Assembly: GCF_019679455.1 (NCBI RefSeq)
Contig: NZ_JAIEZQ010000002.1
Coordinates: 1,302,001 to 1,366,000 of the forward strand
Direction: 5' to 3'
From: Nocardioides jiangsuensis
GTDB taxonomy: Bacteria; Actinomycetota; Actinomycetes; Propionibacteriales; Nocardioidaceae
Length of the DNA: 64,000 bases
This document shows positions 1 to 64,000 of this stretch, piece after piece. Under the pieces are notes generated by a model. The model was not told the origin of the DNA. It was given only the letters and a program-made list of their open reading frames with translations, and ran no database searches. The position numbers were made by a program, and so were the translations under genes. Each line of letters opens with the position of its first letter. Positions within the stretch are counted from its first letter, which is position 1.

Positions 1-9
1 CTGCTGTGC

Positions 10-300
10 ATGGTGACGGTGGCGTGGGCGGGAACGCGTTGGGTGCCGCCGGACGACACGATCACGCATGTGAGCGGCACGGCCGACCGTGGCTTCCACG
101 TGGAGCGTCACGACGGCTCGCAGCTGTGGACGCCCACGCTGTCCGAGGCGGTCGCCGAGTGCGGGGAGTACGACCGGCTGCTCGCCCGTGCTCGGTGCCG
201 GGTGCAGGTGCGCACCTGGTACCGCGACCTCGGCGACACCAAGCGCGCGCTGCGGTACGCCCGCCTGTACGGGGAGGGGGACGCCACAATGGGCCCATGA
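10..300 (+). CDS. small conserved-looking hypothetical protein, possibly 5'-truncated
   Basis: This is a 96-residue reading frame that I do not recognise. It has no signal peptide or membrane segment and ends in a charged region rich in Arg and Tyr. The frame is already open at the first base of the window, so the true start may lie outside it; ATG at 10 is the first start visible inside. Its stop codon overlaps the start of dinB in an ATGA arrangement (297-300), which suggests translational coupling and is the main reason to believe it is a gene. Function unknown. Confidence 0.5.
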   Translation: MVTVAWAGTRWVPPDDTITHVSGTADRGFHVERHDGSQLWTPTLSEAVAECGEYDRLLARARCRVQVRTWYRDLGDTKRALRYARLYGEGDATMGP

Positions 301-1343
301 CCCGCAGCTGGGTGCTCCACGTCGACCTCGACCAGTTCATCGCCGCGGTCGAGATGCTGCGCCGCCCCGAGCTGGAGGGGCGGCCGGTGGTCGTGGGCGG
401 GCGCGGTGACCCGACCGAGCGCGGGGTGGTGGCGACGGCGTCGTACGCCGCCCGTGCGTTCGGGGTCGGGTCCGGGATGCCGCTGCGGACGGCCGCCCGG
501 AAGTGCCCCGACGCGGTGTTCCTGCCCGTGGACGCGCCGGCCTACGACGCGGTCTCGGCGGAGGTGATGGCGACGTTGCGCTCGCTCGACGGGGTGGTGG
601 TCGAGGTGCTCGGCTGGGACGAGGCGTTCCTGGCGGTGCAGACCGACGACCCGGAGGCGTTCGCCGCCGAGGTGCAGCACCGGGTGCTGGAGGCGACCCG
701 GCTGCACTGCTCGGTCGGGATCGGGGACAACAAGCTGCGCGCGAAGATCGCGACCGAGTTCGGGAAGCCGCAGGGGATGTTCCGGCTGACCGAGGAGACC
801 TGGGACGCGGTGATGGGGGACCGGCCCACCTCGGCGCTGTGGGGGATCGGCCGTAAGACCGCGAGACGACTGGAGGCACTGGGGATCACCACGGTGCGGG
901 AGCTCGCGCACGCGGACACCCGGTGGCTGGCCGACGAGCTCGGCCCGACCATGGGGCCGTGGTACCGCCGCCTGGGGCGGGGCGTGGACTCCTCCCCGGT
1001 GGTGGGGACGCCGTACGTCGCCCGGTCGCACAGCCGGGAGAGCACCTTCCAGCAGGATCTGACCGCGTGGGACGAGGTGGAGGCGCAGACGCGCCGGCTC
1101 GCACGGCAGGTCACCGACGACATCCGCGGGGAGGGGCGTCCCGCGGTCCGGGTGGCGGTCAAGGTGAGGTTCGCGCCGTTCGACACCTACACGCGCAGCC
1201 TGACCCTGGACGGCCCGACCAGTGACCCGGAGGTGGTCGTGGCGGCCGCGGTCGAGCTGCTGAACCGGTTGGAGCCGGCGCGGCCGGTCCGGCTGCTGGG
1301 TGTGCGCGCGGAGATGGCCCCGCCCCAGGATCAGCCGTCGTAG
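297..1343 (+). CDS. dinB: DNA polymerase IV (Y-family translesion polymerase)
   Basis: A 348-residue Y-family polymerase that would copy past damaged template bases in the cytoplasm. The N-terminal HVDLDQF motif carries the first metal-binding Asp and the steric-gate Phe. The usual SxDE motif reads GWDE, keeping the acidic pair but not the Ser. A helix-hairpin-helix stretch (LWGIGRKTARRLEALG) and a little-finger region follow. The start at 297 is chosen because the frame upstream is the small ORF's antisense-free shadow, and because CACAAT (285-290) lies 6 nt before this ATG, as in other apparently leaderless genes here. It overlaps the convergent SDR gene by 13 bp at the 3' end. The family assignment is secure; the SxDE change marks it as a non-canonical paralogue. 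Confidence 0.92.
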   Translation: MTRSWVLHVDLDQFIAAVEMLRRPELEGRPVVVGGRGDPTERGVVATASYAARAFGVGSGMPLRTAARKCPDAVFLPVDAPAYDAVSAEVMATLRSLDGVVVEVLGWDEAFLAVQTDDPEAFAAEVQHRVLEATRLHCSVGIGDNKLRAKIATEFGKPQGMFRLTEETWDAVMGDRPTSALWGIGRKTARRLEALGITTVRELAHADTRWLADELGPTMGPWYRRLGRGVDSSPVVGTPYVARSHSRESTFQQDLTAWDEVEAQTRRLARQVTDDIRGEGRPAVRVAVKVRFAPFDTYTRSLTLDGPTSDPEVVVAAAVELLNRLEPARPVRLLGVRAEMAPPQDQPS

Positions 1344-1987
1344 GAGACCTCGGGGCGCCAGTCGGCGTCGGGGGTCTGCGCGGCGCGGAAGAGCGCCTCC
1401 GCGACCAGGTCGGGGGTGAACCGGCCCTCCGCGGCGAGCGTGCCCTTCACGGTCAGCGACATCGCATGGATCCCGGAAGGCGCCAGCGTGGTGTCGAGGC
1501 TCAGCAGGAGGTTGCGCAGCGCAGCCTTCTGCACCCCCAGCGAGGCCGCCTCGTACCAGGGCTGGTCGGCTGCCATCGAGCCGGTGGCGGTGATCCGCGC
1601 GCCCGCGCTCATGAAAGGCCGGGCGGCCTGGACGGCGGTGAGCAGGCTGGCCGCTCCGAGGTGCACGTCGGCGAGCAGGTCGCGGGCGGTGAGTGTGAGC
1701 GGGTCCTGGTGCCGGAAGGCGCTCGGGTTGAAGTGGAGCACGTCGATCCGGTCGGCGAACCGGCCGAAGCGGGTCACCGCGTCGGAGAACGCGTCGGTGT
1801 CGGTGATGTCGACGGCGGTCCAGCCGGTGGTGACCCCGTCGGCCTGCAGGGACCTCCCGAGCTCGTCGAGGCGCTCCGTCGAGCGTGCGACCAGCGCGAC
1901 GTCGTACCCCGCGGCGCCGTACCGGCGGGCGACCGAGGCGCCGACGCCGGGGCCCGCGCCCACTACCAGGACCACCTTGTTGCTCAT
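1331..1987 (-). CDS. short-chain dehydrogenase/reductase family protein, atypical active site
   Basis: A 218-residue Rossmann-fold SDR with the nucleotide-binding motif GAGPGVGAS near the N-terminus and a Ser in GSMAAD. Where the catalytic YxxxK normally sits the sequence reads LGVQK, so Lys is kept but Tyr is replaced by Leu; a Tyr lies about six residues earlier (WYEAAS). It may therefore be a degenerate or non-redox SDR, or may use a displaced Tyr. TAAGGT lies 7 nt upstream of the ATG (1995-2000 on the plus strand), consistent with a leaderless transcript. The 3' end overlaps dinB convergently. The substrate cannot be inferred. Confidence 0.8.
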   Translation of the reverse strand: MSNKVVLVVGAGPGVGASVARRYGAAGYDVALVARSTERLDELGRSLQADGVTTGWTAVDITDTDAFSDAVTRFGRFADRIDVLHFNPSAFRHQDPLTLTARDLLADVHLGAASLLTAVQAARPFMSAGARITATGSMAADQPWYEAASLGVQKAALRNLLLSLDTTLAPSGIHAMSLTVKGTLAAEGRFTPDLVAEALFRAAQTPDADWRPEVSYDG

Positions 1988-2175
1988 GCCGCCGACCTTA
2001 GTGCCGATGAGATCTCTCGGAAGTGCCCATCACGGTTGTGTCAGCGGATGTCGCGACGTCGGGATCTTTTTTACATTCGGCGTCACAAATCGGGACGTAA
2101 TGGAACACTTTCCCCACAACTGAACCGGCGCTCCGCCTGCTTGGGGTGCCCTCATGAGTGTCTGGGAGGCCACTT

Positions 2176-2988
2176 ATGCACCGTTTTACCCGTAACGCCG
2201 CGGCCGCGCTCGCCGCGGTCGTCGCCTTCTCCGTGTCGGCACCGGCGGCCACCGCCGCTCCGAAGACGGACCACGTCAAGGGCTCCACCGCCCACGGCAA
2301 GTCGGCGAAGGCCGCGAAGTCCGACAAGGGCTCGCGGCAGCTGACCGCGGCCCAGCGGAAGGTCACCAAGGAGGCCGCCCGTAAGGACGCCTACCTGGCC
2401 CGGCTGCTCGTGAGCAAGGGCCTCGCCGGTCTCGACGACGCCGTCGAGACCGCCCTCCGCGCGAACATCGACGCCGACCGTACGGCGCTCGCCTCAGTCG
2501 TGACCGCGGCGGCGACGGCCACCGGCGACGACCTGCAGGCGCTGGCCCGCCAGCTCCGTGGTGTCCGCCCCGAGGGCTACAACACCGTGGTCAACCAGGC
2601 ACGCCAGGTCGCGCGCCTCCAGGCCGCGACCGTCGCCAACGCTGCCGAGCTCGCCGCTGTCCCGGACGCCGACGCGACGCTGGTCGAGACCAACGCCGCC
2701 GCGGTGATCCTGCTCGACGCGTTGGTCGCCGAGCTGGTGACGTTCGACGCGAGCACCACCCGCGCCGAGCTCCGCGCCGCCCAGCGCGACCTCTCGGCCG
2801 CGTGGAAGATGGTCGGCGCCGTGGAGGACGCTCTGGAGGTGGAGGAGACCGAGCCTGCGACCGAGCCCGAGACCGAGCCGGAGACTGAGGAGCCGGTCGA
2901 GGAGGGGCCGGTGACCGAGGAGCCCGTCGAGGAGGCGCCCGTCGAGGAGGGGCCTGTGACCGAGGAGCCGGCCGACCCGGCTGTCTGA
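2176..2988 (+). CDS. secreted Ala-rich protein with Glu/Pro/Thr repeat tail
   Basis: A 270-residue exported protein of unknown function. The start at 2176 is chosen over GTG 2158 because GGGAGG (2164-2169) sits 6 nt upstream. Residues 1-30 form a signal peptide (basic MHRFTR, an Ala/Val core, then PAATAA). A Lys-rich segment and an Ala-rich, probably helical middle (about 70-220) follow. The last 45 residues are acidic repeats of the types EETEP, EEPVEEGPVTEEP and EEAPVEEGP. There is no LPxTG motif or terminal membrane anchor, so it is probably released or wall-associated through the tail. The upstream 190 bp is less GC-rich than its surroundings and probably holds the promoter. Confidence 0.8.
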   Translation: MHRFTRNAAAALAAVVAFSVSAPAATAAPKTDHVKGSTAHGKSAKAAKSDKGSRQLTAAQRKVTKEAARKDAYLARLLVSKGLAGLDDAVETALRANIDADRTALASVVTAAATATGDDLQALARQLRGVRPEGYNTVVNQARQVARLQAATVANAAELAAVPDADATLVETNAAAVILLDALVAELVTFDASTTRAELRAAQRDLSAAWKMVGAVEDALEVEETEPATEPETEPETEEPVEEGPVTEEPVEEAPVEEGPVTEEPADPAV

Positions 2989-3027
2989 CGTCCCGCTCTC
3001 TCGCCCAGCGTCAACCAGCTCGCAGCA

Positions 3028-3060
3028 GTGGGCCGTTCCCCTACCGGGGGAGCGGCCCAC
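3028..3060 (+). terminator. intrinsic terminator-like hairpin
   Basis: A near-perfect inverted repeat, GTGGGCCG-TTCCCC against GGGGGA-GCGGCCCAC, with a loop of about four bases, lies 40 nt after the secreted-protein gene. No clear T tract follows, as is common in high-GC actinobacteria. Confidence 0.6.
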
Positions 3061-3125
3061 TCCGCGTTCCCGGGCATGTTTGGAGCTCGATGGGTACGGT
3101 CGGCTCCACACGGAGGTGATGAACC

Positions 3126-3527
3126 ATGACGGGTTGGGTCGGGAACATCGAGGAAGCGACCCTCGGCAACACGAACTTCCGCACGGCGCTGTTCACGGGG
3201 ACGTCGATGCAGCTCACCGTGATGCGTCTGGCCCCGGGAGAGGAGATCGGGGTGGAGATGCACGACCACCGCGACCAGTTCATCCGGGTCGAGCACGGGC
3301 GTGCGCGGGTCACCCTGGGCCCTGAGCGGGACCGGGTCGCGGAGACTCACGACCTCGAGGACGACTGGGTGGTGATCATCCCGGGCGGGACCTGGCACAA
3401 CGTGGTCAACACCGGGGACGGTGACCTCAAGCTCTACTCGCTCTACGCACCGCCGGAGCACCCGGACGGGACGGTGCACGTCACGAAGGCCGACGCCGAC
3501 GCGGCGGAGGCCCAGCACCACGACTGA
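3126..3527 (+). CDS. cupin domain protein
   Basis: A 133-residue single-domain cupin. Motif 1 reads GEEIGVEMHDHRDQFIRVEHG (His-x-His plus Glu, metal-binding type) and motif 2 reads PGGTWHNVVNTG. This fits a small cytoplasmic metal-binding beta-barrel; the family covers isomerases, dioxygenases and sensors, so the reaction cannot be named. GGAGGTGAT (3111-3119) places the start at ATG 3126. It appears monocistronic, between a terminator-like hairpin upstream and a convergent gene downstream. Confidence 0.85.
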   Translation: MTGWVGNIEEATLGNTNFRTALFTGTSMQLTVMRLAPGEEIGVEMHDHRDQFIRVEHGRARVTLGPERDRVAETHDLEDDWVVIIPGGTWHNVVNTGDGDLKLYSLYAPPEHPDGTVHVTKADADAAEAQHHD

Positions 3528-3584
3528 GCCGGTCGCGGGCGGGAGGCCGGCGGCCGCTGGTGTCTCAGGCGGACCGGCGCCGGC

Positions 3585-4115
3585 TCAGCCCGCGGGACAC
3601 TCGGCGGTCCCGGGCTCCAGCTCGGGGTGGATCGGCCCGGACCGGTCGCTCAAGGCCGACACGTCCGCCGTACGCCCGTGCCTGACCGCGAGCACCTCCG
3701 CCACGATCGAGACCGCGATCTCCGCGGGGGTGTTCGCGCCGATGTCGAGCCCGGCGGGACCGTGCACGGAGTCCAGGGCCTCCTCGGGTACGCCGTTCTC
3801 CACCATCCACTCGCGCCGCCGCGCCTGGGTCCGGCGCGAGCCCATGGCACCGATGTACGTCGCCCGGCCGGCCGCGAGTGCGGCCTTGAGTGCGGGTGCG
3901 TCCACGCCGTCGTGGTGACTGAGCACGACCACCGAGTCCGCGTCCTCCAGCCTCTCCTCGGCACCGGCCAGGTCGTCGACGATGACGGGCCGCCACCCGA
4001 GGACCTCGGCGATCGGTTCGAGGGCGGTCGCCACCTCCCCGCTGCCGACGACGAGCAGCGTGTGCTTCTCGCGCGCCGTGGACGGTTGGGCTGTGGTGCG
4101 CGGCTCCTCGGACAT
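3585..4115 (-). CDS. XdhC-type Rossmann domain protein (stand-alone C-terminal domain)
   Basis: A 176-residue protein matching only the C-terminal Rossmann half of XdhC/CoxI. It has the nucleotide-binding VVGSGEVA, the GAMGSRRTQARR signature and the HGPAGLDIGANTPAEIA block. XdhC proteins assist molybdenum-cofactor sulfuration and insertion into xanthine dehydrogenase-type enzymes; the N-terminal XdhC_CoxI domain and its conserved Cys region are absent. No molybdoenzyme gene is present in the window, so the client is unknown. The start at 4115 is favoured over the 40-residue longer frame because GGAGGAG lies 5-11 nt upstream on the minus strand. Confidence 0.82.
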   Translation of the reverse strand: MSEEPRTTAQPSTAREKHTLLVVGSGEVATALEPIAEVLGWRPVIVDDLAGAEERLEDADSVVVLSHHDGVDAPALKAALAAGRATYIGAMGSRRTQARRREWMVENGVPEEALDSVHGPAGLDIGANTPAEIAVSIVAEVLAVRHGRTADVSALSDRSGPIHPELEPGTAECPAG

Positions 4116-4207
4116 GGGTGCTCCTCCGGCTCGGCTGTCTCCCGAAGTTAGCACCGGAGCCACCGGACGAGCAGCGACCGTGCGCGTCGTGTGGCCCGGG
4201 GTGTGGC

Positions 4208-4597
4208 CTACTCGGCGGCGACGGCTTCCTTGCACCCGGCGATGAACTCGTCGACCTCAAGGTCGGTCTCGTCGCCCGTGCGGCCGCCCTTCTCGCCGAC
4301 GATCTTGCCGTCGATCAGGCCCTGCCCGCAGAGCTCCTCCATCTCCTCGGGCGTCGCCCGGACGCCGATGGTGTCGCGGATCGTCTTCCCGTAGTCCCGT
4401 CCGGCGTCACGCGACTCGCCCTGCGAAGGCGGTACCACCTCGGCGGAGCAGGCGGACAGCGCGAGCACTGCCAGGACGACCGCGGCGGCGAGCCGGGGCT
4501 TGGCGAGCGCGCTGGGGCGCTGGTTGGCGTGGTCGTCGGCGGCGCGGTTGGCAGCGCGGTTGGCGACGGTGCGGCGGTGCAGGGTTCCCGAGAGCAT
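4208..4597 (-). CDS. putative lipoprotein, small
   Basis: A 129-residue protein with a long polar N-terminus, a hydrophobic core (LAAAVVLAVLALSAC) and a lipobox Cys, so it is probably a membrane-anchored lipoprotein. The mature part is acidic and carries two further Cys residues (ELCGQG and AGCKEA), which may form a disulfide. The start at 4597 is chosen because CACAAT (4605-4610, minus strand) lies 7 nt upstream, matching the leaderless pattern; a start at 4639 is possible. The n-region of about 30 residues is unusually long. No family recognised. Confidence 0.65.
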   Translation of the reverse strand: MLSGTLHRRTVANRAANRAADDHANQRPSALAKPRLAAAVVLAVLALSACSAEVVPPSQGESRDAGRDYGKTIRDTIGVRATPEEMEELCGQGLIDGKIVGEKGGRTGDETDLEVDEFIAGCKEAVAAE

Positions 4598-4853
4598 GCC
4601 CGAGATTGTGCCATTACGGATGTCGCATCGAGCTCCCACCTCGCGGAGGCCCGGGCCCAGGCACTGGCCACCCGTCCCGCTCCGCGCTCTGCCCGTCCGT
4701 TCTGACGGACATGTTTCGTCGGCATTGATCCGGGTGTCTTCGGTCGGGGACTAGCTGCGGTCAGAGGCGACGACGATGCCGTCCGTCGTGCGGGTTACTA
4801 GTCAGGCCACGGCCGGGGATCGTCTTCCACAGATGGGGATCCGCCTGGTTCTG

Positions 4854-6877
4854 GGTGGCCGGAAAGTGTCGGTGGTCGGTCGTAGGTTGGGGTGATGGAG
4901 GCGGTGATCGAGGACCAGGACGCGGCGGGGACGCTGGCGTCGTTGGCTCGGTTGCGTCGGGTCCGGGTGGAGGCGGAGCGGGACGTGTTCTTGTTCGTGG
5001 CGCACTTCGCGGACCTGTGCCAGGCCGACTCCCTGCCGAAGGCCGCGGCCCGGGTGGGCGGGGTGTTCACCGGGATGGAGCGGGCGGTGTCCCTGGGTGG
5101 GGTGGGGACGCCGCTGGTGCGGGAGTTCGCCGCCTCGGAGGTGGCCGGGGAGCTGGAGATCTCCACCTACGCCGCCCGGGCGCTGCTGGCCGATGTCCTC
5201 GACGTGCGGCACCGGCTGCCCCGGCTGTGGGCCCGGGTGACCGCGTGTGAGGTGGCGACGTGGGTGGCGCGGAAGGTCGCGGTCGCGACCCGGGACCTGA
5301 CACCGGAGCAGGCGTTGTTCGTCGACGCCGGGGTGGCGGAGTACGCCGACGGGCGGTTGTCGTGGTCGAGGTTCGAGACGGTGCTGGAGGCCCGGGTCGT
5401 GGAGGCGGACCCGGAGGCGGCGGCGGCGCGGGAGGCCGCGGCCGCGGCGGAGCAGTTCGCGAAGGTCGGCCGGTCCAACGAGCATGGCCAGAAGACGTTG
5501 TACGTGAGGTCCACCGCGGCGGTGATCACGAGGATCGACGCCACCTTGGACTACCTGTGCCAGGCGCTGCGGGCGCTCGGGGAGACCGAGAACGCGGACG
5601 AGCTGCGGGTCAAGGCGATGCTGCTGCTCGCCAACCCGCTCCAGGCCGTCGAGCTGCTGACCGCCTACAAGCACGCCCACAGCCGCGACGGCCACACCCG
5701 TTCCGACCCGTCCGGTCCGAGCGCCGCCGATCCCAGCACCGCCAACCCGAGCGCGGCCGGGCCGAGCGCGGCCAGGTCTGAGGCTGGCACCGAGCCAGGC
5801 TGCGATGCGTCGGACGACCACGCACCGGGCTCCGGCGCGGCCCCTGCTGCGGGTGGTCCGGCTCCCGGGCAAGGCACCGGAGCAAGCGGCTCGACGTTCG
5901 GTGGTTCGGACGAGGACGAGGACATGCCGCTGCCGTTCGACGGCCCGGCGTCTGGTCCGGCATCCAGCACCACCCCGGACTCAGGGTCGGACTCGACGTC
6001 TGGGCCGGATGCCGGGCCGCCGAGGCTCGGCGAGCACGACCTGCACCCCGGCGACAACGACGCCGACGACCCACCCGACCCCGGCCAGGGGACAGCTCTG
6101 CCCTGCCCCACCTGCGGGACCGCCGCCTCACGGGCAGCCTCGGCGTCACCGCCAGGCGAGCGCGGGACGCCGCCGACAGGTGACCCGTCACCGTTCACGC
6201 AGCCGGCATGGTTCCGCCCCGTCGACCTGCCCACACCAGCGCCCGGCCGTGAACACGTGGTCGGGGTGGACTGGGCCCGGCTGCTGCCCACGGTGACCCT
6301 GTACGTGCACCTGACCGACCACACCCTGGCCACCGGCCACGGGGTCGCCCGCTGGGAGGGCGAGGGACCGATCTCCGCGCAGTACGTCCGCGACTTCCTC
6401 GGCCCCACCAGCCGCTTCACCATCAAACCGGTGATCGACCTCGCCGGCCAAGCCCCGGTGGACGCCTACGAGATCCCCGACCGGCTCCGCGAGGCGGTGC
6501 ACCTGCGCACCCCGGCCGACGTGTTCCCGTACGCGTCGAACACCAGCCGCCGGATGGACCTCGACCACACCCGGCCCTACCGGCACGGCGGGTCGGCAGC
6601 TCAGACCGGGATGGACAACCTCGGCCCGCTCGGCCGGTTCCACCACCGGGTCCGCACCCACGGCAACTGGGCCGTCGAGCAACCCTTCCCGGGCATCTAC
6701 CTCTGGCGCGCACCCCACGGCAGCATCTACCTCGTCGACCACACCGGCACCCGCAAGGTCACCGACCCCTGGACCAAGTCCACGGACAACGGCGAGTCAC
6801 AGCCGCACGACGGCCTCGCGACGGTCACCCCGCTTGAGACCCACTTCGCCCTGATCATTACCGAAGGCGCAGCCTGA
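4854..6877 (+). repeat. inverted-repeat partner A (DUF222-HNH locus)
   Basis: This stretch, from GGTGGCC just upstream of the coding region to the end of the gene, is closely matched in reverse complement at 56931-58820. Long runs are identical; the main differences lie in the Ser/Pro/Gly-rich linker and near residues 45-60. The pair spans about 50 kb. Confidence 0.85.
4895..6877 (+). CDS. DUF222 domain-containing HNH endonuclease-like protein
   Basis: A 660-residue protein of the DUF222-HNH family that is abundant and multi-copy in actinomycetes. The N-terminal DUF222 region (about 1-265) is helical and rich in Ala and Arg. A low-complexity Ser/Pro/Gly/Asp linker (about 270-440) holds a CPTCG pair. 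The C-terminal HNH module (about 545-600) has DHTRPYRHGG, DNLGPLGRFHHR and a downstream RTHG. DNA cleavage is inferred from the HNH fold; the biological role of the family is not established to my knowledge. TAGGTT (4883-4888) lies 6 nt before ATG 4895, which I prefer to GTG 4892. A second, frameshifted copy lies inverted at 56931-58779. Confidence 0.85.
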   Translation: MEAVIEDQDAAGTLASLARLRRVRVEAERDVFLFVAHFADLCQADSLPKAAARVGGVFTGMERAVSLGGVGTPLVREFAASEVAGELEISTYAARALLADVLDVRHRLPRLWARVTACEVATWVARKVAVATRDLTPEQALFVDAGVAEYADGRLSWSRFETVLEARVVEADPEAAAAREAAAAAEQFAKVGRSNEHGQKTLYVRSTAAVITRIDATLDYLCQALRALGETENADELRVKAMLLLANPLQAVELLTAYKHAHSRDGHTRSDPSGPSAADPSTANPSAAGPSAARSEAGTEPGCDASDDHAPGSGAAPAAGGPAPGQGTGASGSTFGGSDEDEDMPLPFDGPASGPASSTTPDSGSDSTSGPDAGPPRLGEHDLHPGDNDADDPPDPGQGTALPCPTCGTAASRAASASPPGERGTPPTGDPSPFTQPAWFRPVDLPTPAPGREHVVGVDWARLLPTVTLYVHLTDHTLATGHGVARWEGEGPISAQYVRDFLGPTSRFTIKPVIDLAGQAPVDAYEIPDRLREAVHLRTPADVFPYASNTSRRMDLDHTRPYRHGGSAAQTGMDNLGPLGRFHHRVRTHGNWAVEQPFPGIYLWRAPHGSIYLVDHTGTRKVTDPWTKSTDNGESQPHDGLATVTPLETHFALIITEGAA

Positions 6878-7133
6878 CCCAGGCTGACGTCTGTCGGGTC
6901 ACGGCGCCTGCCAGTTCGTCCTGCTGCACGCACTGCCGCGCTTCCATCGACGCCCACACATCGTTGCGCCATCCGTGACGCGATCGGCGCGTCGCCGGCC
7001 GCTCGAACCACGGGCTCTGCCCGCGATCGTCGTAGAGGGCTCACCCGCACGCCCCTCACGACGTCAGTGAGATCAAGCGATCCAGGAAGGTCAGCGGGTC
7101 ACGCTGGAACCGGCTGCGGCGGGACAACGTCCA

Positions 7134-7571
7134 GTGCAGGTGACTCGGCCATCGAGGGGGGAGCGGACCGATGTGGCAGTTGGCGGGGCACTGACGATGA
7201 CCGTGGTGTTCTCCGCCTGCTTGCAGTCGGGGAGCGAGAGCACGCCAACCGCGGGGGACTGTGCCGTGGCCATCCGGTTCGAGGGCGTCGTCTACGTCGA
7301 GGGCGGGTTCTCCAAGCAGGCCGTCGAGCATCTTGGACGGGCCGACAGAGCGTCGTGCGGAGATATGGGGCGGCCGGATCCGCGCGGCACCTACATCGCG
7401 GATGACGCAGCCCGGGTGCCCGTGTGGTCCTTCCCCGGGTATGACCCGGCGCTGGTTGTCGGCGTCCGCGAGTCAGGACAGACCTTTCGTGTGCTCTTCG
7501 CCGAGGACCTCCCCACCATCGCGAAACGTGAGATCCGGCAGTCAGGGCTCCTGGACGTCGGCAAGCGGTGA
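7134..7571 (+). CDS. putative lipoprotein
   Basis: A 145-residue frame with a hydrophobic stretch ending in a lipobox (TVVFSAC at about residue 29), then a small soluble domain starting with DCAVAIRF. It resembles short actinobacterial lipoproteins annotated as DUF6281, recalled from memory and not checked. GTG 7134 gives a charged n-region but has no clear ribosome site. GTG 7173 is preceded by GAGGGGGGAG but would leave an n-region without positive charge, so the start is unsure. Nothing else is recognisable in the 6878-7133 gap upstream. Confidence 0.6.
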   Translation: MQVTRPSRGERTDVAVGGALTMTVVFSACLQSGSESTPTAGDCAVAIRFEGVVYVEGGFSKQAVEHLGRADRASCGDMGRPDPRGTYIADDAARVPVWSFPGYDPALVVGVRESGQTFRVLFAEDLPTIAKREIRQSGLLDVGKR

Positions 7572-7675
7572 ACGGCTCCCTGGAGTGGATGACCCGGCGA
7601 TCGGCGCCGAGCGCCATCCGGACTCCCCGTTCAGGGCGACATCATCTGATCGACCTCGTGAGGAGTGTCGGCACG

Positions 7676-8803
7676 TCAGGGCTCGTGGAGCTCGCGCACC
7701 ACGGAGTCGACCACGGCGACCAGGTCACCGCCGGTAGCCGCCGCCACCTCGCGCTGACGCTGGTACGACGCACCCCGCCTCGGGATCTCCGCGACCGAGG
7801 CAAGCTCCGACGCACAGCCCAGCCGCACCGCCACCGGCTCCAGCCGGGTCAGCAGGTCGTCGAGGTCGTCGGTGACCAGCCGCTCGTTGCACTCCGCGTC
7901 CAGGATGATCTCCGCATCGAGGCCGTACCGGGCCGCACGCCACTTGTTCTCCTGCACGTGCCACGGCGGCATGGTGGGCAGCGCCTCCCCGGCCTCGAGC
8001 CGCTCCTCGAGGTCCACGACCAGGCAGTGGATCAGCGCGACGATGGACCGCAGCTCGCGGACCGTGGGGATGCCGTCGCAGACCCGCACCTCGACCGTGC
8101 CGAGGTGGGGCGACGGCCGGATGTCCCAGCGGAGCTCGTTGATGTGGTCGATGACGCCGGTCTTCTTCTGGTCGTGCACGAAGGCCTCAAACTCCTCCCA
8201 CCGCTCGAACTGGAACGGCAGGCCGGCGGTCGGGAGCTGCTGGAACATCATCGCCCGGTTGCTCGCGTACCCGGTGTCCGTCCCGGCCCAGATCGGCGAC
8301 GAGGCGGACAGCGCCTGCAGGTGCGGGAACTGGTTCAGCAGCGAGGAGATGATCGGAAGGACGTGCTCGCGCCGGCGTACCCCGACGTGCACGTGCACCC
8401 CCCAGATCAGCATCTGCCGTCCCCACCACTGGGTCCGCGCGATGAGCTCCTCGTACCGGTGCCCCGGGGTGAGCAGCTGCGACGACCACTGGGCGAACGG
8501 GTGTGTGCCGGCGCAGTAGAGGTCCACGCCGAGCTCGTCGCCCGCCTTCTGGACGAAGGCCAGGGTCTGCTGCAGGTCCTCGATCGCCTCCTGCACGTTC
8601 TCGCACACCCCCGTGACCACCTCGACGGTGTTGCGCAGCAGCTCCTTGTGCAGCTTGGGGTCCTGGGTGCCCTCCTCGTCGTACACCCGCGCGAAGAGCT
8701 CGGCGGCGGTGTTGGACAGGTCCCGGGTGTCCTTGTCCACCAGGGCGAACTCCCACTCCACCCCGAGGGTCGGCCGCTCTGACGCGGCGAAGTCGATGCC
8801 CAC
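7676..8803 (-). CDS. GCS2-family carboxylate-amine ligase (glutamate-cysteine ligase type)
   Basis: A protein of about 375 residues of the YbdK/GCS2 family, ATP-dependent ligases joining glutamate to an amine such as cysteine. Visible signatures are the N-terminal GVEWEFALVD, the HPFAQWSSQ region, WGVHVHVGV (metal- and substrate-binding His/Glu strand) and the DIRPSPHLGTVEVRVCDG block. GTG 8803 is preferred because homologues begin at this GIDFA segment; the 36 upstream residues are Pro/Gly-rich and atypical. It is divergent from the GAF histidine kinase, with about 140 bp between them. The acceptor amine is unknown: actinobacteria use mycothiol rather than glutathione. Confidence 0.85.
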   Translation of the reverse strand: MGIDFAASERPTLGVEWEFALVDKDTRDLSNTAAELFARVYDEEGTQDPKLHKELLRNTVEVVTGVCENVQEAIEDLQQTLAFVQKAGDELGVDLYCAGTHPFAQWSSQLLTPGHRYEELIARTQWWGRQMLIWGVHVHVGVRRREHVLPIISSLLNQFPHLQALSASSPIWAGTDTGYASNRAMMFQQLPTAGLPFQFERWEEFEAFVHDQKKTGVIDHINELRWDIRPSPHLGTVEVRVCDGIPTVRELRSIVALIHCLVVDLEERLEAGEALPTMPPWHVQENKWRAARYGLDAEIILDAECNERLVTDDLDDLLTRLEPVAVRLGCASELASVAEIPRRGASYQRQREVAAATGGDLVAVVDSVVRELHEP

Positions 8804-8944
8804 CCGTTGATGGAAACACACCCGTCCGGGTAAAGGGAGCGGGAGAGGGGTGGGCATCCGGCCGGGGACCTCCCCGGAGAACCCGGTGGGCGACGACCCG
8901 GTCTGGAACAATGTCCGCGGACATCACCAACCTCAGGGGACACA

Positions 8945-10150
8945 GTGGATGCAGGACAGGCCGACGCGGCACGTCAGGCCGGGCTCGAGCAGTACGACGT
9001 CCTCGGGAAGCCGCCCAGCCGTGACCTGCAGGCCCTCGTCGAGCTCGCCGCCCAGGTGTGCGACGTCCCCACCGCCGCGATCAACATGATCACCGCGACC
9101 GAGCAGCACCAGGTCGCCGCCGCGGGCTTCGACCGGTCTATCTGCGCCCGCGAGGACTCCATGTGCGCCGCCGTCCTCGGGGAGCCGCTGCCGGTGGTCG
9201 TGGCCGACGCCAGCGCGGACCCGCGGTTCGCCGACAACCCCTTCGTCACCGGCTCGCTCGGCCAGGTCCGGTTCTACGCCTCGGCGCCGCTGGTCACCCC
9301 GGCCGGCGTCACCGTCGGCCGGCTCTGCGTCTTCGACGACGAGCCGCGGGTGCTGAGCGTCCGCCAGCACGGCGCCCTGCTCGCGCTGGCCGATCGGGTC
9401 CTCGACGTTCTCGAGCTCCGCCTGCGCAGCCACCAGCTCGAGCGTTCCCTCGCCGAGCTCACCGCCGCCCGCGACGAGCTCAAGCGCTCCAACGAGCACC
9501 TCTCGCTCTTCGCCGGCCAGGTCAGCCATGACCTGCGCACGCCGCTGACCGCGATCCTGGCCAACGCCGAGATGCTCTCGATGGAGCCGACCGTCGTCGA
9601 GGACGAGGACCTGGCCTGGATGGTCAGCGGCATCGACCGCGCCGGGCACCGGATGGCCGCCATGCTCGAGGACATCCTGGCCTACGCCCGGGTCGGCGGC
9701 GACCTCCAGAGCCGCGACACCGACCTCGGCGAGGTCGTCGCCGAGGTGCTCTCCGACCTCGCTCCCGTGCTCGACGCCCGCCGGGCCGACGTCACCGTGA
9801 AGGACCTCCCGGTCGTCCACGCCGACACCCACCAGCTCTACTCGGTGCTGCTCAACCTGCTCGCCAACGCGGTGAAGTTCACCGCCGACGACGTCGTACC
9901 GCAGGTGACCGTGGCCGCCGAGCGCCGCGACGACGTCTGGCGGGTCGCGGTCACCGACAACGGGATCGGCGTCGCGGCCGAGCGGCGCGAGGACATGTTC
10001 GTGCTCTTCTCGCGCGCCGACAAGCGGGTCGACGGCAGCGGCATCGGCCTGGCCACCGCCCGCCGGGTCGTCGAGGCGCACGGCGGCCGGATCGGCATGC
10101 AGGCGGCCGACCCCCAGGGCACCACCGTCTGGTTCGAGCTCCCCGCCTGA
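8945..10150 (+). CDS. GAF-domain sensor histidine kinase
   Basis: A 401-residue cytosolic kinase. A GAF domain (about 20-160) binds an unknown ligand and has no transmembrane segment. A coiled linker precedes the HisKA H-box (QVSHDLRTPLTAI) and an HATPase_c domain with N-box NLLANAVKF, DNGIGV and GSGIGLATARRVVEAHGG. Autophosphorylation on the H-box His is expected from the family. There is no response regulator next door, so it is an orphan. GTG 8945 is supported by AGGGGAC about 5 nt upstream. Confidence 0.9.
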   Translation: MDAGQADAARQAGLEQYDVLGKPPSRDLQALVELAAQVCDVPTAAINMITATEQHQVAAAGFDRSICAREDSMCAAVLGEPLPVVVADASADPRFADNPFVTGSLGQVRFYASAPLVTPAGVTVGRLCVFDDEPRVLSVRQHGALLALADRVLDVLELRLRSHQLERSLAELTAARDELKRSNEHLSLFAGQVSHDLRTPLTAILANAEMLSMEPTVVEDEDLAWMVSGIDRAGHRMAAMLEDILAYARVGGDLQSRDTDLGEVVAEVLSDLAPVLDARRADVTVKDLPVVHADTHQLYSVLLNLLANAVKFTADDVVPQVTVAAERRDDVWRVAVTDNGIGVAAERREDMFVLFSRADKRVDGSGIGLATARRVVEAHGGRIGMQAADPQGTTVWFELPA

Positions 10151-10154
10151 GCGG

Positions 10155-11633
10155 TCACCAGCCGCGCGGCGCGATCCCGTTGGTGAGGCGTACGGCGAAG
10201 AAGCCGGTGTTCCCGTCGGTGTACCAGACCTGGCGCCGCTTCATGTCCCACGCGGGCGCGGACATCGCGTGCGCCCCCTCCTTGCCCGGCTTCACCCCGG
10301 GGGCCAGCGGCCGGTTGAAGTAGCCGACCTCCCGCGGGTTGCGCGGGTCCCGGATGTCGAAGATCCGCAGGCCCGACGCGATGAAGCTGCAGGCGACGAG
10401 CTTCGGGTCGACCGCGCGCGGCACGGAGCAGTAGTGGCCGGCGTACCCCTGCACCGGCGACTGCGCGCCCGGGTCGTCCTGCGACGCCCCGCGGCGGGCC
10501 CATGGCTGGTTCACCTGGAGCCGGATGTTCGACACCACACGCGGACGGCGCTCGTCGTCGATGTCGATCAGCCGCGCGGCGCCCACCTCGGCGTCCGGGT
10601 TGTAGAGCTCGGGGGAGTCGATCCGGTAGTTGGCGAACTCGTCGACCTCGAAGAGGTACTCGTGCCCCCTGATCGTGATCGGGATCGGCACCTGGGGGAT
10701 CGACCCGCTGCGCCAGGCCAGCTTGCTGACCACCGGGACCTCCGGGTCGGGCCTGCGGGCCTGGATCTGGCTGACGTCGAGGACCACCAGGCCGCCGTTG
10801 GACAGGACGCCGTCGCCCGGCTCGCCGATCTCCGCGACGTAGAGCCGGTTGCCGTCCCCGCTGACGCGCATGCCGTGGTACACCACGCCCGCCCGCGTCC
10901 AGATCGGCCGGGGGAGCCGCGGGTCGGTGAGGTCGACCGCGGTCAGGGTCTGCCCTGAGGCCGAGGCCACGTAGAACGTCCGGCCGTCGGAGGCGAAGCC
11001 GCTCTCGTGGCCGAGCAGGCCGGCGGGAGTGCTCGACAGCAGCCGCGGCGTCCGGCAGTCGCCCCGGACGTCGTAGACGTCGAGGACGCCGGCGTTGGTG
11101 GCGGCGTTGCCGGTCACCGCGACCAGCAGCCCGCGCCGCTTGTTGAGCAGCAGCGACTCGTGCGGGCTCTGCATCGCCGGGGTCACCAGGTTGGCGGTAC
11201 GGCGCGGACGCGACGGGTCGCTCATGTCGAGCGCGATGACGCCGGTGCCCTCGGCGCCGACGTTGTAGGGCACGTCGACCGGCAGCATCAGCGTCGAGTC
11301 GTAGTAGGCGCAGCGGTGGCCGGCGCGGTCGACGTACCGCAGCACCTTGAACCCGCCGCTCTGGCCGTGGTGCCCGACCAGCCTGGCGTTGCAGGTGTAC
11401 CCCTTCTGTGCGCGCCCGGTCCGGTAGTCGCCGGCGGGCACCCGCCCCTGGATCGAGGTCTCCGGTCGCGACCCCGGACCGCAGTCCGCCCGGGGCACGG
11501 CTGTCAGCGGCACGTCCCCCTGGGCGCTCGACGTGGTGGCCAGCAGCCCTGCCCCGAGCGCGGCGACGCCGACGAGGGCGACGAGGCGCAGCAGCAGGGC
11601 GCGACGGTTCGGGTGCTCGGGTGCGCGAGTCAT
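10155..11633 (-). CDS. secreted LVIVD-repeat-like (beta-propeller) protein
   Basis: A 492-residue exported protein with an N-terminal signal containing Arg-Arg (NRRALLLRL, possibly Tat) and an AQG-type cleavage region. The body has repeated segments of the type VIALDMSDPSRPRR, LTAVDLTDPRLPRP, LVVLDVSQI and LRIFDIRDPRNPRE, the pattern of LVIVD/propeller blades. A few Cys residues probably form disulfides outside the cell. AAGGGGAC precedes the ATG. It lies 74 nt downstream of the M50 protease on the same strand and could be read from the same transcript; a functional link to that pair is only suggested by position. Confidence 0.75.
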   Translation of the reverse strand: MTRAPEHPNRRALLLRLVALVGVAALGAGLLATTSSAQGDVPLTAVPRADCGPGSRPETSIQGRVPAGDYRTGRAQKGYTCNARLVGHHGQSGGFKVLRYVDRAGHRCAYYDSTLMLPVDVPYNVGAEGTGVIALDMSDPSRPRRTANLVTPAMQSPHESLLLNKRRGLLVAVTGNAATNAGVLDVYDVRGDCRTPRLLSSTPAGLLGHESGFASDGRTFYVASASGQTLTAVDLTDPRLPRPIWTRAGVVYHGMRVSGDGNRLYVAEIGEPGDGVLSNGGLVVLDVSQIQARRPDPEVPVVSKLAWRSGSIPQVPIPITIRGHEYLFEVDEFANYRIDSPELYNPDAEVGAARLIDIDDERRPRVVSNIRLQVNQPWARRGASQDDPGAQSPVQGYAGHYCSVPRAVDPKLVACSFIASGLRIFDIRDPRNPREVGYFNRPLAPGVKPGKEGAHAMSAPAWDMKRRQVWYTDGNTGFFAVRLTNGIAPRGW

Positions 11634-11707
11634 GGGTCCCCTTCGACGGTAGGAACCTAGAACGCGGAGCGGCCCGCTTGGTTACGGGTGCCGGCGCCGC
11701 CGACTGC

Positions 11708-14167
11708 CTACGGTGACGTGGAGGTCGTCGGGGTGGGCTCCGCGGTGGGGGTCGGCTCGGGCTCCGCCGCCGGCTCGGTGGCCTCCGCGGTGGGCGTCGG
11801 CTCCGGCTCCTCGGCCGGGGTCGGCTCGGTGGTCGGCTCGCTGTCCGTGGTGGCGCTCGGCTCCCCGGCGGTCGGCTCGGAGTCCGGGTCGGAGTCCGTC
11901 CCACCCGTCGTCGTCCCGTCTCCCGACGCCGTCGGGCTCGCGCCGGCCCCGGGGCCTGCCGAAGGGCCGGCGGTGCCGCTCGGCGTCGGTGACGCCGAGG
12001 CGGAGGCCTCGGTCCGGCTCGGGACGAGCGGGCCCTGGTCGCGCTCGATGATCGCGATGATCTGCTCCTCGTACGACGTCAGCCGCGCCTGGATCTCGCC
12101 GAGGGACAGCCCCTCGAGGTCCGCGCCGAACGCCGCGATCTCCTGCCACAGCGCGGTGAGCTCCTCCATCGCGAGGTCGCTGAGCGGGCCCTCGATGGTG
12201 AGCACGAGCTGGCGGGCCAGGGCCGCGGTGACGCAGGAGATGCAGTTGTAGTTGACCGCGGCCGCGAGGTTCTGCGGCACGATCGTGTCGCTCTGGCCGA
12301 CGACGAGCACCACCTGGAAGGCGATCGCGACGGTGGTGCAGTCGCGGCAGCTCGCCAGCGCGTAGGCCGAGTTGACGTTGTCGGTGGTGTCGCCCTCCGC
12401 CCAGACGAGCGCGAACGCCACGTCGTAGAGCGTGGAGCCGTCCTCGGTGTTGACCGCGAGCGCCTGGTTGTCCCCCTCACCGGGGGCGGGCGGCCGGTTG
12501 AACGGGAAGACCCAGGTCTGGTCGTCGGCGGTGGCGACGTCGCCGGCCCCGGGGGCGCCGCCGGTCCCGGTGCCGGTGCCGCCCGTGGTGACGGTCTCGG
12601 ACGCGGTGGCCGGGCCTCCTTCGCGGGGCACCAGCACCACGGCCAGCGCGGGCTCGTCGGCGGTGGGCAGCGGCTGGCTCGCCGGCCACAGCGTCGCCGA
12701 GCGGGAGACCACGCCGGGGGCGAGCCCGGCCGGCGCGGAGGCCAGGGGGAGCACGTCGGTGAGGGTGCCGCGCTCGTAGGAGCGGATCGGGCGGTAGCGG
12801 TCCTCCTCGGGCCACCAGGCCCAGGCCAGCGCCGCGACGATGGCCAACGCCACGACGACGGCGAGGGCACGCTGCGCGGGCTTGCCCTCGGTGGCCGCCC
12901 AGACGCGGGTGGTGGTGCGCCGTACCAGCCGGACCAGGATGTAGGCGGTGCCGAAGACGGGCAGGCCGATCGCCACGATCGACAGCAGCCGGGTCGCCAT
13001 CTCGAGCACGTCGCCGGACCCGAAGGCGGTCCGGAACGTCGCCCACTGGTTGCCGATGCTGTCCCAGGCGGTGGCGGCCACGCGCGGGAAAGCGACCACC
13101 ATCACGACCATGCTGGCCACGAGCAGCGGCACCACGAGCAGCACCCACACGCTGACCACCGTGCGGGCCCAGGGCTTGAGCAGCTTGGTCTCGGGCTTGT
13201 GCCAGTTCTGCGGGAGGAGCCCGAGCAGGATCGGCTTGATGTGGTGGTACAGGTCGGGGACGCCGGTGACGTCGGCGAGCACGTGGTAGCCGTCGAAGCG
13301 GACCAGGGGAGCGAGCTGCCGGATCATCTGCAGCACCTGGGTGACGATGACGAGCAGCAGGGCGTCCCACTGGTTCACCCACCACAGGCCGAACATCGCG
13401 ACGGCGACGATCGCGTTGAAGTAGAGGCCGCCGAGGTCGGTGCGGACCCGTCCGCCGCGGCCGAGGCGGTAGCTGTCGGTGACGTCGGTGTAGAACGCCG
13501 GCCACACCAGGTACAGGCCCATGCCCATGGCGCCCGGGGTGGAGCCGCCGTACCGCGCCGCCGAGGCGTGCCCGAACTCGTGGAAGCCGGCGGAGAGCAC
13601 GGTGACCGCGAAGACCACGAGCAGCAGCCCCGGCTGGTAGATCGCCTCGTGCGCGGCGGAGGCGAGGCCCTTCTCGAAGAGGACCCACCAGCAGATGACG
13701 AGGAACCCCGCGAGCACGAGCGCCACCACAAGGGGGTTGAACAGCGCGGCGAACGGGGCGGTGATCCGGCGGGTCGCGGCGGGGTCCGAGACGACGTACT
13801 TGAACCGCAGGCCGAGCAGCGGGTTCGCCTTCTTCACCGCCGGCTGGGTGCCGTCGGCGAGGCGGAGCAGGCCGAGCGGGAGCAGCTGCTGCTGCACGAG
13901 CGTGGCCACGTTCTCGGCCGAGACGGTCCGGTCGAAGCGGTCGCTGACGTCGGCTGCGATATCGGCGTGGGTACGGCGGCCGTCGACCGCCGCAAGGACG
14001 AGGTAGAGCAGCCGGGTGAGCTGGATGACCTGGCCGTCCGCACGGCGCACGAGAGCCGGGGGAGTCCGGTAGCCGGACCCCCGCATCTCCCCGATCAGCT
14101 CGACCCCGTCGGCCAGCGCCGGTGCCGCCGGCTCGGGAGGAGCCGACGGCCCGGTGGTCACGCTCAC
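11708..14167 (-). CDS. PqqD-like / M50 membrane zinc metalloprotease with Cys-pair C-terminal domain
   Basis: An 819-residue multi-domain membrane protein. Residues about 38-108 look like a PqqD-type winged-helix peptide-binding domain. About six or seven membrane segments follow (150-450), with the M50 zinc motif HEFGH at 196-200 and a second-ligand-type segment FDGYHVLAD at 291-299. After the last helix, an extracellular domain (about 455-715) holds two Cys pairs, CRDC (607-610) and CISC (642-645). A 100-residue Pro/Thr/Glu/Ser tail ends the protein. M50 enzymes cut substrates in or near the membrane. The GTG start lies 9 nt after the stop of the Ala-rich repeat protein, implying coupled expression and suggesting that protein as substrate or cargo. 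The architecture recurs in actinobacteria, but I know of no characterised member. Confidence 0.88.
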   Translation of the reverse strand: MSVTTGPSAPPEPAAPALADGVELIGEMRGSGYRTPPALVRRADGQVIQLTRLLYLVLAAVDGRRTHADIAADVSDRFDRTVSAENVATLVQQQLLPLGLLRLADGTQPAVKKANPLLGLRFKYVVSDPAATRRITAPFAALFNPLVVALVLAGFLVICWWVLFEKGLASAAHEAIYQPGLLLVVFAVTVLSAGFHEFGHASAARYGGSTPGAMGMGLYLVWPAFYTDVTDSYRLGRGGRVRTDLGGLYFNAIVAVAMFGLWWVNQWDALLLVIVTQVLQMIRQLAPLVRFDGYHVLADVTGVPDLYHHIKPILLGLLPQNWHKPETKLLKPWARTVVSVWVLLVVPLLVASMVVMVVAFPRVAATAWDSIGNQWATFRTAFGSGDVLEMATRLLSIVAIGLPVFGTAYILVRLVRRTTTRVWAATEGKPAQRALAVVVALAIVAALAWAWWPEEDRYRPIRSYERGTLTDVLPLASAPAGLAPGVVSRSATLWPASQPLPTADEPALAVVLVPREGGPATASETVTTGGTGTGTGGAPGAGDVATADDQTWVFPFNRPPAPGEGDNQALAVNTEDGSTLYDVAFALVWAEGDTTDNVNSAYALASCRDCTTVAIAFQVVLVVGQSDTIVPQNLAAAVNYNCISCVTAALARQLVLTIEGPLSDLAMEELTALWQEIAAFGADLEGLSLGEIQARLTSYEEQIIAIIERDQGPLVPSRTEASASASPTPSGTAGPSAGPGAGASPTASGDGTTTGGTDSDPDSEPTAGEPSATTDSEPTTEPTPAEEPEPTPTAEATEPAAEPEPTPTAEPTPTTSTSP

Positions 14168-14176
14168 CGGTGGGCG

Positions 14177-14914
14177 TTACTGCTGGATGTCGGAGGTCTG
14201 CTCGGCGTTGGCCTCGGCTGCCCCCTCGATCGACTGGTTGATGACGGCGTCCTGCTGCGCGACGGCGACCGCCTCGGAGCCGACCGAGCCCACGTTGGCG
14301 GACACGGCGGCGTCGATCGGGGCGGCGACGTTGGCGTTCGCGGCCACGGCACCGTCGATCGGGGCGGCGATGTCGGCGTCGGCGGCGACGTTCACGTCGA
14401 CGTTGAGCAGGTCCCCGTCGAGCGCGCCCGCGGCCGTGGTGGCGCCCTCGGTGACCCCGTCGGTGACCCCGCCGACCGTGCCGTCGGTGGTGCCCTCGGT
14501 GACCCCGTCCACGGTGCCGCCGAGGTCGGTGCCCGACGTGGTGCCGTCGGCGGTCCCGTCCGTGGTGCCGGAGCCGTCGTCGATGGTGTCGTTGCTCTGG
14601 TCGATGCCGGAGTCCTGGGTGGCGTTCGCGGTGGCGTCGGCCTCGATGCCCTGGTTGATGCTGACGTTCTGGTCGGCCAGCGACTGGGCGGTCGAGTCGA
14701 ACGACAGGATGTTGGCGCCCACGGCGGCGTCGATCGGCGCGGCGACGTTGGCGTTGGCGGCGATGGCCAGGTCGATCGGCGCGGCGGCGTCGATGGCGAG
14801 ATCCAGGTCGGCGTTCAGGTCGAGCAGCGACACGACCTCCTTGTCAGGAAGGGCGGTTGCTCCCTCGGCCGCCAGCTCGTCTGCGCTCAGCGGTGCCTTC
14901 TCCACGTCGCTCAT
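14177..14914 (-). CDS. Ala-rich protein with duplicated 63-residue module, candidate M50 protease substrate
   Basis: A 245-residue protein with no signal peptide and no Cys. The N-terminal 34 residues (charged, ending ALPDKEVVSLLDLN) resemble a leader segment. Two modules, 44-106 and 183-245, align with a constant offset of 139 residues and no gaps: each has AAPID, then AANANVAAPIDAAV, then INQ-IE and a terminal Gln. They are separated by an Asp/Gly/Thr linker (107-165) with repeated GTTDGT and VTDGVTEG units. A GAGGGGG ribosome site precedes ATG 14914. It is co-directional with and immediately upstream of the PqqD-M50 gene. A processed or exported repeat protein is my inference; the product family is not recognised. 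Confidence 0.8.
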   Translation of the reverse strand: MSDVEKAPLSADELAAEGATALPDKEVVSLLDLNADLDLAIDAAAPIDLAIAANANVAAPIDAAVGANILSFDSTAQSLADQNVSINQGIEADATANATQDSGIDQSNDTIDDGSGTTDGTADGTTSGTDLGGTVDGVTEGTTDGTVGGVTDGVTEGATTAAGALDGDLLNVDVNVAADADIAAPIDGAVAANANVAAPIDAAVSANVGSVGSEAVAVAQQDAVINQSIEGAAEANAEQTSDIQQ

Positions 14915-15003
14915 GTCCCCCTCTTTTCTCCCTGTACCCGCGGACGCGGGTCGTGGGGGTTTGTTACCCCGGCGGGCTGCGGACAAACCTGACAGGTGGA
15001 AGC

Positions 15004-15669
15004 ATGAGCGCCGTGTCCGCACATCTGGTCTCACCCTCCGGGTCCGAGCTCGCCGCGCTCGTGCCGACGTCCGGTCCGCGCGGCAGGCTGGTCCTGGGGG
15101 TGTGCGGGTCGCCGGGCGCGGGCAAGACGTCCCTGGCCGAGCACCTGGTCCGTGCGCTCCGCGCGGCCGGCCGGAGCGCCGCGCACGTGCCGATGGACGG
15201 TTTCCACCTCGCCGACGCCGAGCTCGCGCGGCAGGGCCTGTCCGCGCGGAAGGGGGCGCCGGAGACCTTCGACGCCTGGGGGTACGCCGCGCTGCTGGCA
15301 CGGCTCGCGGAGCGCCCGCCGTACCCGGTCTACGTGCCCGGCTTCGACCGGACCCTCGAGCAGCCGCTCGCCGCCGCGGCGTCGGTCGGCCCCGAGGTGG
15401 AGGTCGTGGTGACCGAGGGCAACTACCTGCTGCTCGACCGGCCGGAGTGGCGGGCCGTGCGCGGGGAGCTCGACGAGGTGTGGTTCGTGACCGCCGAGGA
15501 GCCGGTGCGCACGGCCCGGCTCCTCGCACGGCACGTGGAGTTCGGCAAGGAGACCGACGAGGCGCGCGCCTGGGTGGCGTCGGTGGACGAGCCCAACGCG
15601 CGCCTCATCGAGGCCTCCCGCGGGCGGGCCGACCGCGAGCTCGACCTGACCGGGTGGCGGCCGGCCTGA
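15004..15669 (+). CDS. P-loop nucleoside/nucleotide kinase family protein
   Basis: A 221-residue kinase of the uridine kinase/pantothenate kinase-like group. Walker A reads GSPGAGKTS; a MDGFHLAD motif supplies the catalytic Asp region; VVTEGNYLLL and a lid-like RLLARHVEFGKE follow. It would phosphorylate a small hydroxylated substrate such as a nucleoside, pantothenate or sugar, which cannot be specified. AGGTGGA (14994-15000) precedes ATG 15004; the 49-codon upstream extension lies antisense to the neighbouring gene and is rejected. It is divergent from the repeat-protein gene, sharing an 89-bp promoter region. Confidence 0.85.
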   Translation: MSAVSAHLVSPSGSELAALVPTSGPRGRLVLGVCGSPGAGKTSLAEHLVRALRAAGRSAAHVPMDGFHLADAELARQGLSARKGAPETFDAWGYAALLARLAERPPYPVYVPGFDRTLEQPLAAAASVGPEVEVVVTEGNYLLLDRPEWRAVRGELDEVWFVTAEEPVRTARLLARHVEFGKETDEARAWVASVDEPNARLIEASRGRADRELDLTGWRPA

Positions 15670-15713
15670 CCGGCCGCCACCCGCTCACTCGACCGCACCG
15701 GCCGGACGGCGGC

Positions 15714-16340
15714 TCAGACGCCGACGGAGTCGACCACCTCGGCGGCCGGGGTACGGCGCAGGTGGGCGGTCGACGGGTCGCCGCCGAGGACCCCGAGGTC
15801 GACCTCGAACCGGGTCCGGGCGGGTGAGCAGAGCCCGACCCGCCACAGCCCGGTGGCGTGGTGGTGCTCCTCGTCGGTGACGGTCAGCGTCCCCACGCCG
15901 ACCTCCGGCCACGCGGAGTGCACGAGGCGACGGCTCAGGGACAGCGCGTCGTCGCGGGGGAGCGCCGGCTGCCCCTCCGGGTTCGCGAGCATGGTCTCGA
16001 ACGCGGCGAGGACGGCGGCGCCGAGCGGGGGACGCGGCGTTCGGGCGCCGACGCCGAGGGACAGCACGATCCGCGCGGTGGCCAGGCGGGTCGGCCAGGT
16101 CGCGTGCAGCCGTGCCACCTCCATCGCGTGCGGCGGGGGCGGTGTGCCGACCCGGCGCAGCATGGCCTCGAGCGCGTCGACGTACGGCGTCTCGTCCCAC
16201 CGGCTCCCCTCGGGATGCGGGTCGTCGAGGTCGAGGACGAAGACCTCGTCCGGCGTCGCGTCCAGCGTGGGTCCGACGGCGACGGTGACGCGCAGGACGT
16301 CGACCCGGCCGAAGTCGAGGTGCTCGTCGCCGCTGGTCAT
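15714..16340 (-). CDS. hypothetical protein
   Basis: A 208-residue soluble protein of unrecognised family. It is acidic near the N-terminus ([14 protein letters not shown]) and has a central Ala/Arg-rich region; no signal peptide or membrane segment is visible. CAGGCT lies 6 nt before the ATG (minus strand, 16347-16352), consistent with the leaderless pattern here. It stands between the P-loop kinase and the yfcC-like gene without clear operon partners. Confidence 0.6.
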
Positions 16341-16385
16341 GGCACCAGCCTGCGACCGCCGGGGGCGGGGCGCAAGACGACGACC

Positions 16386-17954
16386 CTAGAGTCGCGAGCC
16401 GATGGCGGCGAAGGCGGTGCACATGACGAGGAGGCCGAGGATCAGCGGCCAGGTGAACCGGAGCCACTGGTCGTAGCGGACCCTGGCCAGGGCCAGGCCA
16501 CCCATGACGACCGCGGAGGTCGGGGTGATCAGGTTCACCACGCCGGACGCCGACTGGTAGGCCGTGACCACCATGGCGCGCGGGACGTCGGCGAAGTCGC
16601 CGAGCGGCGCGAGGATCGGCATGGCGACCGCGGCGTGGCCCGAGGTGGACGGCACGAGGAACGCCAGCGGCAGGTTGATCAGGAACATCAGGCCCCCGAA
16701 CACGGCCGCGGAGGTGTTGCTCACCGCGTTCTCCATCGAGTGCAGGACCGTGTCGGTGATCTGCGAGTTGTTCATGATCACGGTGATGCCGCGCGCCAGG
16801 ACGATGATCAGCCCGACCCCGACGAAGTCACCGGCGCCCCGCACGAGCGTGTCGGTCAGCCCCTTCTCGCCCAGGCCGCCGATCAGACCCACCACGATCG
16901 CCATCACGATGAACAGCGCGGCCAGCTCGGGGAAGTACCAGTCCAGCTGCCAGGGGTAGCTGTCGGCGTTCGGCCCGTTGATCACCTGCGCCCAGGGGAC
17001 GATGGCGAAGATCATGAAGGCGAACGTGAAGCCGACGATGGCGAGCACGCTCTTCTGCTTCCCGGTGAGGCTCGGTGGCACCACGACCAGGTCGGGGTGC
17101 TTCTTCGCGAACTCGCCCGTCTGTTCCGCGCCGCGGGCCGCGAGGAGCCTGTCCTCGTCGGTGAGCCCGACGAGGGACGTCGATGGGTCGGCCTTCACCT
17201 TCTTGGCGTAGCGCAGCACGAACAGGATGCTGAGCGGCACCAGCACGAGGTACATCAGGAACCGGAAGGCGATGCCGTCGCCGAGCGAGATGTCGGCGGC
17301 GTCCGAGGCGACGCCGGTGGCGAAGGGGTTGACCGTGGAGGCGAGCACACCGACCCCGGCCCCGATCATGATGGTGGCCGCCGCGACCATCCGGTCGTAG
17401 CCGAGGCTGAGCATGAGCGGTACGACGAGCGCGTAGAAGCCCAGCGTCTCCTCGGCCATGCCCTCGGTGGTCCCGCCGATGGAGAACAGCACCATCAGCA
17501 TGACGATCACCAGCGCACCGCGGTTGCCGAAGCGCTGCGCGACGTGGGCGACGCCGTTGTCGATGGCGCCGGTCTGCATCGACATGGTGATGAAGATGCC
17601 GATGGCGACGACGAACAGGAAGACGCCGGCCGCGCCGAACAGCTCTCCGGCCTCGTAGGGGCCGATGAACCCGGTGTCGCCGCTCTGGACGCCGTACAGG
17701 CCGTTGACCGGGCTCAGGAACAGCTGCATCAGCCGGTCGGTGAACGACAGGCCGGCGTCGACCGCGTGGTAGCTGCCCGGGATCGGGCGTCCGTCCGGGG
17801 TCGTCCGGTAGCTGCCCGTGGGGATCACGAACGCCAGCAGCCACACGAACACCGTGACCGCGAAGAGCACGGTGAACGCGCTCGGGAAGGTGAACTTCCT
17901 CTTCTTGTCGCCGGCCGGTCGCCCGCCGGCCGGTCGCGCTTCTGCGGTGGCCAT
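16386..17954 (-). CDS. YfcC family transporter, probable arginine/ornithine exchanger of the arc locus
   Basis: A 522-residue polytopic membrane protein with about 12 hydrophobic segments and a short basic cytosolic N-terminus (KKRKF). It belongs to the YfcC/DcuC-like group: [21 protein letters not shown] and [13 protein letters not shown] are visible. YfcC-type proteins often accompany arginine deiminase genes and take the place of ArcD, exchanging arginine for ornithine; I infer that role from its divergence from arcA. GGAGGG precedes the ATG. The 177-bp gap to arcA holds two DevR-like boxes (18026-18061). Confidence 0.82.
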
Positions 17955-18025
17955 GTGTCATCCCTCCGCGGGCAAGCAGGAACCCCCGTTCCCCCCAGCG
18001 TGACAGCGGGCCCGGTGGGGCGCTC

Positions 18026-18061
18026 CGGCCCTTGGACCCCTCGCGTGAGGTCCTTCGGCCC
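18026..18061 (+). promoter_or_regulatory. tandem DevR/DosR-like boxes in the yfcC-arcA promoter
   Basis: CGGCCCTTGGACCC (18026-18039) and AGGTCCTTCGGCCC (18048-18061) share the core GGnCCTTnGnCCC and are spaced 22 bp apart, two helical turns. The core closely resembles the DosR box GGGACTTnnGnCCC of mycobacteria and the motifs at 42296 and 46112. Binding by the DevR-like protein of this window is inferred. Confidence 0.5.
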
Positions 18062-18131
18062 TGAACGGACACGGGGAGGAGGAGCAGCCTGGGAACGTCG
18101 GGGGCACTTTCGTAGACGACAAGGGGCCGCC

Positions 18132-19355
18132 ATGAGCCTGCACGTGGACTCCGAGGTCGGACGGCTCCGGCAGGTGGTCCTGCACCGGCCGGACCTGGAG
18201 CTGAAGCGGCTCACGCCGAGCAACAAGGACGAGTACCTCTTCGACGACGTGCTCTGGGTCAAGCGGGCCAAGCAGGAGCACGACGCCTTCGCCGAGTCCC
18301 TGCGGGACCTCGGTGTCCGGGTGCACATGCTCGAGCAGCTGCTCCGGGAGACCGTGGCGATCCCCGAGGCCAGGCACTACATCCTGGACGCCGCCCTCGA
18401 CGAGCTGGTGTACGGGCCGATGGCCCTCGACGCGCTGTTCAGCATGTTCTCCGCGCTCGACGACGAGTCGCTGGTGAAGTACCTGGTCGGCGGGATCACC
18501 AAGCGCGAGCTGCTCCAGTACGTCGAGGAGCCGAAGTCGGTCGTCGTCCAGGCCCTCGACCCGGAGGACATGCTGCTGCCGCCGCTGCCCAACCACATGT
18601 TCACCCGCGACACCTCCGCCTGGATCTACGACGGCGTCTCGATCAACGCGATGCGCAAGCGGGCGCGGGAGCGCGAGACCATCCACTACGAGGCGATCTA
18701 CCGCTGGCACCCGTTGTTCGCGGAGGCCGGCTTCCCCGTGTGGTCCGACGGCAGGGTGAACGGGATGGCGACCACCGAGGGCGGCGACATCCACGTGCTC
18801 GGCCGGGGGGCGGTCATGGTGGGGATGAGCGAGCGGACCACGCCCCAGGGCATCGAGCGGCTCGCGCTGCGGCTCTTCGCGAAGGGGTCGGCCCGGCGGA
18901 TCGTCGCCCTGGCGATGCCGAAGAAGCGTGCGTTCATGCACCTCGACACGGTGATGAGCATGGTCACCGAGGACACGTTCACCAAGTACGCCGGGCTCGG
19001 GATGCTGCCGTCGTACACGATCGAGCCCGGTGACACCGAGAAGGAGCTGCGGGTCACCGCACACCCCCCGCAGGACATGCACACGGCGATCGCCGACGCG
19101 CTCGGCCTGGACTCGATCAAGGTGCTCACCCCGACCCAGGACGTGCACGCCGCCGAGCGTGAGCAGTGGGACGACGGCTGCAACGTGCTCGCGGTCAGCC
19201 CAGGGGTGGTCGTGGCCTACGAGCGGAACGTCACCACGAACACGTTCCTGCGCAAGGAGGGCGTCGAGGTGGTGACCATCCAGGGCAGCGAGCTCGGACG
19301 CGGTCGCGGCGGACCTCGCTGCATGAGCTGCCCCCTCGAGCGTGAGGGGATCTGA
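18132..19355 (+). CDS. arcA: arginine deiminase
   Basis: A 407-residue enzyme hydrolysing L-arginine to citrulline and ammonia, the first step of the arginine deiminase pathway. Signatures include the N-terminal [31 protein letters not shown], the HLDTVMSMV active-site His/Asp segment and the C-terminal GPRCMSCPL with catalytic Cys397. It is full length for the family. AAGGGG (18121-18126) lies about 5 nt before ATG 18132; the long open frame upstream is antisense to yfcC and is not coding. arcB starts 1 nt after its stop. Confidence 0.96.
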
Positions 19356-19356
19356 C

Positions 19357-20358
19357 ATGCCCTTCAACCTGCGGAACCGCAGCTTCGTCAAGGAGGTCGA
19401 CTTCACGCCCAAGGAGTGGAAGTTCCTGCTCGACCTCGCCGCCGAGCTGAAGCTGGCCAGGTACGCCGGCTCGGAGCAGCCGCGGCTGACCCGCAAGAAC
19501 ATCGCGCTGATCTTCGAGAAGACCTCGACCCGCACCCGGTGCGCGTTCGAGGTGGCCGCCTTCGACCAGGGGGCGCGGGTCACCTACCTCGACCCCAGCG
19601 GGTCCCAGATCGGGCACAAGGAGTCGATGGAGGACACCGCGCGGGTGCTCGGCCGGATGTACGACGGGATCCAGTACCGCGGCTCGGCGCAGGAGAAGGT
19701 GGAGACGCTGGCCCGGTACGCCGGCGTCCCGGTCTGGAACGGGCTGACCGACGAGTGGCACCCCACCCAGTCGCTCTGCGACATGCTGACCATGCGCGAG
19801 CACTCGTACAAGCACGACGAGGAGATCGCCTTCGCCTACCTCGGCGACGCCCGCAACAACGTGGGCAACTCGCTGCTCGTCGCCGGCGCGATGATGGGCA
19901 TGGACGTGCGGGTCGTCGCGCCCCGGGAGCAGTGGAACCACGAGCCCGTCGTCAAGCAGGCTCACGACATCGCGCTCGAGACGGGTGCCCGGATCACCCA
20001 GACCGACGACGTCGCGCGGGGGGTGCAGGGCGTCGACTTCGTCTACACCGACGTGTGGGTGTCGATGGGGGAGCCGACGGAGGTGTGGGAAGAGCGGATC
20101 CACCTGCTCCGGCCCTACCAGGTGAACACCCACCTGCTGGACATGACCGGGAACCCGCAGGTGAGGTTCATGCACTGTCTGCCCGGGTTCCACGACCGGC
20201 ACACGAGGGTCGGCGAGGAGCTGTTCCAGAAGACGGGCATGACCGCGCTCGAGGTCACCGACGAGGTGTTCGAGTCCAAGCACTCCATCGTCTTCGACCA
20301 GGCGGAGAACCGGATGCACACCATCAAGGCCGTGCTCGTCGCGACGCTCGGCGGCTGA
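19357..20358 (+). CDS. arcB: ornithine carbamoyltransferase, catabolic
   Basis: A 333-residue transcarbamylase that would convert citrulline and phosphate to ornithine and carbamoyl phosphate. Visible motifs are the carbamoyl-phosphate loop [19 protein letters not shown] and the ornithine-side HCLPGFHD. Position between arcA and arcC argues for the catabolic role. ATG 19357 has GAGGGGA just upstream inside the arcA 3' end; the in-frame GTG 19342 would overlap arcA and lacks support. Confidence 0.96.
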
Positions 20359-20359
20359 G

Positions 20360-21334
20360 GTGCGCCTCGTCATCGCGCTCGGGGGGAACGCGCTGCTGCA
20401 ACGGGGCGAGAAGCCCGACAGCGACGTCCAGGAGGCGAACGTCGCGCGTGCGGTCGCGGCGCTGGCGCCGCTGGCCGAGACGCACGAGATCGTGATCACC
20501 CACGGCAACGGTCCGCAGGTCGGGGTGCTGGCGCTGCAGAGCGCGTCCGACCCGCACCTCACCACGCCGTACCCCTTCGACGTCCTGGGTGCCCAGACCC
20601 AGGGGATGATCGGCTACTGGCTGCTCCAGGCCATGCAGAACGCGCTGCCCGGTCGGCAGGTGGCCGCGATCATCAACCAGACCCTGGTCGAGGCCAACGA
20701 CCCGGCCTTCGGGAACCCGACGAAGTTCGTGGGCGAGGTGTACGACGAGAGCGAGGCACGAGAGCTCGCCGCCGTGCGCGGGTGGGTGGTGCGGCAGGAC
20801 GGCACGTCCTGGCGCCGCGTGGTCGGGTCGCCCAAGCCGCAGCGTGTGGTGGAGACCAGGCTGATCCGGCTGCTGCTGAACAGCGGCGCGATCGTGGTCT
20901 GTGCGGGCGGCGGAGGCGTGCCGGTGATCCGCAACGAGCAGGGCCACCTCGAAGGGGTGGAGGCGGTGGTCGACAAGGACCTCACCAGCTCGGTCCTCGC
21001 GGAGGCGCTCGAGGCGGACGCGCTGCTCGTGCTCACCGACGTCCCGCACGTCGTCCGGGGCTTCGGTACGCCGGACGCCGAGCCGATCCTGCGGGCCACC
21101 CCCGCGGCCCTCCAGCGGGAGTCGTTCCCGGCGGGGTCCATGGGACCGAAGGTGGACGCGGTCTGCCGCTTCGTCGAGGTGACCGGGGACATGGCCGCCA
21201 TCGGACGGCTCGAGGACGCGGAGGCGATCGTCGCCGGCACGGCCGGCACCATCGTCACGCCGGCCGGCCACTACGGCGGACCGGACGACCTGAGCCCCAG
21301 CCGCCCGGTGCCTAGCCGAGCGCGCCCGCTGTAG
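20360..21334 (+). CDS. arcC: carbamate kinase
   Basis: A 324-residue amino-acid-kinase-fold enzyme that makes ATP from carbamoyl phosphate and ADP, the energy-yielding step of the pathway. Motifs are the N-terminal ALGGNALLQRGE, THGNGPQVG, CAGGGGVPV, VDKDLTSSVLA and GSMGPKVDA. GTG 20360 begins 1 nt after the arcB stop, so translation is coupled. The 3' end overlaps the convergent azlD gene by 23 bp. Like its partners it is probably controlled from the divergent promoter upstream of arcA. Confidence 0.96.
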   Translation: MRLVIALGGNALLQRGEKPDSDVQEANVARAVAALAPLAETHEIVITHGNGPQVGVLALQSASDPHLTTPYPFDVLGAQTQGMIGYWLLQAMQNALPGRQVAAIINQTLVEANDPAFGNPTKFVGEVYDESEARELAAVRGWVVRQDGTSWRRVVGSPKPQRVVETRLIRLLLNSGAIVVCAGGGGVPVIRNEQGHLEGVEAVVDKDLTSSVLAEALEADALLVLTDVPHVVRGFGTPDAEPILRATPAALQRESFPAGSMGPKVDAVCRFVEVTGDMAAIGRLEDAEAIVAGTAGTIVTPAGHYGGPDDLSPSRPVPSRARPL

Positions 21335-21632
21335 CGGCCAGGACCAGGTAGCAGGCGGCGCCGACGCCGAGCACGACCAGCGGCGGACGGCCGCGCACCG
21401 CCATGGCCAGGCCGAGGCCCACGGAGACGAGGGCCACCGGCACCGCCCACGGGATCGAGTCGTCCTCGTGGCTGAGCACGCCCCGGACCGTGACGGCGGT
21501 GAGCACCGAGATGCCCGCCCAGCCCGCGGCGGTCGAGACCGCCTCCGGCACCCGGGCCGCACCGAGCAGCGGCAGCAGCCGGTAGGCCACGCTGCCGACG
21601 CCCACGAGGAGCAGGGCGACGACGGTGGTCAT
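21312..21632 (-). CDS. azlD: AzlD-type branched-chain amino acid exporter subunit
   Basis: A 106-residue membrane protein with about four hydrophobic segments, matching AzlD, the small partner of AzlC exporters for branched-chain amino acids. The RLLPLLG segment near residue 20 is typical of the family. Its ATG overlaps the azlC stop (ATGA, 21629-21632), so the two are translationally coupled. The stop codon lies inside the 3' end of arcC on the opposite strand. Confidence 0.85.
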   Translation of the reverse strand: MTTVVALLLVGVGSVAYRLLPLLGAARVPEAVSTAAGWAGISVLTAVTVRGVLSHEDDSIPWAVPVALVSVGLGLAMAVRGRPPLVVLGVGAACYLVLAATAGALG

Positions 21633-22324
21633 GACGTCCTCCGGTGCACGAGCCCGGCCGCGGTGACCCCGGCGGCCGCGGCGGCGACCATCGCGGCACC
21701 GCCGTCCAGGGAGACGGTCGCGACCGCCACCGCGGTGGCGGCGACACCGGCGGCGAGGCCGGGGCGGCTCCGCAGCTGGGGCACCACCAGCGACCCCAAA
21801 GTCAAGGAGGGAAGCAGGGTTGCGACCGGGACGCCGTCCAGCCACCCGCCGACCAGCACGCCGAGGCTGACGAGCAGCGGCCAGCCGAACCACAGGGTGA
21901 GCCCGGCGCCGAAGTAGAACCGGCGACGGGCGCGGGGATCGGCGGTGTCACGGTTGCGGGCGAGCGCCCAGGTGGCGTCGGTGAGCATCGCGGCGGCGGC
22001 GACCCGCGACCCGGCCGACGCGTCGCGCCAGTGCGGTGCGAGGGAGACCGAGTAGGCGATCATCCGGGCGTTGATGAGCAGGCCCACCAGGGCCGCACCG
22101 AGGACGCCGGTGTCGCGCTGGAGGACGTCGAGGACCGCGAGGTGCGCGGCCCCGCCGTAGATCGTCCAGGTGGACAGCCACGCCGCCCTCGGACTCTCGC
22201 TGGCGGCCACCGCACCTCCGACCAGCAGCCCGAACGGCGCGTAGGCCACGAGCATGGGGGCCATCGCCCGCACCCCGGCGGACACGTCCGCGTGGTGGTG
22301 GGTGACGACGTCGACCTGGTTCAT
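21629..22324 (-). CDS. azlC: AzlC-type branched-chain amino acid exporter subunit
   Basis: A 231-residue polytopic protein with about six membrane segments. The AYAPFGLLVG, IYGGAAHLAV, LLINARMIAYSVSLAPHWR and DATWALA segments are characteristic of AzlC. It would form an exporter with AzlD; the exact substrate is not visible. A GAGGAGGTCGAG ribosome site directly precedes ATG 22324, which excludes the longer upstream frame. Confidence 0.88.
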   Translation of the reverse strand: MNQVDVVTHHHADVSAGVRAMAPMLVAYAPFGLLVGGAVAASESPRAAWLSTWTIYGGAAHLAVLDVLQRDTGVLGAALVGLLINARMIAYSVSLAPHWRDASAGSRVAAAAMLTDATWALARNRDTADPRARRRFYFGAGLTLWFGWPLLVSLGVLVGGWLDGVPVATLLPSLTLGSLVVPQLRSRPGLAAGVAATAVAVATVSLDGGAAMVAAAAAGVTAAGLVHRRTS

Positions 22325-22453
22325 CTCGACCTCCTCGGCTGTGCTGACTCGTCGAGTGTCGACGCGGCGGCTTCCGCCTTCCTTCTCGCCGGCCCTGCCG
22401 CCGGTCACCGCCTGGGGAAGGTTCGGGGAAGACGCCCGCTCGACACTGACGGC

Positions 22454-22519
22454 ATGAGCACGAACCAGGTCGAGTCGTTCGTCGCGGCACGGGCGGAGGT
22501 GTCCGGTGAAGGTCGGTGA
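22454..22519 (+). CDS. possible 21-residue upstream ORF overlapping the MaoC gene
   Basis: ATG 22454 opens a 21-codon frame (MSTNQVESFVAARAEVSGEGR) that ends at 22519, overlapping the MaoC start at 22506 in another frame. GACACT lies 6 nt before the ATG, which resembles the leaderless start architecture used elsewhere here. It may be a coupling or regulatory uORF, or chance. Confidence 0.3.
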   Translation: MSTNQVESFVAARAEVSGEGR

Positions 22520-22928
22520 CGTCGCCCGGCGTACCCGGGAGGTGACGGCCCGCGACATCGAGCTCTTCACCGAGCTGACGGGTGACCGCAACCCGCTGCA
22601 CTACGACCCGGACCTGGCCGCGGGCAGCCGATTCGGCGGCATCGTCGTCCAGGGCGGCGTCACCAGCGGGCTGCTCAACGCGCTCGTGGCCGAGCAGCTC
22701 CCGGGGCCGGGGAGCGTCTTCCTGCGCGTCGACTGGAGCTTCCGGGCGCCGGTGCGGCCGGGCGACGTGATCACGGCGGAGGCGCGCGTGCTCGAGACGC
22801 GGGAGGACAAGCCGGTCACCACCCTCGCCACCACCATCACCAACCAGGCCGGCGTGGTCGTCCTGGACGGGACCGCCGTGGTCTGGCGGGACCCGGTGGT
22901 GGCCGAGGGCTCGGCCGCCGTGGAGTGA
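22506..22928 (+). CDS. MaoC-like (R-hydratase, hot-dog fold) protein
   Basis: A 140-residue hot-dog fold protein. The hydratase motif with catalytic Asp and His is present (TGDRNPLHYDPDLA), followed by FGGIVVQGGVTSGLL. The family hydrates enoyl-CoA thioesters in fatty acid or polyhydroxyalkanoate metabolism, or dehydrates the reverse. GGAGGT (22495-22500) lies 5 nt upstream of GTG 22506. It is convergent with the SARP-hydrolase gene and divergent from azlC. Confidence 0.88.
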   Translation: MKVGDVARRTREVTARDIELFTELTGDRNPLHYDPDLAAGSRFGGIVVQGGVTSGLLNALVAEQLPGPGSVFLRVDWSFRAPVRPGDVITAEARVLETREDKPVTTLATTITNQAGVVVLDGTAVVWRDPVVAEGSAAVE

Positions 22929-22941
22929 GGCCACCGGCTCC

Positions 22942-24557
22942 TCAGGTGTGCCGGTGGAGGTGGTCCACGACCGCCCGCTCCACCTGGTCGAGGTCGGCCG
23001 CGTCGGGCAGGTGGGACCTGCCGTCGAGCGGGACGAGGGTCGCATGCGGCAGCCCCGCGACGAGGTCCTGGCCGCCGTGGAAGGGGATCAGCCGGTCGCC
23101 CCGGTAGTGCAGGACCAGCGCCGGGGCACGGACGGAGGGGAGCAGGCCCGTGACGTCGTAGTCGAACATCGCGGCGAGGTACTCCGCCGCCACCTCGGGT
23201 GAGGCGGAGTCGCGGAAGACCCGGGCCAGGTGCCAGGCGGCCTCGTCGCTCGAGCCCGGCCGGTACAGGTCCGCGAGCATCTTCGAGCCGAGGCCCCAGT
23301 GGCTGCGTGCGATCTCCACGACCATGTCTCGCAGCGACTTGTCGGTGAAGGTCCCCGGGCCGTCGGCGAACGTCCCGAACAGCACGAGCGAGGTCACCCA
23401 GCCGGGCCGGCGTGCCGCGAGCGCGACCGCGACCGGGCCCGCCGCCGACATGGCCAGCAGTGACACCGGTGAGCCGACGGCCCGGACGACCTCGGCCAGC
23501 TCCTCGACGCTGGCCTCCATCCCGTAGTCGGCCACGGGGCCGGGGGAGAGGCCGGTCCCGGCCCGGTCGTACAGGGTGAGGGAGACCTTGCCGGCGAGAC
23601 GCTCCAGCACCGACGACCGGGGGTCGCGCCCGGACGCGAGGACGTCGAGGCTCGAGACCCAGCCGAGCAGCACGACCAGCGGTGGCCCGGTGCCGGTCGT
23701 CCCGTAGGCGAGGACGTTGCCGGCGTCCGTGCGCAGGTAGCGGACCTGCAAACCGGGCAGTCCGCGCGGGCGGACCGGCTCCGGCGGGACCGTCTCCGGG
23801 TGCTGCCCACCGCGCCCGGCCGGGGGCGGCACGGCGGGCTGCCGCAGCAGCTCCACCTGAAGCGCGCGCATGGCGGGGGACGGTTCGAGGCCGAGCTCCT
23901 CGCCCAGGTGGCGCCGGTAGCCCTGGTACTGGTCGAGCGCCTCCGCGGTCCTGCCGGCCACGTGCAGGGCGCGCATGAGGATGCCCCTGGCTCCCTCCCG
24001 CAGGGGATGCTCGGCGACGAACGGCTCCAGCACCGGGATCACCTCGCCGGCGCGTCCGCAGGCCAGCAGTGCCTGGCCCAGGCGCTCCACCGCCGTACGG
24101 CGTGCCTCCTCCAGGCCCAGCGCGGCGAGATAGGCGACCTCGGTGTCGGCGAAGCCGGCGTACGCCGACCCGCGCCACAGGCCGAGCGCCTGCACCAGGG
24201 TGGCGGCCGCCTGCTCGGGCGGCTGGTCCCGCGCCTCCCGGACGAGGCCGGTGAACCGCTCGGCGTCGAGGTCCCCCGGCAGCAGCGCGAGCTGGTAGCC
24301 GTGGTCGCGGGTGAGGAGCACCTCCCGGCCGCCGGCCGCACGGAGGTTGCCCCGCAGCTTGAACACGGCGCTGTGCAGGGACGCCTCGGGTTTCGCCGGC
24401 AGGTCGTCGCCCCACAGCAGGTCGACCAGGCGGTCGGTGCTCACCACCTCGTTCGCGCGCGCCGCGAGGGCGGCGAGGAGGGCAGGCTGCGGGGAAGCGA
24501 GACGGCGGTGCCTCCGCTCGCGACGAGCTCGACTGCCCCCAGTACACGAACCAGCAC
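22942..24557 (-). pseudogene. SARP/BTAD regulator fused to alpha/beta hydrolase, frameshifted near its N-terminus
   Basis: The natural start is GTG 24557, preceded by GGAGGG, giving MLVRVLGAVELVASGGTAVS, a typical SARP winged-helix start. The matching continuation (ASPQPALLAALAARANEVVS) is in another frame. The break falls near 24495-24503, where TCGCTTCC would read through if it were TCGCTCGCTTCC, so loss of one TCGC unit explains it: 1616 nt plus 4 is 540 codons. Downstream is intact: winged helix, BTAD (to about residue 260), then an alpha/beta hydrolase with AMSAAGP, RGDRLIPF and the catalytic His in GRSHLPD. It could be a true loss, a phase-variable site or a sequencing error. Confidence 0.72.
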
Positions 24558-24590
24558 GGATGGTCCCTCCGCGACCAGTGTGCCGCCTTC

Positions 24591-25211
24591 TCAGCCGATG
24601 TCGAGCGTGACGTCCCACGAGCGACGGCAGGCCAGGCGGACCACCGCGGACCGGTCCACCGACGGAGGCTCCAGGAGCCGCAGTGGCCCGTCCGCCTCCA
24701 GCAGCCCGTCGACCAGCCGCGTGTCCGCGCCGACGCGGGCCAGCAGGTGCTTCGACGGGGTGTTCGAGGGGTGGAGGGTAGCCCGGACCCGTCGCACGCC
24801 GCGGGCCGCGGCGACGGTCGTGACCGCGTCGAGCAGGACGGTCGCCAGCCCGCGGCCGTGCTGGTGGTCGACCACCTCGAAGGCGACCTCGGCGGTGGTC
24901 GGGCACCCCGGCAGCCGCACGTAGCGTGCGATGCCGGCGGGCTCGTCCTCGACGGTGGCCAGCCAGGCGACGTGCCGGTCGCCGTCGACGTCGGACAGCA
25001 TCGACATCATCGGCTGCGGCAGGCGGGGAAGCCCGGTGAGGTAGCGCAGGGCCCGCGCGTCGGCGGACATCCCCGCGAAGACCGCGAGCAGGGGAGCGGT
25101 CTCGCCGCGTTCCAGGGGCCGGAGGGTGGCGAGGGCTCCGTCGCGGAGGCGGACCGCGGTCCGGCCTTCCTCGTGACGCGCGTCGGGGCGGGCTTGCTGG
25201 AGGTGGGACAC
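24591..25211 (-). CDS. GNAT family N-acetyltransferase
   Basis: A 206-residue acetyltransferase. The GNAT core is visible as the beta-4 strand EVAFEVVDHQHGRGLATVLL, with the acetyl-CoA loop (Q/H-x-x-G-x-G/A type) reading HQHGRGLA, followed by the RVRATLHPSNTPSKHLLARVG segment. GTG 25211 is chosen because GGAGGA lies 5 nt upstream; the longer frame to 25517 runs antisense into the OsmC gene. It lies 33 nt upstream of the frameshifted SARP gene, possibly in one operon. Substrate unknown. Confidence 0.85.
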   Translation of the reverse strand: MSHLQQARPDARHEEGRTAVRLRDGALATLRPLERGETAPLLAVFAGMSADARALRYLTGLPRLPQPMMSMLSDVDGDRHVAWLATVEDEPAGIARYVRLPGCPTTAEVAFEVVDHQHGRGLATVLLDAVTTVAAARGVRRVRATLHPSNTPSKHLLARVGADTRLVDGLLEADGPLRLLEPPSVDRSAVVRLACRRSWDVTLDIG

Positions 25212-25383
25212 GACGTCCTCCGGGGCGTGGTCGGGACTGACCTCGCCACCGTCGGCGCCGTTCCTTCCCCCGGTCTTCCCCCGGCACCCACCCGGGAGGA
25301 AGGCCCACGGAAGGCGGGCCTCATAGCTTCCTCGGCATCGACCAACAGCTGCCGCAGAGAGCGGCACAACCGATGGAGGAACC

Positions 25384-25953
25384 ATGAGCATCACCGCACA
25401 GCCCAGCCGCAACGGAGTGGACACCGCGACCCTGTTCGCCACCCTCGACGCGGTCAAGGGGCAGAACGACATCGCCAAGTTCCAGTTCCGTGCGCAGAAC
25501 ACCTGGGTCAGCGGCACGCACAGCCGGTCGCGGATCTCCGGCTTCTACGGCGCGATGCAGGAGATGGCGCACGAGCACGAGACCGTCCTCGACGCCGACC
25601 ACCCGGCCGTGCTGGTCGGCCAGGACCACGGCCCGACGCCGGTGGAGTACCTGCTGCACGCGCTGGCGGCGTGCCTGACCGCGGGGGTGGCGAACATCGC
25701 CGCCGCCCGCGGCGTGGACCTGACCCGGGTCAGCTCGACGGTCGAGGGGGACATCGACCTGCTGGGCATCCTCGGCCTGTCCGACGGGGCCGTGCGTAAC
25801 GGCTACCAGGGGATCAAGGTGACCTTCCACGTCGAGGGCGACGCGGACGCCGAGACCCTGCGCGGGATCGTCGAGCAGTCACGTCGGCGCTCCGCCGTCT
25901 ACGACGTACTCACCAACCCCACCCCGGTGTCCGTCGAGGTCGTCGCCGGCTGA
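25384..25953 (+). CDS. OsmC family protein lacking the second redox Cys
   Basis: A 189-residue OsmC/Ohr-fold protein. The first catalytic-type Cys is present in ALAACLTAG, but at the usual second position the sequence reads SRRRSAVYDVL with no Cys. It is therefore unlikely to be a classical two-Cys hydroperoxide reductase, although such variants are common in the family. GGAGGAACC directly precedes ATG 25384. It heads a run of two flavoprotein genes (30 nt and 5 nt gaps) and a SARP-ATPase regulator on the same strand. Confidence 0.88.
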   Translation: MSITAQPSRNGVDTATLFATLDAVKGQNDIAKFQFRAQNTWVSGTHSRSRISGFYGAMQEMAHEHETVLDADHPAVLVGQDHGPTPVEYLLHALAACLTAGVANIAAARGVDLTRVSSTVEGDIDLLGILGLSDGAVRNGYQGIKVTFHVEGDADAETLRGIVEQSRRRSAVYDVLTNPTPVSVEVVAG

Positions 25954-25983
25954 CCCCCGGGCGAGTCAGGGAGGCCCACCATC

Positions 25984-27240
25984 ATGCTCACCACAGACAC
26001 CGTCGTCATCGGGGCCGGCCACGCCGGACTGGCGGTCAGCCGCCTGCTCACCGACGCCGGCCGCGACCACGTGGTCATCGACCGCGGGCGGGTCGCCGAG
26101 CGGTGGCGCACCGAGCGGTGGGACTCCCTGCACCTGCTCACCCCCAACTGGATGACCCGGCTGCCCGGGTGGCACTACCCGGGGCCGGACTCCGAGGCGT
26201 ACATGGCGGTCGCGGACCTGGTCGCCCACCTCGAGCGGTACGCCGCCTCCTTCGCGGCGCCGGTGCGGACCGGGACCACCGTCCTGGCCGTCACCGCGTG
26301 CGCAGGCGGCTACCGGGTCACCACCGACCAGGGCACCTGGGCGACCCGGCACGTCGTGGTCGCCACCGGCCCCTGGGGACGGCCGCGGGTGCCCGCCGGG
26401 ATCGACCTGGAGGGGTCCGGCCTGGTACTCACCACGGCGTCGCGCTACCGCAACCCCGGCGCCCTGCCCGACGGCGGCGTGCTCGTGGTGGGGGCCTCGT
26501 CCTCCGGCGTGCAGATCGCCGACGAGCTCTCCCGCGCCGGACGGCGCGTCGTGCTCGCCGCGGGCCGGCACACCCGGATGCCGCGGCGCTACCGGGGGCT
26601 CGACGTCTTCTGGTGGCTCGAGCGCACCGGTCGCCTCGCTCGCACCATCGACGAGGTCCGCGACCCCGCGGCCGCACGCAACGAGCCGTCGCTCCAGCTG
26701 GTCGGGCGCAACGAGCCGGACCGGTCCGCCGAGGACCTGGACCTCGCCGCGCTGGCGGGCCGGGGCGTCCGCGTCACCGGCCGGCTCCGCGCGGTCTCCG
26801 GCGGCGTCGCCTCGTTCGAGGACAGCCTCCCGGCGGCGGTCGCCGAGTCCGACGCGCGGATGCACCGGTTCCTCGACGCGGTGGACGCCCACGTGGACGC
26901 CGCCGGGCTCGGCCCAGAGGTCTGGGAGCCGCTGCGCCCTCGGCCCTTCGCGGTGCACCGCGTCCCGACCCGGTTGGACCTGAGGGCCGAGGGCATCGGC
27001 ACGGTCCTGCTGGCCACCGGCTACCGCCCGGACCACCCCTGGCTCCGCGTGCCCGTCACCGGGCACGACGGCGTGATCCGGCAGCACCGGGGGGTCACGC
27101 CGGCGCCGGGCCTCTACGTGGTCGGCCAGCGGTTCCAGCACCGCCGCGACTCCGGCTTCATCGACGGCGCCCGGCACGACGCCGAGTCCGTCGTCACCCA
27201 CCTGGCCTCCGGCCGCCCTCTCGACCCCACCCCGAGGTGA
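25984..27240 (+). CDS. FAD/NAD(P)-binding monooxygenase-like protein
   Basis: A 418-residue flavoprotein. The N-terminal FAD motif is GAGHAGLAVS, followed by ERWRTERWDSLHLLTPN, and the NAD(P) site is VVGASSSGVQIADEL near residue 175; ATGYRPDHPW marks the C-terminal FAD region. This is the flavin-containing monooxygenase/CzcO-like group, acting on small organic substrates in the cytoplasm. The substrate is unknown. GGGAGG (25970-25975) precedes ATG 25984. The gene ends 5 nt before the next flavoprotein, indicating one operon. Confidence 0.87.
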   Translation: MLTTDTVVIGAGHAGLAVSRLLTDAGRDHVVIDRGRVAERWRTERWDSLHLLTPNWMTRLPGWHYPGPDSEAYMAVADLVAHLERYAASFAAPVRTGTTVLAVTACAGGYRVTTDQGTWATRHVVVATGPWGRPRVPAGIDLEGSGLVLTTASRYRNPGALPDGGVLVVGASSSGVQIADELSRAGRRVVLAAGRHTRMPRRYRGLDVFWWLERTGRLARTIDEVRDPAAARNEPSLQLVGRNEPDRSAEDLDLAALAGRGVRVTGRLRAVSGGVASFEDSLPAAVAESDARMHRFLDAVDAHVDAAGLGPEVWEPLRPRPFAVHRVPTRLDLRAEGIGTVLLATGYRPDHPWLRVPVTGHDGVIRQHRGVTPAPGLYVVGQRFQHRRDSGFIDGARHDAESVVTHLASGRPLDPTPR

Positions 27241-27245
27241 CCACC

Positions 27246-28463
27246 ATGACCACCACGTACGACGTCGTCGTCGTCGGCGCCCGCGTCGCCGGCGCCTCCA
27301 CCGCCCTGCTGCTCGCGCGGGCCGGCCTCCGGGTCGCGCTCGTGGACCGCGCCGCCTACGGCAGCGACACCGTGTCCACGCACGGCCTGATGCGCGCCGG
27401 CGTCCTCCAGCTGTCCCGGTGGGGGGTCCTGCCGGACCTGGTCGCCGCCGGCACACCGCCCGTCCGGCGGACCCTCTTCCACTACGCGGACGGCGACTCC
27501 GTGCAGGTCTCGATCCGGCCGAGCCCGGGAGTCGACGCGCTGTACGCGCCCCGCCGGCACCTGCTGGACCGGATGCTCGTCGACGCGGCGGCCGCGGCCG
27601 GCGCCGAGGTGCACCACGGCGTCACCGTCACCGGCCTGCTCGAGGCGGACGACGGGCGGGTCGCCGGGGTCCGCCTGAGCGACCCGCAGGGCACCCCCCG
27701 CGTGCTGCGGAGCCGGTTCATCGTCGGTGCCGACGGGATCCGCTCGGTCGTGGCCGACGAGGTCCGGGCCGCTGTCGAGCGGAGGGGGACGTCGGCCGGG
27801 GCAGTGCTCTACCGCTACCACGCGGGCGTGGACGCCGCCGGCTACGAGTGGGCCTACGGCCCCGGGACGGCGGCGGGGATGATCCCGACCAACGACGGTC
27901 TGACCTGTGTCTTCGTCTCCACCACGCCCGAGCGGATGCGGACGCTGCGCCGTGGTGGCGCGGAGGCGGCGTTCGACTCGCTGTTCGCCGTCGCCGCGCC
28001 GGACCACGTGTCCCGGCTACGGGCCTCCGAGCCCACCGGACGGATGCACGGGTGGGGCAGGGTCCCGGGGTTCGTGCGCCGGTCCTGGGGGCCGGGATGG
28101 GCGCTGGTCGGCGACGCCGGCTACTTCAAGGACCCGATCACCGCCCACGGGATCACCGACGCCCTGCGCGACGCGGAGCTCCTCGCCGACGCGGTCGTCG
28201 AGGCGGCGGCGGGAGCGGTGCCGGAGGACGTGGCGCTGGCCGGCTACCAGGCTCGCCGCGACGCGCTCTCACGCCGGCTGTTCGAGGCCACCGAGAGGAT
28301 CGCGGCCTACGACTGGGACCTGCTCACGGTGCGCCGGCTCCTGCGGGAGGTCAGCTCGGCGATGACCGACGAGGTGGAGACGCTCGAAGGGCTCCCGGTT
28401 CGCCACGAAAGCGCCGGAATCGCCCCGGGCATCCGACCTGACAGGGCCCTCGCCCGGGAGTAA
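27246..28463 (+). CDS. FAD-dependent oxidoreductase (PHBH-fold, geranylgeranyl reductase/hydroxylase type)
   Basis: A 405-residue flavoprotein of the p-hydroxybenzoate hydroxylase fold. The N-terminal GARVAGASTALLLARAG motif, the ADGIRSVV segment and the C-terminal GDAGYFKDPITAHGITDAL (FAD ribityl-binding GD motif) are seen. GAGGTGA at the end of the previous gene lies 5 nt before ATG 27246, so translation is coupled. Such enzymes hydroxylate or reduce aromatic or polyene compounds; nothing here fixes the substrate. The SARP-type regulator begins 1 nt after its stop. Confidence 0.87.
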   Translation: MTTTYDVVVVGARVAGASTALLLARAGLRVALVDRAAYGSDTVSTHGLMRAGVLQLSRWGVLPDLVAAGTPPVRRTLFHYADGDSVQVSIRPSPGVDALYAPRRHLLDRMLVDAAAAAGAEVHHGVTVTGLLEADDGRVAGVRLSDPQGTPRVLRSRFIVGADGIRSVVADEVRAAVERRGTSAGAVLYRYHAGVDAAGYEWAYGPGTAAGMIPTNDGLTCVFVSTTPERMRTLRRGGAEAAFDSLFAVAAPDHVSRLRASEPTGRMHGWGRVPGFVRRSWGPGWALVGDAGYFKDPITAHGITDALRDAELLADAVVEAAAGAVPEDVALAGYQARRDALSRRLFEATERIAAYDWDLLTVRRLLREVSSAMTDEVETLEGLPVRHESAGIAPGIRPDRALARE

Positions 28464-28464
28464 C

Positions 28465-31400
28465 GTGACGTCGTTCCATCGAGATCGGGCCTTCCGCATG
28501 CACGTGCGCATCGACATGCTCGGGGGATTCTCGGTGACGGTCGACGACGTCGCCGTACCGGACGACGCCTGGAGCCGCCGCCACGCGGCCGGCCTGGTCA
28601 AGCTGCTCGCCCTGGCCCGCGGCCGGCGGCTGCACCGGGAGCAGGTGGTCGACGCCCTCTGGCCCGACCTCTCCCTCGACGCCGCCGGGCCCCGGCTGCA
28701 CAAGGCCGCCCACTACGCGCGCCGCGCGTTCGGCGAGCAGGCCCACACGCTGGTGCTCCGCCACGACCTCGTGACCCTGCTGCCGGACGCCGAGGTCGTC
28801 GTCGACGCCGTCGCCTTCCGCGCCGAGGCCGAGGCGGCGCTGGCCGAGGCGTCCGTCGAGCGCGGACGGAGCGCGCTGGCGGCGTACGCCGGTCCGCTGC
28901 TGCCCGACGACGTCTACGAGCCGTGGACCGAGGAGCCCCGCCAGTCGCTCACGGCGCTGCGGGTGGAGCTGCTCCGCCGCACCGGGCGGTGGGAGGAGCT
29001 CCTCGAGGACGACCCGGCCGACGAGCAGGCGCACCTCGCGGTCGCCCAGGCGTACGTCGACCGCGGCGACGTGCGCGCAGCACTGCGCCAGCTCGAGCGG
29101 ATGGACCAGGCCCTGCGCCGCGAGCTGGGCACCGCACCGGGCCCGGCGGCGGAGGCGCTGCGACGGTCGCTGCTCGAAGCGCCCGCCACCCCGGCACGGG
29201 CGGCCCCCGCTCCCACGGGCGGGCACCGGCTCGTCGGCCGGCGCGACGTCGGCGACCTCCTCCGGGAACGGCTGGTCCGGGCCGACACGGGCCGGGGGAG
29301 CACCGTGCTGGTCACCGGACCGCCCGGGGTCGGCAAGTCCTCGGTGCTCGACCTGGCCGTCGCGCTCGCCGACCGTGGCGGGTGGCGGACCGGACGCGGC
29401 AGCGCCTCCGCGATCGAGGGCTCCTGGCCCTACGCCCCGGTGCTCGAGGCGCTCGGCGACCTGTGTCGCAGGCACCCGTCCCTGCTCGACGGGCTGGACG
29501 ACAACTACCGCCACGAGCTCGACCGCGCCCTGTCCGCGCGCGAGGTCAGCTGGAGCGGCGAGTCGGCGCACCAGCGGCTCTTCGTGGCCGCCGCCGAGCT
29601 GCTCCGCCTCGCCTCGGCAGGTCACGGGCTGCTGCTCGTGGTCGACGACCTGCACGAGGCAGACCAGGCCTCGCTGCGGCTGCTGCACTACCTCGCCCGC
29701 TGCGCGCTGGACGAGCGGGCGGTGCTGGCCCTGGCGCACCGGACCGGCGGGGGCGAGGCCCTCGAGGAGATGCAGGCCAGCCTGGTGAGCCGGGGCATCG
29801 GGAGCCGGGTGGAGCTGGCCCCGCTGGGGCGGGCCGCCACGCGACGCCTGCTGGCGCAGCGGTTCCCCGCCCTCGACGAGGAGGCCGCCGACCGGATCTG
29901 GGACCTCAGCGGCGGCCTCCCCTTCACCGCGCTCGAGCTGGCGCGCGCGGAGGTCGAGGGTCGGCCGGCGAGCGTCGGCGCGGCCGGCGTGGGGGCGGCG
30001 CTGCCCCGCGCGGTGCGGCGCACGTTCGCCCGCGTTGCGATGCTCGGGTCGGCCTTCACCACCGACGAGCTGCTCGCCGTCGCCGGGGTGGACGAGGAGG
30101 AGGCGTACGGGCACCTGGAGGTCGCGCTGACGGCACTCGTCGTGGAGCCGGCCGACACCGGCTACCGGTTCCGCCACGCGCTGGTCCGCGAGGGGCTGCT
30201 GGGCTCGGTGCCCGTGCACGAGCGGGCCGCGGCGCGGCAGCAGGTCGCCGAGCGGCTCGCGGGGCTCGGCGCCGCCCCGGCCCGGGTGGCCCACCAGTTC
30301 CTGGCCGCCGGGCAGCCGGAGCGGGCGATCCCCTACGTGCTCCCGGCGGTGGAGACAGCCGGTGCCCTGGGGGCCTACCGGGACGCGCTGGCCCTGGTCG
30401 ACGCCGTCCGGGCGCACGCCACCGGCGAGGACCTGGCCCGGCTGCTGGCGCGGCGCGGGGACCTCCTCATGGCGCTGGGCGACCCCGACTCGGTCCGCGC
30501 CTACCGGGAGGCGGTCCCGGTGACCTCGGGGACCCGGCAGCGACTGGTCCGGGCCAGGCTCGCGCGCGCGGCCTGCTTCGGCGGGGACTTCGACACGGCG
30601 CGCGCGGCCCTGGCGGGCCTCGAGCTCGAGGGCGACGCCGCCGACGGGCCGATCCTGCTGGCGCGGGGGAACCTGTCCTACTTCACCGGCGACGTCGACG
30701 CCGCCTGGGACGCGGCCTCCGCCGCCCGTCGGATCCTGCTGACCCCCGACGACCCCTGGCACTACGTCGACCTCATCGCGCTGCAGGGGCTGATCGCGCA
30801 CCAGCGCGGCGAGTGGTTCGAGCGGTTCCGCCTGGAGCTGCGGCGTACCCAGGGCAGCGCCGGGCTGGCCACCGCCCTGTTCGACGCCCACCTGTGCGTC
30901 GCCGAGTACCTGCTCTACGGGCCGGTCCCGTACCCGGAGGTGATCGAGCTCGCCGAGGGACTGCGCCGCCGGGCGTCCCACTTCGGCGCCCTGCGCGGCG
31001 TCGCCTTCGCCACCGCCCTGATCGGGGAGGCGGCGCTGCTGATGGGCGACCTCGACCTGGCCGAGCGCGAGCTGCAGGAGGCGGTCGACCTGCACCGCGA
31101 CGCCGACGCGTCCGCCGGCGAGGCGCACAGCCTCCAGCGGCTGGCCGAGGTCCGGCTGGCCCGTGGCGATCGCGAGGGGGCGCAGCGGCTGCTCCAGCGT
31201 GCGCTGCCGCTGGCCCGGTGGTCGGTGATCGGCATGCACCTGCTCCAGCGCATCTACGGGACGATGATCGCCGCCGCGCCCGACCCGTGGGCGGCCCGGG
31301 CCGCGGTGGACAAGGCGGAGGCCACGATGGGGGAGACCGACGCGTGCCCCTTCTGCGACGTGATGCTCGCGGTGCCGGCCAGCATCGCCTGCGCCGCCGT

Positions 31401-31653
31401 CGACGACCTCGCGGGCGCGCGCCGGCACCTGGCGGTGGCCGAGGCGTCGGCGGCCCGCTGGGACGGAAGCGCCTGGGACGCGGCCGTGCTCGAGGCCCGC
31501 GCCCACCTGGCCCGCGCCGAGGGCCGGACCATGGAGTCCGAGGCCATGCTCGACGAGGCGGGCCGGCTCTTCGCCGCCTCCGGACACCCCCTCGACGCGG
31601 AGCGCTGCGCCCGCGCCCGGCGGGGCGCCGAGGTGGCCCGTACGGGGGCCTGA
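28465..31653 (+). CDS. SARP/BTAD-AAA-TPR transcriptional regulator (AfsR-like, large)
   Basis: A 1062-residue regulator. An N-terminal winged helix (about 12-105) and BTAD domain (about 110-230) are followed by a STAND-type NTPase with Walker A GPPGVGKSS (285-293) and Walker B LLLVVDDLHEAD (Asp394-Asp395), then TPR-like helices to the end. No LuxR helix-turn-helix is visible at the C-terminus. GTG 28465 follows the previous stop by 1 nt; ATG 28498, which begins MHVRIDMLGGF, is an equally good start by homology. It closes the OsmC-flavoprotein run and may control it; a CPFCD motif near residue 957 could be a redox or metal site. Confidence 0.87.
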   Translation: MTSFHRDRAFRMHVRIDMLGGFSVTVDDVAVPDDAWSRRHAAGLVKLLALARGRRLHREQVVDALWPDLSLDAAGPRLHKAAHYARRAFGEQAHTLVLRHDLVTLLPDAEVVVDAVAFRAEAEAALAEASVERGRSALAAYAGPLLPDDVYEPWTEEPRQSLTALRVELLRRTGRWEELLEDDPADEQAHLAVAQAYVDRGDVRAALRQLERMDQALRRELGTAPGPAAEALRRSLLEAPATPARAAPAPTGGHRLVGRRDVGDLLRERLVRADTGRGSTVLVTGPPGVGKSSVLDLAVALADRGGWRTGRGSASAIEGSWPYAPVLEALGDLCRRHPSLLDGLDDNYRHELDRALSAREVSWSGESAHQRLFVAAAELLRLASAGHGLLLVVDDLHEADQASLRLLHYLARCALDERAVLALAHRTGGGEALEEMQASLVSRGIGSRVELAPLGRAATRRLLAQRFPALDEEAADRIWDLSGGLPFTALELARAEVEGRPASVGAAGVGAALPRAVRRTFARVAMLGSAFTTDELLAVAGVDEEEAYGHLEVALTALVVEPADTGYRFRHALVREGLLGSVPVHERAAARQQVAERLAGLGAAPARVAHQFLAAGQPERAIPYVLPAVETAGALGAYRDALALVDAVRAHATGEDLARLLARRGDLLMALGDPDSVRAYREAVPVTSGTRQRLVRARLARAACFGGDFDTARAALAGLELEGDAADGPILLARGNLSYFTGDVDAAWDAASAARRILLTPDDPWHYVDLIALQGLIAHQRGEWFERFRLELRRTQGSAGLATALFDAHLCVAEYLLYGPVPYPEVIELAEGLRRRASHFGALRGVAFATALIGEAALLMGDLDLAERELQEAVDLHRDADASAGEAHSLQRLAEVRLARGDREGAQRLLQRALPLARWSVIGMHLLQRIYGTMIAAAPDPWAARAAVDKAEATMGETDACPFCDVMLAVPASIACAAVDDLAGARRHLAVAEASAARWDGSAWDAAVLEARAHLARAEGRTMESEAMLDEAGRLFAASGHPLDAERCARARRGAEVARTGA

Positions 31654-31943
31654 ACCAGTCCCACCGCAGCGGCGCGCGGTGAGCACCCGGACATGTGGAG
31701 ACCGCCCGCACGACCCCAACCGTCATGTCGTCGGCAGGCACCGCCCCGTGTGCGTGACTCCGGGACCTGCTCGACTCGTACTGGTCAAGGCCGCGTTGGC
31801 GGTCGACCCCCACTTAAGCGCGATTTGCGACGGTGCGCACCTGTTGATCTGTCAACGATCCGAGCGAGTGGTGTGGCGCGGGTCGCCTGTCGCCCCGCGG
31901 GGGGACGCCGTACGCCGTCAGCCGGGTCCGCAGGCCCGTTCGC
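31654..31943. other. intergenic gap between two converging genes
   Basis: 290 bp without a supported gene, between the large regulator and the aminopeptidase on the opposite strand. Short open frames here have no ribosome site or recognisable product. I see no clear hairpin with a T tract. Confidence 0.4.
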
Positions 31944-33365
31944 TCAGTAGCCCTTCGGCTTCTCGGGGACGTAGAGCCACGTGCGGAACAGCCCGTCGAG
32001 CTGCCGGCCGGAGACCCGTTCGGCGAGCTTCTTGAAGTCACCGGTGGTCACGGTGCGCCCGGCGTTCTGCTGGGCCCAGCGGTGCAGGACGGTCAGGAAG
32101 TCGTGGCTGCCGATCCGCATCCGGAGCGCCTGCAGCGCCATCGCGCCGCGGTTGTAGACCGGGAGCGCGAACAGCTTGTTCACCGAGCCGGGGTTCGCCG
32201 GCGGGGTCTTCCAGAAGCCCGACTTCGGGCCGTAGATCTCGTACAGGAAGTCGAACTGCCGCTGCGGGGTGGCCGGCTTGTCGAAGCGCTCGGCGTCCCA
32301 CATCCACTCGGTGTACGTCGCGAAGCCCTCGTTGAGCCAGATGTCCTTCCAGTCCCGCGGCGTCACCGAGTTGCCGACCCACTGGTGGGCGATCTCGTGG
32401 GTGATCAGGTAGCTCGGCGCGCGGAACGGCATGACCGGGCGGCTCTGCGTCTCGAGCGCGTAGCCGACGTCGATCCGGTCGATGACCATCCCCGAGGACT
32501 GGAACGGGTAGCGGCCGAAGGTGCGCTCGAGGAACCTGATCACGCGGGGCAGCGTGCGCCGGGCCTCGGCCTGCCGCCCGAGCTTGGTGTCGACGAAGGT
32601 GACCAGGGGGATCCGGCCGTGGTCCATCGCGCTGCGGAACATGCGGTACCTGCCGATGGAGACGGTGGGCAGGTACGGCGCCATGGGGTCGGCCTCGCGC
32701 CACTTCCAGGTGGTGCGGGTGTCCCCGACGTCGCGACCCGCGAACCTGCCGTTCGAGGCGGCCATCAGCCGGTTCGGCACCTCGACGTCGATGGCGTACG
32801 TCGCCTTGTCGCGGATCGTGTTGTTGACCGGGAACCACGTCTCGGAGCCGAGCGGCTCGGACAGGGCGGTCGCGCCGTCGGAGGTGGAGAGCCAGCCGGT
32901 CTTGCCGAGCTGCTGGCTGACCCGGGCCGAGGGCTTGCCGGAGTAGCTGACCGTCGTCTGGAAGGTCTGCCCCTTGGCGATGTCGACCGGCGGGTCCACG
33001 GTCATCTCGGCGCCGTCGCGGCGCACGGTGGCGGGCTGCCGTACGTCGCCGACCTTCACGGTCACGCCGTCCACGGCGAAGCCGCGCAGCTCGAGGTTGA
33101 AGCGGGACAGGTTCTGCGTGGCCACCGCGGTCACGGTGGTCCTCGCGTCGACCGTGCGGGAGTCGGCCCGCCAGGAGAGGTCGATGTCGTAGTGCCGAGC
33201 GTCGTACCCGCCGTTGCCCCAGGCCGGGAGGATCGAGTCGCCGGAGCCCGTGGACCCGGGGGAGCCGGTCGGCTCCAGCGCCCCGGCGGAGCCGCCGGAC
33301 AGGCCCAGGAGGGTCAGGGCCACAGCCGTCGAGGTGAGGGCGCGGGACACGGGACGTGAGTGCAC
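31944..33365 (-). CDS. secreted M1 family zinc metallopeptidase
   Basis: A 473-residue exported aminopeptidase-type enzyme. A signal peptide covers about residues 1-30 (SRALTSTAVALTLLGLSGG, then AGA). The M1 zinc site HEIAHQWVGN and the third ligand Glu in WLNEGFATY, 18 residues on, are intact. The substrate-binding GAMEN motif is replaced by GYALETQSRP, as in other secreted actinobacterial M1 enzymes. GTG 33365 is preceded by CGGAGATC about 6 nt upstream; the longer open frame beyond it lies antisense to the ThrE gene. Full length for the short secreted subgroup. Confidence 0.9.
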   Translation of the reverse strand: MHSRPVSRALTSTAVALTLLGLSGGSAGALEPTGSPGSTGSGDSILPAWGNGGYDARHYDIDLSWRADSRTVDARTTVTAVATQNLSRFNLELRGFAVDGVTVKVGDVRQPATVRRDGAEMTVDPPVDIAKGQTFQTTVSYSGKPSARVSQQLGKTGWLSTSDGATALSEPLGSETWFPVNNTIRDKATYAIDVEVPNRLMAASNGRFAGRDVGDTRTTWKWREADPMAPYLPTVSIGRYRMFRSAMDHGRIPLVTFVDTKLGRQAEARRTLPRVIRFLERTFGRYPFQSSGMVIDRIDVGYALETQSRPVMPFRAPSYLITHEIAHQWVGNSVTPRDWKDIWLNEGFATYTEWMWDAERFDKPATPQRQFDFLYEIYGPKSGFWKTPPANPGSVNKLFALPVYNRGAMALQALRMRIGSHDFLTVLHRWAQQNAGRTVTTGDFKKLAERVSGRQLDGLFRTWLYVPEKPKGY

Positions 33366-33518
33366 GGGGAAGATCTCCGGGACAGAGGACGAGGAACGAA
33401 CCCAGGCTAAGGCCGGGGCGCGGGCCTGGCGAACCGAGCGGGGACGTGAGGAACGACACCCCCGTACGGCCGGTTCCTGGCTGGATGGGCCCCGTCCGGC
33501 ACGACCACAATGGACGCC

Positions 33519-34832
33519 GTGCCGGAGACCAGGGAGATCTACAAGACGCTCGACCTCGCGCTGAGGGTCGGCGAGGTCCTGCTGTCCTCGGGCGCCGGCG
33601 CGGCCGACGTCACCGCCACCATGCTCTCCCTCGCGCACGGCCTCGGGCTGCGCGGCATCGACGTGGACGTGACGTTCACCGCGCTCCAGATGAGCTACCA
33701 GGAGAGCTTCGACGACCCGGCGCTGATCCAGGTCCGCAACGTCCGGCACCGCGACATCGACTACGAGGACCTCACCCAGGTCGACATCCTGATCCAGGAC
33801 GTGCTGAGCGGCGAGATCGACCGCGACGAGGCCCGCCGCCGGCTGGCCAAGATCATCTCGTCCGGACACCGGCTGCCCCGCTGGGCGGTCACGCTGGGCT
33901 GGGGCGTCACCGGGGCCGGCATCGGTTTCCTCCTCGGCGGTGACCTGATCGTGGTCGGCATCGCCTTCCTCGCCGCCTGCGGCATCGACCTGCTCAAGAA
34001 GCGGATGTCCCGCCGCCGGCTCCCCGCCTTCTACCAGCAGGTGGCCGGTGGCCTGCTCGCCACGCTGCTCGCCGTGCTCACCGCGGCGACCGACCTGCCT
34101 GTCGACCCGTCGCTGGTGGTCACCGCGAGCATCATCATGCTGCTGGCCGGGGTCGGCTTCATGGGGGCGGTGCAGGACGCGCTGACCGGCTTCTACATCA
34201 CCTCGGGCGCCCGGATCCTCGAGGCCATGCTGGCCACCGCGGGCATCATCGCCGGGGTGAGCGGCGGGCTGACGGTCGGCACGATGATGGGCGTGGAGCT
34301 CGGCGAGCTCGACCCGGGTGCCGCGGGCTGGTCCTACCTGCCGGTGATGACCTTCGGGGCCGGGCTCAGCGCGGCCGCGTTCGCCTTCGCCTCCTACGCC
34401 CCGGTCCGCTCGCTGCTGCCGATCGCGATGATCGCGGGGCTCGGCGAGGTGATCTTCTACGGGCTCAGCGACCAGTCCGGTCCGGCCTGGGCCGCGGCCA
34501 GTGCCGCGATCGTGATCGGTGTGACCAGCTACGCGGTCGCCGGCCGGGTCCGGGTGCCGCCGCTCGTGGTCGTGGTGCCGGCGATCGTGCCGCTGCTGCC
34601 CGGTCTCTCCATCTACCGCGGGCTCTCGCTGATGTCGGTCGGCGACAGCAGCGGCATCGTCTCGATCGCCACCGCGATGGCCATCGCGATCTCGCTCGCC
34701 TCCGGCGTCATCCTCGGCGAGTACATCGCCCAGCCGCTCAAGCGCGAGGTCCGCCGCCTCGAGGACCGGCTCTCCGGGCCCCGCCTGGTCGGTCCGATCC
34801 GCGCGCGTGCGGTGCGCAGGCAGAAGGTCTGA
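33519..34832 (+). CDS. threonine/serine exporter family (ThrE-like) protein
   Basis: A 437-residue membrane protein. The cytosolic N-terminal half (ThrE N-domain, about 1-115) contains the LLSSGAGAADV segment. About ten hydrophobic segments follow, with the second ThrE_2 domain in the C-terminal third (PAIVPLLPGLSIYRGL). The family exports threonine and serine. GTG 33519 is chosen over ATG 33510 because CACAAT (33506-33511) lies 7 nt before it and overlaps the ATG, fitting the leaderless pattern of other genes in this window. It is convergent with the RNA-ligase gene, with a 10-bp gap. Confidence 0.85.
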   Translation: MPETREIYKTLDLALRVGEVLLSSGAGAADVTATMLSLAHGLGLRGIDVDVTFTALQMSYQESFDDPALIQVRNVRHRDIDYEDLTQVDILIQDVLSGEIDRDEARRRLAKIISSGHRLPRWAVTLGWGVTGAGIGFLLGGDLIVVGIAFLAACGIDLLKKRMSRRRLPAFYQQVAGGLLATLLAVLTAATDLPVDPSLVVTASIIMLLAGVGFMGAVQDALTGFYITSGARILEAMLATAGIIAGVSGGLTVGTMMGVELGELDPGAAGWSYLPVMTFGAGLSAAAFAFASYAPVRSLLPIAMIAGLGEVIFYGLSDQSGPAWAAASAAIVIGVTSYAVAGRVRVPPLVVVVPAIVPLLPGLSIYRGLSLMSVGDSSGIVSIATAMAIAISLASGVILGEYIAQPLKREVRRLEDRLSGPRLVGPIRARAVRRQKV

Positions 34833-34842
34833 GCCCGAAGGC

Positions 34843-35367
34843 TCAGGGGAGGTTCTCCAGCGGGTACTGCGCCCCGGTGCTCGTGTCGATGAGCACGGCG
34901 TGGTCCACCGTCGCCACGATCGGCAGCACGTCGTACACCGCCGACGCCACCGTGGTCAGCTGGTCCAGCCGGGTGCGCGGGGTCAGCGTGCAGTGCGGCA
35001 CCCATACCCCCGGCCGGTAGTGCCGGTGCAGGTCCGCCCCGGTCGACTCCACCGCCTGGACCACCCGCTCCTGCCGTGCCGCGATGTCGGAGGTGACCGC
35101 GGGGACCAGCCAGGTGCGGCTCCGGCGGAACATCCCGAGCGCGTCGAAGTGCAGCGTCATCGGGCCCTCGTCGGGCAGCAGGCCGAGGGTGTCGACGACC
35201 TTCTCGAGGTCGTAGGTGCGGAGCACGGCGTACGACAGGTGCGGGACGTGCCGGCCGTGGGTGTGGCTGAGCAGCGTGGGGACCCCGACGTCCTCGAGGT
35301 GCTGCCACAGCTGGCGCACCGCGTGGTCGCCCCGTGCATCGAACATCAGGCACACCGCGAGCGCCAT
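34843..35367 (-). CDS. 2'-5' RNA ligase/cyclic phosphodiesterase superfamily protein
   Basis: A 174-residue 2H phosphoesterase with both His motifs: HLSYAV near residue 40 and HCTLTP near residue 130. The family acts on 2'-5' linkages or cyclic phosphates in RNA or nucleotides; cellular role unknown. ATG 35367 starts 2 nt after the acylphosphatase stop, so it is the last gene of a three-gene unit (DUF402, acylphosphatase, 2H protein). The longer upstream frame lies within the acylphosphatase gene and is rejected. Confidence 0.82.
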   Translation of the reverse strand: MALAVCLMFDARGDHAVRQLWQHLEDVGVPTLLSHTHGRHVPHLSYAVLRTYDLEKVVDTLGLLPDEGPMTLHFDALGMFRRSRTWLVPAVTSDIAARQERVVQAVESTGADLHRHYRPGVWVPHCTLTPRTRLDQLTTVASAVYDVLPIVATVDHAVLIDTSTGAQYPLENLP

Positions 35368-35369
35368 GG

Positions 35370-35660
35370 TCAGAATCGCACTTCGAACGCGGCGGCCCCG
35401 GTGGGCTCGACCTCGGTGACCTCGACCCGCGAGACCCGGGCGCTCGGCGGTCCGCTGCGGCACCAGTCGACCATCGCGCGTACGGCGTCCTGGTGCCCCT
35501 CGAACAGCGCCGCGACCGACCCGTCCGGCTCGTTGCGGACCCAGCCGGCCACCCGCGCCGTCTCCGCCTCGCGTCGGCAGGTGTCGCGGAAGAACACGCC
35601 CTGGACGCGGCCGTGCACCACGACGGTGCGCGCGACGCGGCTGTTCGGGTCCACCCTCAC
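35370..35660 (-). CDS. acyP: acylphosphatase
   Basis: A 96-residue enzyme hydrolysing acyl phosphates such as carbamoyl or acetyl phosphate. The catalytic Arg lies in VQGVFFRDT and the catalytic Asn in GWVRNEPDGSV, both in canonical context. GTG 35660 overlaps the stop of the DUF402 gene by 4 nt. With the arc pathway in the same window, carbamoyl phosphate is one possible substrate, but there is no direct link. Confidence 0.92.
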   Translation of the reverse strand: MRVDPNSRVARTVVVHGRVQGVFFRDTCRREAETARVAGWVRNEPDGSVAALFEGHQDAVRAMVDWCRSGPPSARVSRVEVTEVEPTGAAAFEVRF

Positions 35661-36172
35661 ATCATGGACTCTCGCAGCACGTCGAGCCATCGCCCCGCGG
35701 TCGCGTGGTCGAAGGGGCCCTCGCGCCGCTCCACCGCCCGGCGGACGTCCTCGCAGGTGGTGACCGCGTGGTCGACGAGCGCGGCGGGGTAGCCGAACCG
35801 GACCCGGTGGTCGGCGAACTCGTCCTCGTCGTCGACCCAGACCCGGCCGGCCCAGCCCCGGATCACGTCGAGGTCGAGGTCGACCATCCGGACGGCGCCG
35901 TCGGCGACGGCCGGGACGGTGGTGATGTCGACGTAGGTGTGGCAGGGCGCCCGCCCGCCCGGCCCGAAGAAGGTGGCGACGTAGCCCGCGCCCGCTGGGA
36001 CGAGTACCACCTGCGGCTCCGTGGTCGTGAACCGCGCCCCGGGCCGGGTCATCGAGGTGCCCTCGGGCAGCCCGAGCCACAGCCCGTGGTCGTCGGCGCC
36101 GAGCCGGACGGCGTCGTACTCCCAGTGCGGCTGCTCACCCCACTTGCCGAAGACCACCCGGACCGCGCTCAC
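35657..36172 (-). CDS. DUF402 domain-containing protein
   Basis: A 171-residue protein with the DUF402 core: YVDITTVP, the VDLDLDVIRGW stretch and the acidic DDEDEFADH metal-binding-like segment. Some DUF402 proteins are nucleoside-phosphate hydrolases; activity here is inferred only from family. GTG 36172 has TAGGAT 6 nt upstream (36179-36184, minus strand), consistent with a leaderless transcript. First gene of the unit with acylphosphatase and the 2H protein. Confidence 0.82.
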   Translation of the reverse strand: MSAVRVVFGKWGEQPHWEYDAVRLGADDHGLWLGLPEGTSMTRPGARFTTTEPQVVLVPAGAGYVATFFGPGGRAPCHTYVDITTVPAVADGAVRMVDLDLDVIRGWAGRVWVDDEDEFADHRVRFGYPAALVDHAVTTCEDVRRAVERREGPFDHATAGRWLDVLRESMM

Positions 36173-36191
36173 GAGCGCATCCTACGAAAGG

Positions 36192-37196
36192 TCAGCGGCG
36201 GTCGTCGGCGTCTCCGGGCAGCGAGTCCGCCTTGTACGCGCCGCGCTCGCCGAGCGGCGCGGGGGAGCCGACCGTGGTGTCGGTGACGGTCTGCTGCTCC
36301 GCCTCGGCGTTGATCTCCGCGCCGAGCAGGACCACGAAGGCGCTGATCCACAGCCACAGCATCAGGACCACGACGCCGGCCAGGGCGCCGTAGGTCTTGC
36401 CGTAGCTGCCGAAGTTGTCGACGTACAGCGAGAATCCCAGCGAGGCGACCAGCCACACCACGGTGGACACGGCGGCGCCCACCGACACCCAGTGCATCTT
36501 CGGCGCGTCCCGGTCGGGGGCGATCCGGTAGAGGACCGCGAGCGCGACGGCGACGGCCACGAGCAGCCCGATCCAGCGGGCCGCCTCGAGCAGCACCCGG
36601 ATGATGCCGCTGGGGAAGAACTCGTCGAGGAGGACCGGGGCGACCGCGATCAGCGTGACCGCGACGACGGCGAAGAGGATCCCGCCGAAGGTCAGCCCCA
36701 GCGCGAGCGCCTTGCGCTTGACGAAGCCCCGGGTCTCCTCCTCGTCGTAGGCGGCGTTGATCGCGGTGATCACGTTGCCGACGCCGCCCGAGGCGCTCCA
36801 CAGGGCGAGCACCAGGGCGATGATCAGGCCCAGCCCGAGGGACTGCTGGGGGGTGGAGATGATCGCCTCCATCTGCTGGGTGATCAGCGAGGCGGCGTCG
36901 GCGGGCAGGACCTTCGCGAGCTCCTCGGCCTGACGGGCGACGGTCTGCGGGTCGGCGACGAGCCCGTAGACCATCACCGCGGCGATCATCGCCGGGAAGA
37001 GGGAGAGGAACGAGAAGAAGGCCACGCCGGCCGCGAGCAGCGGGACCTGGTCGGTCTTCGACTCCGCCCAGGCCCGTTTGACGACCTGGACCCAGCCGCC
37101 TCGGGGGATCTCACGGGGCTGGCTGGCGTGCGCGCCCGGGTAGTCCCGGTCGAGGTCGCGGGAGGGGTCGGTGCCATGGGTGGCTGGGTTGGACAT
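36192..37196 (-). CDS. YihY/virulence factor BrkB family membrane protein
   Basis: A 334-residue protein with a polar N-terminus, six hydrophobic segments and a charged C-terminal tail. The family signature is visible in the PLLAAGVAFFSFLSLFPAMIA segment after helix 1 and in GAVVSTVVWLVASLGFSLYV. Once called ribonuclease BN, the family is now regarded as transporters or membrane factors of unsettled function. ATG 37196 is the only reasonable start. Separate from the SDR gene upstream (30 nt). Confidence 0.88.
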   Translation of the reverse strand: MSNPATHGTDPSRDLDRDYPGAHASQPREIPRGGWVQVVKRAWAESKTDQVPLLAAGVAFFSFLSLFPAMIAAVMVYGLVADPQTVARQAEELAKVLPADAASLITQQMEAIISTPQQSLGLGLIIALVLALWSASGGVGNVITAINAAYDEEETRGFVKRKALALGLTFGGILFAVVAVTLIAVAPVLLDEFFPSGIIRVLLEAARWIGLLVAVAVALAVLYRIAPDRDAPKMHWVSVGAAVSTVVWLVASLGFSLYVDNFGSYGKTYGALAGVVVLMLWLWISAFVVLLGAEINAEAEQQTVTDTTVGSPAPLGERGAYKADSLPGDADDRR

Positions 37197-37226
37197 ACCT
37201 GTGTCGTACCCCGCCCCGGCTCGTGC

Positions 37227-38072
37227 CTAACAGCCCCGGCGGTCGCTCTTCGGCACGACTTTGCCGGCGACCCGGGCCACACCGGACTGGTAGCGCGCGC
37301 CGACCAGGCGGACCCAGGCGTCGAGCAGCCTGGCGTCGGCTCCGACCACGATCCGCGGCCTCCCCGCCAGGACCCCCTCGACGATGACCTGGGCGGCCTT
37401 CTCGGCGGTGGTCCTCGCCAGCTTCCGGTCGAAGAAGTCGGCCACGGTCTGCTGGTCGTGCGCGGCGGTGGTGCGCGCGTTGCGGGCGATCGCGGTCTTG
37501 ATCCCACCGGGGTGGACGCAGGAGACCTGGACCGGGTGCCTGGCGACGAGCATCTCGGTGCGCAGCGCCTCGGTGAAGCCGCGGACCCCGAACTTCGAGG
37601 CGTTGTACGCCGACTGGCCGGGCATCCCCATCAGGCCGAACAGGCTCGAGATGTTCACCAGGTGCCCGTCGCCGCTCTCGATGAGGTGCGGCAGGAACTC
37701 CTTGCTGCCGTGCACGACGCCCCAGAAGTTCACGTTCATGACCCACTCGAGCTGCTCGTACGACGTCTCCTCGAAGTCGCCGTGCAGGGCGACCCCGGCA
37801 TTGTTGACGAGCACGTCGACCCGGCCGAGGTCGGCACGGACCGAGGCGGCGTACTCGCGCATCGCTGCGCGGTCGGCGACGTCGACCTTGTCCGCGTGGA
37901 CGTCGCGGGCGTGATGGGCGCGGGCGAGCTCGGCGGTCTCCAGCAGGCCGACCTCGTCCTTGTCGGAGAGGGCCAGGACGGCGCCGCGGGTGGCGGCGTT
38001 CAGGGCCAGCGCCCGGCCGATGCCGGAGCCGGCGCCGGTGATCACGACCACCTTGTCGTCGAGGGTCTTCAT
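37227..38072 (-). CDS. short-chain dehydrogenase/reductase
   Basis: A 281-residue classical SDR: TGAGSGIGRA cofactor motif, NNAGVA, catalytic Ser in NISSLFG and YNASK. It would oxidise or reduce an alcohol or ketone with NAD(P). Its ATG overlaps the stop of the upstream Baeyer-Villiger gene (ATGA, 38069-38072), so the two act together, plausibly on one ketone/alcohol substrate. Expression probably follows the TetR-controlled promoter at about 39630. Confidence 0.9.
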   Translation of the reverse strand: MKTLDDKVVVITGAGSGIGRALALNAATRGAVLALSDKDEVGLLETAELARAHHARDVHADKVDVADRAAMREYAASVRADLGRVDVLVNNAGVALHGDFEETSYEQLEWVMNVNFWGVVHGSKEFLPHLIESGDGHLVNISSLFGLMGMPGQSAYNASKFGVRGFTEALRTEMLVARHPVQVSCVHPGGIKTAIARNARTTAAHDQQTVADFFDRKLARTTAEKAAQVIVEGVLAGRPRIVVGADARLLDAWVRLVGARYQSGVARVAGKVVPKSDRRGC

Positions 38073-39619
38073 GCGGGCTGCTCCGTCTTCTCGGTGAGGG
38101 CGGCGGCGGTGTCGTCGAAGGTGCGGGTCCGCGCCGTGGTGAGGTACTTCCCGGCGTCGAAGCGACGGGTCAGCCGGCGGAAGGTGAACGTCGTGCGCGG
38201 CCACAGGGTGACGTTGCGGCCGTGGGCGTCGAGGTACCAGCTCGAGCATCCGCCGGCGCTCCACACGGTGCGCCGGATCCGGCGCTGGATGTCGCGGTTC
38301 CACCGCTTCTGCGCGGCCGGCTTGGGCTCCACGGTGTCGATGTCGCGAGCGGTCATCTCGCGCAGCGCGTCGACCACGTAGGCGATCTGCGACTCGATCA
38401 TGAACACCATGCTGGAGTGCCCGAGGCCGGTGTTGGGACCGACGAGGAAGAACAGGTTCGGGAAGCCGTGGGTGGTGGCGCCCTTGTACGCCGACATCCC
38501 CTCGCGCTCCCACTGCGCCGCGAGGGTCTCGCCGTCGCGGCCGGTGATCCGCTCGGCGATCGGCAGGTCGGTGGTGTGGAACCCGGTGGCGACCACCAGC
38601 ACGTCGACCTCGCGCTCCACCCCCTCGCGGGTGACCACGGCGTTGCCGGTGACCTTGGCGATCCCGTCGGTGACCAGGTCGACGTTGTCGCGGTCGAGGG
38701 CGGGGTAGTAGTCGTTGGAGAGCAGGATCCGCTTGCAGCCGATCTCGAAGGTCGGCCGGACCTTCTCGCGCAGCGCGGGGTCCTTGATGCCGCGGTGGAT
38801 GTTGACCAGGCCGGCCTTCTTCGCGGGCATGGCCAGCTTCGGGTTCACGGTGAAGGCCGGCACGAGCGCCTCGCGGCCCCAGTAGATCGCGGTGCGGTAG
38901 GCCTTCTGGAGCCCCGGGACGTGCCGGAACGCGAGCCGCTCGAGACGGGTGTAGGCGCGGTCGCGGCGCGGGACGACCCACGGCGCGGTGCGCTGGTAGA
39001 CGTCGAGGTGGGCGACCTTGCCGGCGATCTCCGGGACGATCTGGATGGATGAGGCCCCGGTGCCGATCACCGCGACGCGCTTGCCGGTGAGGTCGGAGTC
39101 GTGGTTCCACCGGGCGGAGTGGAAGACCTCGCCCTGGAAGGTGTCGATGCCCTCGATGTCGGGCATCTTCGGGTCCGAGAGCGCGCCGGCGGCGGAGACC
39201 ACGACGTCGGCGGTGAGGGCGCCGGCGCTGGTGGTGACGCGCCACCGGTGGCGCTCGGCGTCCCAGGTGGCGTCGTCGACCGAGGTGCCGAACCGGAACC
39301 GGTCCATCACCTGCGAGCGCTCCGCGACCCGCCGCAGGTAGGCCTGGATCTCGGGCTGGGGAGAGAACGACCGCGACCAGTCCGGGTTCGGCGCGAAGGA
39401 GAACGAGTAGAGCTGGGAGGGGACGTCGCAGGCGGCGCCGGGGTAGGTGTTGTCGCGCCAGGTGCCGCCGACGTCGTCGCCGCGCTCGATCACGAGGAAG
39501 TCCTGCTCGCCGTGCTCGGCGAGCCGGATCGCCATGCCGAGACCGCCGAAGCCGGCGCCGACGACGAGCACGCGGACGTGGTCGGGCAGGCCCGGGGAGG
39601 TCGGAGTCGTGGTGTCCAT
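38069..39619 (-). CDS. Baeyer-Villiger type flavin monooxygenase
   Basis: A 516-residue FAD/NADPH monooxygenase. It has the FAD motif GAGFGGLGMA, the BVMO fingerprint FQGEVFHSARW (F-x-G-x-x-x-H-x-x-x-W), the NADPH motif GTGASSIQIVPE and ATGFHTTD. It would insert oxygen next to a ketone to give an ester or lactone. ATG 39619 is preferred: TATGGT (39627-39632, minus strand) lies 7 nt upstream, and starts further out fall in that hexamer or in the operator. Operon with the SDR; divergent from tetR with two operator-like palindromes between. Confidence 0.9.
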   Translation of the reverse strand: MDTTTPTSPGLPDHVRVLVVGAGFGGLGMAIRLAEHGEQDFLVIERGDDVGGTWRDNTYPGAACDVPSQLYSFSFAPNPDWSRSFSPQPEIQAYLRRVAERSQVMDRFRFGTSVDDATWDAERHRWRVTTSAGALTADVVVSAAGALSDPKMPDIEGIDTFQGEVFHSARWNHDSDLTGKRVAVIGTGASSIQIVPEIAGKVAHLDVYQRTAPWVVPRRDRAYTRLERLAFRHVPGLQKAYRTAIYWGREALVPAFTVNPKLAMPAKKAGLVNIHRGIKDPALREKVRPTFEIGCKRILLSNDYYPALDRDNVDLVTDGIAKVTGNAVVTREGVEREVDVLVVATGFHTTDLPIAERITGRDGETLAAQWEREGMSAYKGATTHGFPNLFFLVGPNTGLGHSSMVFMIESQIAYVVDALREMTARDIDTVEPKPAAQKRWNRDIQRRIRRTVWSAGGCSSWYLDAHGRNVTLWPRTTFTFRRLTRRFDAGKYLTTARTRTFDDTAAALTEKTEQPA

Positions 39620-39641
39620 GCCGAGGACCATACCGACGGTA

Positions 39642-39679
39642 TTGAACAAGGGTCAATAGCGTTGTCGAACGGAGTTCAG
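39642..39679. promoter_or_regulatory. paired TetR operator-like palindromes
   Basis: Two sites share the half-site TTGAAC-NNN-GTTCAA: TTGAACAAGGGTCAA (39642-39656) and TCGAACGGAGTTCAG (39665-39679), with centres 23 bp apart. The first lies just upstream of the BVMO -10-like hexamer, and the second abuts the tetR -10-like hexamer TAAGGT (39680-39685). The geometry suggests that TetR represses both directions. Confidence 0.65.
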
Positions 39680-39691
39680 TAAGGTGGGGGC

Positions 39692-40297
39692 ATGAGCCAC
39701 ACCCGCGTCCGGCTCAGCCCGGACACCCGACGCGAGCAGCTGCTCGACCTCGGTGTCCAGCTCCTCGGCACCCGGTCCCTCGATGAGCTGTCGATCGACG
39801 TGCTGGCCGAGGAGGCGGGCATCTCGCGTGGCCTGCTGTACCACTACTTCCGCAACAAGCAGGAGTTCCACCGCGCCGTCGTACGCCGCGCCGCCGACGA
39901 CCTGATCGCGGTCACCGTCCCCGACGAGACACTCGACCCGATCAGCCGGCTGACCGCGGCGCTGGCGGCGTACGTCGACTACGTCGAGCACCACTTCGAG
40001 CCCTACACCTCGCTCGTGCGGGGTGCGGCCAGCGGCGACCAGCTGCTCCGCGAGATCTATGAGGACGCGCGGACCGCGCTGACCGGGCGGATCTTCGAGA
40101 GCCTGGGGGAGTACGGCCTGGACGACACCCCCGCCGTCCGCCTGCTCACCAACGGCTGGGCCGCGATGGTCGAGGAGGCCGTGATCGCCTGGGTGCCCGA
40201 CCAGCAGCTGTCCAAGGACGAGCTGCTGTCCCTGCTCGCCGCCGCCTTGCCGGCCGTTCTCGCGCCCACGGCTCAGCCCCCGAACGGCTCGAGCTGA
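39692..40297 (+). CDS. TetR family transcriptional regulator
   Basis: A 201-residue repressor. The N-terminal helix-turn-helix spans about residues 25-60 (LSIDVLAEEAGISRGLLYHYF), and a helical ligand domain follows. It is divergent from the BVMO-SDR operon, with paired palindromes in the 72-bp gap, so it most likely represses that operon and itself. TAAGGT lies 6 nt before ATG 39692; GGTGGGGG also could serve as a ribosome site. Confidence 0.92.
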   Translation: MSHTRVRLSPDTRREQLLDLGVQLLGTRSLDELSIDVLAEEAGISRGLLYHYFRNKQEFHRAVVRRAADDLIAVTVPDETLDPISRLTAALAAYVDYVEHHFEPYTSLVRGAASGDQLLREIYEDARTALTGRIFESLGEYGLDDTPAVRLLTNGWAAMVEEAVIAWVPDQQLSKDELLSLLAAALPAVLAPTAQPPNGSS

Positions 40298-40310
40298 GCG
40301 ACGGCCGCGG

Positions 40311-41762
40311 TCAGCGGAAGCTGCACCGGACGACCTGGCAGCGCAGGAACCGGCCGTCGTTCCAGCGCCCGGTGCCGAAGTGCCAGCCGGCGGTCACCGT
40401 GGTGGGCACCCGGTAGCCGTCGATCAGCCGCTCGTCGTCGAGCACGGCCCCGAACCGGTGCAGGCCGTAGCCGGACCCGGGCGGGGTGCCCCAGCGCAGC
40501 AGCTCGACCTGGCGCAACCGCCCCGTCGGACCGACGGTCACGGTGACGGACTGGTCGTCGTCGCCGACCCGGAGGTGAGCCTTGGCGCGGACGTCGTCGA
40601 CCGGCTCCCAGCGCACCGACGGGTCGAGGGCGACCGCCGGAAGCATCACCAGCAGCTCGGCGGCGTGCCGTCCGGCCCCGCTGCGCGTGACCGTCACGTC
40701 GTCCGCGGACATCACCCGCAGGCGGTGCAGCAGCCGCCACCGCATCTCGCCGGTGCCGCGCGTCCACCGGTCGAAACCGTTCAGCGGGAGGCCCAGCACG
40801 CGGGTGCTGGCGGCCCACACGAAGCCGCCGCGCAGCGAGCTGCGCTGCCGTGCGCGGAAGCCGTGCCAGGAGCGTCCCAGCCGGATCTGCCCGATGCTGT
40901 CCACCTCGACCGCGGTGAGCAGGGACGTGCCGGGGACGATGCTGTGCAGCAGCCAGCGCTGCACGGGCTCGGGGAGGGCCTCCACCAGGGAGGGGTCGAA
41001 GACCCGGAAGCCGTCGGTGGGCTCGCCCAGCGCCGTCCACTCGTCGCGCGGCACCGTGTCCGGCGGGCGGCCCCCCTTGCGCCCGCCCGGCCGGTGCGGC
41101 CGCACCAGTCGGGCCAGCACCAGCCCGGTGGTCCAGGCCACCGCGAGCGCCATCGCCAGGCCTCCGGCGACGCCGATGCCGACGACCAGGGCGGCAGGCT
41201 GGCCCTCGTGCCACAGCGGCATGACGACCGCGAGCAGCACCCCGAGGCCGAGCAGCCAGGCGACCGCGTTGCCCACCACCCACCAGCCGGCCCGCTCCAC
41301 GTGGTGGCGGAGCACCACCCACTGGGCCGTGCCGATGGAGCACAGCAGCAGGAGCCCGAGCACGACGCCCAGGGAGACGGAGAGCGCCACCGGCCAGTCG
41401 CGCCAGGTGTCGTAGAACGTGCTCGGCAGCATGCCGACCAGCCAGGCGAACGACGCGCCGGCCGCGGTCGCCACCACCCAGCGCAGTCGGGAGAACCCGA
41501 GGAACTCCCGGCCCAGCACGAACGCCTGCGCGGCCCCGAGCAGGAGCCCCTCACCCGCCCCTGCGGCCACCGTCACGGCCAGGAAGGCCAGCGGGGGCAG
41601 GTCCAGGGCCAGCAGGACCACCAGCACGGGGACGGTGAAGCCCAGGGTCTCGCCCACGGTGGTGGCGAGGAGCCAGCTGCGCCGGAGCGCGCGAGGACCT
41701 TGGCTGAAGAGCGGCGCGAGGTCGTGGTCGACCCGTGCCGTGGGCGGCGGACGGACCGACAT
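40311..41762 (-). CDS. membrane protein with C-terminal DUF6544/DUF6920-like domain
   Basis: A 483-residue protein with about six hydrophobic segments in the first 230 residues and a soluble C-terminal domain (about 250-483). That domain begins EPVQRWLLHSIVPGT and contains the WHGFRARQR and GYRVPTTVTAGW segments I associate with DUF6544/DUF6920, recalled and not checked. Function unknown. ATG 41762 follows the universal stress protein stop by 5 nt with a GGTGAG ribosome site, so it is the second gene of that operon. It is convergent with tetR. Confidence 0.75.
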   Translation of the reverse strand: MSVRPPPTARVDHDLAPLFSQGPRALRRSWLLATTVGETLGFTVPVLVVLLALDLPPLAFLAVTVAAGAGEGLLLGAAQAFVLGREFLGFSRLRWVVATAAGASFAWLVGMLPSTFYDTWRDWPVALSVSLGVVLGLLLLCSIGTAQWVVLRHHVERAGWWVVGNAVAWLLGLGVLLAVVMPLWHEGQPAALVVGIGVAGGLAMALAVAWTTGLVLARLVRPHRPGGRKGGRPPDTVPRDEWTALGEPTDGFRVFDPSLVEALPEPVQRWLLHSIVPGTSLLTAVEVDSIGQIRLGRSWHGFRARQRSSLRGGFVWAASTRVLGLPLNGFDRWTRGTGEMRWRLLHRLRVMSADDVTVTRSGAGRHAAELLVMLPAVALDPSVRWEPVDDVRAKAHLRVGDDDQSVTVTVGPTGRLRQVELLRWGTPPGSGYGLHRFGAVLDDERLIDGYRVPTTVTAGWHFGTGRWNDGRFLRCQVVRCSFR

Positions 41763-41767
41763 CGGAC

Positions 41768-42199
41768 TCACCCCGGCAGGGCGACGCGGTCGCCGGTCAC
41801 GGTGATCACGGGGCAGGCGCACCGCGCGGCCAGTGCGGTGGCGAGGTCGCGGTAGCGGCGACCCTCGGCGGCTCCGACGACCACCATCCGGGCGTGCTGC
41901 GCGGCCTCCGCCAGCGCGTCCTCGACGGTCCCGTCGGGGGTGGAGACGATCACCGGTACCTCGACGTGCAGGTCGCTGAGGACCTCGACCACCCACGACT
42001 GAGTGCGGTAGCGCGCATTGCGCCGGGCTCGGGCCAGGTCCTTCTCGAGAAGCAGGTCGGCTCGGTCGGTCCGGTCGAAGGCGTGGACCACGACGACCGC
42101 CGCGCCGGTCACCGCCGCCTCCTGGACGGCCCAGCGCAGGGCGGAGGTGGCCGAGGGGGTGTGGTCCCCGCCCACGACGATGCGCTCCATGGTTGCCAT
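41768..42199 (-). CDS. universal stress protein, single domain
   Basis: A 143-residue UspA-fold protein beginning RIVVGGDHTPSA, ending in a strand VITVTGD. The ATP-binding G-x2-G-x9-G-S/T motif is degraded (VGAAEGRRYRDLATALAA), so nucleotide binding is doubtful. A GGGAGG ribosome site precedes ATG 42199. The upstream region, shared with the split-barrel gene, holds DevR-like boxes (42266-42309), consistent with induction under hypoxia or stasis, as for mycobacterial Usp genes. Confidence 0.85.
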   Translation of the reverse strand: MATMERIVVGGDHTPSATSALRWAVQEAAVTGAAVVVVHAFDRTDRADLLLEKDLARARRNARYRTQSWVVEVLSDLHVEVPVIVSTPDGTVEDALAEAAQHARMVVVGAAEGRRYRDLATALAARCACPVITVTGDRVALPG

Positions 42200-42265
42200 G
42201 GGTGGTGCCTCCCGGTTCCAGAGCGTGCTCGATTCCTGTGTCCATCGTGCGGTGGTCGACAGAGG

Positions 42266-42309
42266 GGCGATAAGGGCGCAACGGACGTCCGGACCGGGAC
42301 CTTAGACCC
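42266..42309. promoter_or_regulatory. DevR/DosR-like boxes between usp and the split-barrel gene
   Basis: GGGACCTTAGACCC (42296-42309, plus strand) closely matches the DosR box core. A second, weaker site reads GCGCCCTTATCGCC on the minus strand (42266-42279), with centres 30 bp apart. The decamer GCCCTTATCG in the second recurs in front of the usp gene at 47734. Confidence 0.6.
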
Positions 42310-42363
42310 GTGTTTGCGAGCCTGCTCCGACCGGATCATGGGAGGTGTCTGAAGGAGGTCGAG

Positions 42364-42804
42364 ATGGCGGAGCCGGTCGAGCTGACACTCGAGGAGTGTC
42401 TGGAGCTGCTGAACGCGGGGGTTCTTGGGCGTGTGGCCATGTCCACACCGATGGGCCCGCGGATCGTCCCGGTGAACTACGCCATGTACGAGGACCAGAT
42501 CGTCTTCCGGACCACGCCGTACAGCGAGCTCGGCACCTATGGCTGGAACACCGACCTGGCCTTCGAGGTCGACCACATCGACTACGAGAAGCACCAGGGC
42601 TGGAGCGTGGTCGCCATCGGGCGGTCCTCGCTGATCGAGGATCCCGACGAGCTGGCCGACATCCGCTCCCACTGGGACCCGACCCCCTGGGCCGGCGGCC
42701 GCCGGCACCTGTACGTCAAGATCCGCTGGCGTGACCTCACCGGACGCAGGATCGGCGGGGACTGGTCCCGGGGCTCGATGATGCCGGTACGCCGCGCGCT
42801 CTGA
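42364..42804 (+). CDS. pyridoxamine 5'-phosphate oxidase family (flavin split-barrel) protein
   Basis: A 146-residue split-barrel protein. VGRVAMSTPMGPRIVPVNYAM and the IVFRTTPYSEL segment are characteristic of PNPOx-like proteins, which bind FMN or F420. Homologues sit in DosR regulons of mycobacteria, though the function is usually unassigned. ATG 42364 is set by AAGGAGGT (42351-42358). It lies 16 nt upstream of the DevS-like kinase gene and may be co-transcribed with it. Confidence 0.87.
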   Translation: MAEPVELTLEECLELLNAGVLGRVAMSTPMGPRIVPVNYAMYEDQIVFRTTPYSELGTYGWNTDLAFEVDHIDYEKHQGWSVVAIGRSSLIEDPDELADIRSHWDPTPWAGGRRHLYVKIRWRDLTGRRIGGDWSRGSMMPVRRAL

Positions 42805-42820
42805 CCCCTAGGCTGGTCGC

Positions 42821-44425
42821 ATGAGCGACCACGGGACCGTCCAGGATGCGACCGTCGAGGGGCTCGACCTGCCCCGCAACGCCCGGGCACTGCTCGACGC
42901 GGTGGTGGCGATCTCCTCCGACCTCGACATGCACACGGTGCTGAACCGGATCGTCGCCTCCGCCTGTGAGATCACCCAGGCGCGGTACGGCGCGCTGGGC
43001 GTGCTCGGCAGCAGCGGCACGCTCGTCGACTTCATCACCTACGGCCTCACCGACGCCCAGCGGCAGGCGATCGGCGCGCTCCCGCGGGGGCACGGGATCC
43101 TCGGCCTGCTGATCGACCACCCCGAGCCGCTGCGCCTGCACCGCCTCCAGGAGCACCCGCAGTCCTACGGCTTCCCGGCCCACCACCCCCCGATGGAGCG
43201 CTTCCTCGGCGTCCCCGTGCGCATCCGGGGGACAGTCTTCGGCAACCTCTACCTGACCGAGAAGGCCGGTGGCGAGGACTTCAACTCCGGTGACGAGGAG
43301 CTCGTCGAGGTGCTCGCCAAGGCGGCCGGCTTCGTGATCGAGAACGCCCGCGCCTACTCCCAGAGCGAGCGGCAGCGCCAGTGGCTCGAGGCGTCGGCGC
43401 AGATCAGCGACGCGCTCCAGCCCCCGATCCGGGTCGACGACGCGCTGCGCCAGATCGCGATCAGCGCCCGCCGGGTGGCCGGGGCGTCGGCGGTGGCCGT
43501 CGTACGGCGTCGTGACGGCGGCGTGGAGCACGAGATCGCAGCCGCCGACGGGATCCGCAGCGGGGAGGTGGAGACGTACGTGCGGGCCATGGAGCGGCAC
43601 ATCGCCGGGGCGGAGGACGAGGCCGACGTGGTGGTCGTCCCGCAGGGCGACGAGGCCACGGTGGTCATCGTGCCGCTGCGCGCCCACCTGGCCACCCAGG
43701 GAGTGTTGCTCGCGGTGCTCGAGGGGGGCCGGGGCCCGCTCGAGGCCGACGAGGCGGAGCTGCTCTCGTCGTTCGCCGACCAGGCCTCGCTGGCCCTCGA
43801 CCGGGCGCAGGCGATCTCCGACCGGCAGGAGCTGATGCTGGTCACGGACCGCGACCGGATCGCCCGCGACCTGCACGACCTGGTGATCCAGCGGCTGTTC
43901 GCGACCGGCCTCCAGCTGCAGGGGGCGCGGCGGATGGCCACCAGCCAGGACGTGGCCGAGCGGATCGACAGCGCGGTGAAGGACCTCGACGTGACCATCC
44001 GCGACATCCGCTCGACGATCTTCGAGCTCCAGCACGGGCACGAGCTGTCCCTGCGCGCGGACGTACGTGCCCTGGTGAAGGAGTACGTCCCGGTACTCGG
44101 CTTCACGCCGATGGTGCGCACCTCCGGCCCGCTCGACACGGCGGTGCCGAAGGAGACCTCGGAGCAGCTGCTCGCGGTGCTGCGCGAGGGGCTCTCCAAC
44201 GTGGCCCGGCACGCGGAGGCCGATGCGGCGGTGATCGAGGTCGCGGTCCAGGACCGGGAGCTGCTGCTGCGGATCGCCGACAACGGCCGGGGGCTTCCCG
44301 AGGACCGGCAGGAGAGCGGGTTGCGCAACGCGCGGCGCCGGGCGGCCGACCGCGGAGGGTCCCTGCGGCTGATGCCGGAGGAGCCGAGCGGGACCGTCCT
44401 GGAGTGGAGGGTCCCGCTGGGCTGA
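42821..44425 (+). CDS. GAF-GAF sensor histidine kinase, DevS/DosT-like
   Basis: A 534-residue soluble kinase. Two GAF domains (about 25-175 and 195-335) precede a HisKA_3 dimerisation helix with His352 in DRIARDLHDLVIQRL, then HATPase_c (LSNVARHAEAD, DNGRGLPE, SGLRNARRRA). This is the layout of DevS/DosT, heme redox/oxygen sensors of mycobacteria; heme binding is not proven here. TAGGCT (42809-42814) lies 6 nt before ATG 42821, so it may have its own leaderless promoter. The likely partner is the NarL-type regulator at 46930-47583. Confidence 0.9.
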   Translation: MSDHGTVQDATVEGLDLPRNARALLDAVVAISSDLDMHTVLNRIVASACEITQARYGALGVLGSSGTLVDFITYGLTDAQRQAIGALPRGHGILGLLIDHPEPLRLHRLQEHPQSYGFPAHHPPMERFLGVPVRIRGTVFGNLYLTEKAGGEDFNSGDEELVEVLAKAAGFVIENARAYSQSERQRQWLEASAQISDALQPPIRVDDALRQIAISARRVAGASAVAVVRRRDGGVEHEIAAADGIRSGEVETYVRAMERHIAGAEDEADVVVVPQGDEATVVIVPLRAHLATQGVLLAVLEGGRGPLEADEAELLSSFADQASLALDRAQAISDRQELMLVTDRDRIARDLHDLVIQRLFATGLQLQGARRMATSQDVAERIDSAVKDLDVTIRDIRSTIFELQHGHELSLRADVRALVKEYVPVLGFTPMVRTSGPLDTAVPKETSEQLLAVLREGLSNVARHAEADAAVIEVAVQDRELLLRIADNGRGLPEDRQESGLRNARRRAADRGGSLRLMPEEPSGTVLEWRVPLG

Positions 44426-44457
44426 GCGGCCCGAGGCCGTCGGTGGTTGGTGGTTGG

Positions 44458-45378
44458 TCAGGCGTGGTGGCCGGCCTTGTCGGCGGGCGCCACCACGACC
44501 GGGCACTCGCTGTAGTGCAGGACGGCGCGGGCCACGGAGCCGAAGGTGAAGCCGCCGAGCTTGCTGTCGGTGTGCCGTCCCAGGACGACGAGCTGGGCGT
44601 CCTCGGCGGCGTCGAGCACCGCCATGGCCGGGTGCTGGTTGCGGTGCACCACCCGCAGGTCGACGTCGGGGAAGCGCGCGTGCCAGGTCCCGGCGAGCCG
44701 CTCGAACTCCTCGCGGGCCTGCTGCTCCCACTCGGAGGTGACGCCGGCGACCGCGGCCGCGTCCCAGGAGTAGACCGTCGGGGTCTCCCACCCGTGCACG
44801 AGCACGAGCGGTACGCCGAGCCGGGCGGCACGGCGGAACGCGAGGTCCACCGGCGGCTGGTCGACCTTGTACGGGTCGATGCCCAGGACGATCGGGGCGC
44901 CGCGGTGCTCCTCCGGGTGCCACTTGTCGGGCACGATGGCGACCGGGACGTGCGCGCGGCCGGCCAGCGCGATCGAGGTGGAGCCCACGATGATCCGGGT
45001 GAAGGTGCCGAGGCCGCGCTTGCCCACGACCAGCAGCCGCGCCTCGCGCGCCCGGTCGAGGAGTACGTCGACCGGCGAGCCGGCCACGACCTCCGAACGC
45101 ACCTGGTGCTCGGCCACGACGTGGTGCACCTCGTGCCGCACGTCGGCGAGCATGTCGAGCGCCTCCTGGTCCTGGCTGCGCACCGAGAAGTGGGGGGTGG
45201 CCACCACGTGGTCCTCGACGGCCGTGACGAGCGTGAGCACGCAGCCGGTGTCGGCGGCCTCGTGGGCCGCCCACAGCACGGCTGCGCGGTTGCGCTCGGA
45301 GCCGTCCACGGCGACGACGATCGGCTTGTGGGTGTCGGCCCACTCGCCGGTCGCCGTCGTGCTCTCTTCGAGTGTCAT
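44458..45378 (-). CDS. universal stress protein, tandem two-domain
   Basis: A 306-residue protein with two Usp domains. The first (about 18-160) starts IVVAVDGSERN and has the ATP motif VVGKRGLGTFTRIIVGSTS. The second (about 175-300) starts IVLGIDPYK and has VVLGRHTDSKLGGFTFGSVA. Both keep glycine-rich nucleotide-binding segments. ATG 45378 lies 19 nt after the DoxX stop, so it is the second gene of that unit. Convergent with the DevS-like kinase. Confidence 0.9.
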   Translation of the reverse strand: MTLEESTTATGEWADTHKPIVVAVDGSERNRAAVLWAAHEAADTGCVLTLVTAVEDHVVATPHFSVRSQDQEALDMLADVRHEVHHVVAEHQVRSEVVAGSPVDVLLDRAREARLLVVGKRGLGTFTRIIVGSTSIALAGRAHVPVAIVPDKWHPEEHRGAPIVLGIDPYKVDQPPVDLAFRRAARLGVPLVLVHGWETPTVYSWDAAAVAGVTSEWEQQAREEFERLAGTWHARFPDVDLRVVHRNQHPAMAVLDAAEDAQLVVLGRHTDSKLGGFTFGSVARAVLHYSECPVVVAPADKAGHHA

Positions 45379-45397
45379 CGAAGATCGTCGCCCGTGG

Positions 45398-46006
45398 TTA
45401 CCGGAGGAACCGGTACTGGCGGACCAGGTGCGTCCGCGCCCACTGCTTGCCGACACCCCAGGTGTCGCCGGCGAGGGTGAGGCCGAGGACGATGACGCCG
45501 ATCGCGCCGAGCAGGTGGTCGTCGAGGACCGGGTTGTTGTCCAGCGGCAGGCTGGCGGTCCACATCAGGAAGTAGAGCAGCGCGCCGCTGGCGGCGGCGA
45601 TCCGCATCCCGAACCCGAAGGTGAGGGCCAGGCCGATGCCGAGCAGGCCGAGCATGAACAGCGCGTCGGCCAGGAACGTGCCGCCGATGCTGTTGTAGAA
45701 GCCCTGGAACGGGTTGCTTTCGGCGACGCCGAACTTCAAGAAGCCCTCGGTGGGGCTGCCGCCGTTGAGCCAGGCGGCGTCCTGGGCGTAGAAGTCGATC
45801 CCGGTGCGTACGCCTTCCTCGTTGGTGATGGCGCCGGTGTGGTAGCCGAGTGCGAGCAGCTTGTCGAAGAAGGCCCACAAGAAGGTGAGCCCGAACATGA
45901 TCCGCATCGCCGCGAGCGCCTTGCGCGCCGCCGAGCTGGTGACTACCTCGGGCTCTGTGACGACGCTCTCGACGTCGATCGCGTGGCGGTGGTGGGTGGT
46001 GGTCAT
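45398..46006 (-). CDS. DoxX/DoxD-like membrane protein
   Basis: A 202-residue protein with a polar N-terminus of about 30 residues and four or five membrane segments. MRIMFGLTFLWAFFDKLLALG, an extracellular loop, and the HLLGAIGVIVLGLTLAGDTWGVG segment resemble the DoxX/DoxD family linked to quinone or thiosulfate redox chemistry. Role here unknown. GGGGAGGACAGG precedes ATG 46006. First gene of an operon with a two-domain Usp; a DevR-like box lies 106 bp upstream. Confidence 0.8.
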   Translation of the reverse strand: MTTTHHRHAIDVESVVTEPEVVTSSAARKALAAMRIMFGLTFLWAFFDKLLALGYHTGAITNEEGVRTGIDFYAQDAAWLNGGSPTEGFLKFGVAESNPFQGFYNSIGGTFLADALFMLGLLGIGLALTFGFGMRIAAASGALLYFLMWTASLPLDNNPVLDDHLLGAIGVIVLGLTLAGDTWGVGKQWARTHLVRQYRFLR

Positions 46007-46435
46007 CCTGTCCTCCCCTGAGAGGTTCTGGCGCCGGGAGTGGTTTCTCCTGACATGACCAGCATCGAGCGGCGGCGGGGCGGCGGTGAGTGCCGACAGG
46101 CACGACCTCGAGGGCCCAAGGTCCCAGCCCTCCAGGGCCGCTGTCCCCGCTGTCCCACCGCGGGGCGACCCGTTCGACCGCCCCGGTCCGCGCCGTCCGT
46201 GCGGACGGGTGGGCCAGCCTCAGTGCGCCATTCCCTCCGGCGCCGCGAGAGCGCAGCATCGTGCTGAGGGGGATGTCACACGAGCGGGCGGCCCGGAGGC
46301 GGGACGGACCGACGACCCCTGACACCCGGGGGCCGAGCCCCTCCTCGGTTGCTCGGGGAAGGGCGGTCCAGGTCCGGCCGGCTCACCGCCGGCCCCTGGG
46401 CCGCCCGAGGACACGGCAACCTCGAGGAGGAAGAG
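46007..46435. other. 429-bp divergent intergenic region (doxX / CHRD)
   Basis: No supported gene. It contains the DevR-like box at 46112-46125 and several GC-rich inverted repeats such as GGGGCCGAGCCCC (46334 area). Open frames here lack ribosome sites. The region probably carries promoters for both flanking genes. Confidence 0.5.
46112..46125 (-). promoter_or_regulatory. DevR/DosR-like box upstream of doxX-usp
   Basis: The minus strand reads GGGACCTTGGGCCC, differing from the box at 42296 at two positions and sharing GGGACCTT-G-CCC. Confidence 0.55.
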
Positions 46436-46897
46436 ATGACCATCCACACAGTGCCGCTGCGCAGTCGCAGCAGTGCGGTCGCGCTCAGCGCCGCCCTGGC
46501 CGCGACGTCGTTCGTCGGCGTCGGGACCGGCTCCGGGACGGCCGCCGCCCAGCAGGCCGCGGCACCACGGCTCGTCGCGGAGCTCGAGGGCACCGACACC
46601 GGAGACCCGGACGGCACCGGGTACGCCGTGGTCCGGCTGTTCAAGGCCAAGCGCAAGGTGTGCGCGACGATCACGTGGTCGAAGATCGCCACGCCCAACG
46701 CGGCGCACATCCACCGTCGGTCCGACGGCGGCATCGTCGTCGGCCTCTCCGGGTCGGTCACCGGCGGCGCCACGTGCGCGCGCAAGGTGCCGAAGCCGAC
46801 GATCCGGAAGATCGTGGAGCACCCGCGCCGGTACTACGTCAACGTGCACAACGAGGACTACCCGGCGGGCGCGATCCAGGGTGTCCTGCACCGGTAG
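46436..46897 (+). CDS. secreted CHRD domain protein
   Basis: A 153-residue exported protein. A signal peptide covers about residues 1-38 (SSAVALSAALAATSFVGVG, AAAQQ). The rest is a CHRD domain, with AHIHRRSDGG, VVGLSGS and RYYVNVHNEDYPAGAIQG. CHRD occurs in chordin and many bacterial secreted proteins; its bacterial role is unknown. Two Cys residues (KVCATI and GATCAR) may form a disulfide. GAGGAGGAAGAG sets ATG 46436. Convergent with the DevR-like gene. Confidence 0.87.
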   Translation: MTIHTVPLRSRSSAVALSAALAATSFVGVGTGSGTAAAQQAAAPRLVAELEGTDTGDPDGTGYAVVRLFKAKRKVCATITWSKIATPNAAHIHRRSDGGIVVGLSGSVTGGATCARKVPKPTIRKIVEHPRRYYVNVHNEDYPAGAIQGVLHR

Positions 46898-46929
46898 CGG
46901 CCAGGGGCGGCCCGGCTCCGGCCGGCCCG

Positions 46930-47583
46930 CTACTTAAGCAGCTTGGCGGCGAGCACCGCGGCCTGGGTACGTCGCTCGAGCCCGAGCTTGGACAGGATGC
47001 TCGACACGTAGTTCTTCACGGTCTTCTCGGCGAGGAACAGCCGCTCGCCGATCTGCCGGTTGGTGAGACCCTCGGCGATGAGCGCGAGGATCTTGCGCTC
47101 CTGCTCGGTCAGCTTCGCGAGCTCCTCGTTGGCCTCCGGACCCTTGCGCACCCGCTCGAGGACCCGGGCGGTCAGCGTGGGGTCGAGCAGGGACTGGCCC
47201 GCGGCGACCCGGCGTACCCCGTCGATCAGGTCGTTGCCGGTGATCTGCTTGAGGACGTAGCCGGCCGCACCGGCGAGGATCGCCGCGAACAGCGCCTCGT
47301 CGTCGTCGTAGCTGGTGAGGATCAGCGCCTTGATAGTGGGGTCGACCGAGCGCACCTCGCGGCACACGTCGATGCCGCTGCCGTCCGGCAGCCGCCCGTC
47401 GAGCACGGCCACGTCGGGGCGCAGCGCGGGGATCCGCGCGATCGCCTCGCGGACCGACCCGGACTCGCCGACGACCTCGATGTCGCCCTCGCTCTCGAGC
47501 AGGTCGTGCAGCCCGCGACGGACCACCTCGTGGTCGTCGAGCAGGAAGACGCGGATGGGCCGTTCGCCGGGCGTGGTGTCCAT
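46930..47583 (-). CDS. NarL/LuxR-type response regulator, DevR/DosR-like
   Basis: A 217-residue regulator. The receiver domain has the acidic pair DD near residue 16, phosphoacceptor Asp62 (VLDGRLPDG) and a conserved Lys near 112. The LuxR-type HTH spans about 155-203 (LTEQERKILALIAEGLTNRQIG). The recognition helix reads EKTVKNYVS, with Lys187, Lys190 and Asn191 spaced like the DNA-contacting Lys/Lys/Asn of mycobacterial DosR (from memory). Its probable targets are the GGnCCTTnGnCCC boxes in this window. TAGAAA lies 7 nt before ATG 47583, a weaker version of the leaderless pattern. Confidence 0.9.
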   Translation of the reverse strand: MDTTPGERPIRVFLLDDHEVVRRGLHDLLESEGDIEVVGESGSVREAIARIPALRPDVAVLDGRLPDGSGIDVCREVRSVDPTIKALILTSYDDDEALFAAILAGAAGYVLKQITGNDLIDGVRRVAAGQSLLDPTLTARVLERVRKGPEANEELAKLTEQERKILALIAEGLTNRQIGERLFLAEKTVKNYVSSILSKLGLERRTQAAVLAAKLLK

Positions 47584-47670
47584 GAGGTCGTTTCTACCCT
47601 GCGCCCCCCTTCTTTGCACGCAACGTCGCGCAATCGGCCGTCGGCGACGTACGCCACGCCGGGGGTCGGA

Positions 47671-47706
47671 GGTCCCTTCCGGCGCGGACGATGGGCCCTT
47701 ATCGGT
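47671..47706 (+). promoter_or_regulatory. degenerate DevR-like half-sites upstream of usp
   Basis: GGTCCCTTCCGG (from 47671) and GGGCCCTTATCGG (from 47693) place their CCTT cores 22 bp apart, the same spacing as the arcA pair. Only the left halves fit the box. The second shares GCCCTTATCG with the site upstream of the usp gene at 42199. Confidence 0.4.
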
Positions 47707-47733
47707 GCCGGCGGGCGCGGCGAGGGTTGAGGC

Positions 47734-48615
47734 ATGGACATGTCGGTGGTGCACGGAACGGTGGTCGTCGGGGTCGACGGGTCCGAGGCCGGCTCGGCCG
47801 CGCTGCTGTGGGCCGTGCGCGCCGCCGCCCTCGAGGGGCGCGGACTGACCGTCGTGCACGCCACCGGGTTCGCCGGGGCGATGGACGACCTCGAGGACGT
47901 CCTCGCCAGCGAGCGGGGGCTGCTCTCGGTCGGCCGGTCGATCGTCGGCGAGGCGGTGCGGGAGGCGCGCGCGGCCGACTGGACCGTGGGCGTGGAGAGC
48001 GTCGTGACGACGGGTGACCCGTCCACGATGCTGGTCGAGGCCTCCGAGACCGCCGCCATGGTGGTCCTGGGGGCGCGCGGCCGGGGAGCGGTCGTCAGCG
48101 CCCTGCTGGGGTCGGTGAGCGCCCCCGTCATCCGGGAGGCCGCCTGCCCGGTCGTGGTCGTCCGGTCCGCGGCGGACGTGCTGCGGGACGGGCCCGTGGT
48201 GGTCGGCGTCGACGGGACCCCGGCGTCGACCGCGGCCGTGGAGCACGCCTTCCACGCCGCGTCGGTGCGGGGCCGCCCCCTCACCGTCCTGCACGCCACC
48301 TGGGACCTGCGCGAGCACGTCTCGTCGGTGGTCGACCTGCGGACCTATGCGCAGAAGGTGAACCTCAGTGAGGAGGAGGAACGGCTGGTCGCCGAGACGA
48401 TGGCCGGCCTGGGGGAGAAGTACCCGGATGTGGCCGTCACGGAGATGTACCGGCGCGGGGACCCCGTCCACCAGCTGGTCGAGGCGTCCAGAGCGGCGTC
48501 GCTCGTCGTGGTGGGTACGCGCGGACGTCGCCTGGTGAGGTCCCGGCTGCTCGGCTCGGTGAGTCGAGGAGTGGTGGAGCGGGCCGAGTGCCCGGTCGCC
48601 GTGGTACGGCCCTAG
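47734..48615 (+). CDS. universal stress protein, tandem two-domain
   Basis: A 293-residue protein with two complete Usp domains (about 5-145 and 155-293), starting VVVGVDGSEAG and VVVGVDGTPAS. Both have ATP-type motifs: GARGRGAVVSALLGSVS and GTRGRRLVRSRLLGSVS. This resembles the ATP-binding two-domain Usp proteins of the mycobacterial dormancy regulon. ATG 47734 has GAGGG about 8 nt upstream. Divergent from the DevR-like gene, with a 150-bp shared promoter region. Confidence 0.92.
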   Translation: MDMSVVHGTVVVGVDGSEAGSAALLWAVRAAALEGRGLTVVHATGFAGAMDDLEDVLASERGLLSVGRSIVGEAVREARAADWTVGVESVVTTGDPSTMLVEASETAAMVVLGARGRGAVVSALLGSVSAPVIREAACPVVVVRSAADVLRDGPVVVGVDGTPASTAAVEHAFHAASVRGRPLTVLHATWDLREHVSSVVDLRTYAQKVNLSEEEERLVAETMAGLGEKYPDVAVTEMYRRGDPVHQLVEASRAASLVVVGTRGRRLVRSRLLGSVSRGVVERAECPVAVVRP

Positions 48616-48656
48616 GTGCCGGGCCCGTCCCGCCAGGGCGGGCACGGCACGAGAAA

Positions 48657-48734
48657 AGAGCGGTGGGCCCGGGCGCGGGCCCGGGCCCCCCGCGGGGAAG
48701 GGGGGCCGGGTGCGGTGGCCGGGCCCACCGCTCT
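48657..48734 (-). terminator. large nested inverted repeat, probable terminator
   Basis: A perfect 16-bp inverted repeat (AGAGCGGTGGGCCCGG, 48657-48672, against 48719-48734) encloses a second hairpin of 8 bp (48684-48691 with 48700-48707). On the minus strand a TTTT run follows (48653-48656), suiting an intrinsic terminator for the small membrane-protein gene. No T run follows on the plus strand, although the Usp gene converges on it. Confidence 0.65.
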
Positions 48735-48759
48735 GGAAAGGGTGGTGCAGGTGATGCGG

Positions 48760-48897
48760 TTACAGCAGCTGGGATCCGGGCGCGAGAATGAGCCCGAGCA
48801 CGATGAGAATGATTCCCCAGAGCATCTGGCCGCGGACGAGTCCGACGACACCGGCGATGACGAGGATGATCCCGAGGATCAGTAGCAGCGTTGTCAT
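48760..48897 (-). CDS. small hydrophobic membrane protein
   Basis: A 45-residue protein that is almost entirely two membrane helices (LLLILGIILVIAGVVGLV, then MLWGIILIVLGLILA) around a short basic turn RGQ. A ribosome site GAGGAAACACC precedes ATG 48897, which supports a real gene despite its size. Similar short hydrophobic proteins are common in actinomycetes and often stress-linked; function unknown. Followed by the strong hairpin at 48657-48734. Confidence 0.7.
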   Translation of the reverse strand: MTTLLLILGIILVIAGVVGLVRGQMLWGIILIVLGLILAPGSQLL

Positions 48898-49020
48898 GGT
48901 GTTTCCTCCTGTTCGACTGGAGTGATGCCCGCGCACCACGCGTCCCAAACCCGCCCTGCGGTCAAGATTTGGTCACGACGTGCTCCGAGCGGACGAACAG
49001 TACGGCGGTGGACACAGGAA

Positions 49021-49052
49021 CAGGGCCGGACCCGCGCGGGGTTCCGGCCCTG
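49021..49052 (-). terminator. hairpin downstream of the HesB-like gene
   Basis: CAGGGCCGGA pairs with TCCGGCCCTG with one bulge and a GC loop, 45 nt downstream of the minus-strand gene ending at 49097. No long T tract. Confidence 0.45.
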
Positions 49053-49096
49053 TCCTCGTCTGCGTGGGGCGGCGTGGCCGCCCGGCAGGTGCGTCC

Positions 49097-49384
49097 TCAG
49101 ACGGTCTGCGCGGCGATGGTGAACTGCACCCCGCCGTTGTCGTCGACCTGCGCGTCGAGGATCTTGTCGTCGAGGGTGACCGCGGCGGTCTCCTCGAGGA
49201 ACACCCGGGCGCCGCCGTCCTCGAGGACCTGGTCCCCGGGCTGCGGTGCCTCGGTGGGAATGACGTGCAGAGCGGGGGAGTCCTCGGCGTCCTGGCTGAT
49301 GCGCAGCCCGGCCTGCTCGGCCTCGCTGGTCTGGTCGACGATGCTCTTGACGACGGTGCTGGCGTTCTCGGTCAGAGTGAGCAC
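49097..49384 (-). CDS. HesB/IscA-like fold protein without cysteines
   Basis: A 95-residue protein resembling the A-type Fe-S carrier fold (LTENASTVVKSIVDQ, GLRIS, VFLEETAAVTLDDKILDAQV). The three Cys that bind iron-sulfur clusters in IscA/HesB are absent; the protein has no Cys at all. Such actinobacterial proteins are often labelled Fe-S assembly proteins, but cluster binding by the usual ligands is not possible. GTG 49384 is preceded by AAAGG. It closes the stress island before hrpA. Confidence 0.75.
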   Translation of the reverse strand: MLTLTENASTVVKSIVDQTSEAEQAGLRISQDAEDSPALHVIPTEAPQPGDQVLEDGGARVFLEETAAVTLDDKILDAQVDDNGGVQFTIAAQTV

Positions 49385-49550
49385 GTGTGTGCCTTTCGAT
49401 CGATGGCGTCTTGCGTTCGTTCTCCCTCCACCGTGCCCGCCATGGCACTCCGACTCAAATCCTCGGCGGGGTCCCGGGCGTGTCGGACATGTCCGTGCGT
49501 CCGGTGCGACGGCAAAGCCGGTTGCCGGCTCGCCCTAGACTCGTGACGTC

Positions 49551-52500
49551 ATGTCTGAGCCCGCCCCGCCCTCCCGTCGTGTCCCCGAGGGCGGCGACGA
49601 CCGTCCGCGTTCCCGCAGGCGCTCGGGTCGCCCGGGCCGGGGCGGCGGCAACCGCGGCAGCGCCGGCGGGAGGGGTGGTCGCGGTGAGCGGCGGCTGAGC
49701 CCGGAGCAGGTCGAGCGGCGTGCGGCGCTGGTGCCGGAGATCCGCTATCCCGAGGAGCTGCCGGTCAGCCAGCGGCGCGAGGACCTCGCCGCGGCGATCC
49801 GCGACCACCAGGTCGTGATCGTGGCAGGCGAGACCGGCTCGGGGAAGACCACCCAGCTGCCGAAGATCTGCCTCGAGCTCGGCCGCGGCGTGCAGGGTCT
49901 GATCGGGCACACGCAGCCGCGCCGGATCGCGGCCCGCAGCGTCGCGGAGCGGATCGCCGAGGAGCTCGGCACCGAGCTCGGCAGCACCGTGGGCTACCAG
50001 GTGCGGTTCACCGACCGCTCCAGCCAGGACACCCTGGTCAAGCTGATGACCGACGGCATCCTGCTGAACGAGATGCAGCACGACCGGATGCTGTCGGCGT
50101 ACGACACGCTCATCATCGACGAGGCGCACGAACGCAGCCTGAACATCGACTTCATCATCGGCTACCTCAAGCAGCTGTTGCCGCGCCGTCCCGACCTCAA
50201 GGTCGTGATCACCTCCGCCACCATCGACCCGGAGCGGTTCAGCCGGCACTTCGACGACGCGCCGATCGTCGAGGTCTCCGGCCGGACCTACCCGGTCGAG
50301 GTGCGCTACCGGCCGCTGGTGGAGGAGACCTACGACGACGACGAGGGCGAGACCGTCGTCCGGGACCAGACCGAGGCGATCGTCGAGGCCGTCCAGGAGC
50401 TCGTCGCGGAGGGGCCCGGCGACATCCTGGTGTTCCTCCCCGGCGAGCGGGAGATCCGCGACACCGCCGACGTGCTGGCCAAGCTGCGGCCGGCGCGGGT
50501 GGTCGACGAGTTCGACGTGGTGCCCCTGTACGCGCGGCTGTCCGGCGCCGAGCAGCACAAGGTCTTCGAGCGGCACACCAAGCGCCGGGTCGTGCTGGCC
50601 ACGAACGTGGCGGAGACCTCGCTGACCGTTCCGGGGATCCGGTACGTCGTCGACGCGGGGTTCGCGCGGATCTCCCGGTACTCGTTCCGGACCAAGGTGC
50701 AGCGGCTGCCGATCGAGCCGATCAGCCAGGCCTCGGCCAACCAGCGGACGGGCCGCTGCGGCCGGGTCGAGGCGGGCATCTGCATCCGGCTCTACTCGGA
50801 GGAGGACTTCGAGAGCCGCCCGGAGTTCACCGACCCCGAGATCCTCCGCACCAACCTCGCCTCGGTGATCCTGCAGATGACCGCGCTGGGGCTCGGCGAC
50901 GTCGGCCGGTTCCCGTTCGTGGACCCGCCCGACCAGCGCAACGTGAAGGCGGGCGTGCAGCTCCTCGAGGAGCTCGGCGCGCTCGTCCCGGGTCGGCACC
51001 TGCTCACCGGGCTCGGTCGCCAGCTCGCCGTACTCCCGATCGACCCGCGGCTCGCACGGATGGTCGTGGAGGCCGACCGGCTCGGGTGCCTGCGAGAGGT
51101 GCTCGTCGTGGCGGCGGCGCTGTCGGTGCAGGACCCGCGCGAGCGGCCGGCCGAGCTCAAGGCGCAGTCGGACCAGATGCACGCGCGCTTCCGCGACGAG
51201 AGCTCGGACTTCCTGACGCTGCTGAACCTGTGGCGCTACGTCCGGCAGCAGCAGCGCGACCTGTCCTCCAGCGCGTTCCGCCGGATGTGCCGCGCGGAGT
51301 ACCTCAACTACCTGCGGATCCGGGAGTGGCAGGAGCTCGAGGCGCAGCTGCGCCAGGTCGCCAAGCAGCTCGGCCTCGACGTCGGACAGCCCGCGGACAC
51401 CCCGGACGAGGACGCGATCCACCAGTCGCTGCTGTCCGGGCTGCTCTCGCACATCGGCCTGCGGGACCCGGACCGCCGTGACTACCTGGGCGCGCGCAAC
51501 GCGCGGTTCTCGATCTTCCCCGGGTCGGGGCTGTTCAAGAAGCAGCCGCAGTTCGTGATGTCCGCCGAGCTCGTGGAGACGTCGCGGCTGTGGGGCCGGA
51601 TCAACGCCGCGGTCAAGCCGGAGTGGGCCGAGGCGCTCGGCGCGCACCTGGTCAAGCGCACCTGGTCCGAGCCGCACTGGTCGAAGAAGCGGGCGGCGGT
51701 GATGGCCTACGAGCGGGTCACGCTGTACGGCGTCCCGCTGGTCGCCGAACGGCTGGTGTCGTACGGCAAGGTCGACCAGGCCCTGGCCCGCGAGCTGTTC
51801 ATCCGGCACGCGCTGGTCTACGGCGAGTGGTCGACGCGGCACAGGTTCTTCGCCGCGAACCGCGCGCTGCTCGAGGAGGTCGAGGAGCTCGAGCACCGGG
51901 CCCGACGGCGAGACATCATGGTCGACGAGCACACGCTGTTCGACTTCTACGACGCCCGGGTGGGCGCCGAGGTCGTGTCCGGCGCGCACTTCGACACGTG
52001 GTGGAAGAAGGCACGGCAGAAGGACCCGGAGCTGCTGACCTTCGACCCCGAGATGCTGGTCAACGAGGCGGCGGCGTCGGTGACCGCGCACGACTACCCC
52101 GACGAGTGGCGCGAGGGCGACCTCGTGATGCCGCTGACCTACCAGTTCGAGCCGGGCACCGCCGCCGACGGCGTCACCGTCGACCTGCCGGTCGCCACGT
52201 TGAACCAGGTGGAGGCCGACGCGTTCTCGTGGCAGGTGCCCGGGTTCCGCGAGGACCTCGTGGTCGCGCTGATCCGCTCCCTGCCCAAGCAGCTGCGGGT
52301 GAACTTCGTGCCGGCGCCGAACCACGCCCGCGCGTTCCTCGACGCGGTCTCGCCGGGGGAGGAGCCGCTGCTCGACGCGTTGGAGCGGTTCCTGCGCGCC
52401 ACCACCGGGGTCGTCGTCCCGCGCGAGGCCTGGGACTGGTCGAAGGTGCCCGGCCACCTGCGGCCGACCTTCCGGGTCGTCGACGAGGCGGGGAAGGTGG

Positions 52501-53468
52501 TCGGCGAGGGCAAGGACCTCGAGGCGCTCAAGGAGCCCCTGCGACCGAAGTTCCGGCAGGCGATGTCGGCGGCCGCGGAGTCGAGCGGGGTGACCGTGAC
52601 CGGGCAGACCACGTGGACCTTCGGGACCTTGGAGCGCACCTTCACCAGCGTCCGCGCGGGGCACGAGGTGCGTGGCTACCCGGCGCTGGTCGACGAGGCG
52701 GAGGCCGGCGGTCCCGCGACCGTCGGGGTGCAGGTGCTCGGCTCCGAGGCGGAGCAGGAGGCGTCGATGCGCCACGGACTGCGCCGGCTGCTGATGCTCG
52801 CGATCCCCTCCCCGGCCCGGTCCGTGGCCGAGGGGCTCTCCAACGCCGACAAGCTCACGCTCGCCGGGTCGCCGTACCCCTCGGTCCACGACCTGCTCGA
52901 GGACTGCGTGGCGGCCGCGGTCGACGCGCTCGTGGAGCGCAACGGCGGGCCGGTCTGGGACGAGGCCGGCTTCGCGGCGCTCACCGACAAGGTGCGCGCC
53001 GACCTGGTGGAGACGACCCGGGCGGTGCTGTACGACGTCACCCGGGTGCTCGCCGTGTGGCGGGAGACCGACCGCGCGCTGAGCGGGTCGGCGGACCTGC
53101 CGATGCTGCCGGCGCTGAGCGACATGAAGGCCCAGGTGGGCCGGCTGGTGCACCGCGGCTTCGTCGCCGACACGGGGGCGGCACAGCTGCGCGAGCTGCC
53201 GCGGTACCTGGCGGCCGTGCAGGCGCGACGGGAGCGGCTGCCGTCGTCCGTCGGGCGCGACCGGCTGCTCATGGACCAGCTGGCGAGCCTGCAGGAGGCC
53301 TACCTGAACCGGGTCGCCGCGCTGCCCGCCGGGCGGCCGGAGAGTGCCGCGCTGCGCAAGGTGCGGTGGATGCTCGAGGAGTTCCGGGTCAGTCTGTGGG
53401 CCCAGAACCTCGGCACGGCGTACTCCGTCTCCGACACCCGGATCCGGAAGGCGCTCGAGGCGGCCTGA
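49551..53468 (+). CDS. hrpA: ATP-dependent RNA helicase HrpA
   Basis: A 1305-residue DEAH-box helicase, full length for HrpA. The N-terminus is Arg/Gly-rich (about 1-50). Motif I GETGSGKTT (about 94-102), DEAH at 190-193, SAT in VITSATIDPERF, ATNVAETSLT and motif VI QRTGRCGRV are intact. The HA2 and OB-fold regions and the long HrpA-specific C-terminal domain follow. HrpA acts on mRNA and on stalled ribosomes in other bacteria. TAGACT (49536-49541) lies 9 nt before ATG 49551 and no ribosome site is seen, so a leaderless mRNA is likely. Confidence 0.95.
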   Translation: MSEPAPPSRRVPEGGDDRPRSRRRSGRPGRGGGNRGSAGGRGGRGERRLSPEQVERRAALVPEIRYPEELPVSQRREDLAAAIRDHQVVIVAGETGSGKTTQLPKICLELGRGVQGLIGHTQPRRIAARSVAERIAEELGTELGSTVGYQVRFTDRSSQDTLVKLMTDGILLNEMQHDRMLSAYDTLIIDEAHERSLNIDFIIGYLKQLLPRRPDLKVVITSATIDPERFSRHFDDAPIVEVSGRTYPVEVRYRPLVEETYDDDEGETVVRDQTEAIVEAVQELVAEGPGDILVFLPGEREIRDTADVLAKLRPARVVDEFDVVPLYARLSGAEQHKVFERHTKRRVVLATNVAETSLTVPGIRYVVDAGFARISRYSFRTKVQRLPIEPISQASANQRTGRCGRVEAGICIRLYSEEDFESRPEFTDPEILRTNLASVILQMTALGLGDVGRFPFVDPPDQRNVKAGVQLLEELGALVPGRHLLTGLGRQLAVLPIDPRLARMVVEADRLGCLREVLVVAAALSVQDPRERPAELKAQSDQMHARFRDESSDFLTLLNLWRYVRQQQRDLSSSAFRRMCRAEYLNYLRIREWQELEAQLRQVAKQLGLDVGQPADTPDEDAIHQSLLSGLLSHIGLRDPDRRDYLGARNARFSIFPGSGLFKKQPQFVMSAELVETSRLWGRINAAVKPEWAEALGAHLVKRTWSEPHWSKKRAAVMAYERVTLYGVPLVAERLVSYGKVDQALARELFIRHALVYGEWSTRHRFFAANRALLEEVEELEHRARRRDIMVDEHTLFDFYDARVGAEVVSGAHFDTWWKKARQKDPELLTFDPEMLVNEAAASVTAHDYPDEWREGDLVMPLTYQFEPGTAADGVTVDLPVATLNQVEADAFSWQVPGFREDLVVALIRSLPKQLRVNFVPAPNHARAFLDAVSPGEEPLLDALERFLRATTGVVVPREAWDWSKVPGHLRPTFRVVDEAGKVVGEGKDLEALKEPLRPKFRQAMSAAAESSGVTVTGQTTWTFGTLERTFTSVRAGHEVRGYPALVDEAEAGGPATVGVQVLGSEAEQEASMRHGLRRLLMLAIPSPARSVAEGLSNADKLTLAGSPYPSVHDLLEDCVAAAVDALVERNGGPVWDEAGFAALTDKVRADLVETTRAVLYDVTRVLAVWRETDRALSGSADLPMLPALSDMKAQVGRLVHRGFVADTGAAQLRELPRYLAAVQARRERLPSSVGRDRLLMDQLASLQEAYLNRVAALPAGRPESAALRKVRWMLEEFRVSLWAQNLGTAYSVSDTRIRKALEAA

Positions 53469-53507
53469 CGGTCGGCTCTGCCCCGACCTCCGCGCCGGGG
53501 CCGTTCG

Positions 53508-53978
53508 TCAGGGCAGGTCGTGGTGGCCGCGGGCCTCACGGACGACGGCGTCGAACATGGCGCGGTCGAGGATCGCGCCCTCGCGGCGTACCTCGTCCTG
53601 CCGCATCCGCAGCAACCGGTCGAGGCGGACCTCGCTGGGGCGGCGCTCGGCGTCCCAGCCACCGGTGCCCACGTCCATCCAGTAGCGGCCGTAGCGGGCC
53701 TCGTCCTCGGCGTCGAGGTCGTGGTCCTGGCTGCTGAGCTGGAGCGCGAGCAGGGTGTCTCCGTCGCGGCCGATCACGAGCACCGGCCGGTCCTTGCCCT
53801 GGGACGGGTCGTCCTCGTAGGCGACCCAGGCCCACACCACCTCACCCGGGTCGGGCTGCCCGTCGGCCTCGGGGGCGTACTCCACCACCGGGCCCGTCGA
53901 CGGCGCGGTGGCCGCCCGCGTCGACGTACCGGTGGTGGGACGGAGGAAGGAGCGGAGCTTGTTCGCCAGGCGGTTCAT
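53508..53978 (-). CDS. PemK/MazF-like toxin-fold protein without adjacent antitoxin
   Basis: A 156-residue protein with a basic N-terminus and a disordered segment (about 15-45), then a PemK/MazF-type barrel: GEVVWAWVAYED, KDRPVLVIGRDG and LLALQLSSQDHD. An RNase toxin role would follow from the family, but no antitoxin gene lies beside it and the protein is longer than typical MazF, so toxicity is doubtful. TAGGGT lies 7 nt before the ATG at 53978 (53986-53991, minus strand). Convergent with hrpA; divergent from the NERD-helicase gene with 37 bp between. Confidence 0.78.
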   Translation of the reverse strand: MNRLANKLRSFLRPTTGTSTRAATAPSTGPVVEYAPEADGQPDPGEVVWAWVAYEDDPSQGKDRPVLVIGRDGDTLLALQLSSQDHDLDAEDEARYGRYWMDVGTGGWDAERRPSEVRLDRLLRMRQDEVRREGAILDRAMFDAVVREARGHHDLP

Positions 53979-54015
53979 GCCCGCGACCCTAGCCGGGACC
54001 GCCATGATGGGCGCC

Positions 54016-55653
54016 ATGCCTCGAGTCCCGGCCCAGGAGCCGCACCTGCCCAACGACAGCGAGCGGGCCGTGTGGCGGGCGCTGTGCGAGCAGGCGGGGG
54101 ACGACGACCTGCTGATGGCCGACGTCCGGGTGACCCACCGCGGCGAGGATTACGAGGTCGACGCGCTGGTCTGCTTCGCCGGGCTCGGCGTGGTGGCGGT
54201 GGAGGTCAAGGGCCGCGGCATCCGGTACGACGGGGACCGGTGGACGATCCCGCGTGGCGGCCGCCGGGTCGACGTGGACCCGGTGGGCCAGGCGCGGAAC
54301 GGGATGTACGCCGTTCGCGACTCGCTCTACCGCGACCGCCGGTGGGGCGACCGCACCCGGATCCGGTTCGGGCACGCGGTGGTGCTGCCGTTCGACTCGG
54401 TGGGCGAGGACTTCGAGCTGCCGCACTGCCCGCGGTGGCGGATCGTGGACCGCGGGCAGATGCCCGACCTGGTGGCCTCGCTGCGCGGCGTGCTGGAGCG
54501 GCAGGAGAACGCGTACCGCGTGGCGGACCTCGACGACCTCGACACCATCGACGAGTGGCGCTACGGCCGGATGCCGCTGCAGCGTGACCTGCTTGTGCTC
54601 GCGGACGACCGGGAGGCGGAGGCGGAGCGGCTGACCCAGGACCAGGGGGCGCTGCTCGACGCGATCCGGCTGCTGCCGCGCGCGGAGGTACGCGGTGGCC
54701 CGGGCAGCGGGAAGACGTGGCTGGCGATGGAGCAGGGGCGGCGGCTCACGCGCAGCGGGCAGCGGGTCGCGCTGCTGTGCTACTCGCGGGGCCTGGCGTC
54801 GTACCTGCAACGGCGCTGTGACGGGCTGTCGTACAAGTCGCGGCCGGCGTACATCGGCACGTTCCACGGGCTCGGGCACTCGTGGGGTGCGGAGGTCGGG
54901 TCGGACACCGACTACTGGGAGCAGGTGCTGCCGGCGCGGATGGTCGACCTGGCGGCAGGGCTCCCCGAGGGGCAGCGGTTCGACGCGGTGGTCGTCGACG
55001 AGGTGCAGGACTTCGCCGACACATGGTGGGACGCGTTGCTCGCGGCGCTCAAGGACCCCGACACCGGCGGGATCTACGTGTTCTCCGACGAGGGGCAGCG
55101 GGTGTTCGCCCGGTTCGGCGACACGCCCGTGCCGATGCCGACGCTGCTGCTGGACCAGAACCTGCGCAACACACGGCAGATCGCCGAGACGTTCCAGTCG
55201 CTCGGCACGACACGGATGCGCGCCGTGGGCGGCGACGGGCCGCGGGTGCGGTTCGTCGAGTGCAGCGCGGAGGAGGCGTGCGACGCCGCCGACGAGGAGG
55301 TCGACCGGCTGCTCGACACGTGGCGGCACGAGGACGTCGCGCTGCTGACGACGGGGTCGCGGCACCCGTACCAGGCGCACCTGCAGGAGAGCCTGGGGCA
55401 GGACGGGTACTGGGACACCTACTGGGACAAGGACGAGGTGTTCTACGGCCACGTGCTCGGGTTCAAGGGACTGGAGCGGCGGTGCGTCGTGCTCGCGTTG
55501 AACGAGTCGTCGCCGCGGGAGCGGTCGCGGGAGCGGCTGTACGTCGGGATGTCGCGCGCCACCGACCTGCTCGTCGTGTGCGGAGAGCCGGACTTCGTCC
55601 GGGAGGTGGCTGGGGAGGCCACGCTGCGCAAGCTCCGCGAGTCGGCCACGTGA
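54016..55653 (+). CDS. NERD domain / UvrD-like (superfamily 1) helicase
   Basis: A 545-residue protein. An N-terminal NERD nuclease-related domain (about 10-130) has the acidic-Lys strand VVAVEVKGRG. A compact SF1 helicase core follows: Walker A GGPGSGKT (227-234), Walker B VVVDEVQDFAD, LDQNLRNTRQIA, and the C-terminal YVGMSRATDLLVV motif. DNA processing or repair is likely; related fusions also occur in defence loci. ATG 54016 is chosen because CATGAT (54003-54008) lies 7 nt before it and overlaps earlier ATGs. The EEP gene starts inside its stop codon. Confidence 0.85.
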   Translation: MPRVPAQEPHLPNDSERAVWRALCEQAGDDDLLMADVRVTHRGEDYEVDALVCFAGLGVVAVEVKGRGIRYDGDRWTIPRGGRRVDVDPVGQARNGMYAVRDSLYRDRRWGDRTRIRFGHAVVLPFDSVGEDFELPHCPRWRIVDRGQMPDLVASLRGVLERQENAYRVADLDDLDTIDEWRYGRMPLQRDLLVLADDREAEAERLTQDQGALLDAIRLLPRAEVRGGPGSGKTWLAMEQGRRLTRSGQRVALLCYSRGLASYLQRRCDGLSYKSRPAYIGTFHGLGHSWGAEVGSDTDYWEQVLPARMVDLAAGLPEGQRFDAVVVDEVQDFADTWWDALLAALKDPDTGGIYVFSDEGQRVFARFGDTPVPMPTLLLDQNLRNTRQIAETFQSLGTTRMRAVGGDGPRVRFVECSAEEACDAADEEVDRLLDTWRHEDVALLTTGSRHPYQAHLQESLGQDGYWDTYWDKDEVFYGHVLGFKGLERRCVVLALNESSPRERSRERLYVGMSRATDLLVVCGEPDFVREVAGEATLRKLRESAT

Positions 55654-56711
55654 GCGACGGTGCTCGTCCGCGGCTGCGGGTGGCGACGTACAACGTCTAC
55701 CTCGGCGCGGACCTCAGCCTGATGTTCGGCGTGGTGGACGCCGAGGGGCTGCTGCGCCAGGCGCGTGTCGTACGCGACCAGCTCGCCGCGACGGACTTCC
55801 CGGCGCGCGCGGAGGTGATCGCCCGGCTGCTGGTCCGCGAGGAGGTGGACGTGGTCGGGCTGCAGGAGGTGGCGCAGTGGTCGTCGGCGGTGATGTCCGA
55901 GGGGGCGGACGGGCCGGCGGAGTCGGCGGTGTGGCTGGACTTCCTCGGCGAGCTGGAGGCCGCGCTCGCGGGCGTCGGGGCGCCGTATGACGCGTACGCG
56001 TGCGACGCGAACTTCCGGGGGAGCGCGGCCGTCTCGGGCAGCGAGGTGATGTCGGTGCTCGGGCACAACGTGGTGCTGGTGCGGCGTGACCGGGGGATCG
56101 TGGTCGAGGACGCGCGGACGGGTGGCTTCGTCTCGGCGCTGGACATCAGCACGGGGATGGAAGGGCTGACGTTCAACGTCGCCCGGGGTTGGGGTTGGGT
56201 CGACCTGCGGGTGGGCTCGCCCGGTGCTGGTGCAGGTGCAGGTGCGGGTGCTGGCGGTGGGGCCGGCGGTGGGGCCGGCGGTGGCGGTGGGGCCGGCGTT
56301 GGGGCGCGGTTGCGTTTCGTGAACACGCACACCGAGGCGTACGACGAGCCGACCCGCAACGCCCAGCGCGACGAGCTCGTGGCCGCGGTGGGGGAGCCGG
56401 GCTTCCCTGTCGTGGTGGCCGGTGACTTCAACGCCGTACCCGAGCGGATCGGGATGCCGACGCCGTACGTCGACGCGTGGGTGGTCGGGCACGGTGAGGG
56501 GCTGGGGATGACCAGTGGGCAGTCGGCCGAGCTCGGGAACGACGACAGCGCGCTGGGGGTGCGCATCGACTACCTGTGGGTGCGTGACGCCTCTGTCGAG
56601 GCCTGCTGGGTGGTCGGTGACCGTCCCGAGGATCGCGCGACGCACCGGGGGACCGGCGTACGACTGTGGCCGTCGGACCACGCGTGCGTCATCGCGGACG
56701 TCCTGCTCTGA
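55650..56711 (+). CDS. endonuclease/exonuclease/phosphatase (EEP) family protein with Gly/Ala insertion
   Basis: A 353-residue EEP-fold phosphodiesterase. Motifs are VATYNVYLG, DVVGLQE (metal-binding Glu), FVNTHTEAY, VVAGDFNAVPE, RIDYLWV and the catalytic SDHACVIAD. A low-complexity insert of Gly/Ala (about residues 191-219) interrupts the fold between two strands, encoded by GGTGCN and GGCGGTGGGGCC repeats (56224-56307). The GTG start overlaps the helicase stop (GTGA), so the two are coupled. Substrate may be nucleic acid, sphingolipid or phosphate ester; unknown. Confidence 0.85.
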   Translation: MSDGARPRLRVATYNVYLGADLSLMFGVVDAEGLLRQARVVRDQLAATDFPARAEVIARLLVREEVDVVGLQEVAQWSSAVMSEGADGPAESAVWLDFLGELEAALAGVGAPYDAYACDANFRGSAAVSGSEVMSVLGHNVVLVRRDRGIVVEDARTGGFVSALDISTGMEGLTFNVARGWGWVDLRVGSPGAGAGAGAGAGGGAGGGAGGGGGAGVGARLRFVNTHTEAYDEPTRNAQRDELVAAVGEPGFPVVVAGDFNAVPERIGMPTPYVDAWVVGHGEGLGMTSGQSAELGNDDSALGVRIDYLWVRDASVEACWVVGDRPEDRATHRGTGVRLWPSDHACVIADVLL

Positions 56712-56798
56712 CGCGGCCACGCGGGACGTCGCGGCGGTGGCAGGACCGGCGCCGGCGTGGCGCGTGCCGGTTGACGCCTGGGGCTTGGCCCGTCGTCG

Positions 56799-56880
56799 CC
56801 GGGCCCCGGTGGGCGACGGCCGCTGTCTCCGGGCCCCGGCGGTCGGCGGCCGCTGTCTCCGGGCTCCGGCGGGCGAGCAG
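56799..56880 (+). repeat. 30-bp tandem repeat, about 2.7 copies
   Basis: Units begin CCGGGCCCCGG and end GCCGCTGTCT at 56799-56828 and 56829-56858, with a partial third copy. They lie between the EEP gene and the DUF222 pseudogene. No convincing coding frame; not a CRISPR (no spacers). Confidence 0.75.
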
Positions 56881-56930
56881 ACTGGTAGAGGAATGAAGCG
56901 TTCGTTCCGCGGCGACCGATAGCTCGGAGG

Positions 56931-58779
56931 TTAGGCCGCGCCTTCGCTGATGATCAGGGCGAAGTGGGTCTCGAGCGGGGTGACCGTGGCGAGGCCGTCT
57001 TCGGTGGCGTCTCTCGCGCCGTCGGTGTGGTCGTTCTGGCCGGTGGCCGACTTGGTCCAGGGGTCGGTGACCTTGCGGGTGCCGGTGTGGTCGACCAGGT
57101 AGATCTGCCGTGGGGTGCGCGCCAGAGGTAGATGCCCGGGAAGGGCTGTTCGACGGCCCAGTTGCCGTGGGTGCGGACCCGGTGGTGGAACCGGCCGAGC
57201 GGGCCGAGGTTGTCCATCCCGGTCTGCCCTGCCGAGGCGGTGTGCCGGTAGGGCCGGGTGTGGTCGAGGTCCATCCGGCGGCTGGTGTTCGACGCGTACG
57301 GGAACACGTCGGCCGGGGTGCGCAGGTGCACCGCCTCGCGGAGCCGGTCGGGGACCTCGTAGGCGTCCACGGCCGCCTGGCCGGCGAGGTCGATCACCGG
57401 CTTGATGGTGAACCGGCTGGTGGGGCCGAGGAAGTCCCGGACGTACTGCGCGGAGACCGGTCCCTCGCCCTCCCAGCGGGCGACCCCGTGGCCGGTGGCC
57501 AGGGTGTGGTCGGTCAGGTGCACGTACAGGGTCACCGTGGGCAGCAGCCGGGCCCAGTCCACCCCCACCGCGTGCCCACGCCCGGCGGCCGGGTGAACGG
57601 CGACGGGTCACCTGTCGGCGGCGTCCCGCGCTCGCCTGGCGGTGACGCCGAGGCTGCCCGTGAGGCGGCGGTCCCGCAGGTGGGGCAGGGCAGAGCTCTC
57701 CCCTGGCCGGGCTCGGGTGGGTCGTCGGCGTCGTTCTCGCTCGGGTGCAGGTCGTGCTCACTCAGCCCCGGCGGCCCGGCATCCGGCCCAGACGTCGAGT
57801 CCGACCCTGAATCCGGGGTGGTGCTGGATGTCGGACCAGACGCCGGGTCGTCGAACGGCAGTGGCTCGTCCTGATCACCGAGCGAACCACCGAGACTCGG
57901 GCCGACTGGACGGGGAGGCGGACCACCCGCAGCGGAGGCCGGTTCCGAGCTCGTGCCCGCGGCGGGGGTGGTCTCACGTCTGCTGTGGGCGTGCTTGTAG
58001 GCGGTCAGCAGCTCGACGGCCTGGACCGGGTTGGCGAGCAGCAACATCGCCTTCACCCGCAGCTCGTCCGCGTTCTCGGTCTCCCCGAGCGCCCGCAGCG
58101 CCTGGCACAGGTAGTCCAAGGTGGCGTCGATCCTCGTGATCACCGCCGCGGTGGACCTCACGTACAGCGTCTTCTGGCCGTGCTCGTTGGACCGGCCGAC
58201 CTTCGCGAACTGCTCCGCCGCGGCCGCGGCCTCCCGCGCCGCCGCCGCCTCCGGGTCCGCCTCCACGACCCGGGCCTCGAGCACCGTCTCGAACCTCGAC
58301 CACGACAGCCGGCCGTCGGCGTACTCCGCCACCCCGGCGTCGACGAACAACGCCTGCTCGGGTGTCAGGTCCCGGGTCGCCACCGCGACCTTCCGCGCCA
58401 CCCACGTCGCCACCTCACACGCCATCACCCGGGCCCACAGCCGGGGCAGCCGGTGCCGCACGTCGAGCACGTCGGCCAGCAACGCCCGGGCGGCGTAGCT
58501 GGAGATCTCCAGCTCCCCGGCCACCTCGGAGGCGGCGAACTCCCGCACCAGCGGCGTCCCCACCCCACCCAGGGACACCGCCCGCTCCATCCCGGTGAAC
58601 ACCCGCCCTGCCCGGCCCGCACTCGCTGGGGTCCGCTGCACCGAGTCGGCGTGGCACAGGTCCGCGAAGTGCGCCACCAGCAAGAACACGTCCCGCTCCG
58701 CCTCCACCCGGACCCGACGCAACCGCGCCAGCGACGCCAGCGTCCCCGCCGCGTCGTGGTCCTCGATCACCGCCTCCAT
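56931..58779 (-). pseudogene. DUF222-HNH gene, second copy, frameshifted
   Basis: Starting at ATG 58779 the frame matches the intact copy at 4895-6877 through DUF222 and the linker. Near 57568-57595 about 40 bases of the intact gene are missing and the frame shifts; the HNH part continues in a second frame to about 57107. There one further base is missing (CGGCAGATC against CGGCAGCATC), moving the last 60 codons to a third frame ending at 56931. The HNH motif DHTRPYRH and NLGPLGRFHHR is intact but split from the N-terminus. Two independent lesions make a sequencing error less likely. The N-terminal 416 residues could still be made. Confidence 0.85.
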
Positions 58780-58820
58780 CACCCCAACCTACGACCGACC
58801 ACCGACACTTTCCGGCCACC
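56931..58820 (-). repeat. inverted-repeat partner B (DUF222-HNH locus)
   Basis: Reverse-complement partner of 4854-6877. Similarity starts at the same GGTGGCCGG point upstream of the gene and ends at the stop codon. Recombination between the two would invert about 50 kb. Confidence 0.85.
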
Positions 58821-59187
58821 GAAGAGCAGCCGGATCACCGGCTGTGCAAGGAGCGTCCGGCACGCAGGGATGGGCCCGCAGCTCGGCCATGAGGCTGCTC
58901 ACTCGTCTCAGGCGAGGCCGGCGTTCTCGTGCGCCTTCGCCAGGACGGTGCGGTCAGCACGTGGGCCAGGCGGCGGCGGTGGTCGAGCCTGATTCGGTGA
59001 CGCTGACGGCGGGTCACCTTCCATGGTCGCGTGCAGCCTCGAGCGCAGCGAGAGGTCCATGCCGGCTACCAACTCACCGTCGTCGACCAGGTCGGGCTGA
59101 CGCCGGGTGCGTGCGTCGCATCCGCAGTAAGCGCGGCGAGCGAGCCCCCCCGGGGGTCATCGTCGCCAGGTACGCAGTCGCGGCTGC
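58821..59187. other. 367-bp gap without a supported gene
   Basis: Between the DUF222 pseudogene promoter side and arfB. Open frames here have no ribosome site or family resemblance; I see no hairpin with a T tract, and no repeat shared with the first DUF222 locus beyond 58820. Confidence 0.45.
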
Positions 59188-59610
59188 TCAGTCGGCGGGA
59201 CGGCGGCGCATCGCCTTCACGTCACTGCGTCGCTTCTTGCCGGCCAGCCTTCGCTCCTTCGAGCCGCGGGTCGGCTTCGTCGGCCTGCGCTTCGGCGCGG
59301 GCGGCCGGAACGCGTCCGTCAGTAGCTCGGCCAGCCGGGCACGAGCGGCCTCGCGGTTGCGGTGCTGCGACCGGTACTCCGACGCCGCGATGGTCACCCG
59401 ACCCTCGGAGAGGCGGTGGTTCAGACGCGCCAGCGCACGCGACCGCAGGTGCTCCGGAACCGACGGGGATCCACCGAGGTCGAAGGTGAGCTCCACCCGG
59501 CTGTCGGCCGTGTTCACCGACTGCCCGCCGGGACCGCTCGACCGGCTGAAGCGCCAGGCCAGCTCGCCTTCCGGGATCTCGACACTGGCCGCGCGCAGCC
59601 CGCCCCTCAC
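59188..59610 (-). CDS. arfB: ArfB-type peptidyl-tRNA hydrolase (ribosome rescue)
   Basis: A 140-residue release-factor-like protein with the catalytic GGQ in SSGPGGQSVNTADSRVEL and a basic C-terminal tail (KERRLAGKKRRSDVKAMRRR) of the kind that enters the empty mRNA channel. It would free ribosomes stalled on truncated mRNA. GTG 59610 has GGGGAC upstream and lies inside a 20-bp tandem repeat (59601-59660). It follows the PfkB kinase gene by 36 nt on the same strand. Confidence 0.92.
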   Translation of the reverse strand: MRGGLRAASVEIPEGELAWRFSRSSGPGGQSVNTADSRVELTFDLGGSPSVPEHLRSRALARLNHRLSEGRVTIAASEYRSQHRNREAARARLAELLTDAFRPPAPKRRPTKPTRGSKERRLAGKKRRSDVKAMRRRPAD

Positions 59611-59660
59611 CGGGCGTCCCCGCCCCTCATCGGGCGTCCCCGCGACTCACGGGGTGTCCT
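59601..59660. repeat. 20-bp tandem triplet spanning arfB start and kinase stop
   Basis: Units on the plus strand: CGCCCCTCACCGGGCGTCCC (59601), CGCCCCTCATCGGGCGTCCC (59621) and a degenerate third (59641, 15 of 20 matching). The arfB GTG is in the first and the kinase stop in the third. Confidence 0.8.
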
Positions 59661-60699
59661 GCTGGAGGACGGTGTGCGGCTGCGCGCCGACTGCCGCGAT
59701 GCACCGCGCCGCGGACTCCATCGCCAGGTCGGCGCGGCCCATCAGGAAGCCCGCCGCCAGGGCGTCGCCGGCGCCGGTGACGTCGCGGACCGGGCCCGGC
59801 ACCGGCGCACGGTGGTCGCCGACCCCGTCGATCACGAACGTGCAGCCGGCGGCCCCCTGCTTGAGCACCAGTACCGCGGTGCCTCCGGCGCCGAACCCCG
59901 AAACACGCTCCCCGGCGACGCCGTCGAGCCCTCCCGCTGCAGCACCCGGACCCGCTGCAGCAGCCAGACCCGCCGCAGCACCCGGACCCGCCACAGCACC
60001 CGGAGGCACCGCCGCACCCGGACCCGCCGCAGCACCCGGAGGCGCCGCCGCACCCGGACGCGCCGCCGCCCCGGCGCCGGTGCCGTCGTCAGCGCCTGTC
60101 GGTACGGCGTTGGTCGCCGCCCACTCGTGCTCGTTCGCGAACACCACCGACGGGCGCAGCGCCTGCCACAGCTCGCGGAACCGTGCGGCGCCGTACGCGG
60201 TGATCATCGCTCCGGACGACAGGTCCACCGCCACCCGTGTCCCGGCCTCCCGCGCCGTGGCCGCGACCTGGAGGATCGGCTTCGGGTCCGGTGCCCGCAG
60301 CAGCGCGTAGCCCGACACGAACAGCCAGTCGGCGCCGTCCAGCCACGGACCGGGCACCACCGCGTCGAGCCAGTCGCTGGAACCGGGGTCGGAGGCGAGG
60401 GACCGGTACCCGCTCGCGACCAGCGACATCACTGTCCCGGCCAGGCCTGTCAGCGGACCGTGCACCTCGATCCCCGCGGCCTGGAGCGACTCGTCCACGA
60501 GCCGTCCCGGGCCGGTCTCCGCGCGTGGCCCGAACAGCCGGGCACGGCCGCCGAGCGCCTGCACCCACGCGGCGACGTTCGCGGCCTGACCCCCGGCCGA
60601 GAACGTGATGTGCGCGGGGGTGTCGTCGTCCGGGACGAGTCCACCGGGCACGTCGACGATGACGTCGAGCATGATGTCGCCCAGACACGAGACCAGCAC
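59647..60699 (-). CDS. PfkB family carbohydrate kinase, probable pseudouridine kinase
   Basis: A 350-residue PfkB kinase. The N-terminal GDIMLDVIVDV, the substrate glycine motif FSAGGQAANVAAW and the C-terminal catalytic DVTGAGDALAAGF are intact. Divergence from psuG suggests that it phosphorylates pseudouridine at the 5' position. Residues about 208-255 are an insertion of PGAAAx hexapeptides encoded by eight 18-bp repeats (59933-60076), probably a flexible surface loop. GTG 60699 is preferred because GGGAGGTGG lies 5 nt upstream; GTG 60726 would overlap the psuG -10-like hexamer. Confidence 0.82.
   Translation of the reverse strand: MLVSCLGDIMLDVIVDVPGGLVPDDDTPAHITFSAGGQAANVAAWVQALGGRARLFGPRAETGPGRLVDESLQAAGIEVHGPLTGLAGTVMSLVASGYRSLASDPGSSDWLDAVVPGPWLDGADWLFVSGYALLRAPDPKPILQVAATAREAGTRVAVDLSSGAMITAYGAARFRELWQALRPSVVFANEHEWAATNAVPTGADDGTGAGAAARPGAAAPPGAAAGPGAAVPPGAVAGPGAAAGLAAAAGPGAAAGGLDGVAGERVSGFGAGGTAVLVLKQGAAGCTFVIDGVGDHRAPVPGPVRDVTGAGDALAAGFLMGRADLAMESAARCIAAVGAQPHTVLQQDTP
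59933..60076. repeat. 18-bp in-frame minisatellite, 8 copies
   Basis: Eight contiguous 18-bp units (plus-strand type CCCGCCGCAGCACCCGGA, with GGC-starting variants in units 5 and 7) lie inside the PfkB gene. Copy-number change would keep the frame. Confidence 0.88.
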
Positions 60700-60735
60700 C
60701 GCGCCACCTCCCTCCGTCTCCGGCACAATGCCCGG

Positions 60736-61644
60736 ATGACCGTTCCTCTCGAGCTCTCCGCCGAGGTATCCGACGCTATTGCATCAGGCCAGGGTGTCGT
60801 GGCGTTGGAGTCCACGATCATCAGCCACGGGCTGCCGACCGAGACCAGCGCGCAGACCGCCCGGCAGATCGAGGAGGAGGTACGACGGACCGGCGCCGTG
60901 CCCGCCACCGTCGCGGTCGTCGACGGCACCGTGCACGTCGGCCTGTCCGACGACGAGCTGCTCCGGGTCGCGGAGGACGAGGACGTCGTGAAGGCGAGCA
61001 TCCGCGACCTCGGCGTGGTGATGGCACGCGGCGGCATGGGCGCGACCACGGTCGCGGCGACGTCGTACCTCGCCCACCTCGCGGGTATCCGGGTCTTCGC
61101 GACCGGCGGACTCGGGGGAGTGCACCGCGGCGCCCGCGAGACGTGGGACGAGTCAGCGGACCTCGCGGCCCTCGGCAGCGTCCCGATGACGGTGGTGTGC
61201 GCCGGCGTGAAGTCGATCCTCGACGTGGCCGCGACCCTGGAGCGGCTCGAGTCGCTGTCGGTGACCGTGCTGGGCTACCGCACCGACGTGTTCCCAGGCT
61301 TCTACGTCCGGGACACCGGTCTGCCGGTCCCGTGGCGGGTCGACGAGCCAGGCGAGGTCGCAGCGGTGATGCGCCAGCGTCACCGGCTCGGGCTGACCCA
61401 GGGGCTGGTCGTGGCGAACCCGATCGCCGAGGAGCACGAGCTCGACCCCGACCTGCACGAGCGCACCCTGGTTGCGGGGCTCGAGGCGGCGCAGCGGGCC
61501 GGGGTGACCGGGAAGGACGTCACGCCGTTCCTGCTGGCGTGGTTCCACGAGCGCACGGAGGGCGCGAGCCTGTGGGCCAACGTCGCGCTGGTGCTCTCGA
61601 ACGCGCGCCTCGCTGCGCAGATCGCCGTCGCCGGCCGCGTCTGA
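60736..61644 (+). CDS. psuG: pseudouridine-5'-phosphate glycosidase
   Basis: A 302-residue PsuG that splits pseudouridine 5'-phosphate into uracil and ribose 5-phosphate. The N-terminal VALESTIISHGLP (catalytic Glu region), KASIRDLGVVMARGGMGATTVA, the Schiff-base Lys in CAGVKSILD and the late ANPI segment are all present. Full length for the family. CACAAT (60724-60729) lies 6 nt before ATG 60736, indicating a leaderless transcript. It is divergent from the PfkB kinase; the two complete pseudouridine breakdown. Confidence 0.95.
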   Translation: MTVPLELSAEVSDAIASGQGVVALESTIISHGLPTETSAQTARQIEEEVRRTGAVPATVAVVDGTVHVGLSDDELLRVAEDEDVVKASIRDLGVVMARGGMGATTVAATSYLAHLAGIRVFATGGLGGVHRGARETWDESADLAALGSVPMTVVCAGVKSILDVAATLERLESLSVTVLGYRTDVFPGFYVRDTGLPVPWRVDEPGEVAAVMRQRHRLGLTQGLVVANPIAEEHELDPDLHERTLVAGLEAAQRAGVTGKDVTPFLLAWFHERTEGASLWANVALVLSNARLAAQIAVAGRV

Positions 61645-61699
61645 CGAGGGGGCCTGAACGGAGTAGGTGCGCCGGACCGGGAGCGCCTCACGGCGCGTG

Positions 61700-61721
61700 G
61701 CCGCTCGTAGCGGCTTATTTT
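61700..61721 (+). terminator. intrinsic terminator of psuG
   Basis: GCCGCT-CGT-AGCGGC followed directly by TTATTTT, 55 nt after the psuG stop. Confidence 0.85.
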
Positions 61722-61975
61722 GGGACCCGGGGCTGCCGCGGTCCGGCGCGTCACAGAGTCTACAAGCCATGGCCCCCGAGCCAACCCCGAACGGACGAGA
61801 CGGGCACCACGGACACCGTCCGCGCCCCGCAACGGCCCCGACGCGTCAGGCGGACCTAGACCGCTAGGGCACCGCCGAACGGCCCACCGGCGCCGCCCGA
61901 CGTGCCGTTCGGCCCTGTTCCGACACCCGCCCACGCCCCAACGCTGGTAGGTAGGGCAAGGGGAGTGGGGACTCG
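61722..61975. other. intergenic region with 10-bp perfect inverted repeat
   Basis: No supported gene. GCCGAACGGC (61874-61883) and GCCGTTCGGC (61904-61913) form a perfect 10-bp inverted repeat with a 20-nt loop, 60 bp upstream of the next gene. It could be an operator or a leader hairpin. Confidence 0.5.
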
Positions 61976-62362
61976 ATGAGACTAGACGTCCGAGACCTTC
62001 TGGCGACGGTCCTCGTCGCAGCCATCGGCATCCTCTACGTGGGGTACCTGGGGCACGGCCGCATGCCGTTCGCCCACGACACCCGGGGGATGGCGGCGAT
62101 GGGGTTAGCACTGGGGGTGACCGCGTTCGTCGTGGTCAGGAACGGCGACAAGTACGACCGGGTCGGACAGCTCGAGACCGGTCTCGCGGTGGTGGCCCTG
62201 GCGTTCGGCATGGGCGCCATGGTGCTGGCGGAGGGCACCGTCGCGGAGAACCTGCTGGCGGCGTACGTGGTGGTGCTGCTCGCCGTGTGGGGTCTCGAGC
62301 TGCTGGACCACGCGGGCCTGGTGCCGGGGCACGCCCCTCCGAAGGAGATGACCCGCACCTGA
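61976..62362 (+). CDS. small membrane protein, four helices
   Basis: A 128-residue protein with four hydrophobic segments (about 8-24, 39-55, 66-84 and 91-110) and a short polar C-terminus (PPKEMTRT). No family recognised. An AAGGGGAGTGGGG purine-rich ribosome site precedes ATG 61976. The inverted repeat at 61874-61913 may bear on its expression. Confidence 0.7.
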   Translation: MRLDVRDLLATVLVAAIGILYVGYLGHGRMPFAHDTRGMAAMGLALGVTAFVVVRNGDKYDRVGQLETGLAVVALAFGMGAMVLAEGTVAENLLAAYVVVLLAVWGLELLDHAGLVPGHAPPKEMTRT

Positions 62363-62374
62363 CCCCCGGCCAGC

Positions 62375-62995
62375 TCAGCCGAGCCGGCCGGACCGCTCCA
62401 GCCGGGCGGCCTGCTCGAGCTGCTCGGCCATGGTGAGCAGCCGCGCCGCCGAGAGGTCCGAGGTGTACGTCGTCCCCGCCGTGTCCGGCGGCAGATGGGC
62501 CCGGCCGACGGAGCACACGCGGGCGAACGCCGCGGCACGGGAGAGCGTGTCCGCGAAGTCACCCGTGGCCACGCCACGCAGCACCTGGTCGGCGAGCTGG
62601 CGGACCTCCTCGGGCCCCGGCGGGTCGACCACGCCGGCGACGACCTCGTGCACCGGCGTGTGCCGGCGGCCGGCGTCGAACTCACGGGCCGCGGACGTGG
62701 CGTCGGCGTACACCCAGGAACGCAGCAGGTAGAGCCGCCACAGGCAGCCGGCGAGGGAGTCGGCGGGGGAGCCCGACCAGAGGTCCGCGAGGGTGTCGAG
62801 CCCCTCGACCTCCGCGAGGGACACCACGCGCTCCACGACCTCGGCGTCCTGGCTGCCCTGCGCGCCGCGCACCAGCAGCGTCGCGGCACGGTCGGCGGCC
62901 TCGCTGCGCACGGCCGGGTCCTCCTCGCCGGGCATCGTCTCGAAGTGACGCGCGCCGGGAAGAGCGGGACGGTGGTGTCGTGGCGTGTCGGACAT
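62375..62995 (-). CDS. hypothetical protein, helical
   Basis: A 206-residue acidic, Ala/Arg-rich protein, probably all helical, without signal or membrane segments. WRLYLLRSWVYADA and AAAFARVCSVGRAHLPPD are distinctive, but I cannot place the family. TAGTCT lies 7 nt before the ATG (63003-63008, minus strand), a good match to the leaderless pattern. It stands between a membrane protein and a FUSC-like exporter. Confidence 0.65.
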   Translation of the reverse strand: MSDTPRHHRPALPGARHFETMPGEEDPAVRSEAADRAATLLVRGAQGSQDAEVVERVVSLAEVEGLDTLADLWSGSPADSLAGCLWRLYLLRSWVYADATSAAREFDAGRRHTPVHEVVAGVVDPPGPEEVRQLADQVLRGVATGDFADTLSRAAAFARVCSVGRAHLPPDTAGTTYTSDLSAARLLTMAEQLEQAARLERSGRLG

Positions 62996-63005
62996 CTCGA
63001 CCAGA

Positions 63006-64000
63006 CTACGACCGCGCGGGCGGGATGGCGTCGGTTGCCTCGAGGACGTCCATCCCGGTCAGCTGGAGCAGGTCGACGATGATCGAGCGGATCTGCGCGA
63101 GGACCACGTCAGCGGACAGGTCGCTGGTGCGCTCCACCTGCGCGGTGCCCTCGGCGATGCGCAGCAGCGGCGCCCGCAGCTCGGTGGCCATCTCCTCGCG
63201 CTCGAGCGCCGCCGCCATCTCGTCGGTGGTGTCCGCAAGGTCCCTGAGCAGCAGCGCGTACGACCCGGGCACCGGCTGCCGGTGGTAGTTGGCGACTGCG
63301 ACCCGGCGCACGAGAACGCGGGTGTTGCGCATGGCCCGGTCCATCGGCTCGACGAGCTCGGCCATCCGGCGGACCTGCCCCTTGTGCCGCCGCCGGAACG
63401 GGGACGACGCCACCACTGAGAGCCCCTCGTCGGCGGCGGCCTGCATCTCGCGGATGAGCGGGTCGGTGGTCCGTGCGTTGGCGAGCATGTCGAGCGCGCG
63501 GTCCACGTCGCCGTCCACGGCGCTCTCCGAGGCGGCCCGCAGCAGCGAGGCGATCTTGCGCACCACCACCGCGGCGCGCTCCCTCGGACGGCGCAGCGGC
63601 GCCCGCGGCACCACGGCCGCGGCGAGCAGCGCGACGGAGCCGCCGACGAGCGCGTCGGTCCACCGGGTCATCGCCTGTCCGGGGTCCGGCAGCAGGGTCA
63701 CCACGATGATCGACTGCACCGCCGCCTGGGTCACGAACAGGCCGCTGGAGTCGAGCAGGAACGCCGCGGACATCGCCAGCGCCACCACCAGGGCGAGCTG
63801 CCACCACCCGGTGCCGAGTGCCATCACGAGCAGGTCGGCCGTGAACACGCCCACGGTCACCCCGATCGTGACCTCGGCCACACGCCGCAGCCGCTGCCCG
63901 TAGCTCGTGCCGAGGCTGACCACCGCGGCGATCGGCGCGAAGAACGGGATCTCGTGGCCGAGCAGCTCCTTGGCCACGACCCAGGCGACGGCCGCGGCGA
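63006..64000 (-). CDS. FUSC / aromatic acid exporter family membrane protein, N-terminus outside window
   Basis: At least 331 residues are visible; the frame is open to the window edge, so the start lies beyond 64000. The AWVVAKELLGHEIPFFAPIAAVVSLG stretch, split here as AKELLGHEIPFFAPIAA and following helices, is typical of FUSC/ArAE proteins. About four more membrane segments reach residue 130, and a cytosolic helical domain follows to the end. The family covers exporters of aromatic acids and related compounds; substrate unknown. Confidence 0.82.
   Translation of the reverse strand, partial: AAAVAWVVAKELLGHEIPFFAPIAAVVSLGTSYGQRLRRVAEVTIGVTVGVFTADLLVMALGTGWWQLALVVALAMSAAFLLDSSGLFVTQAAVQSIIVVTLLPDPGQAMTRWTDALVGGSVALLAAAVVPRAPLRRPRERAAVVVRKIASLLRAASESAVDGDVDRALDMLANARTTDPLIREMQAAADEGLSVVASSPFRRRHKGQVRRMAELVEPMDRAMRNTRVLVRRVAVANYHRQPVPGSYALLLRDLADTTDEMAAALEREEMATELRAPLLRIAEGTAQVERTSDLSADVVLAQIRSIIVDLLQLTGMDVLEATDAIPPARS

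Follow-up and report, generated by a model that had tools for sequence, protein, structure and literature searches.

A conserved pair of a two-module protein and an RRE/PqqD-like M50 protease in soil actinobacteria

In daptide biosynthesis, the leader of a helical peptide is removed by MpaP, an RRE-dependent intramembrane peptidase (PMC10036551). In epipeptide systems, the M50 core of EpeP has been proposed to cleave a ribosomal peptide and also to export it (PMC10885120). The chaplins of Streptomyces occur in one-domain and two-domain forms, and the two-domain forms have a spacer (PMC7766987).

We analyzed a window of 64,000 nt from Nocardioides jiangsuensis (GCF_019679455.1, NZ_JAIEZQ010000002.1, positions 1,302,001-1,366,000). 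On its minus strand are two adjoining genes, one for a two-module protein (which we will call the substrate) and one for an RRE/PqqD-like M50 protease (Table 1). Like the daptide proteases MpaP and DapP, the window's protease has a putative PqqD/RRE-like domain ahead of the M50 core, and its gene lies beside that of a leader-bearing precursor (PMC10036551). But daptide precursors are short, with the leader motif ELExMEAP and a C-terminal threonine, while the window's substrate has the leader motif ALPDKEVxS and ends in DIQQ. Also, no CxxC exodomain (outer domain) has been described for daptide proteases, and the window's protease has one. By score it is not a daptide protease: it matches NCBIfam's daptide_HExxH (NF041824) with 102.5 bits, against an equivalog cut-off of 300. 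The epipeptide protease (YydH/LiaK/EpeP) shares the M50 core, and an export role has been proposed for EpeP (PMC10885120). However, the epipeptide protease lacks the exodomain, no epimerase gene recurs beside our pair, and the score against NCBIfam's epipeptide model (NF058609) is 40.7 bits, compared to a cut-off of 225.

The substrate family resembles the chaplins in being actinobacterial and in having single- and double-domain forms, with a spacer in the latter (PMC7766987). But chaplins are Sec-secreted and have the chaplin domain, mostly paired cysteines, and (in the long forms) a sortase signal. None of these is found in the window's protein, which has no cysteine, no signal peptide, and no match in Pfam. 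Overall, this type of protease is already known, but the family of the substrate, the exodomain, and a pairing that lacks tailoring enzymes seem to be new: none of the three turned up in the open-access papers searched or in Pfam, NCBIfam, and the PDB.

Table 1. Features of the pair, with their positions in the window.
Feature	Position	Strand	Basis
Two-module precursor (substrate) protein, 245 aa	14177..14914	-	ORF; relatives in 80/80 loci; no Pfam/NCBIfam family
Leader, residues 1-34, motif ALPDKEVxS (residues 21-29)	14813..14914	-	91% identity over residues 22-29; LPxR variant in split systems
Module 1, residues 44-106	14597..14785	-	40/63 identity to module 2; period-2 hydrophobicity
Linker, residues 107-182	14369..14596	-	107-163 variable; conserved approach to module 2 from about 164
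Module 2, residues 183-245	14180..14368	-	Repeat of module 1; period-2 hydrophobicity
819-aa protein with RRE/PqqD-like, M50 site-2 protease, and exodomain parts	11708..14167	-	ORF; NCBIfam daptide_HExxH match
RRE/PqqD-like winged-helix domain, residues 20-112	13832..14110	-	Pfam PqqD in 9/24 homologs, best E 3e-4
HEFGH zinc-binding motif, residues 196-200	13568..13582	-	H, E, G, H invariant in 82/82
RFDGY, second site-2-protease motif, residues 290-294	13286..13300	-	DGY invariant in 82/82
Last predicted transmembrane segment, residues 434-452	12812..12868	-	Hydropathy
Exodomain, residues 546-712, four Cys (607, 610, 642, 645)	12032..12532	-	Cys invariant in 82/82
Core-like unit of exodomain, residues 625-653	12209..12295	-	Ungapped profile match to precursor core; same hhalign placement

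The pair is conserved across actinobacterial orders

A preliminary description of this DNA had reported a 245-residue reading frame at 14177-14914 whose two 63-residue modules align without gaps at an offset of 139, followed 9 nt downstream by an 819-residue M50 protein with HEFGH, CRDC, and CISC. Our analysis reproduced the modules, with 40 identities in 63 positions, and found the protease reading frame (its GTG start is 9 nt past the TAA of the substrate) with all three motifs, CRDC at residues 607-610 and CISC at 642-645. The translated substrate likewise has a leader-like N terminus and no cysteine or signal peptide, as had been described.

We scanned 84,980 species genomes with a profile of the protease, which gave 275 M50 relatives, and examined the neighbors of the best 80. 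A two-module protein is encoded immediately upstream, on the same strand, in 80/80 of these. The 80 include relatives from Arthrobacter, Pseudarthrobacter, Phycicoccus, Nocardioides, Kribbella, Blastococcus, Geodermatophilus, Mycolicibacterium, Lentzea, Planosporangium, Nitriliruptorales, and others. Another contig of the same genome has a second, diverged pair, in which the M50 protein shares 48% identity and the two-module protein has 488 aa.

We also used two samples of genomes that were drawn independently of the presence of the pair. Among 61 genomes from the window's family, with the exodomain as the protease query, 7 have both genes, 53 have neither, and 1 has only the protease. (That genome is 77% complete and the gene is cut by the end of the contig.) Two additional substrate matches in this sample (E about 8e-4) are weak and repetitive. 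In a sample of 149 genomes from the phylum, the partner adjoins every protease-fused exodomain. The co-occurrence of the M50 gene with an upstream partner, which had been proposed as something to look for, is seen in the 80 loci, in the second pair, and in both samples. The pair is real and conserved, and it is a two-gene module carried by many soil actinobacteria.

Could the two genes be chance neighbors, and the modules an artifact of low complexity? The substrate is repetitive and 22% alanine, which would fit. But the 80/80 adjacency over several orders and the joint absence from 53/61 family genomes contradict this idea, and we give it almost no weight. The substrate's local self-alignment score is 192, and the maximum in 300 shuffles of the same composition is 65.

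A third gene is shared by 30 loci at most, and the genes that recur resemble the synteny of Arthrobacter-type genomes. In particular, no tailoring gene (decarboxylase, aminotransferase, or methyltransferase) recurs beside the pair across genera, and nothing of the daptide clusters' set, which also includes an ABC transporter, does so. This agrees with the earlier remark that radical SAM, lanthipeptide, and ABC transporter genes are missing nearby: no transporter or tailoring gene is conserved beside the pair across the loci examined. In the window, the neighbors of the pair include a uridine-kinase-like gene, a histidine kinase, a glutamate-cysteine ligase, and an arginine-deiminase-type cluster, and the immediate ones are unrelated to the daptide enzymes. 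(The cluster, at 16386-21334, resembles the arginine deiminase pathway and comprises a DcuC-family carrier, an arginine-deiminase-like ORF, an ornithine carbamoyltransferase, and a carbamate-kinase-like gene.) The next gene downstream, at 10155-11633 and likewise on the minus strand, encodes a large protein that by eye looks secreted and repeat- or beta-propeller-like, with no Pfam match. We rejected it as a third part of the system because no other locus examined has a relative of this gene beside the pair.

We found no relative in the phage and viral collections that we searched. Matches to the M50 core from plasmids of E. coli and Citrobacter were set aside, as they are annotated as HlyD-type and only 17% of the query was matched. 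Mirror-tree correlations lacked a control gene and are not counted as evidence.

A leader and two strand-like modules around a variable linker

Across 50 homologs, the mean identity to the window's substrate is 91% for residues 22-29 of the leader (LPDKEVxS), 71-72% for the modules, and 20% for the linker (residues 107-163), which puts the leader motif first in conservation. Conservation of the substrate across orders is about 60-70%, and just 1/81 homologs contains a cysteine. We found no sequence match for the substrate above the cut-offs in Pfam, NCBIfam, or the PDB.

In both modules, hydrophobicity alternates residue by residue. The spectral power at 180 degrees gives z = 7.3 for residues 33-106 and z = 6.8 for residues 170-245. 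Over 75 homologs, which share kinship and are not 75 independent tests, the mean z is 6.4 for module 1 and 6.2 for module 2, and every homolog is above 3. The linkers of these 75 homologs have no period-2 signal, and no signal is seen at helical angles. As read from the sequences, the modules' pattern is a strand signature. In the AlphaFold model, which has low confidence (mean pLDDT of 53), modules 1 and 2 share a set of six strands. We limit the beta claim to the substrate because the exodomain alone shows no period-2 pattern.

In a subfamily of substrates that includes the second pair from the same genome, the linker contains DUF3659/beta-flower repeats. (Examples, with the two modules on either side, are at 9228-10694 of locus L008 and in L118 and L119.) Hence the middle of the substrate seems to be a slot whose content varies while the modules that flank it stay fixed. 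Residue-by-residue alternation is also typical of beta-barrels, and a linker that varies and may hold a beta-flower domain could be the functional part that a secreted pore or adhesin, instead of a fiber, displays. But the substrate has no sequence match in the PDB, its low-confidence model has no fold match, and the repeat unit is short and is also found as single precursors of 65-74 amino acids (see below). We consider a pore or adhesin improbable.

Some relatives have the parts on separate proteins. First, on two Streptomyces plasmids, the M50 relative lies behind short peptides with the leaders LLPGREALG or LLPERAVLS, and on one of them the outer domain is a separate protein with a signal-peptide-like N terminus. 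Second, two loci from elsewhere in the phylum (L111 and L113) encode three precursors each, of about 65-74 residues, with a leader such as GEELPERxxMSL and one core each (NANVAxPINAAVAANVLSDxS...). The M50 protein of these loci lacks the outer domain, which is instead a protein of its own whose N terminus resembles a signal peptide. Third, in Arthrobacter sp. 9AX (L064), an extra, free-standing exodomain protein is encoded (6286-7080, plus strand) just upstream of a normal pair. The split forms and the free outer domain indicate a single system with three components: one or more leader peptides, the RRE-protease, and the outer domain. By the same comparison of sequences, the window's version has the RRE-protease fused to the outer domain and a precursor that holds two cores. 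Taken one by one, the short precursors lack the period-2 signal, apart from L113b (z of 3.3).

Two other loci have related components. On one Streptomyces plasmid (L091), two peptides with LPERAVLSA leaders (3428-3724 and 5347-5655) have glycine-rich cores and cysteine and are encoded near an RRE-M50 gene; these may be another class of product from the same machine. At L110, an exodomain-like ORF (6131-6775, plus strand) lies just after an ABC-permease-like gene, and the 14 kb around it contain no M50 gene. It has no clear start and no signal peptide.

The several short precursors in distant relatives, along with a protease of the daptide/epipeptide kind, would suit a daptide-like RiPP or bacteriocin: a membrane-active or antimicrobial peptide or polypeptide, perhaps modified by enzymes encoded elsewhere, with the exodomain as an immunity or docking part. 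However, no tailoring gene recurs beside the pair, and the modules are strand-like while daptides are helical (PMC10036551). Also, the substrate's conservation across orders is atypical for bacteriocin cores, which are typically not so conserved. We view this explanation as unlikely, if less so than a pore or adhesin.

The protease and its outer domain

The preliminary description assigned the protease a PqqD-like N terminus. On the window's protein this assignment is weak (Pfam's PqqD model gives 14.9 bits, with a cut-off of 23.4), and the region has no PDB profile match. But homologs support it, and so does the match to the daptide profile, which runs from residue 37 to 306 and takes in this region. 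Pfam's Peptidase_M50 model gives E = 0.36 (10.6 bits). The protein has the features of an M50 site-2 protease: HExxH, a downstream DG motif, and multiple membrane spans (at least six hydrophobic segments by hydropathy). A basic stretch precedes the last hydrophobic segment, so by the positive-inside rule, the remainder of the protein is placed outside. That is, the C-terminal part would lie outside the cell.

The exodomain has no match above the cut-offs to any Pfam, NCBIfam, or PDB sequence family. It is encoded separately in L090, L111, L113, and L064, and in relatives it is predicted to be a secreted-type protein from its signal-peptide-like N terminus. It also resembles the substrate: the exodomain segment QSDTIVPQNLAAAVNYNCISCVTAALARQ aligns without gaps to the substrate segment NANVAAPIDAAVSANVGSVGSEAVAVAQQ. 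This likeness was spotted by eye and was scored against shuffles afterwards. The composition-corrected profile score is 11.95; the shuffles average 5.5-5.7 and peak at 10.3 and 9.0, and 0/800 reach 11.95. Without prompting, hhalign picks the same placement (P = 0.009 and 0.015), with a probability of only 3-5%. The likeness could reflect common descent or mimicry. We do not claim an internal repeat in the exodomain (CxxC unit 2 versus 3), which scored 13.6 compared to 14.8 for the best shuffle. The AlphaFold models of the substrate and the exodomain have low confidence, and Foldseek searches with them gave noise or nothing. Because the models are so uncertain, we make no claim about folds.

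Site-2 proteases classically act in signaling. Regulated intramembrane proteolysis, in which the CxxC exodomain would sense the outside and the module protein would be cut as an intracellular signaling or stress regulator, would be in line with that role and with a substrate that lacks a signal peptide. But the substrate has no match to DNA-binding, sigma, or anti-sigma families in Pfam or NCBIfam, no regulator gene recurs nearby, and strand-like modules and multiple short precursors suit a product better than a regulator. We consider regulation as improbable as a pore or adhesin.

A possible route to a beta-assembled surface product

In our best reading, the pair is a dedicated RRE/site-2-protease module for leader processing, similar to MpaP but free of tailoring enzymes, that serves a secreted and probably beta-assembling protein. 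We think it fairly probable that the protease recognizes and cuts the leader and that the product is extracytoplasmic. On the cytoplasmic side, the RRE/PqqD-like domain would recognize the leader (ALPDKEVxS) of the 245-aa precursor, and the site-2-protease membrane core would then remove it. Because of the homology to MpaP, binding by the RRE and cutting by the M50 core are the most likely fate of the leader. The two-module, beta-rich part would end up outside the cell. Since there is no signal peptide and no transporter, we suggest that the protease also assists the product's exit, a role that has been put forward for EpeP (PMC10885120).

Outside, the cysteine-containing, core-like unit of the exodomain may bind or template the product, which would probably assemble into a beta-structured surface layer or fiber. 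The exodomain would then be a tether or a minor subunit, as CsgB is to CsgA or as long chaplins are to short ones. Curli combine a secreted strand-repeat subunit (CsgA) with a related minor subunit that is held at the surface (CsgB). The pair resembles this arrangement, but it has no CsgG-type outer-membrane secretion, its sequence is different, and its leader is proposed to be processed by the protease. Given the tethered or co-secreted relative of the product (the logic of curli and chaplins) and the strand pattern, a beta-assembled surface product is our leading guess. Taken alone, a fiber or surface layer as the end use is tentative. A shade more doubtful is that this is an undescribed route to beta-fibrous surface structures (functional amyloid) in Gram-positives, with subunits freed by an RRE/site-2 protease and nucleated on a core-like domain that this protease carries or that is secreted next to it.

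The pairing is observed directly in the genomes; we infer binding and cleavage of the leader, passage to the outside, and assembly from the sequences. In favor of the best reading are the 80/80 adjacency, the joint presence and absence, the leader motif, the invariant HExxH and DGY, the match to the daptide profile, the split form with LPER leaders, the free exodomain in L064, the period-2 modules, and the likeness of the exodomain to the core. Against it are the sub-cut-off RRE match, the low-confidence models, the 3-5% probability from hhalign, and the absence of the period-2 pattern from the exodomain and from all but one of the short precursors. Another point against it is that the substrate lacks a classical transmembrane segment, the usual target of site-2 proteases.

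Geodermatophilus obscurus is reported to have strong functional amyloid outside its cells (PMC3035280, citing Jordal et al. 2009). Two other Geodermatophilus genomes (L071 and L078) carry the pair. We know of no gene that has been identified as being behind the amyloid of G. obscurus, and the pair, as seen in those other genomes, is a candidate for this phenotype. More broadly, RRE/site-2 proteases have so far been known, to our knowledge, from small modified peptides. Here, a machine of this kind has a modular protein of 200-500 residues as its partner across many actinobacterial orders, with no tailoring enzymes in the pairing, and the protease's outer domain resembles its own substrate. If it is true that the protease exports and assembles its substrate, this would be a new principle of secretion and assembly.
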